IMG/VR virus record: IMGVR_UViG_3300024339_000108 | Coordinates: 1 to 20,461 of that record | Source: a virus | DNA length: 20,461 nucleotides | Strand: one strand, 5' to 3' | Shown: piece after piece, positions 1 through 20,461 of the stretch | Layout of the letters: each line of letters opens with the position of its first letter | Position numbering within the stretch: position 1 is the stretch's first letter | Position numbers and translations under genes: made by a program | Notes under the pieces: model-generated | What the model saw: the letters and a program-made list of their open reading frames with translations, nothing else | Told to the model about the DNA's origin: nothing | Database searches by the model: none

Positions 1-521
1 TGTGATACTTCGTCTTCGGTAAGCGTACGTTTAGATTCTACAATCTTACGCATTAACTTAATAGATGTTTTTTTACTTTCGAGAACCACTAATAAGTTTT
101 CGCTAATGCCTCTCTTCTTTAATTTCTTCCATTCTTTAACGGAGATATCTTCTCCCATTGCTGTCTTTTTTAAGGCATTAGCGTACTCGCCTGACATTTT
201 GCCTGGTACAATTGGTTTCATAGTTTTTCCTGTGTTTGTATTATTGCCACCAAATGACCCAGCATCTGCTTCTGAAAGTTCTTTAACTTTCTGTGTTAAT
301 GCTTGTTCAAGCATTAATCCTTGCATATAAGTAGAATCTTGTTGACTTGAATGAAACTTGGTAGATTGACGGTATTCCGCGATAATCTTTTTAGTCTCGT
401 TTAAATAACGTGTTGCTTGTTTTAAATTCAAATTCAATTTAAGTTTTGCACCAAATTGAGATTCGAAAATCTTAGCGTACTTTTTTGAACTTTGTGGTTT
501 TGCTAGGTGTTGTAAATTCAT
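1..521 (-). CDS. prohead-core-like phage protein (partial, C-terminus off window)
   Basis: The reading frame opens at an ATG at 521 and runs without a stop off the left edge; 173 codons are visible. The protein starts MNLQHLAKPQSSKKYAKIFE and is rich in Lys, Gln and charged residues, with a long predicted helix ending around KRTLTEDEVS at the edge. From memory this opening and the later 'KTSIKLMRKIVESKRTL' segment resemble a head-core or scaffold-like protein of marine T4-like phages (possibly gp68-like). That name is an inference; no catalytic motif is present. The start is supported by an AAGGA element 7 bases before the ATG. A late-promoter-like CATAAATA lies about 41 bases upstream, inside the preceding gene, which fits a late structural role. 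It overlaps the preceding gene by 50 bases. Confidence 0.7.
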   Translation of the reverse strand, partial: MNLQHLAKPQSSKKYAKIFESQFGAKLKLNLNLKQATRYLNETKKIIAEYRQSTKFHSSQQDSTYMQGLMLEQALTQKVKELSEADAGSFGGNNTNTGKTMKPIVPGKMSGEYANALKKTAMGEDISVKEWKKLKKRGISENLLVVLESKKTSIKLMRKIVESKRTLTEDEVS

Positions 522-984
522 TTGAAAATCCTTTATCTTTAATCTGATTTGAACGTTGTATGTATTTATGTAACTTCAACTTTATACGAAGTTGCTTATT
601 GACGTACTCAGTTAATCTAGCAAATAAAATACTTTGTTTGGTATGTGGGGTGCTTTTTAATTTAATTAACATTTTAGTGTACCCAATATCATTATTAAGA
701 AACTCAATCGCTCTATCAGATGAAATAATATTTTTGGCTAAATCAATATCATTACATTTGTGGGCGTTGCACCACGAAATAGCGGAAGATGAATTAAATA
801 CAGTACCAATGAACTCATTATTATCAACGATATAGATATCGAATTTATGGTTATCCTTAACTATTGTGTATTCATTGTATACATGAAAGATATTACCTTT
901 CTGTATAACTAAATTATCCTTTTGCTCTTCGTTTTTAGATAACTTTTTGAGTTTTTGTTTTACTTGTTTGTAATTTTTTGACAT
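472..984 (-). CDS. conserved phage protein, function unknown
   Basis: A basic 170-residue protein without a recognised catalytic motif. The first 25 residues are Lys-rich (KQVKQKLKKLSKNEEQKD). The centre looks like a small alpha/beta domain (NIFHVYNEYTIVKDNHKFDI) followed by helices, and the tail is again basic. The ATG at 984 follows the stop of the upstream gene by one base (TAATATG). No clear Shine-Dalgarno sequence is visible, so translation may be coupled to the preceding gene. The 3' end overlaps the prohead-core-like gene by 50 bases and carries a possible late promoter for it. A virion or head-assembly accessory role is possible from position only. Confidence 0.75.
   Translation of the reverse strand: MSKNYKQVKQKLKKLSKNEEQKDNLVIQKGNIFHVYNEYTIVKDNHKFDIYIVDNNEFIGTVFNSSSAISWCNAHKCNDIDLAKNIISSDRAIEFLNNDIGYTKMLIKLKSTPHTKQSILFARLTEYVNKQLRIKLKLHKYIQRSNQIKDKGFSNEFTTPSKTTKFKKVR
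563..570 (-). promoter_or_regulatory. possible late promoter (CATAAATA)
   Basis: CATAAATA on the minus strand, matching the NATAAATA late motif of marine T4-like phages, 41 bases upstream of the ATG at 521. It lies inside the upstream coding region. In DNA this AT-rich the motif is expected several times by chance, so position is the main support. Confidence 0.35.
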
Positions 985-985
985 A

Positions 986-1438
986 TTAATTTAATATAAA
1001 GTATATATTTGGGTTAGTACAGTTTAAGTAATTATCATTTACTGTTTCATTCAAGTTAATTAACATTGGTACATGATTGCAATCATTACACAATGCACCA
1101 ATTGGATTATCACCATCACTTAATGCATCTATTTGTTCAACTTCAAACGTTAAACTCCATACGTTCTGCTTACCTGTAAAGTGTTTATCGAACTTATGCT
1201 TAGATAAACTCTCTTTAACTACACCATGTGAGATAATGTTATGTAGTTGAACTCTAAGTGACATAACTTGCAATAGAACTTCCAAATTGCTCTGTTGTTG
1301 TCTAGCAAATCTCCATTCAAGTTCTCTTAATATAGTCACTCCGCTTTTTGTGGTGAATGGTAAATTATCCATTTTAAAACTACGTACCACTCCAGTCTCA
1401 GTGATATCAAACAATGTATATGCTGTTATTTCTTGCAC
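986..1438 (-). CDS. conserved T4-like phage hypothetical protein
   Basis: 150 residues. The N-terminus EITAYTLFDITETGV is, from memory, typical of a conserved hypothetical family of marine T4-like phages. No enzyme motif was found; the 'LCNDC' and later 'NCTNPN' cysteines are too few for a confident zinc site. The start is a GTG at 1438, preceded by GGAA with a 5-base gap inside the end of the upstream gene, which it overlaps by 13 bases. The next in-frame ATG would cut off the conserved N-terminus, so GTG is preferred. It sits in a tight series of small genes with no gap before the next gene. Confidence 0.75.
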   Translation of the reverse strand: MQEITAYTLFDITETGVVRSFKMDNLPFTTKSGVTILRELEWRFARQQQSNLEVLLQVMSLRVQLHNIISHGVVKESLSKHKFDKHFTGKQNVWSLTFEVEQIDALSDGDNPIGALCNDCNHVPMLINLNETVNDNYLNCTNPNIYFILN

Positions 1439-1662
1439 AGAGTTTCCATTACTTTAAGTCGCTCTAGTGCTTCTTGTATCGATGGATGTTCCATTGCCAA
1501 CATATCCCAATCATTATCACGTAAATACAAATGCCAATCTAAATTGTTATCTTTGTATATTTCCCTTCTCGTAGTGATATCTGCACCGAACGTGCGTGCA
1601 TAAACTGTCTTACCACCATCGGGACTTTCGTATATTGTTTTAACATCATTCATGTTTTCCAT
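1426..1662 (-). CDS. small conserved phage protein, function unknown
   Basis: 78 residues with a beta-rich N-terminal half (KTIYESPDGGKTVYARTFG) and a helical C-terminal half (HPSIQEALERLKVMETLCKK). The 'IYESPDGGKTVYAR' segment is a pattern I associate with small T4-like phage proteins of unknown role. The ATG at 1662 has no evident Shine-Dalgarno site and an in-frame ATG three codons on is an alternative. It lies just downstream of the terminator at 1681-1708, so expression needs read-through or an unseen promoter. The gene overlaps the next by 13 bases. Confidence 0.7.
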   Translation of the reverse strand: MENMNDVKTIYESPDGGKTVYARTFGADITTRREIYKDNNLDWHLYLRDNDWDMLAMEHPSIQEALERLKVMETLCKK

Positions 1663-1680
1663 GATGCTATTTAAGGCATA

Positions 1681-1708
1681 AAAAAACCCATGCTAAAAAA
1701 CATGGGTT
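1681..1708 (-). terminator. Rho-independent terminator after the 97-residue virion-type gene
   Basis: A perfect 8-bp stem (AACCCATG with CATGGGTT, 1685-1692 and 1701-1708) with an 8-base loop, followed on the minus strand by six T residues (plus-strand A run 1681-1686). It lies 30 bases past the stop of the gene at 1738-2031. Confidence 0.85.
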
Positions 1709-1737
1709 CTTAAGTATTAACTACTTAGATACTGACT

Positions 1738-2031
1738 TTATTGGTCAAAATCTGCAAGAACTGTAGTTGCCGCACCAGTAACGCCGATAGCGTTAGAAGC
1801 GTCTGCAACATATGTAATACCGCCTTGTAGTGCGATTTTAACATTGTCTGCAGTTTCATCTGCTAACATACCTGCTACACCAGTGATAGTGTAACCTGCT
1901 TCTTGTAAAAAAGTAGATGCAGTCTGCATTTCTGCTTTAGTGATGTTTGTTTTAGCCATGTTAATGATTTGGGTGCGTGGACCGAAACCTTGTGAATCTG
2001 TTACTGTAGCATTGTTTGATACGTCTGCCAT
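1738..2031 (-). CDS. small virion-type protein (own late promoter and terminator)
   Basis: 97 residues, Ala/Thr/Gly/Val-rich, with no Cys, low in aromatic residues, and with the look of a small decoration or structural protein. The N-terminus MADVSNNATVTDSQGFGPRT is polar; a helix (ITKAEMQTASTFLQEAG) is followed by beta-prone, Gly-rich sequence. There is no motif that names it. The unit is self-contained: a TATAAATA late promoter at 2084-2091, an excellent AAGGAG site 6 bases before the ATG, and a strong terminator just after the stop. This architecture implies high, late, monocistronic expression, as for an abundant capsid or tail component. That role is an inference from regulation and composition. 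Confidence 0.8.
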   Translation of the reverse strand: MADVSNNATVTDSQGFGPRTQIINMAKTNITKAEMQTASTFLQEAGYTITGVAGMLADETADNVKIALQGGITYVADASNAIGVTGAATTVLADFDQ

Positions 2032-2083
2032 AATATTCTCCTTATCTTTGTTTGTAGCAACAACTTATGTCGTTCCTTGTACT

Positions 2084-2091
2084 TATTTATA
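2084..2091 (-). promoter_or_regulatory. T4-type late promoter (TATAAATA)
   Basis: Exact TATAAATA on the minus strand in the gap between two genes, 52 bases upstream of the ATG at 2031. The downstream AAGGAG site and terminator make this one of the two most convincing late promoters in the window. Confidence 0.7.
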
Positions 2092-2106
2092 CAAATTTAG
2101 GAAAAA

Positions 2107-2691
2107 TTAACCTTCACCATTCATGATATCGTAGTATTCTGATGCAAGTGATTCTACTACATACCACGAAATACAGTTTGCAACTGTCGCATCACACTCG
2201 GAATCATAACCATCGTACATAGATGTGTATACTTCTTCAGTTAATGAATATTCGGAACAACGAAGGTTCAATACCATGGACATTGCCCCCAATTTCTCCC
2301 CTTCAAGACCTACATCTGCTAAATCATTTAATGATTCATGCCATGTATCATTGTATCCAAAATCTAAACCATCGTGCTCTAATAATTCATTGATTTCTTT
2401 CTTATTCTTTAGATAGAATTCCTTAGTTTCACTATAGTATGTGAACCCACTGAATCCACCTGTCATGCCGTGTTTGTATATGTCGCTCAAAGTATCATAT
2501 AGGTTCAACCCATCGGGTTCACCTTCATCACCCCATCCTGCACCAAGTTGGGTAACTACGGCAGTTATTAAATCAGGTGTGAACCTTGATGTATATCCAA
2601 GTCTATGACGTACCATTTTACCAAGTACGCGGTCTTTATCTTCGCCGTACAATAATTCATATGGATTGGAATGGAATTTATAGATGTTCAT
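2107..2691 (-). CDS. conserved phage protein, acidic, function unknown
   Basis: 194 residues, strongly acidic. The middle 'GMTGGFSGFTYYSETKEFYL' followed by a helix resembles a domain of unknown function that recurs in phages of many hosts (Gly-Gly-Phe-x-Gly-Phe-x-Tyr-Tyr followed by Thr, then helix). The C-terminal half is helical with repeated acidic pairs. No metal or nucleotide site stands out. The ATG at 2691 overlaps the upstream stop (TAATG), implying translational coupling with the gene at 2691-3266. No function is proposed. Confidence 0.75.
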   Translation of the reverse strand: MNIYKFHSNPYELLYGEDKDRVLGKMVRHRLGYTSRFTPDLITAVVTQLGAGWGDEGEPDGLNLYDTLSDIYKHGMTGGFSGFTYYSETKEFYLKNKKEINELLEHDGLDFGYNDTWHESLNDLADVGLEGEKLGAMSMVLNLRCSEYSLTEEVYTSMYDGYDSECDATVANCISWYVVESLASEYYDIMNGEG

Positions 2692-3266
2692 TACGTCAAT
2701 CTATTCCAAATCTTCTGTAGCATTGGGTACATGTCACTGTACCTTACCTTACCCGTGCGCATTTGTAGCATTAACCAACGTAGATTACGTATCTTATCAA
2801 ATGATGTCATTTCATCATATCTACGTAACTGACGTCTTGCACGTTGATGGTCTGATGTCCAACCTTTAATTGTCCTCATCATCAACAAGAATAACTGATG
2901 GTAATCATCTTCATCAACTCTACCACCTGACATATCTCTTAATATACGTTTAATACGTAACTCTGGTATGGTGATATCGTAGCGTGTTATTATTTTATCT
3001 GAATATTTCTCTTGATGTAGTAGTAACACAATCGCATTGTACATGTCAGGTTGAGTTGTTCTAAATCCTTTGAATCCTGGTTGACTCATCATACGCCTAG
3101 CATATGCCATTGCACTCGCTCTATCCTCGTGCCAAATAAAATTAAGTGCAAAAAACATATTGACTAGCAACAATCCTAACTCATCTGCTTTTGTACCGTC
3201 AACAAGATTTAAGTTCTTAAAAACTCTTGCTTCTTTTAATTCACCAAAAAATTCAAATTTACTCAT
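2691..3266 (-). CDS. conserved T4-like phage protein, function unknown
   Basis: 191 residues, helical and basic, with motifs such as MSKFEFFGELKEARVFKNL at the start and a C-terminus rich in Arg and Trp. I chose the ATG at 3266, which overlaps the upstream stop as ATGAGTAA, rather than a GTG at 3293 that would add nine residues inside the upstream gene. From memory the 'MSK(F)xFFGELKEAR' opening is shared with a conserved protein of marine T4-like phages. No catalytic motif was found. It lies in a run of four coupled genes downstream of the helicase; whether it acts in replication or virion assembly is not shown. Confidence 0.75.
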   Translation of the reverse strand: MSKFEFFGELKEARVFKNLNLVDGTKADELGLLLVNMFFALNFIWHEDRASAMAYARRMMSQPGFKGFRTTQPDMYNAIVLLLHQEKYSDKIITRYDITIPELRIKRILRDMSGGRVDEDDYHQLFLLMMRTIKGWTSDHQRARRQLRRYDEMTSFDKIRNLRWLMLQMRTGKVRYSDMYPMLQKIWNRLT

Positions 3267-3939
3267 ATTCTTTAAACCAATTCTGTGTTTCACTTCTATG
3301 AAGAAACTCTAGTGTTCTTGACCCTGTTTGCCCAACACGCATTGGCAAATTTTGTCCTCTCATATTTTCCAATCTCGGTGCACTTTCATATGCGGGTTCG
3401 TCGCTTAATCTCACCTGATGGTCAGATTCGTCGACGTCTTTGAACCACTCCCCATTGAATTTAACCCAAACGGTGTCGTCATTCGCAAGAATATATCTAG
3501 TAGGCACAATCTGACCAGGTATCAACATATCAGATGGGAGGTAATCACCGTAATCAACTGACTGTTTTTCTTCTGATGGTTTTAATAAACTTAACGTCAT
3601 TAACTTAGTCATGTATTTCAATGCAATGCCTGTATTTGATTGGTTGGTGCTTACTAAGTCCACTAGTTGCTGTATTGCTTTATCCGATAAACTACTAGGA
3701 GTTGTTTCCATCTCTGAATAAATTATTTGTTGTAGCAAATGCTGTAGTGTTGTTTGATTATCGGGATGTTTTAACTGTGATACTTTATTATTCCACTTGA
3801 CAAGCCATTCCTTCGCTTTGCTTCTTATTCTTGAATCTTGAAACCCACGTGCAACAGCATCGGGGATGTCCATTGCACTAAGTCTTGAACTTAGTGTATC
3901 TAAATACAAATCCTCGAGAACAACTTCATTTACTTTCAT
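3259..3939 (-). CDS. phage protein, function unknown
   Basis: 226 residues. The first ~130 are mostly helical (for example SDKAIQQLVDLVSTNQSN). Residues 130-200 look beta-rich (YGDYLPSDMLIPGQIVPTRY, DDTVWVKFNGEWFKDV), suggesting two domains. The 'VWVKFNGEWFKD' element resembles a short structural beta hairpin; no enzymatic residues are evident. It overlaps the genes on both sides (14 bases upstream, 8 downstream), consistent with coupled translation. Confidence 0.7.
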   Translation of the reverse strand: MKVNEVVLEDLYLDTLSSRLSAMDIPDAVARGFQDSRIRSKAKEWLVKWNNKVSQLKHPDNQTTLQHLLQQIIYSEMETTPSSLSDKAIQQLVDLVSTNQSNTGIALKYMTKLMTLSLLKPSEEKQSVDYGDYLPSDMLIPGQIVPTRYILANDDTVWVKFNGEWFKDVDESDHQVRLSDEPAYESAPRLENMRGQNLPMRVGQTGSRTLEFLHRSETQNWFKEYE

Positions 3940-4174
3940 TTATCTTCGACAGGCTACGTTGAAATTTTCTACCATCCCTAGTCCTAATTGAATTTAGGAA
4001 TTTGCGGGTTAAGTTATCTGCTTCTTCTTCACTATATGCTTCGGCAACAAGGTCTAATAATCTACCTGCACTCTCAATTAAGTTATCGGCACGGCTACGA
4101 ATTATATGTGATTTATCTCTTTCGATGTGTAGGTTTTCTAGTTCTTCTAAAATACTACGAGTTCGTTTTTGCAT
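3926..4174 (-). CDS. small helical phage protein, function unknown
   Basis: 82 residues, almost entirely helical, charged, with the C-terminal segment 'LTRKFLNSIRTRDGRKFQRS'. From memory a protein with this layout (RTxxILEEL at the start, a helix, then 'LxxKFLNSIRxxDxxKF' at the end) accompanies replication genes in T4-like marine phages. The ATG at 4174 lies 28 bases after the helicase stop. A NATAAATA match (AATAAATA, 4199-4206) just upstream could be a late promoter but overlaps a low-complexity TTTATTTATT run, so it is weak. Confidence 0.7.
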   Translation of the reverse strand: MQKRTRSILEELENLHIERDKSHIIRSRADNLIESAGRLLDLVAEAYSEEEADNLTRKFLNSIRTRDGRKFQRSLSKINESK

Positions 4175-4201
4175 AATGCAATCCGTTAATGTTTAATGTA
4201 T

Positions 4202-5596
4202 TTATTTATTTTTGAATGCATTCAACATGGCGTCTAATTGCGATTGTTGATTCTTCGGGGTAATTATTTCCGAATTTACATCAGTTGTAGCATTGCTTGG
4301 AAGTATTGGGTTACCTGGTTTAATTTTTTTCAATAGGGTTTTTGATAACGCTGAAGTTCCATCAGGTTCCACCCCATTATCAACAATTTTCAATGTGTTA
4401 ATATCGAAATCTAATTCAACCCTTTGCCCCACCCCAGAACTAGAACGAGTTTTCATCAACTGTAACTGATATTTACCATTCTCTCGCATAGCATGTGTAG
4501 TATATATACCAAATACGTTATCTGCTGTGTTAATCTTCGAAATTCCGCCAGAGATATGCCCATGCGTGAAGTCTTCTTCGTCGACCGCGCTACGATTTAA
4601 TTGAGAGGCGGTCACCATGATGATTTGTAACTCTTTTGCTAAATTACGTAATTCTTCGGATACGTACTTATCCTTTACGAATAAGTTTTCTGGACTAACC
4701 TTTGTTCCAACTGGCATTAACAAATCCAAGTAATCAATACATATACAATCAATTTTGACGTGTTCTTGTACTTCAAGTTCTTTTATGTACGACCTAATAT
4801 CGTTTACGTTACTTTGGGCTGGTAAATATTTAATTTGCAATTTCCCAGAATTCTTTTCCATCATCTTGAGCGACAACTCAACGTCATCTAACTCTTTAAA
4901 AATTCTGCTTGATGCAGTATTAGTCATCATCGAATCCATTCGCATACTTGTTAACCCTTCATTCAACTCCAACGTGATGAATACCCCATTCTTTCCATTT
5001 TGTATCCAATTAACCATTAAATTTTGCATGAATAATGACTTTCCACTACCAGACCCCCCTGCAAATATCTGCAATTCCCCTCGATTAAACCCTCCATATA
5101 ATTTTTTATCTAAAGTTTTCCACCCAGTACTAATTTGCCCATTTCCATCTTTAATCGCAAGCAATCTTCCCTTGGGGTCTTCGAAATAATTAGTTCCCAT
5201 GTCCTTTGTTAAACTAATTTGTACTGCATCTTTGATGAGTTTTTCAACAGGGTCAAAATCTCCCTTTTCCAATAAGTCTGCACTTTTTAAAATTGCACGT
5301 TCTAGTTCTTGGCTACGAGTAAACCCTTCAAATTCATCGAAAAACCAATCATAATGCCCCTCCTTAAACTCTTCCGGTAAATGGTGAATATCAACTCGCG
5401 TTACTGCATTAACCTGCTCAAATGTTGGTAGGGTGGCATGTTCGGCAGAATGCTCCTCTATCATAGTAGCGGCTTCTTGGAGTGAGGGGTCAAAATTCTC
5501 AACATTATAGATGTTTTGAACACGTACGAAACTTGACGGGTTTTCCAACATCATTTCTATGAATAACTTTTGTACCTCCTTGTTATATTCTTTCAA
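4202..5596 (-). CDS. 41: replicative DNA helicase (T4 gp41 / DnaB family)
   Basis: Hexameric 5'-3' replicative helicase that unwinds the fork and works with the gp61 primase. Length 464 residues, close to T4 gp41. The N-terminal helical collar spans about residues 1-130. The RecA-type motor follows, with Walker A GGSGSGKS at 180-187, a catalytic Glu region in FITLELNEG (206-214), Walker B IDYLDLL at 287-293 with preceding hydrophobic strand, and the QLNR segment at 332-335. The C-terminal tail (about 415-464) is flexible and ends in a helix. The start is TTG at 5596 with an AGGA site 6 bases upstream inside the primase gene, overlapping it by 14 bases. A second, stronger AAGGAGG sits within codons 6-8 but has no ATG/GTG/TTG at proper distance. 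No intein is present in this copy. Confidence 0.95.
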   Translation of the reverse strand: MKEYNKEVQKLFIEMMLENPSSFVRVQNIYNVENFDPSLQEAATMIEEHSAEHATLPTFEQVNAVTRVDIHHLPEEFKEGHYDWFFDEFEGFTRSQELERAILKSADLLEKGDFDPVEKLIKDAVQISLTKDMGTNYFEDPKGRLLAIKDGNGQISTGWKTLDKKLYGGFNRGELQIFAGGSGSGKSLFMQNLMVNWIQNGKNGVFITLELNEGLTSMRMDSMMTNTASSRIFKELDDVELSLKMMEKNSGKLQIKYLPAQSNVNDIRSYIKELEVQEHVKIDCICIDYLDLLMPVGTKVSPENLFVKDKYVSEELRNLAKELQIIMVTASQLNRSAVDEEDFTHGHISGGISKINTADNVFGIYTTHAMRENGKYQLQLMKTRSSSGVGQRVELDFDINTLKIVDNGVEPDGTSALSKTLLKKIKPGNPILPSNATTDVNSEIITPKNQQSQLDAMLNAFKNK

Positions 5597-6581
5597 ACTT
5601 CTTCCTCAATTTTAATTTTATTGCCAATTTAGATTTTACTCCATTATTTCTATGGGTGATTATATCCAAAATTGTCGCTATCTTTCCATTCACAAGAACT
5701 GCATCATTTACGTCTTTGATATCATTGCCCCATAATGGAGTACTCACACTAAATCCATATTTTACTGCATCATCCACCAATTTCTTTCCTGCTTTATCGT
5801 GGTCTGGTACAACAATAACTTCTTTCTCTTGTGCCAATCTCATCAATTGTTTCGCTTGTTTATCGCTGATTTTATTATGCAATACTGCCATTCCATTTAT
5901 ACTTATGGCATCCAAAACACCCTCAACAACAATAACGTATTTCCAATTACTTTTCTGCAAGTCTAAGCCAAATATATATCCTGGTTGCTGTTCATTGAGA
6001 TATTTTGGCAAATTATTATCCAAAAATCTAGAAGTGTATCCGACTATTACTCCACCATGTGTGTATGGGATAATAATTCTATTCTTATTTCTAAATTTGC
6101 CGTTAGGGGTAATCATGAAATTATACTGATTGTACTTTAACCCCCTACCTGCTAAGTAGTCAACGAACCTACAATCGGTACTCCTGATATTTCGAGAACC
6201 GTTGGGCAATTGAACCTTATTGAACGTTATATTAGCGCTGATGATTTTGGATTCCTCATTCCTTTCGGAAGCAAGGTCACCCAACCCCCTATGTCTGAGA
6301 CTTTCTAAACTTAACCAATCAATTTCAACCGTGCTTACCCCTAACCATCCGAGTAACTTCCTTGTATTCACACTAACTGGCTTGCCCAACTGAAACCTTG
6401 TTTTAAAATTGCAATTAAAACAATGATATGACCAATCATCAGTATTACTCAGAATCACGCCACCGCGCCCACGCTTGTCTTGGCTCTCGCCATTATGAGT
6501 GCAACAAACTGCATTAAAAGAAATCCATCCACTGTTTGTCTGTTTTCTTTTATGGGGGAGAAATGATAATATATCCAACAT
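5583..6581 (-). CDS. 61: DNA primase (T4 gp61 / DnaG-type TOPRIM)
   Basis: Makes RNA primers for lagging-strand synthesis in complex with gp41. 332 residues, near the T4 gp61 length. An N-terminal zinc-binding module is visible (Cys27-x-His29 and Cys54-x-x-Cys57). The core has 'IIIPYTHGG' and 'GYTSRFL' strands around 169-186. The TOPRIM fold follows, with catalytic Glu220 in VVVEGVLDAIS and the Asp pair in VPDHDKAG (260 and 262). The basic C-terminal tail (KLKLRKKFERI) may contact helicase or DNA. The ATG at 6581 has no Shine-Dalgarno site; a TATAAT lies only 7 bases upstream, so a leaderless transcript is possible. It overlaps gp41, consistent with equimolar supply. Confidence 0.93.
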   Translation of the reverse strand: MLDILSFLPHKRKQTNSGWISFNAVCCTHNGESQDKRGRGGVILSNTDDWSYHCFNCNFKTRFQLGKPVSVNTRKLLGWLGVSTVEIDWLSLESLRHRGLGDLASERNEESKIISANITFNKVQLPNGSRNIRSTDCRFVDYLAGRGLKYNQYNFMITPNGKFRNKNRIIIPYTHGGVIVGYTSRFLDNNLPKYLNEQQPGYIFGLDLQKSNWKYVIVVEGVLDAISINGMAVLHNKISDKQAKQLMRLAQEKEVIVVPDHDKAGKKLVDDAVKYGFSVSTPLWGNDIKDVNDAVLVNGKIATILDIITHRNNGVKSKLAIKLKLRKKFERI

Positions 6582-6588
6582 GATGTAT

Positions 6589-6594
6589 ATTATA
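6589..6594 (-). promoter_or_regulatory. possible -10 element (TATAAT) just before gp61
   Basis: TATAAT on the minus strand ends 7 bases before the gp61 ATG. No good -35 is visible. A start point 6-8 bases downstream would fall on or next to the ATG, giving an almost leaderless mRNA. Confidence 0.35.
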
Positions 6595-6647
6595 TGGTAC
6601 GAAGATATATTGTGATATGTGATTTTTACCGAATAACATAAAACGGC

Positions 6648-6676
6648 AAAAAGGCTCTTGCGTACCCACGAGAGCC
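6648..6676 (-). terminator. Rho-independent terminator upstream of gp61
   Basis: GGCTCT (6653-6658) pairs with AGAGCC (6671-6676), extended by a G-T and a G-C pair, with an 8-base loop region. On the minus strand the stem is followed by five T residues (plus-strand A 6648-6652). It isolates gp61-gp41 from the upstream PhoH/SGNH unit. Confidence 0.75.
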
Positions 6677-6987
6677 AACGTGGTATGAAAGGCTAAAACA
6701 AAAACAAAAACTAAAACCCCTTTGTACTAACACAATATCTTTGCACTTAGCGTTGTGCTACAGCGTGCTTCGCTAATGTTGACAACTTAGTTGCCGTGCT
6801 ACTCTATTCGGAGTGCGTGGAGTAATTACGCCATCTCTTTATATGAATATCTAACTATTTTAGTAAAGAGATATATAACAAGAATAAAGTATCATTCCCA
6901 TCATGCCCTATTGTGCATCTATGGAGGGCAACCAAGATAGTGAGCGGAAACTCACTAACAATGCAATTTCAAAATAATATACAGTTA
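6677..6987 (-). ncRNA. candidate structured RNA ending at a terminator
   Basis: On the minus strand the hairpin cluster (6938-6957, 6904-6930, 6833-6872, 6783-6793, 6747-6776) is followed by a T-rich spacer (6694-6718) and then a Rho-independent terminator. That is the arrangement of a discrete RNA gene or a long structured 3' UTR of the SGNH gene. No promoter inside it was identified, so it may be processed from the upstream message. The strand assignment rests only on the terminator. No known RNA family was recognised. Confidence 0.4.
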
Positions 6988-7677
6988 TTATATAAATTTG
7001 TCAACGATTTTTACTATTTTTTTTGAAATTTTTTCATGGCCGATTTCATTTGGGTGTCCATTCTTCTTATAATCATTGCCGACAACTGCCCTAATGTCAA
7101 AATCATAAAATGTTTTTATATCCATTGTTCTGTTCGCCAACGCATTAAATTGCACTATTGGAATATTGTGCCTCGCTCCAATACCATCAAACATACGCAC
7201 CGTGGTTTCATAATTTAACTGATATAGTTCATGGCACGCCGACATGCTTAAATAATATTTATGCAACGCGAACCAACCTTTATCCACATTTGTACCTGCG
7301 CCATCGAGCCATTGCGCATGAACGTGAGTGTTCCACTCTGGGTCATCTCTGCCTTTGGCGTGGGTTGGGTCGTACCAACTAACCCTACTTTCATCTGTCA
7401 ATCCAACAACTAAAATAGAATTTTTTATATAGTCAATGCTATGATTATTAATCCACCACATTAAATTCCATTGCATAGATTGCAAACTAGAGCCCGGAAA
7501 TGATAAATTTTCTTGTTTTAAATTATAATGTTCCGCTAGTAGTCCCGTATAACAGTATTTTAAACGGTACTCATCATTTTGTGTGTAATGGCTTGGAATT
7601 CCTTGTTCTTTTAATTTTGGGGATAATAGTTCATCACCATACGCCCAACTACAACCAAACGAAACAATATTCTTTAT
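6988..7677 (-). CDS. SGNH/GDSL-hydrolase-like protein with no standard start codon
   Basis: The frame gives a 229-residue protein reading, from its first plausible codon, (M)KNIVSFGCSWAYGDELLS. Block I of SGNH hydrolases is present as GCSWAYGD with nucleophile-type Ser10. The block II Gly is in SFPGSS (59-64), a block III-like strand is LVVGLTDES (89-97), and block V is GHPNEIGH (207-214) with His208. The usual Asp before that His is Asn206. Known members cleave ester bonds in glycans or lipids; the substrate here is unknown. The frame is closed by TAG upstream and no ATG, GTG or TTG lies before block I. The ATA at 7677, 7 bases after the phoH stop, sits where relatives have ATG. A TTG at 7485 would delete blocks I and II. 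It may use ATA, be read by coupling from phoH, or be start-lost. Confidence 0.7.
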   Translation of the reverse strand: MKNIVSFGCSWAYGDELLSPKLKEQGIPSHYTQNDEYRLKYCYTGLLAEHYNLKQENLSFPGSSLQSMQWNLMWWINNHSIDYIKNSILVVGLTDESRVSWYDPTHAKGRDDPEWNTHVHAQWLDGAGTNVDKGWFALHKYYLSMSACHELYQLNYETTVRMFDGIGARHNIPIVQFNALANRTMDIKTFYDFDIRAVVGNDYKKNGHPNEIGHEKISKKIVKIVDKFI

Positions 7678-7684
7678 ACTGATT

Positions 7685-8398
7685 TTAGTACCCGTCTTTG
7701 TGTACTAGGTACTTGGCACGTATGTATGCTTTAACTAAACCAGAACGTACAATGTCATCTACGCCGAACTCATTTGTTTGAAACCAATTAGGCATTGATT
7801 TTAATACTTCTACGAATTTACAAACGTCCTTATCCTTGTCTTTAACAAAGTCTGTCTGCATAAAGTCGCCACAAAACAATGCCTTCGATTTCTTACCAAG
7901 TCTAGTTAGTACAGAATCTGCTTCATGTGATGTACAGTTTTGGAACTCATCCATAATAATAATACAGTTGTCTAGTGTTATGCCACGTACGTACGACGTA
8001 ATCATAAAGCGTACAATACCGTGTTTAACTAGAATCTCGTACGCATCGTCTCTTCCAAATAACTCAGAACATACTTTTTTGTACGGTAGTTCATACACTT
8101 GCTGTTTCTCGTTAATGTCTCCTGGCAAGAAGCCAATATCTCTCGTTGGAACAGCACTACGTACAATAACAATTTGATTTAAATCTGTGCCACCGTTGAT
8201 TAACTCTTCAAATGCTTTATACATACTAAGGAACGTTTTACCTGTTCCTGGGTAACCCATTAACAACTGACACTTTCCAGTGTCGTAGTTCTTAAAGAAG
8301 TCCCCTTGTGCTTTTGTAATTGGTTCAACCTCTGCTAGTTTCAAATGCAATTTCGAAACAATACTTGCTCCTGTATTTGGCTTTTTATTCTTGCCCAT
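7685..8398 (-). CDS. phoH: PhoH-like ATPase
   Basis: P-loop ATPase of the PhoH family, common in marine T4-like phages; its role in infection is unsettled (phosphate-starvation link in bacteria, RNA-related roles suggested for relatives). 237 residues. Walker A GYPGTGKT is at 48-55. The family segment 'RSAVPTRDIGFLPGD' is at 80-94, Walker B IIIMDEFQN at 147-154, and sensor-type GDFMQTD at 177-183. The N-terminal 30 residues are a variable lead. ATG at 8398 with AGGA 6 bases upstream. The 3' end is 7 bases from the proposed SGNH start, and the two probably share a message. Confidence 0.93.
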   Translation of the reverse strand: MGKNKKPNTGASIVSKLHLKLAEVEPITKAQGDFFKNYDTGKCQLLMGYPGTGKTFLSMYKAFEELINGGTDLNQIVIVRSAVPTRDIGFLPGDINEKQQVYELPYKKVCSELFGRDDAYEILVKHGIVRFMITSYVRGITLDNCIIIMDEFQNCTSHEADSVLTRLGKKSKALFCGDFMQTDFVKDKDKDVCKFVEVLKSMPNWFQTNEFGVDDIVRSGLVKAYIRAKYLVHKDGY

Positions 8399-8428
8399 TT
8401 ATATTCCTATTGATGATATATTATGTAA

Positions 8429-8866
8429 TTATGTTAATGCAGGTAGTATATCCATTACACCTTGTGTTCCTGCTTGTTCATCTACGTAAGCAAACTCTGT
8501 CAACGAGTTAAACACACGCTCTATACTGTAATTAGCACGTTGCGTTTCTACAGCAGTTAAATCGTTGCTTGTTAGTGTTATTGTTGCCTTGCCTTTTGCA
8601 GGTGTAACAATGGTTAATGCCTTACTCATTAGCACAGCATTCTCACTAATTAGTTTAAATGTTAGAGTAGTGTTTTCTAAATTAATAGGTTTTTGGTCTT
8701 GATTAAGGAATTGAAACTCAAGAACTGTGTCCACTCCCTTAACTGCTTTTAGTATTTTTGAGTACACGTAATTAGTCCTCGGTAAATGAACGGTTGAAGT
8801 AAGTGTAGAGTCAATGAATGTTCCTATATGGCTCTGATTGTATAAATAAACTTTAGTTGAATACAT
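8429..8866 (-). CDS. virion-type beta-sandwich protein (tail/baseplate-like)
   Basis: 145 residues, mostly beta by composition. The central 'LEFQFLNQDQKPINLENTTL' followed by 'TFKLIS' is the kind of sequence seen in N-terminal domains of phage baseplate or fibre attachment proteins (BppU-type), where a polar strand pattern ...F.N.D.KPI.L.. recurs. The second half 'KGKATITLTSNDLTAVETQR' with 'ANYSIERVF' fits the same fold. Assignment as structural is inference. The ATG at 8866 has no ribosome site; a CATAAATA late-type motif ends only 5 bases upstream, so a leaderless mRNA is possible. It is divergent from the plus-strand gene at 8877, sharing a promoter region of about 10 bases. Confidence 0.7.
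   Translation of the reverse strand: MYSTKVYLYNQSHIGTFIDSTLTSTVHLPRTNYVYSKILKAVKGVDTVLEFQFLNQDQKPINLENTTLTFKLISENAVLMSKALTIVTPAKGKATITLTSNDLTAVETQRANYSIERVFNSLTEFAYVDEQAGTQGVMDILPALT
8841..8848 (+). promoter_or_regulatory. late promoter for the plus-strand gene (TATAAATA)
   Basis: Exact TATAAATA on the plus strand, 28 bases upstream of the ATG at 8877 and inside the start of the minus-strand gene. This is the only plausible promoter for the single rightward gene. Confidence 0.5.
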
Positions 8867-8871
8867 TTAAT

Positions 8872-8879
8872 TATTTATG
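8872..8879 (-). promoter_or_regulatory. possible late promoter (CATAAATA)
   Basis: CATAAATA on the minus strand, 5 bases before the ATG at 8866, overlapping the ATG of the divergent plus-strand gene. A T4-type start site would fall at or next to the start codon. Confidence 0.35.
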
Positions 8880-9254
8880 GAAAATGAGTTATTTCTTAAA
8901 ATCTCGGGAAAATACCCATTCTTGTCAATAGTGCAGTATGCAGGTACAGAGCACATTGGTATTATTATGAATCAAGATAAAATTCTCACAACTATGTACA
9001 ATTTTAATGACATAGAAACAACGGAATTAAAACAGTTATTTTTAGAACTTGGTGAGACTTGGTGGTGGGAATCAAATAGAAGTATCCCGATTAATCTCTA
9101 TTTAAAGGATGAATGGATGCCATTCTCAAATTGCAAGGTTATATTCAATAATAAGAACCTTACGTTACTAAGTGGACCATGTACCAGCCTTAATGATATC
9201 TCACAGAAACGAACTAAACGGAAATCTATTACTCTAATGCGGGATGTTGACTAA
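8877..9254 (+). CDS. conserved T4-like phage protein, lone plus-strand gene
   Basis: 125 residues. The pattern is ELFLKISGKYPFLSIVQYAG near the N-terminus, a central 'ETWWWESNRSIPINLYLKDEW', and a basic end 'KKxKRKSITLMR'-like (QKRTKRKSITLMRDVD). From memory this matches a strictly conserved hypothetical protein of marine T4-like phages (WWWESNR and SITL-R signatures). Function is unknown; the conserved Trp/Arg/Lys residues suggest a nucleic-acid or protein interface. No Shine-Dalgarno site is visible before the ATG. Its last 26 bases overlap the end of the convergent minus-strand gene. It is the only real gene on this strand in the window. Confidence 0.85.
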   Translation: MENELFLKISGKYPFLSIVQYAGTEHIGIIMNQDKILTTMYNFNDIETTELKQLFLELGETWWWESNRSIPINLYLKDEWMPFSNCKVIFNNKNLTLLSGPCTSLNDISQKRTKRKSITLMRDVD

Positions 9255-9810
9255 GAATATTCATGTGTAGTACCACTAATATAGCATAACTTACTGCGTG
9301 TGCCTTTTTGAAATAATAATCATCTCCATCAGGCTTAACCCATATCTCTGTTGATATTTCTTTCCAACTCTTACCAATTAGATGTTTCTTTGCTGGTCTA
9401 ATTAATGCCAAAAACATTGCCATTCTAGGAATACTATCAGGTTTCATGAGTAATAAATTATTGTGATGATTAGAAAGATGTATTACCTGAGAACTAAATC
9501 GTTTATTCATCAAACTATCCCATTGAGGTTCCTCAGATAACAATTTGGTATAATGTGCGGTATCTTTAATATGTTTGTAAACCCCTACATTTAGAAAATC
9601 TATCTTAAAATAATCACGCTTCCCCGCCTCTGTATAATTAATACTGGCACATTTATGCACTGGGTCAAATGGAATATCAGTAACATACACCCCACTATTA
9701 TGGGTCAAAGTCTCAATATTCGATTCTTGCCTAGCAGGAATATGTCTAATTAACCTTAATATTTGATTCCTATCACAAAAATCAATATCTATATCCGCAT
9801 CCATTACCAT
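9229..9810 (-). CDS. miniature DnaE-like protein (DNA polymerase III alpha core remnant)
   Basis: 193 residues from the ATG at 9810. In the order found in bacterial DnaE, it keeps: ADIDIDFCDR (residues 5-14; Asp8 and Asp10 align with E. coli catalytic Asp401/Asp403), HNSGVYVT (37-44; DnaE HAGGVVIA), YFKIDFLNV (67-75; Asp72 aligns with Asp555), a segment ending ALIRPAK (135-141; DnaE AL-RPGP), and YFKKAHAVSYA (166-176; DnaE FNKSHAAAYA). PHP, tau-binding, OB and most finger residues are absent; the DFC-to-HAGG gap is about 25 residues instead of about 100. The three metal-binding Asp survive, but polymerase activity seems unlikely at this size. Candidate starts are 9828, 9810 and 9804; 9810 follows the upstream TAA by one base with a GGGGTGG stretch. 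It overlaps the convergent gene at its 3' end. Confidence 0.8.
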   Translation of the reverse strand: MVMDADIDIDFCDRNQILRLIRHIPARQESNIETLTHNSGVYVTDIPFDPVHKCASINYTEAGKRDYFKIDFLNVGVYKHIKDTAHYTKLLSEEPQWDSLMNKRFSSQVIHLSNHHNNLLLMKPDSIPRMAMFLALIRPAKKHLIGKSWKEISTEIWVKPDGDDYYFKKAHAVSYAILVVLHMNILSQHPALE

Positions 9811-9811
9811 T

Positions 9812-10492
9812 TTACCACCCCGCTTCATTTAACATCTTTTTTATATACTCAGCATCCGTCGGATAATCCTTAAACTTCTTATTCCATGTCTTAGCATTTA
9901 TAATTTTCCATATAGAAGTAATCTGATTTGGATACAACGTACTTAGGAATTCAACACCACTGCTACAATTATATAATACCCACGGACTTATTCGACCTTT
10001 TATTATATAATCATAAATTACATTTACGTTGCCACTTCTCAACATATCGTTGCTGTTAGTATCGTTTTCCTCCGCCCAAGTTATACTTTGTTTTAATGCT
10101 CTCATTAATGCATCAATTGGATTTTCAGTTTTCAGTAAAGTACCCAAATGCACGGAATACAAGGAATCAGATGTCCAATAATCAAGTTTTGTATTATTCT
10201 TAATTAAAAATTCAATAAATTTATCAACGGCGATTGCTTTGATATCTACACAGTATCTGCCAAATTTAACAAATGCTTTATAATATGGACTTTTAATAAA
10301 ATCCATCTGTGTTCTTACCTTTGTGCTAGATTGAGTGTAATTATAAAACTTTAAGTACGCATTAAATCCTAACCTATCACCCTTATCATCCTTATCCCTC
10401 CATCGACGTTTAGGCTCACATAAATGAACTACCAATGAATTGTGTCGTACAAAGGTTTTATTACAATATTTGCATGTGTTATTTGTCACCAC
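9812..10492 (-). CDS. zinc-finger-like conserved T4-like phage protein
   Basis: 226 residues. The N-terminus has a C2H2-like module: CKYCNKTFVRHNSLVVHLC (Cys7, Cys10, His23, Cys25), then a basic stretch EPKRRWRDKDDKGDR. The remainder is helical, with 'SPYYKAFVKFGRYCVDIKAI' and a late 'GRISPWVLYNCSSGVEFL', both of which I recall from a conserved protein of marine T4-like phages. A DNA- or RNA-binding role is inferred from the finger and basic patch. Start: GTG at 10492 (a second GTG follows); no ATG exists before the finger. It overlaps the upstream gene by 14 bases and is separated from the mini-DnaE by one base, so the pair is probably coexpressed. Confidence 0.82.
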   Translation of the reverse strand: MVTNNTCKYCNKTFVRHNSLVVHLCEPKRRWRDKDDKGDRLGFNAYLKFYNYTQSSTKVRTQMDFIKSPYYKAFVKFGRYCVDIKAIAVDKFIEFLIKNNTKLDYWTSDSLYSVHLGTLLKTENPIDALMRALKQSITWAEENDTNSNDMLRSGNVNVIYDYIIKGRISPWVLYNCSSGVEFLSTLYPNQITSIWKIINAKTWNKKFKDYPTDAEYIKKMLNEAGW

Positions 10493-10931
10493 ACTCTTTG
10501 GTATATTTTTTCAAATCCTTTTTCGTAATCATCGTACCAAGAACATCAATATCTTCTTCTTTGTACAATGGATATATCTCCATTAATCGTTTCTTAATAT
10601 CATTTTTTACTTTGCTTGATGATTGTTTCTTAGTTCCCAACCATTCGTGGCGATACTCACCAAAGTTGGGGCTTCCAGCCACCAACGTCAACCATTGTAA
10701 TTTTGGATGTTTGTTGATATCAAATAAGTGCTTGTTAGCATAATTATTCATACTAACAAGGTAATAATGTTGTGCAAGGTTATTCCCACTAACATTAGCA
10801 CCCCACTTTAACCCAAGAAATGCACTAAATCCCTTGCGTTCGTCATCGGATAAATTATCATAGAAAGTGTATTCCTTTCTATCGACTGCTCCTAGCATTT
10901 TGAATATATCCAATTTTGAAGTTTTTGCCAT
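10479..10931 (-). CDS. conserved T4-like phage protein (possible clamp-loader gp62-like)
   Basis: 150 residues, helical, with an N-terminal 'DIFKMLGAVDRKEYTFYDNL' and 'NYANKHLFDINKHPKLQWLT' in the middle; the C-terminus has 'DIDVLGTMITKKDLKKYTKE'. It resembles conserved hypothetical proteins of marine T4-like phages. The order of elements (Asp-Leu-Ser motif, Asn-rich helix, short 'KHPKLQWL' helix, final 'EDIDxL' helix) is also like the small clamp-loader subunit gp62, but identity is weak and this is only a suggestion. The ATG at 10931 follows the upstream stop with no gap. Confidence 0.75.
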   Translation of the reverse strand: MAKTSKLDIFKMLGAVDRKEYTFYDNLSDDERKGFSAFLGLKWGANVSGNNLAQHYYLVSMNNYANKHLFDINKHPKLQWLTLVAGSPNFGEYRHEWLGTKKQSSSKVKNDIKKRLMEIYPLYKEEDIDVLGTMITKKDLKKYTKECGDK

Positions 10932-11432
10932 TTACCAAGCCTGACTATAATCAACTATTTGGCAGTTTCTTGATACATCTTTAATGAAGTAAACTACACG
11001 TGGCTCTTCACCCTCGTCTATAGGAACCGCTAAGTACTGACCATTCTTGAGTTTTGGATTGTACCATTGTACTTCGTTATATACATCTACAACTTCTACA
11101 GGTAAGAAGTTAGCCATATACCCACTTAGACTATTGAACTCAAACGCCTTAAAATCCCTATCATTGATGCTGGTTAGTGCGATTGCTTCTAAATCTCCTG
11201 TCTCTTCCTCACCTATTAACAAATGCCAATTCATTGGCATTTTTATAAATTTATTCCCGATTTTTAAAACAATCGCAGGTGATGTAAAACTTTCCAAGAA
11301 TATTAAAGGAACAAAAAAATAATCGGCGTCTTTGGGATTGCTATTATCAAATATAGCAAATTGCAAGTCATTTATTTTTTCAGGTAATTCGTTTAATTCG
11401 TATGCGGTGTTATCAAGTGTATGTATTTTCAT
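10932..11432 (-). CDS. conserved T4-like phage protein, function unknown
   Basis: 166 residues, beta-rich. Its landmarks are 'FLESFTSPAIVLKIGNKF', 'MPMNWHLLIGEEETGDLE', 'IALTSINDRDFKAFEFNSLS', 'VEVVDVYNEVQWYNPKLKNG' and a C-terminal 'YFIKDVSRNCQIVDY'. From memory these are hallmarks of a conserved hypothetical family in marine T4-like phages; the biochemical role is unknown. It heads the four-gene unit ending with the mini-DnaE. A TATAAATA and an extended -10 (TGATATAAT) lie upstream, and the leader contains a 7-bp inverted repeat. No Shine-Dalgarno site is present before the ATG. Confidence 0.85.
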   Translation of the reverse strand: MKIHTLDNTAYELNELPEKINDLQFAIFDNSNPKDADYFFVPLIFLESFTSPAIVLKIGNKFIKMPMNWHLLIGEEETGDLEAIALTSINDRDFKAFEFNSLSGYMANFLPVEVVDVYNEVQWYNPKLKNGQYLAVPIDEGEEPRVVYFIKDVSRNCQIVDYSQAW

Positions 11433-11435
11433 GGC

Positions 11436-11469
11436 GTTGTATGTTATTTATATACAACATATTATATCA
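11436..11469 (-). promoter_or_regulatory. dual promoter and inverted repeat before the 11432 operon
   Basis: On the minus strand an extended -10 TGATATAAT (11461-11469) is followed by the perfect 7-bp inverted repeat GTTGTAT/ATACAAC (11452-11458 and 11436-11442), whose loop contains most of a TATAAATA late box (11445-11452). The late box ends 12 bases before the ATG. Both early-type and late-type transcription are plausible; the repeat could be an operator or a leader hairpin. Confidence 0.5.
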
Positions 11470-11535
11470 CCACGATTATAAAATTACATACCCAAATATA
11501 CCATTACTCCTATTTCGGAGAGGGGAATAATTATA

Positions 11536-12378
11536 CTATTTCCACTCTAATTTCTCTAATGAAAATGGGTATTCTGCATCTTTATAGAATTTCTTTCGCT
11601 TAGTTAAGTGGCGTTTAGCGAACTTACACGTACTCGTGATGTCCCAAATTTGAACAAAGTCCTTGTCCTTCGCCCTTCGCACCCCACGCCCAATTGATTG
11701 TATCACACGTACGAATGATTTTCCCGGTTCAAGTAACATAAGATTGAAAATTCTAGGTATGTTAATGCCTACTGCGGCAACACCATATGTTGCTACAATA
11801 ATTTTATTAGTTGCGTCAGCAACCTCATCATAATGTTCCTTTCTATCTTCGGTTTTAGTAGTGCCACTAACGAACACAGCATTATCTCCCAATCGCTTTA
11901 CTAACTCTTTACCAGACTCAACTCGGTCAACGAGAACTAACGTGTTGCCATTAATATTTGCTTTTTCAATGAGTTCCACCAACGCATCCAAGCGACTTGA
12001 GTCAGTCAACAAATACTTTAACTCACTTTGATAATTTGCATGTTCGGCATGGTCAAGTAATTGAACTATCTTCACTTGGCATTGCGCGAGCACTCCCTTA
12101 TCCTGTAATTCTTTAGCAGATACTTTATTAATAACATTTCCCAATCCAACATATAATGATTGGTACTCGAATTTTTCTTTAGGAACTGTTCCTGTTAATC
12201 CCCATCTCAACGGGATATGTGCCATTGGTCCTGTTAGAATGGTTTTTAGTGCGTTGGCCTTTGCACTATGACAATTGGCTACAACTGCATCATTGGCAAT
12301 ATAGTTATGGTCGTGTTGTACATGTAGATTATATACCTTTTTTGGTATATCTATCGCTTTGCGGTTAATTAACTTCAT
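11536..12378 (-). CDS. uvsW: UvsW helicase C-terminal half with split-intein C fragment
   Basis: 280 residues. Residues 1-35 form an intein C-terminal fragment: block F in YNLHVQHDHNYIAND (16-30), block G ending AVVAN (31-35), and +1 Cys36. The common penultimate His is Ala34. The extein starts CHSAKANAL and continues the helicase: motif III LTGT at 61-64, motif V ATYGVAAVGINIP at 196-208, motif VI QSIGRGVRR at 227-235. These belong to UvsW, the T4 superfamily-2 helicase that resolves R-loops and branched DNA. It lacks Walker A and cannot act alone; protein trans-splicing to the product of 12519-13544 is expected to restore about 486 residues (T4 UvsW is of similar size). Start: ATG at 12378 with AAGG about 7 bases upstream; a TTG at 12465 in the same frame is an artefact overlapping another reading frame. 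Confidence 0.92.
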   Translation of the reverse strand: MKLINRKAIDIPKKVYNLHVQHDHNYIANDAVVANCHSAKANALKTILTGPMAHIPLRWGLTGTVPKEKFEYQSLYVGLGNVINKVSAKELQDKGVLAQCQVKIVQLLDHAEHANYQSELKYLLTDSSRLDALVELIEKANINGNTLVLVDRVESGKELVKRLGDNAVFVSGTTKTEDRKEHYDEVADATNKIIVATYGVAAVGINIPRIFNLMLLEPGKSFVRVIQSIGRGVRRAKDKDFVQIWDITSTCKFAKRHLTKRKKFYKDAEYPFSLEKLEWK

Positions 12379-12508
12379 ATAATACCTTAATTTTTTGTTG
12401 TGTTTTATTATCAAAGCCTGATAATATTGTTGGTGTACCTTTTTGCAATAAGTAATTTTTATCAACTAACAATAGTGCAAAATTATTAGTGGTGCACCAT
12501 TCCTTCAA
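12365..12508 (-). pseudogene. short ORF between the two uvsW halves, possible endonuclease remnant
   Basis: A 47-codon frame from TTG at 12508 (open upstream to a TAA near 12533, with no ATG), reading LKEWCTTNNFALLLVDKNYL, then a KGTP stretch, then GFDNKTQQKIKVLYEVN to TAA. It overlaps the start of the uvsW C-half. Composition and amphipathic pattern look protein-like. In fractured phage genes with split inteins, a Vsr-like homing endonuclease often sits between the halves, and this could be the C-terminal stub of one. That is a guess: no catalytic residues are present. It could also be a small functional protein. Confidence 0.4.
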
Positions 12509-12518
12509 TGCACAGATT

Positions 12519-13544
12519 TTAGTTATATGTATTTATGTTTATGAGTTCTAAATCATACGTTAATTGGTCTGCTCTAACCCACCCACCATTGGTTAAAAAC
12601 TTATGATTTGCCGTAACTCTAATAACCTGCTCATTATCAAATGTTAATTCTAACATTTCTTCACCTTGACTATTCGATAGATTTTCATGCACATTAACCA
12701 CGATATCCTCTTTGTAAAATAACCCATTTTCGTCTAAATTTATTATTACGTCTCCTGGTTTAATATCTTCAATTGGGGTGTTCCCCCTTGGGGTTTTAAT
12801 TAATGTTTTACCATCAAGACACTCGTCCACCATAACACACACGACATCTTCTAAAAATTCACCTATGGTAACCTTTGCCTTTCCACTTTTAGTATCCTTC
12901 ATCATGATGTTAAGACTTTGCCACGTACATATAGTATGCTGTTTTCCGTAATCACGCTGTTTACCATAAAACACACCAACATCTAATCCCATGTTAACGT
13001 AGTCTTCTTCAGTTTGAATGACTAAACTTTTGTTAGGTACTATAAGAATACTTCTACCGTACTCCTGTACACGCTCACTCAATGCAGCGGTTACCAATGT
13101 TTTTCCTGCGCCAGTTGCCACCTCCTGTAAACACTGTGGGTTCTTTAAGAAGTTATTAACAACATCAATTTGATAATCACGTAGGACAATTGGTTCGCCT
13201 GCAATTGGATGTTTCTCAGGCCACATGATGTGACTATAAGTATCTTTATCAACTTCTACCAACTCAAAATTATGTTGATATTGCCGTTTATCATCAACAT
13301 CAACTTCCCATCCATCATTAATCAGTAATGGCAATATATCGGGTAGTAGATTGATATAGGTGCTTCCACCAAGATTAAAGAATGAAACCTTTCCATTCCA
13401 TCTTCCCAATCTATACGATGGCATAAACTTTGCACCAGGAATCTCATACTCAAATTCGTGCACGAGTTTTTTTCTCATATCAAGGTCAAGACCTTTAATT
13501 GCACAGTTGACTTCGTCTCTTACTACTATTGTTGCTGTTTTCAT
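12519..13544 (-). CDS. uvsW: UvsW helicase N-terminal half with split-intein N fragment
   Basis: 341 residues. 1-85 match the UvsW N-terminal domain (KFMPSYRLGRWNGKVSFFN). The superfamily-2 motor follows: LRDYQ at 121-125, Walker A TGAGKT at 144-149, motif Ia SILIVPNKSL, TWQSL at 207-211, and a Walker B strand CVMVDE ending at Glu241. Cys242 begins a 100-residue intein N fragment: block A CLDGKTLIKTPRGNTPIEDI with KPGDVI, and block B VIRVTANHKFL with Thr311/His314. The frame ends at TAA inside the intein. The break is exactly within the DExH box (VDE then CH in the other half), so neither half has an active site. ATG at 13544, GAGA weak ribosome site. No homing-endonuclease domain is fused. 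A CATAAATA at 12530-12537 could serve the C-half. Confidence 0.93.
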   Translation of the reverse strand: MKTATIVVRDEVNCAIKGLDLDMRKKLVHEFEYEIPGAKFMPSYRLGRWNGKVSFFNLGGSTYINLLPDILPLLINDGWEVDVDDKRQYQHNFELVEVDKDTYSHIMWPEKHPIAGEPIVLRDYQIDVVNNFLKNPQCLQEVATGAGKTLVTAALSERVQEYGRSILIVPNKSLVIQTEEDYVNMGLDVGVFYGKQRDYGKQHTICTWQSLNIMMKDTKSGKAKVTIGEFLEDVVCVMVDECLDGKTLIKTPRGNTPIEDIKPGDVIINLDENGLFYKEDIVVNVHENLSNSQGEEMLELTFDNEQVIRVTANHKFLTNGGWVRADQLTYDLELININTYN

Positions 13545-13567
13545 ATCATTTCTCTACTAAATAAGGT

Positions 13568-13654
13568 GGGCACCGAATAAACAAAAAGGAATACTAAATC
13601 ATTCGATGCCCGAGTGTGATGTGATGGGTAATATAGGATAAAACCCATCACATC
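13568..13654. repeat. two adjacent long hairpins upstream of uvsW
   Basis: First stem: GGGCA-C-CGAAT (13568-13578) with ATTCG-A-TGCCC (13601-13611), 10 pairs around one mismatch, 22-base loop. Second stem: GATGTGATGGGT (13618-13629) with ACCCATCACATC (13643-13654), a perfect 12-bp inverted repeat with 13-base loop. Neither is followed by a T run on either strand, so they do not look like simple terminators. They lie in the 176-base gap between the AAA+ ATPase gene and uvsW; the rest of that gap is AT-rich with no recognised feature. Confidence 0.75.
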
Positions 13655-13720
13655 TGTTAGTAGTGTTTATTTAGGGAGGCTATTAGGGAGTAATAACACA
13701 ATAAACACATACTGAACCTA

Positions 13721-14797
13721 TTAAAAACTTTTCTTCATACACGTATTCTTTGCTAAAAGTTCCCAGCGTGTTTCACTAATGGTTCTTAAATCGGCGATTT
13801 TTAATGCCATACGGAGACTCATTTCACGTAAGTTATCCTTGTGGGTTTCCATAAAATTAATTATTTCAATACCCGATTTAGTATCAATGTTACTATAATT
13901 ACTAAACAATGCCCCAGTTTCTGCAATTTGCTTTACCCGAAGTAATTTGTCGCGCATAGTATTCATTGATAAGTCTAGGTAATGACATCTACTTTGTAAT
14001 GCTTCTAAGTGGTCTTTTAATTTTTTACTACGCACATCATTGAACTTCACGTTAGTAATAAAGATAACTGACCCTTTGAAATCAAATGCATTTGGTATTC
14101 CTTCTCTGCGTAATGTGTGGTTATCCGAACTCCAAAAAACCCTACGCTTGTGTCCACTATCCAATGCCGCTTTAAGTAGATTAAGGCTTAAGTCATCCTG
14201 TAGTACCACATCGCAGTCATCGAATACAATCACATGTCCATCACCAGAATGCTTATAAAGCGTGGTATATAATCCAAGTGGGGTCATCGCACCCTTAACT
14301 ACTTCGTACTTTGAATCAACTCCCGATATCGTATCGAACATACTCGCCTTTTCAAGTTGCTTTTCTACACCATAGGATTTTCCCACCCCAGGTGGACCTG
14401 ATACAATCATTGCCTTGATATCAGATGTTATAGATGCTCTAGTCATTTCTTCTAATATATCAAAACGTTCGGAGATACGTGCGATAACCTGCTTATCTGT
14501 TTCTCTTTTTACTCTTTTTACTCTTTTTGATGATGTGTTGAATATTTTTGGATTGGGTACCCGATTAATAGTCTTTTTAGATACCGATTTTTTTTTCGAT
14601 TTTAGATGTTCTAAATTCTGATTAGTGACACTAATTCTAATTGTTTTTTGACCATTTCCAATTGTTTTGGTTGGTTTAACCAAAATAAATGACCCATTAA
14701 CCTTAGTGTTATTTGCGATTCCTCTAACTAATTCAAACGTTTTATTTTTGATTAATTGTTTGCGATATGTACCACTACGTACTACTACCTTTTGCAT
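13721..14797 (-). CDS. AAA+ ATPase, phage-encoded
   Basis: 358 residues. The first 100 residues are basic and low-complexity (poly-Lys/Arg, KRVKRVKRE), probably a nucleic-acid-binding or linker segment. The AAA+ core has Walker A GPPGVGKS at 134-141, Walker B VIVFDDCD at 189-196, sensor-1 strand VIFITNV at 244-250, and a later LQSRCHYLDLSM segment in the usual arginine-finger/sensor-2 zone. The remainder is helical lid. Similar stand-alone ATPases occur in marine myoviruses; the substrate is unknown. ATG at 14797 with GGGAG 6 bases upstream. A good extended -10 lies upstream. uvsW is 176 bases downstream in the same direction, with two hairpins between. Confidence 0.85.
   Translation of the reverse strand: MQKVVVRSGTYRKQLIKNKTFELVRGIANNTKVNGSFILVKPTKTIGNGQKTIRISVTNQNLEHLKSKKKSVSKKTINRVPNPKIFNTSSKRVKRVKRETDKQVIARISERFDILEEMTRASITSDIKAMIVSGPPGVGKSYGVEKQLEKASMFDTISGVDSKYEVVKGAMTPLGLYTTLYKHSGDGHVIVFDDCDVVLQDDLSLNLLKAALDSGHKRRVFWSSDNHTLRREGIPNAFDFKGSVIFITNVKFNDVRSKKLKDHLEALQSRCHYLDLSMNTMRDKLLRVKQIAETGALFSNYSNIDTKSGIEIINFMETHKDNLREMSLRMALKIADLRTISETRWELLAKNTCMKKSF
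14502..14528. repeat. three 9-bp tandem units (ACTCTTTTT)
   Basis: Units at 14502-14510 (first base T instead of A), 14511-14519 and 14520-14528. On the minus strand they encode the KRVKRVKRE stretch of the ATPase. A length change of whole units would keep the frame. Confidence 0.8.
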
Positions 14798-14833
14798 AAT
14801 TACTCCCTACAAGTGTTATTAAAATGTAGGGGT

Positions 14834-14842
14834 ATTATACCA
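14834..14842 (-). promoter_or_regulatory. extended -10 promoter of the AAA+ ATPase gene
   Basis: TGGTATAAT on the minus strand, an exact TGnTATAAT, about 37 bases before the ATG. The leader downstream has CTACA/TGTAG pairing directly before the GGGAG ribosome site. No clear -35, as expected of extended -10 promoters. Probably host sigma-70-type, early or middle expression. Confidence 0.6.
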
Positions 14843-14883
14843 TAATTCGAGCAAGATACGTTAAATATATTTCATTCTTACAT

Positions 14884-14906
14884 AAAAAATACTACCGAGG
14901 TAGCAT
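14884..14906 (-). terminator. Rho-independent terminator after the 160-residue gene
   Basis: On the minus strand ATGCTAC-CTCG-GTAGTAT (14889-14906): 7 pairs, one G-T, tetraloop, followed by six T residues (plus-strand A run 14884-14889). It lies 17 bases past the stop of 14923-15405. Confidence 0.8.
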
Positions 14907-14922
14907 TTCTTTTTATTTTATA

Positions 14923-15405
14923 CTAACCTATCGGCAATGGGGAAGCGTTTACTACCCAATCACATTCCATTGATTGTCCATCCGCAATATGGACATGCCA
15001 TGCTCCACTAGCATCAGTGGTATCGCCCTTATCATATGCAACCCCATCAATTATAATGTTTCGCTTTGAAGTGTTTGCCCCATTATCAAACCATTCATAC
15101 GTATTTATTACATCAGCATTGGTAACTTCTTCATGTAAATCACCATTAGCATCGGTGAATTCAACCCTTTCAAAATCCGAGTGGTTTGCATTTAACGAAA
15201 CAATAGTTAAATCGCCACCACTCACGCTAACCGTTCCTGGAACGTCACCCTCTAATGTTCTATCAATATCAAATGTGAATAATGAACCTAGTGTGCCATC
15301 GTTAGATACAGCCCCATTGAACACTTCTGTGCCATTAAACACAAATGTAACATTGACTGTTGGTGAACTTGAATACCCCATAAATTTAACTGTTCTATTT
15401 GCCAT
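14923..15405 (-). CDS. virion-type beta-sandwich protein (possible carbohydrate-binding decoration)
   Basis: 160 residues, acidic, beta-rich, no Lys clusters. The layout is NRTVKFMGYSSSPTVNVTFV, a Gly/Ser strand region (GTVSVSGGDLTIVSLNA), and a second module with 'INTYEWFDNGANTSKRNIII' and a final 'HIADGQSMECDWVV'. It looks like a small carbohydrate-binding or Ig-like capsid-decoration domain (CBM60-like in pattern), but this is not a firm family match. It has an exact late promoter TATAAATA at 15437-15444, an AGGAAGAAGAA site before the ATG and its own terminator, the same self-contained late unit as 1738-2031. This supports a virion role. Confidence 0.8.
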   Translation of the reverse strand: MANRTVKFMGYSSSPTVNVTFVFNGTEVFNGAVSNDGTLGSLFTFDIDRTLEGDVPGTVSVSGGDLTIVSLNANHSDFERVEFTDANGDLHEEVTNADVINTYEWFDNGANTSKRNIIIDGVAYDKGDTTDASGAWHVHIADGQSMECDWVVNASPLPIG

Positions 15406-15436
15406 TTCTTCTTCCTATAGTAATAAATTATATTAC

Positions 15437-15444
15437 TATTTATA
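15437..15444 (-). promoter_or_regulatory. T4-type late promoter (TATAAATA)
   Basis: Exact TATAAATA on the minus strand, 31 bases before the ATG at 15405. It overlaps the start of the intergenic gap after the glycosyltransferase gene. Confidence 0.7.
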
Positions 15445-15446
15445 CT

Positions 15447-16118
15447 TTATGCAGAATATAAAGTATCGTTGCGGTACTTAACCCAAACATCAGCGTAGTC
15501 AACCAACATGTACTCATTGAAATACGGACCACCCAATGTGTAATGAATCAACTTTGGCAACATTGACGTTGGTTGTTGTTCGCCTACGAGAAAATTCCAC
15601 TCTAATGGAATGCTCCCTATTTCATCATCATTGTTCAGCCACTTGAATTGATGTAGGAACATACCACTCTCATTACTTACTACTTTCGGCGTAAGTTTCC
15701 AACATTTTGCATTATTGAACATCATAACACTAGACCAATTCTTTTTCTCGTACTTTGATTGTTTTTGATTCAGGAACTTCGTACTAGTACTCGGTGTGTA
15801 ATCATGTTTTGTGCACATTACTGCGTATCTGTCATCGCGTAAATTCCATAATTCAGTAATATCAGAAGTAACTAACATATCACAATCTAGAAATATTGAC
15901 CATCCATTATAATCACTAAGATGTGGTGTTAGGAATCTAGTCATTGAAAATTCGGTTGATTCGTATCCTTGCTTTGATTTATTGTATAAATCCTTAATAT
16001 GTTGCTTAGCGATAGGAATAAACGATACAGGGCTTGTGCTATGCTTTAGGATACTATGCGTTAGTACATGCCATGCTACTGTTTCGTGTGGGTCGTACCC
16101 TATGAATACTTTAATCAT
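15447..16118 (-). CDS. glycosyltransferase, GT8-like
   Basis: 223 residues. The N-terminus VFIGYDPHETVAWHVLTHSI is typical of GT8-type and related phage/bacterial glycosyltransferases. The DxD metal site is LDCDML (98-103), preceded by FSMTRFLTP, a strand-helix seen in the family. The C-terminal half has NFLVGEQQP and IHYTLGGPYFNEY, with the His of a common 'H(F/Y)(T)xGxP' ending. It likely transfers a sugar from a nucleotide donor. The ATG overlaps the stop of the upstream fusion gene (ATGA), so the two are translationally coupled. It is the last gene of the sugar cassette, followed by a late virion unit. Confidence 0.88.
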   Translation of the reverse strand: MIKVFIGYDPHETVAWHVLTHSILKHSTSPVSFIPIAKQHIKDLYNKSKQGYESTEFSMTRFLTPHLSDYNGWSIFLDCDMLVTSDITELWNLRDDRYAVMCTKHDYTPSTSTKFLNQKQSKYEKKNWSSVMMFNNAKCWKLTPKVVSNESGMFLHQFKWLNNDDEIGSIPLEWNFLVGEQQPTSMLPKLIHYTLGGPYFNEYMLVDYADVWVKYRNDTLYSA

Positions 16119-16873
16119 TCTATGCGTTCTATATCATCTTCCATACATTGTTCCCCATATTGTATTTCAATAATACGCAATGGTGATGATGTTTTATTAC
16201 TCAATTTATGCCAAGTACCAATCGGTATTTCAATTTTCCCATATAAATCAAACTCAGCCTTCATATGATGTTCAAAATCATTCATTTCCACCGTAGCAAT
16301 ACCCTCAGACACAAACCAAAATTCACTACGATGTTGATGTTTTTGTAGACTTAAGGTTTTTCCAGGCTCTACAGTAAGTTCCTTAACTTTATGTGTACTT
16401 GTTTCGTGTATAACTCTATAGTAACCCCAAACTCGTTCGGTTTTGGGTGCCGTCCATTCATGTAATATCCACGACGATGAATTCTTCTTTTCATCGCCAC
16501 CTATACTAAAATGAAATTTAATATCCATCCAAGCAGGACATGTACCCATTTCAGGTATATTATCCTCAACTCTATCACCACCATTTAAGAAGTTAATAGT
16601 AGCACCGTGATATAAACGTGCAGTCATTTTTATTGCATCACATGCACTATCATCACTATCATCAAATACAATTACGTCCTGTACCCCTTTGATGTTACGT
16701 AGTATCTCTACTCGCTCATGCAATGGCATAAATGCACGTCCTTTCTTACGTGCCAACCATTCATCACTATTAACCGCAACTACTAATCTGCCGTACTTCT
16801 GTGCTTCTTTTATGTATGCTAGATGTCCACTGTGAAGTGGGTCGAATCCGCCTGTAATTAACGCTACTTGCAT
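16115..16873 (-). CDS. nucleotidyltransferase-cupin fusion (sugar-phosphate metabolism)
   Basis: 252 residues, two domains. Residues 1-130 form a HxGH nucleotidyltransferase: GGFDPLHSGHLAYIKEAQKY (8-27), VVAVNSDEWLARKKGR, PLHERVEIL. This is the TagD/RfaE type that activates a small phosphate (glycerol-3-P, heptose-1-P and similar) with CTP or ATP. From about 145 onward it is a type II phosphomannose-isomerase/ManC C-terminal cupin: WGYYRVIHET, VKELTVEPGKTLSLQKHQHR, EFWFVSEGIATVEMN, IPIGTWHKLSN, ending EDDIERIE. The metal-site His pair is in KHQHR with Glu following. Both domains look intact. The overall product is unknown. The ATG at 16873 follows the methyltransferase stop as TAATATG, with CGGA weak ribosome site. 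Confidence 0.88.
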   Translation of the reverse strand: MQVALITGGFDPLHSGHLAYIKEAQKYGRLVVAVNSDEWLARKKGRAFMPLHERVEILRNIKGVQDVIVFDDSDDSACDAIKMTARLYHGATINFLNGGDRVEDNIPEMGTCPAWMDIKFHFSIGGDEKKNSSSWILHEWTAPKTERVWGYYRVIHETSTHKVKELTVEPGKTLSLQKHQHRSEFWFVSEGIATVEMNDFEHHMKAEFDLYGKIEIPIGTWHKLSNKTSSPLRIIEIQYGEQCMEDDIERIE

Positions 16874-16874
16874 A

Positions 16875-17618
16875 TTATTGTCCGTACCAAATATTACTAT
16901 AATCTAACCACGGAAGAACCAAATCTTCACGCTTCATATATCCATATTTATTAATACTTTCAACACCTGTTTTTGGTATTAGTCCTTTGTCTGCTAAGTC
17001 GTACCATGATGTTGTTTTTGGATTCATTGGTTCGATATCACTTTTATAAACAATTGCATTAACCCACTTATCATTAAATTGCTGTTGAAAGAATCCCGAA
17101 CTGCAATCAAACCCACTAACTGCTAACATATGAATTAAACCGTCGATGGTGTAATTATGGTAATGATAGTTGGGCTGTGAACATACCAATTTATTGTATT
17201 CCATGTTAGCCGTGCTTGGTATCTGCAAAACCAACATACCACTTTCAGTTAACGTATTATTCCAAATACTTAATGTTAGTAAAGGGTTTAATGCATATTG
17301 AAAACTATCATGTGAATATAATACATCAAACTGTTTGTCCAAATGTGTTTCAAAATCATGCTTTATATATGATATGTTTTCGTGTTCCAATAACAATTTA
17401 TCATTGATATCAATACCAGTACACTTGATATTTAATGGAATAGTAGTGTCATCCTCATCCACTTCACGTGTTGCCCACCATTCTAAATCTAACCCTTCTT
17501 TACCACATCCCATATCACAAACACTATCAATGCTTTCCATAAAATCAGGATATGCATATAGTAATTCAAGTGTTTCTAAACTATGTTCATGACTTTCTTG
17601 CTCTGAACTAAATCCCAT
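16875..17618 (-). CDS. SAM-dependent methyltransferase (class I)
   Basis: 247 residues. Motif I is VCDMGCGKEG (33-42); the following acidic strand is CTGIDIND; motif II/III is FDVLYSHDSFQYALNP, then LTESGMLVLQIPST. This fold methylates small molecules, sugars or peptides; the sugar neighbours suggest a sugar or glycolipid target. The C-terminal 60 residues (SGFFQQQFNDKWVN..) may bind substrate. The ATG at 17618 overlaps the end of the upstream gene by 11 bases. Confidence 0.88.
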   Translation of the reverse strand: MGFSSEQESHEHSLETLELLYAYPDFMESIDSVCDMGCGKEGLDLEWWATREVDEDDTTIPLNIKCTGIDINDKLLLEHENISYIKHDFETHLDKQFDVLYSHDSFQYALNPLLTLSIWNNTLTESGMLVLQIPSTANMEYNKLVCSQPNYHYHNYTIDGLIHMLAVSGFDCSSGFFQQQFNDKWVNAIVYKSDIEPMNPKTTSWYDLADKGLIPKTGVESINKYGYMKREDLVLPWLDYSNIWYGQ

Positions 17619-18636
17619 TAATTAACTCCAATACAAGTTCATGTTTTCTTAATCTATGCATAGATACGAGATTATTTAATAATTGTGTATTTTTACTTAT
17701 GCGATTCCACAAATTACCCCTCAAAACATTCATATCATGAATAGAATACTCATTACACAATCGCTCAAGTTCACCAACAATCATTTCCATACGTACATTT
17801 TCATCGTACATATCGTCGTACCCATGGTCAATAATGTCATCAAATACATCAAACCCCAAATCACGAACTGCTTGAACTGTTTTTGGAACAGAGAACCACA
17901 TGGGCAGTTGCCTATATGCAAATGCTTTAAATGTTTTTTCAGTAAGAAATACTTCTCGCCAACTATCATCATCTGATTGTGAACTAGTTTCAGTGACAAC
18001 ATTTATTAAACATTGGAAAAAACTTACATCAGAATGATAATGCTGTTTCATATCATTATCGATTACACCATCAACTAATATCGGAACGGTATATGGATGT
18101 ATCGCTTCTTTGAAGTCGGGTAACTCATTCAACCATTTGTTTGGTTGAGTTGCACAACTAATGATGTACTGCGAATCAGTGAATGTGTCGAGTAATTTCT
18201 TAGTGAATTTCAACCTACCAACTGATGCTCTTCGTTGCAATGAAATAAATTGTTTATTAAGTTTAACATCGTCCCACGAAATACCCAATGCATCCACATG
18301 TGATAAAAAATTACAATGCGCGACCATATGCTCAGGAAAACTTCGGTGCATGTACCGAAGTTTAGAGTTGATTGGAATGTTAAACAATACCCGAATCTCT
18401 AAGTTTGGATAGTCAGTACCGATTGCTGACAGCATTAGTTCAATATCATTAGTTCCAATACCCTCATTAACACAATCAAAAATACACAAATCATCAATTT
18501 GTACACCTTCACTAAGTATTTGGGAGTTGAATAGATGTAGAAAGTTTCCTTTCCTGATTATGTCAAAATCATTATCCCATACATTGTATATTGGGGTACC
18601 GTTGATATACCAAAACAGTGGTCTTGGTGATGGCAT
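17608..18636 (-). CDS. glycosyltransferase-like protein of marine phages
   Basis: 342 residues. The C-terminal half has VFLTEKTFKAFAYRQLPMWF, VPKTVQAVRDLGFDVFDD and IIDHGYDDMYDE. From memory this is the conserved signature of a GT10/fucosyltransferase-like family common in marine phages (EKTFK..., LGF..FDD..D..YD). The N-terminal half holds 'LCIFDCVNEG' and 'ISLQRRASVGRLKFTKKLLD', the latter probably nucleotide-sugar-proximal. The donor and acceptor are unknown. The ATG at 18636 directly follows the upstream stop (TAAATG). Confidence 0.75.
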   Translation of the reverse strand: MPSPRPLFWYINGTPIYNVWDNDFDIIRKGNFLHLFNSQILSEGVQIDDLCIFDCVNEGIGTNDIELMLSAIGTDYPNLEIRVLFNIPINSKLRYMHRSFPEHMVAHCNFLSHVDALGISWDDVKLNKQFISLQRRASVGRLKFTKKLLDTFTDSQYIISCATQPNKWLNELPDFKEAIHPYTVPILVDGVIDNDMKQHYHSDVSFFQCLINVVTETSSQSDDDSWREVFLTEKTFKAFAYRQLPMWFSVPKTVQAVRDLGFDVFDDIIDHGYDDMYDENVRMEMIVGELERLCNEYSIHDMNVLRGNLWNRISKNTQLLNNLVSMHRLRKHELVLELINGI

Positions 18637-19089
18637 TTATACGACTACATCCTCCATACCTGCTGTGCGAAGTTTGACAATATGTCCTAATTGCCATTGT
18701 TTAGTATCTAATCCCTTCATGATACCCAACCAACGGTTTCTCAACAACGCGACCTCATTAATTAGTAATTCAAAATCAATCACTTCACTTTCCCCATCCG
18801 CGTACTTCTCCGCATCACGGCTACTTAATGAACGTTGGTATGCTTCTAAATATTTTTTGAAGTATTTTCGCCTGATGCGTCTTAACTCAATATTGAGAAA
18901 TTCTAGTACTGCTTCGATTTCTTGTAATTGATAAAATCGATGCTCGGTAACACCAGGTAATTCCTTAATATTAGTTTCTACATGCCCACTAAGTCTCACT
19001 TCTTGCTTAGCATCATCTAATTGTTTATTGTAATATTCAATGAATGATGGAATATTCAATAAATTTTTCGTTACCTTAGAATACCACAT
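18637..19089 (-). CDS. conserved T4-like phage protein (possible UvsY-like recombination mediator)
   Basis: 150 residues, mostly helical, from ATG at 19089 (MWYSKVTKNL); a TTG at 19101 would add four residues. Core: ELPGVTEHRFYQLQEIEAVL, EFLNIELRRIRRKYFKKYLE, RSLSSRDAEKYADGESEVID, NEVALLRNRWLGIMKGLDTK, then GHIVKLRTAG. From memory this is a well conserved T4-like marine phage protein. The end (K-Y-G/D-E-S-E-V-I-D-helix-'GIMKGLDTKQWQLGHIVKLR') resembles T4 UvsY in layout, and UvsY loads UvsX on single-stranded DNA. The identity is uncertain and the flanking genes are sugar genes, so a T4-core gene sits inside the cassette. The start overlaps the upstream stop. Confidence 0.8.
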   Translation of the reverse strand: MWYSKVTKNLLNIPSFIEYYNKQLDDAKQEVRLSGHVETNIKELPGVTEHRFYQLQEIEAVLEFLNIELRRIRRKYFKKYLEAYQRSLSSRDAEKYADGESEVIDFELLINEVALLRNRWLGIMKGLDTKQWQLGHIVKLRTAGMEDVVV

Positions 19090-19090
19090 A

Positions 19091-20272
19091 CTATATACCA
19101 ATCCATTTTAAAAAACTAGATGGGAATATTCCGAGTGATAATTTTGGGTTTCTTTTGGTAAACTCCAACAGAAATTCTTTTATCTGAATACGTTGGGCGT
19201 TGGTCGGTGTTGGGTGTATCGACGATACTATCATACGTTGTATGTCTGTGGGCAATTCCTTCGCATCATCTACTATACGATTCTTACTTTCTTGGTCAAG
19301 AACATATATAGCCATCATACTTGGGGTATATACCAAAGTAGTTCTAATGTCATAATTACCAAATAATTTATAAAAATCGGAAAAACCAAATATAGAAAGG
19401 TTTGATAATGTTGTATTAAAATCAAAATGGACATTATGTTCCTTTAAATAATTTATTTTCCCATCAAAGTCAGCCCACTTGAGCCCACTTCTGTTAAATT
19501 CTAAATTATCGTGTATATTTTCTGCACTAATTCGTATAGTAACATTACCATTAATTTTTTTAATTTTATCAACATACCGCTTAAAACGATGCATACTAAC
19601 CCCCAATCCAGTATATATAATAATTTTAGAACTTAATGACATTTTTATATTGTCTAATATTTCAAATAATCCATTATTAACAAATGGCTCCCCTCCGGAA
19701 ATTATTAACTTATCAAGTGAGTGAGATATCTTGATAACTTCGGTCATTACGTATTGGTAATTTTCATTACTTTTAATTTCGTTTTGTTTCACCTTCGAAA
19801 TATTTAGTTCACGTGATGTGATGGAATTGCGGTTAATCAAATCTATGGAAGCGTTACTATATGTATACTCCCCATTTTTTTTAATATCATTAAACCACGT
19901 TGAACTAAATTCCTTGCAACAATACGTGCACATTAAATTACAATCCTTACTTATCGTCAAATCAATCTTTTCTGGAGTAGTGAAAATATCAGTATGTGTT
20001 TTAACTTCCCCTCCCTGCCATATTCTAGGACTTTCGGCACCCTTATCCTCTGCCACCCAACAATTTTGCTCGCAACTAACATTCCTACCATTGTTCAGCA
20101 TCATAGTACGTTCGGCAACATTTATATCATCATTAAATAATGAATTATTGGATTCACAATCTATATTGTGTGGAGTTGCTGCATGGCAATTATAAACAGT
20201 GTCTGAACTTAAATCTATCTTCAAAAACCTAAATTTATAATTGCAATAGTAATTTCGGGGTTTATCTGACAT
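19091..20272 (-). CDS. radical SAM enzyme
   Basis: 393 residues. The 4Fe-4S motif CNLMCTYC (Cys111, Cys115, Cys118) and GGEP at 193-196 (LIISGGEPFVNNGLFEIL) are clear, so it reductively cleaves SAM to a 5'-deoxyadenosyl radical. The N-terminal 100 residues are Cys/Asn-rich (YYCNYKF at 8-14; CEQNCW at 68-73) and resemble the N-terminal part of twitch-type radical SAM proteins, possibly holding another cluster. The C-terminal 200 residues are the partial barrel. Substrate unknown; the neighbours suggest sugar or peptide modification. The ATG at 20272 has no good ribosome site and starts 3 bases after the previous stop. Confidence 0.9.
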   Translation of the reverse strand: MSDKPRNYYCNYKFRFLKIDLSSDTVYNCHAATPHNIDCESNNSLFNDDINVAERTMMLNNGRNVSCEQNCWVAEDKGAESPRIWQGGEVKTHTDIFTTPEKIDLTISKDCNLMCTYCCKEFSSTWFNDIKKNGEYTYSNASIDLINRNSITSRELNISKVKQNEIKSNENYQYVMTEVIKISHSLDKLIISGGEPFVNNGLFEILDNIKMSLSSKIIIYTGLGVSMHRFKRYVDKIKKINGNVTIRISAENIHDNLEFNRSGLKWADFDGKINYLKEHNVHFDFNTTLSNLSIFGFSDFYKLFGNYDIRTTLVYTPSMMAIYVLDQESKNRIVDDAKELPTDIQRMIVSSIHPTPTNAQRIQIKEFLLEFTKRNPKLSLGIFPSSFLKWIGI

Positions 20273-20274
20273 TA

Positions 20275-20461
20275 CTAATATACATCAACTTCATCATCAA
20301 AATCCACATCGACCTCTACATCTATATAATCTAGTAATGCCTTTTTGATATCATCATTCGTTGTTATGTCGGCAATTTTTTCACCATCAATTCCATTCTC
20401 AATCAATAATGCCACAAAATCATCTGCAGCATCTTTGATGTCAACGATATGTTCTTGTAGT
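20275..20461 (-). CDS. acidic phage protein (partial, N-terminus off window)
   Basis: 62 codons are visible before TAG at 20275-20277; the gene begins beyond the right edge. It reads HIVDIKDAADDFVALLIENG, a short amphipathic helix-turn-helix, then a strongly acidic tail rich in Asp and Val. No motif. It immediately precedes the radical SAM gene in the same direction. The acidic tail could mimic DNA or bind protein, but nothing fixes a function. Confidence 0.65.
   Translation of the reverse strand, partial: LQEHIVDIKDAADDFVALLIENGIDGEKIADITTNDDIKKALLDYIDVEVDVDFDDEVDVY

What the first reader, a model, noticed from the sequence alone, without database searches (positions are those of the whole stretch)
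11536..13544. uvsW is fractured by a split intein placed inside the DExH box
The N-half ends its helicase sequence at VMVDE and continues directly into an intein N fragment (Cys at residue 242, block A CLDGKTLIKTPRGNTPIEDI, block B VTANHKFL). The C-half begins with a 35-residue intein C fragment (YNLHVQHDHNYIAND, AVVAN) followed by Cys-His-Ser. Reassembly gives VDE|CHSAKAN, a seamless DExH motif. Neither half alone has both Walker A and motifs III-VI, so the cell makes active UvsW only by trans-splicing. Split inteins in fractured phage-type genes (gp41, NrdJ, IMPDH from marine metagenomes) are known; whether this uvsW site is described I cannot say.
Basis: partly seen in the sequence, partly recalled or inferred. 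Interest (0 to 1): 0.92.

Follow-up and report, generated by a model that had tools for sequence, protein, structure and literature searches.

The report
Helicase gene split by an intein
A phage DNA-repair helicase (UvsW) is made as two separate proteins that carry the halves of a self-splicing intein exactly in the ATPase active site and must be stitched together; the gap between the genes holds the wreck of the homing endonuclease that used to move this element, and the same broken gene occurs in many environmental phages and some cultured ones.

Summary
Two same-strand ORFs (12519-13544 and 11536-12378, minus) encode UvsW residues 1-241 plus a 100-aa IntN, and a 35-aa IntC plus UvsW residues 242-486; the junction is VDE^CH in motif II. 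The joined extein aligns with T4 UvsW (2OCA) nearly end to end. All class-1 splicing residues are present and both intein pieces are under purifying selection. The same protein occurs in three other metagenomes, so it is not an assembly error. All 74 loci newly fetched with the IntN profile carry it after the DE of motif II. Empty, split+HEG, split with HEG remnant and re-fused cis alleles exist; cultured Salmonella phage S16 and Proteus phage PM2 are fractured identically. A 1.3-kb intein+HEG unit nearly identical in phages whose uvsW differs by ~26% shows mobility. Some relatives have a second, atypically split intein at Walker A: uvsW in three pieces. A new member of a known kind (fractured genes, Dassa 2009) with an unusually complete evolutionary series. 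Splicing itself is inferred.

The parts
12519..13544 (-). N-half ORF, 341 aa: UvsW N-extein + intein N fragment
   Evidence: Pfam ResIII/DEAD, UvsW_N (below cut-off), TIGR01445 above cut-off
12822..13544 (-). N-extein, UvsW residues 1-241
   Evidence: aligned with T4 UvsW 2OCA; 90% identical intein-free allele L006
13098..13118 (-). Walker A ATGAGKT (N-half only); the place where relatives carry a second intein (GK^T)
12822..12830 (-). VDE of motif II (DECH), last extein codons before the intein
   Evidence: boundary set by empty alleles
12522..12821 (-). Intein N fragment, 100 aa (Cys1, block A, block B TANH)
   Evidence: dN/dS 0.12 vs L005
12379..12518 (-). 140-b gap between the halves
12365..12520 (-). 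Remnant of a homing endonuclease gene: 51 open codons without a start (KICALKEWCTTNNF...KIKVLYEVN*), overlapping the C-half ATG
   Evidence: 70% identical over 53 aa to residues 254-306 of the intact HEG of L005, E 1e-23
12385..12388 (-). AAGG, possible Shine-Dalgarno of the C-half
   Evidence: read from sequence; not tested
11536..12378 (-). C-half ORF, 280 aa: intein C fragment + UvsW C-extein
12274..12378 (-). Intein C fragment, 35 aa (block F HNYIAND, block G VVAN, terminal Asn35; penultimate Ala rather than His)
   Evidence: dN/dS 0.09 vs L005
12271..12273 (-). +1 Cys codon: nucleophile of splicing and the x of DExH
   Evidence: Cys in every occupied allele whose C side was read
11539..12273 (-). 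C-extein, UvsW residues 242-486, motifs III-VI
   Evidence: (Helicase_C)

Best explanation
This is a fractured uvsW gene. Two proteins are translated from adjacent ORFs. Their intein pieces (IntN 100 aa, IntC 35 aa, split at the usual endonuclease insertion point) associate, fold into a HINT domain and splice in trans: Cys1 N-S shift, transfer to +1 Cys, Asn35 cyclisation. UvsW is thereby joined at VDE^CH, and the +1 Cys becomes the x of the DECH box. The break arose when a free-standing homing endonuclease gene (PD-(D/E)XK, TnsA-like domain plus NUMOD3) sat between the intein halves and spread the unit between phages. In this phage lineage most of that gene has since been deleted, leaving 51 codons, so the split intein is stranded: it can no longer home by itself but is needed for UvsW. 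Shown: anatomy, homology, HEG remnant, purifying selection, empty/split/cis alleles, horizontal movement of the unit in relatives. Inferred: that splicing occurs, that the HEG cuts the empty site, and that unspliced halves are inactive.
For: Intein domains pass curated cut-offs. The joined extein matches T4 UvsW 2OCA 29-470 at E 2e-30, with the junction inside MDECH. A natural cis homologue (L078) is modelled as a HINT fold (pLDDT 85, pTM 0.81), best matches DnaB mini-inteins, with NrdJ-1 and gp41-1 split inteins also matched. In 74 loci fetched with the IntN profile alone the upstream residues are the DE of motif II in every one, and NCH follows wherever the C side is on the contig. Intein-free alleles join exactly at this codon, including 90%-identical L006. 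The gap encodes the HEG C-terminus (70% over 53 aa, E 1e-23). dN/dS vs L005 is IntN 0.12, IntC 0.09, exteins 0.04. L019 and L021 share a 1315-bp unit ~100% identical while their exteins are ~74% identical at DNA level; L030/L042 are similar.
Against: No splicing or expression data. The penultimate His is Ala in the window (allowed in known inteins such as DnaE, from my own knowledge, but not tested here). dS between window and L005 exceeds 1, so dN/dS is approximate. Target cutting by the HEG is inferred from its place and the mobility pattern. A non-covalent two-subunit helicase is not excluded by sequence.
Confidence: 0.9

Rival explanations
1. The halves work as a non-covalent two-subunit helicase (genes in pieces, like NrdA of phage Aeh1), and the intein remnants no longer splice.
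For: Split phage enzymes that function without splicing are known (NrdA of Aeh1, gp43 of phage 25; PMC2988022).
Against: Catalytic residues and both fragments are conserved and under purifying selection; the break lies inside motif II between E and the x residue, and the extra 100 and 35 residues would sit in the ATP site (inference).
Confidence: 0.06
2. Sequencing or assembly artefact that broke a contiguous uvsW or a cis intein gene.
For: Metagenome contig without reads available; real cis-intein alleles exist at the site.
Against: The same N-half and gap recur in three other metagenomes; no single indel restores one frame because the HEG remnant stands between the halves.
Confidence: 0.02
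3. The uvsW locus is a decaying pseudogene after insertion.
For: The HEG part is indeed decayed.
Against: Extein dN/dS 0.04 on both sides, no stops, motifs intact.
Confidence: 0.03
4. The gap was never a HEG; a primitive split intein came first and the HEG invaded other lineages later.
For: Some split or cis alleles with very short linkers show no convincing HEG match beyond the overlap with intC (L112, L228, L166).
Against: For the window the HEG C-terminus is recognisable over 53 aa (E 1e-23); HEG remnants also occur in L036, L063, L069, L205, L208 and L215.
Confidence: 0.08

Closest known systems
Fractured genes with split inteins and free-standing endonucleases (Dassa et al. 2009, NAR 37:2560; abstract known to me, paper not held)
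   Same: Conserved phage DNA enzyme broken in two by a split intein, with an endonuclease gene between the halves in most members.
   Different: Host gene and site are uvsW motif II; in the window the HEG is a remnant; cis re-fused and three-piece forms occur in the same gene family. I cannot tell whether UvsW is among the eight enzyme types of that paper.
gp41-1, NrdJ-1, IMPDH-1 and NrdA-2 split inteins
   Same: Typical split, IntN ~100 aa and IntC ~35 aa, phage/metagenome origin, HINT fold (NrdJ-1 and gp41-1 structures matched).
   Different: Different exteins and insertion sites; 17-28% identity to the gp41-1 and NrdJ-1 structures; here Cys1, Cys+1 and VVAN^C.
PolB split intein with HNH endonuclease of Pseudomonas phage MIJ3 (PMC6892783)
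   Same: Jumbo phage, split intein with an endonuclease ORF between the halves.
   Different: Intein in DNA polymerase B with Ser at both splice junctions, HNH endonuclease.
uvsW of Salmonella phages S16 and STP4-a and Proteus phage PM2
   Same: Same site (NDE^CH), homologous intein (IntN 52-57% identical), HEG between the halves overlapping both.
   Different: HEG ORF present and open; extein is T4-type; penultimate intein residue His; annotated only as helicase / hypothetical protein / helicase.

Membership tests
Split intein (class 1) | Cys/Ser1 with blocks A and B on IntN | tested here: met
   TIGR01445 29.4 bits vs cut-off 24.5; C1, T70, H73 invariant in A3
Split intein (class 1) | Blocks F and G, terminal Asn, +1 Cys/Ser/Thr on the C-half | tested here: met
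   TIGR01443 23.6 vs 15.6; HNYIAND...VVAN^C
Split intein (class 1) | HINT fold | tested here: met
   Model of natural cis homologue L078; the two window fragments were not folded as a complex
Split intein (class 1) | Trans-splicing activity | not testable with these tools
   Needs co-expression
Fractured gene (Dassa 2009) | Conserved enzyme broken by a split intein, halves adjacent | tested here: met
Fractured gene (Dassa 2009) | Free-standing endonuclease gene between the halves | tested here: not met
   Only a 51-codon remnant in the window; intact in closest fractured relative L005 and in most members. The locus is therefore filed as a derived member that has lost this part.
Fractured gene (Dassa 2009) | Endonuclease of the Vsr-like family (about half of loci) | tested here: inconclusive
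   Motif II HEG: TnsA-like PF08722 and NUMOD3 PF07460; weak TnsA fold match (E 0.035, prob 0.97), Vsr only rank 49
UvsW helicase (T4 type) | UvsW N-terminal domain and SF2 motifs in one joined protein | tested here: met
   2OCA 29-470, E 2e-30; phrog_16; UvsW_N below cut-off (21.3 vs 25.3 bits)
UvsW helicase (T4 type) | Branched-DNA/R-loop unwinding activity | not testable with these tools
   Needs biochemistry or complementation

The most novel reading that the evidence does not exclude
The uvsW motif II site shows the whole life cycle of a fractured gene in living alleles: empty, split plus endonuclease, endonuclease lost by deletion leaving either a stranded split intein (window, L063) or a re-fused cis mini-intein (L036). 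Combined with a second, atypically split intein at Walker A, it yields natural three-polypeptide helicase genes (L069/L071, L099, L183, L188, L229) that need two different trans-splicing reactions. If not already reported, this shows by direct example how HEG-less split inteins arise and that gene fracture is reversible.
Probability: 0.55. Interest if true: 0.68.

Novelty: new member of a known kind. Interest (0 to 1): 0.52.

Why it matters
Split inteins are workhorses of protein engineering, and how natural ones came about is argued mostly from models. Here one insertion site offers the steps side by side in close relatives, with an endonuclease relic still readable in the window. The site also adds a large set (203 IntN-bearing loci found in IMG/VR, 80 kept) of split inteins to test as tools, and natural three-piece genes with two presumably orthogonal pairs. 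It also warns annotators that uvsW in such phages, including cultured Salmonella phages, is recorded as separate fragments.

Tried and rejected
A general drop in DNA identity next to the site in occupied versus empty allele pairs was tested as a co-conversion footprint and not found on average (-0.021 versus -0.027 and -0.024 in same-state pairs); only single pairs show it (L078/L086, L085/L147, L030/L114). The HEG as a Vsr-type nuclease was considered; the fold and profile evidence favours TnsA-like. The HEG had no convincing PDB sequence match. A genome-contig scan gave only three contigs binned into MAGs, aligned from residue 31-32 on, so no host; the intein profile A1 was not conserved enough for that scan. 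The paper search found no description of uvsW with a split intein, but Dassa 2009 is not held. Very short HEG matches at the 3' end (L078, L112, L166, L228) were discounted because the HEG reading frame overlaps intC there.

Full report
What is in the sequence. The window is a whole IMG/VR record of 20,461 bases with T4-like replication genes: DnaB/gp41-type helicase, primase, PhoH and uvsW. On the minus strand, ORF 12519-13544 encodes 341 aa and ORF 11536-12378 encodes 280 aa. The first is UvsW to VMVDE (residue 241) followed by a 100-aa intein N fragment. The second is a 35-aa intein C fragment followed by CHSAKAN... Joined, the exteins make 486 aa that align with T4 UvsW (PDB 2OCA) over residues 29-470 at E 2e-30, the junction falling inside the MDECH of motif II. 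Both intein ends pass the curated NCBIfam cut-offs.

Not an artefact. The same N-half and gap occur in three other metagenome contigs, L002-L004. No single frameshift could join the halves, because the only open frame across the gap belongs to something else.

What the gap is. In the nearest fractured relative (L005, exteins 89% identical) the same place holds an intact 306-aa ORF that starts just after the IntN stop and overlaps the IntC start by about 10 bases. It has a NUMOD3 motif and a TnsA-like PD-(D/E)XK domain, both clearest in the relative from L077; its model, of low overall confidence (pTM 0.47), resembles TnsA only weakly, and PHROGs calls a related family endonuclease. The window's gap, read in the frame after the IntN stop, gives KICALKEWCTTNNFALLLVDKNYLLQKGTPTILSGFDNKTQQKIKVLYEVN*, 70% identical over 53 residues to the last residues of that endonuclease (E 1e-23). 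So the window lost about 780 bp of a homing endonuclease and kept its tail. The alignment is compatible with a deletion between short CTAAA repeats (my reading). L063/L064 show a separate internal deletion, relative to L011, between GAAAAAATTA repeats that kept both ends of the gene.

How widespread. A scan with the IntN profile alone found 203 related loci in IMG/VR, 80 kept; all 74 newly fetched ones have the intein after the DE of motif II, and wherever the C side is on the contig it is followed by NCH. Of these, 57 have a HEG-sized insert, 9 a small gap, 6 are contiguous cis inteins and 2 run off the contig. Some of these loci are the same contigs as in the first scans, so the counts are not all independent. 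Cultured Salmonella phages S16 and STP4-a and Proteus phage PM2 have the same arrangement with the endonuclease ORF still present, annotated as helicase, hypothetical protein and helicase. PHROG families 16259 and 9690 match the two halves, intein included.

States and their order. Alleles without the intein join at the very same codon. The window's sister on the extein tree is an empty DEAH allele 90% identical (L006), and L005 with the HEG is next. Presence of the intein changes at least 18 times on the tree and always comes with Cys at the DExH x position. Empty alleles mostly have Val or Ala there (65 Val, 6 Ala, 11 Cys, 1 Thr of 83). In independent pairs on starred branches the Cys goes with the intein in about 10 of 13 and never the other way (p about 0.002). 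This fits the chemistry, since +1 Cys is needed, and suggests that the codon is brought along on homing. A uniform conversion footprint was not found, but L078 (cis) and L086 (empty), otherwise about 99-100% identical, differ mainly within about 115 and 85 bases of the site. The unit moves: L019 and L021 share a 1315-bp IntN-HEG-IntC unit that is ~100% identical while their exteins are 74% identical at DNA level; L030 and L042 are similar. HEG remnants lie in the linkers of HEG-less alleles, including the contiguous L036, where 13 residues of HEG tail (SRFDNNTARKIKT, in another frame) are still readable. So at least this cis intein is a re-fusion of a fractured ancestor, not its precursor.

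Is it working? Cys1, TxxH of block B, His and Asn of blocks F and G and +1 Cys are all there. dN/dS against L005 is 0.12 (IntN), 0.09 (IntC) and 0.04 (exteins), with dS above 1. A natural cis homologue folds as a HINT domain. I infer trans-splicing; nothing here shows it. Loss of the HEG means that the window's copy cannot home by itself, yet the helicase now depends on the two intein pieces: a stranded parasite.

Three-piece genes. In L069/L071, L099/L177, L183, L188 and L229 uvsW is broken a second time at Walker A (GK^T) by an atypically split intein (IntN 25-39 aa, IntC about 135-140 aa ending HHN^T), mostly with its own long ORF that looks like an endonuclease by position but has no significant Pfam match. 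In L180-L182, L184 and L185 that IntN runs on in frame into the second ORF. L072 and L211 have large contiguous inteins there, and L210 and L215 mini-inteins, each together with a split at motif II. In the three-piece loci UvsW would need two different trans-splicings. This is outside the window but perhaps the most unusual thing found.

Standing. Against the literature I could read, uvsW motif II is not described as a split-intein site, but the defining paper on fractured genes is not held. I file the window as a new member of a known kind, with the HEG-remnant state and the allele series as the added value.

Noticed in passing
L099 1454-5834; L069, L071, L183, L188, L229: uvsW in three polypeptides: an atypically split intein at Walker A (IntN 25-39 aa, IntC ~135-140 aa, HHN^T) plus the split intein at motif II.
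   Followed up: partly
L180-L182, L184, L185: The short Walker A IntN is continuous in frame with the downstream ORF, i.e. an IntN fusion to the presumed endonuclease as a split state.
   Followed up: no
L072, L211 (and L210, L215): Large contiguous intein (L072, L211) or mini-intein (L210, L215) at Walker A of uvsW, together with the split intein at motif II.
   Followed up: no
L156 3314-6040 (Salmonella phage S16), L157 3314-6046 (Proteus phage PM2): uvsW of cultured phages is fractured by the same intein plus HEG but annotated as separate helicase, hypothetical and helicase genes; PM2 has a further homing endonuclease just downstream of the C-half.
   Followed up: partly
L018 5694-6980: IntN frame runs on in frame through the HEG to overlap IntC: a fused IntN-HEG form at motif II.
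   Followed up: no
window 9229-9828 (-): 199-aa ORF matching a PHROG called DNA polymerase (phrog_11778), far too short for a whole polymerase.
   Followed up: no
window 15447-20272 (-): Radical SAM protein (19091-20272) and a cytidylyltransferase-like protein (16115-16873) in a run of genes that are unusual next to replication genes.
   Followed up: no
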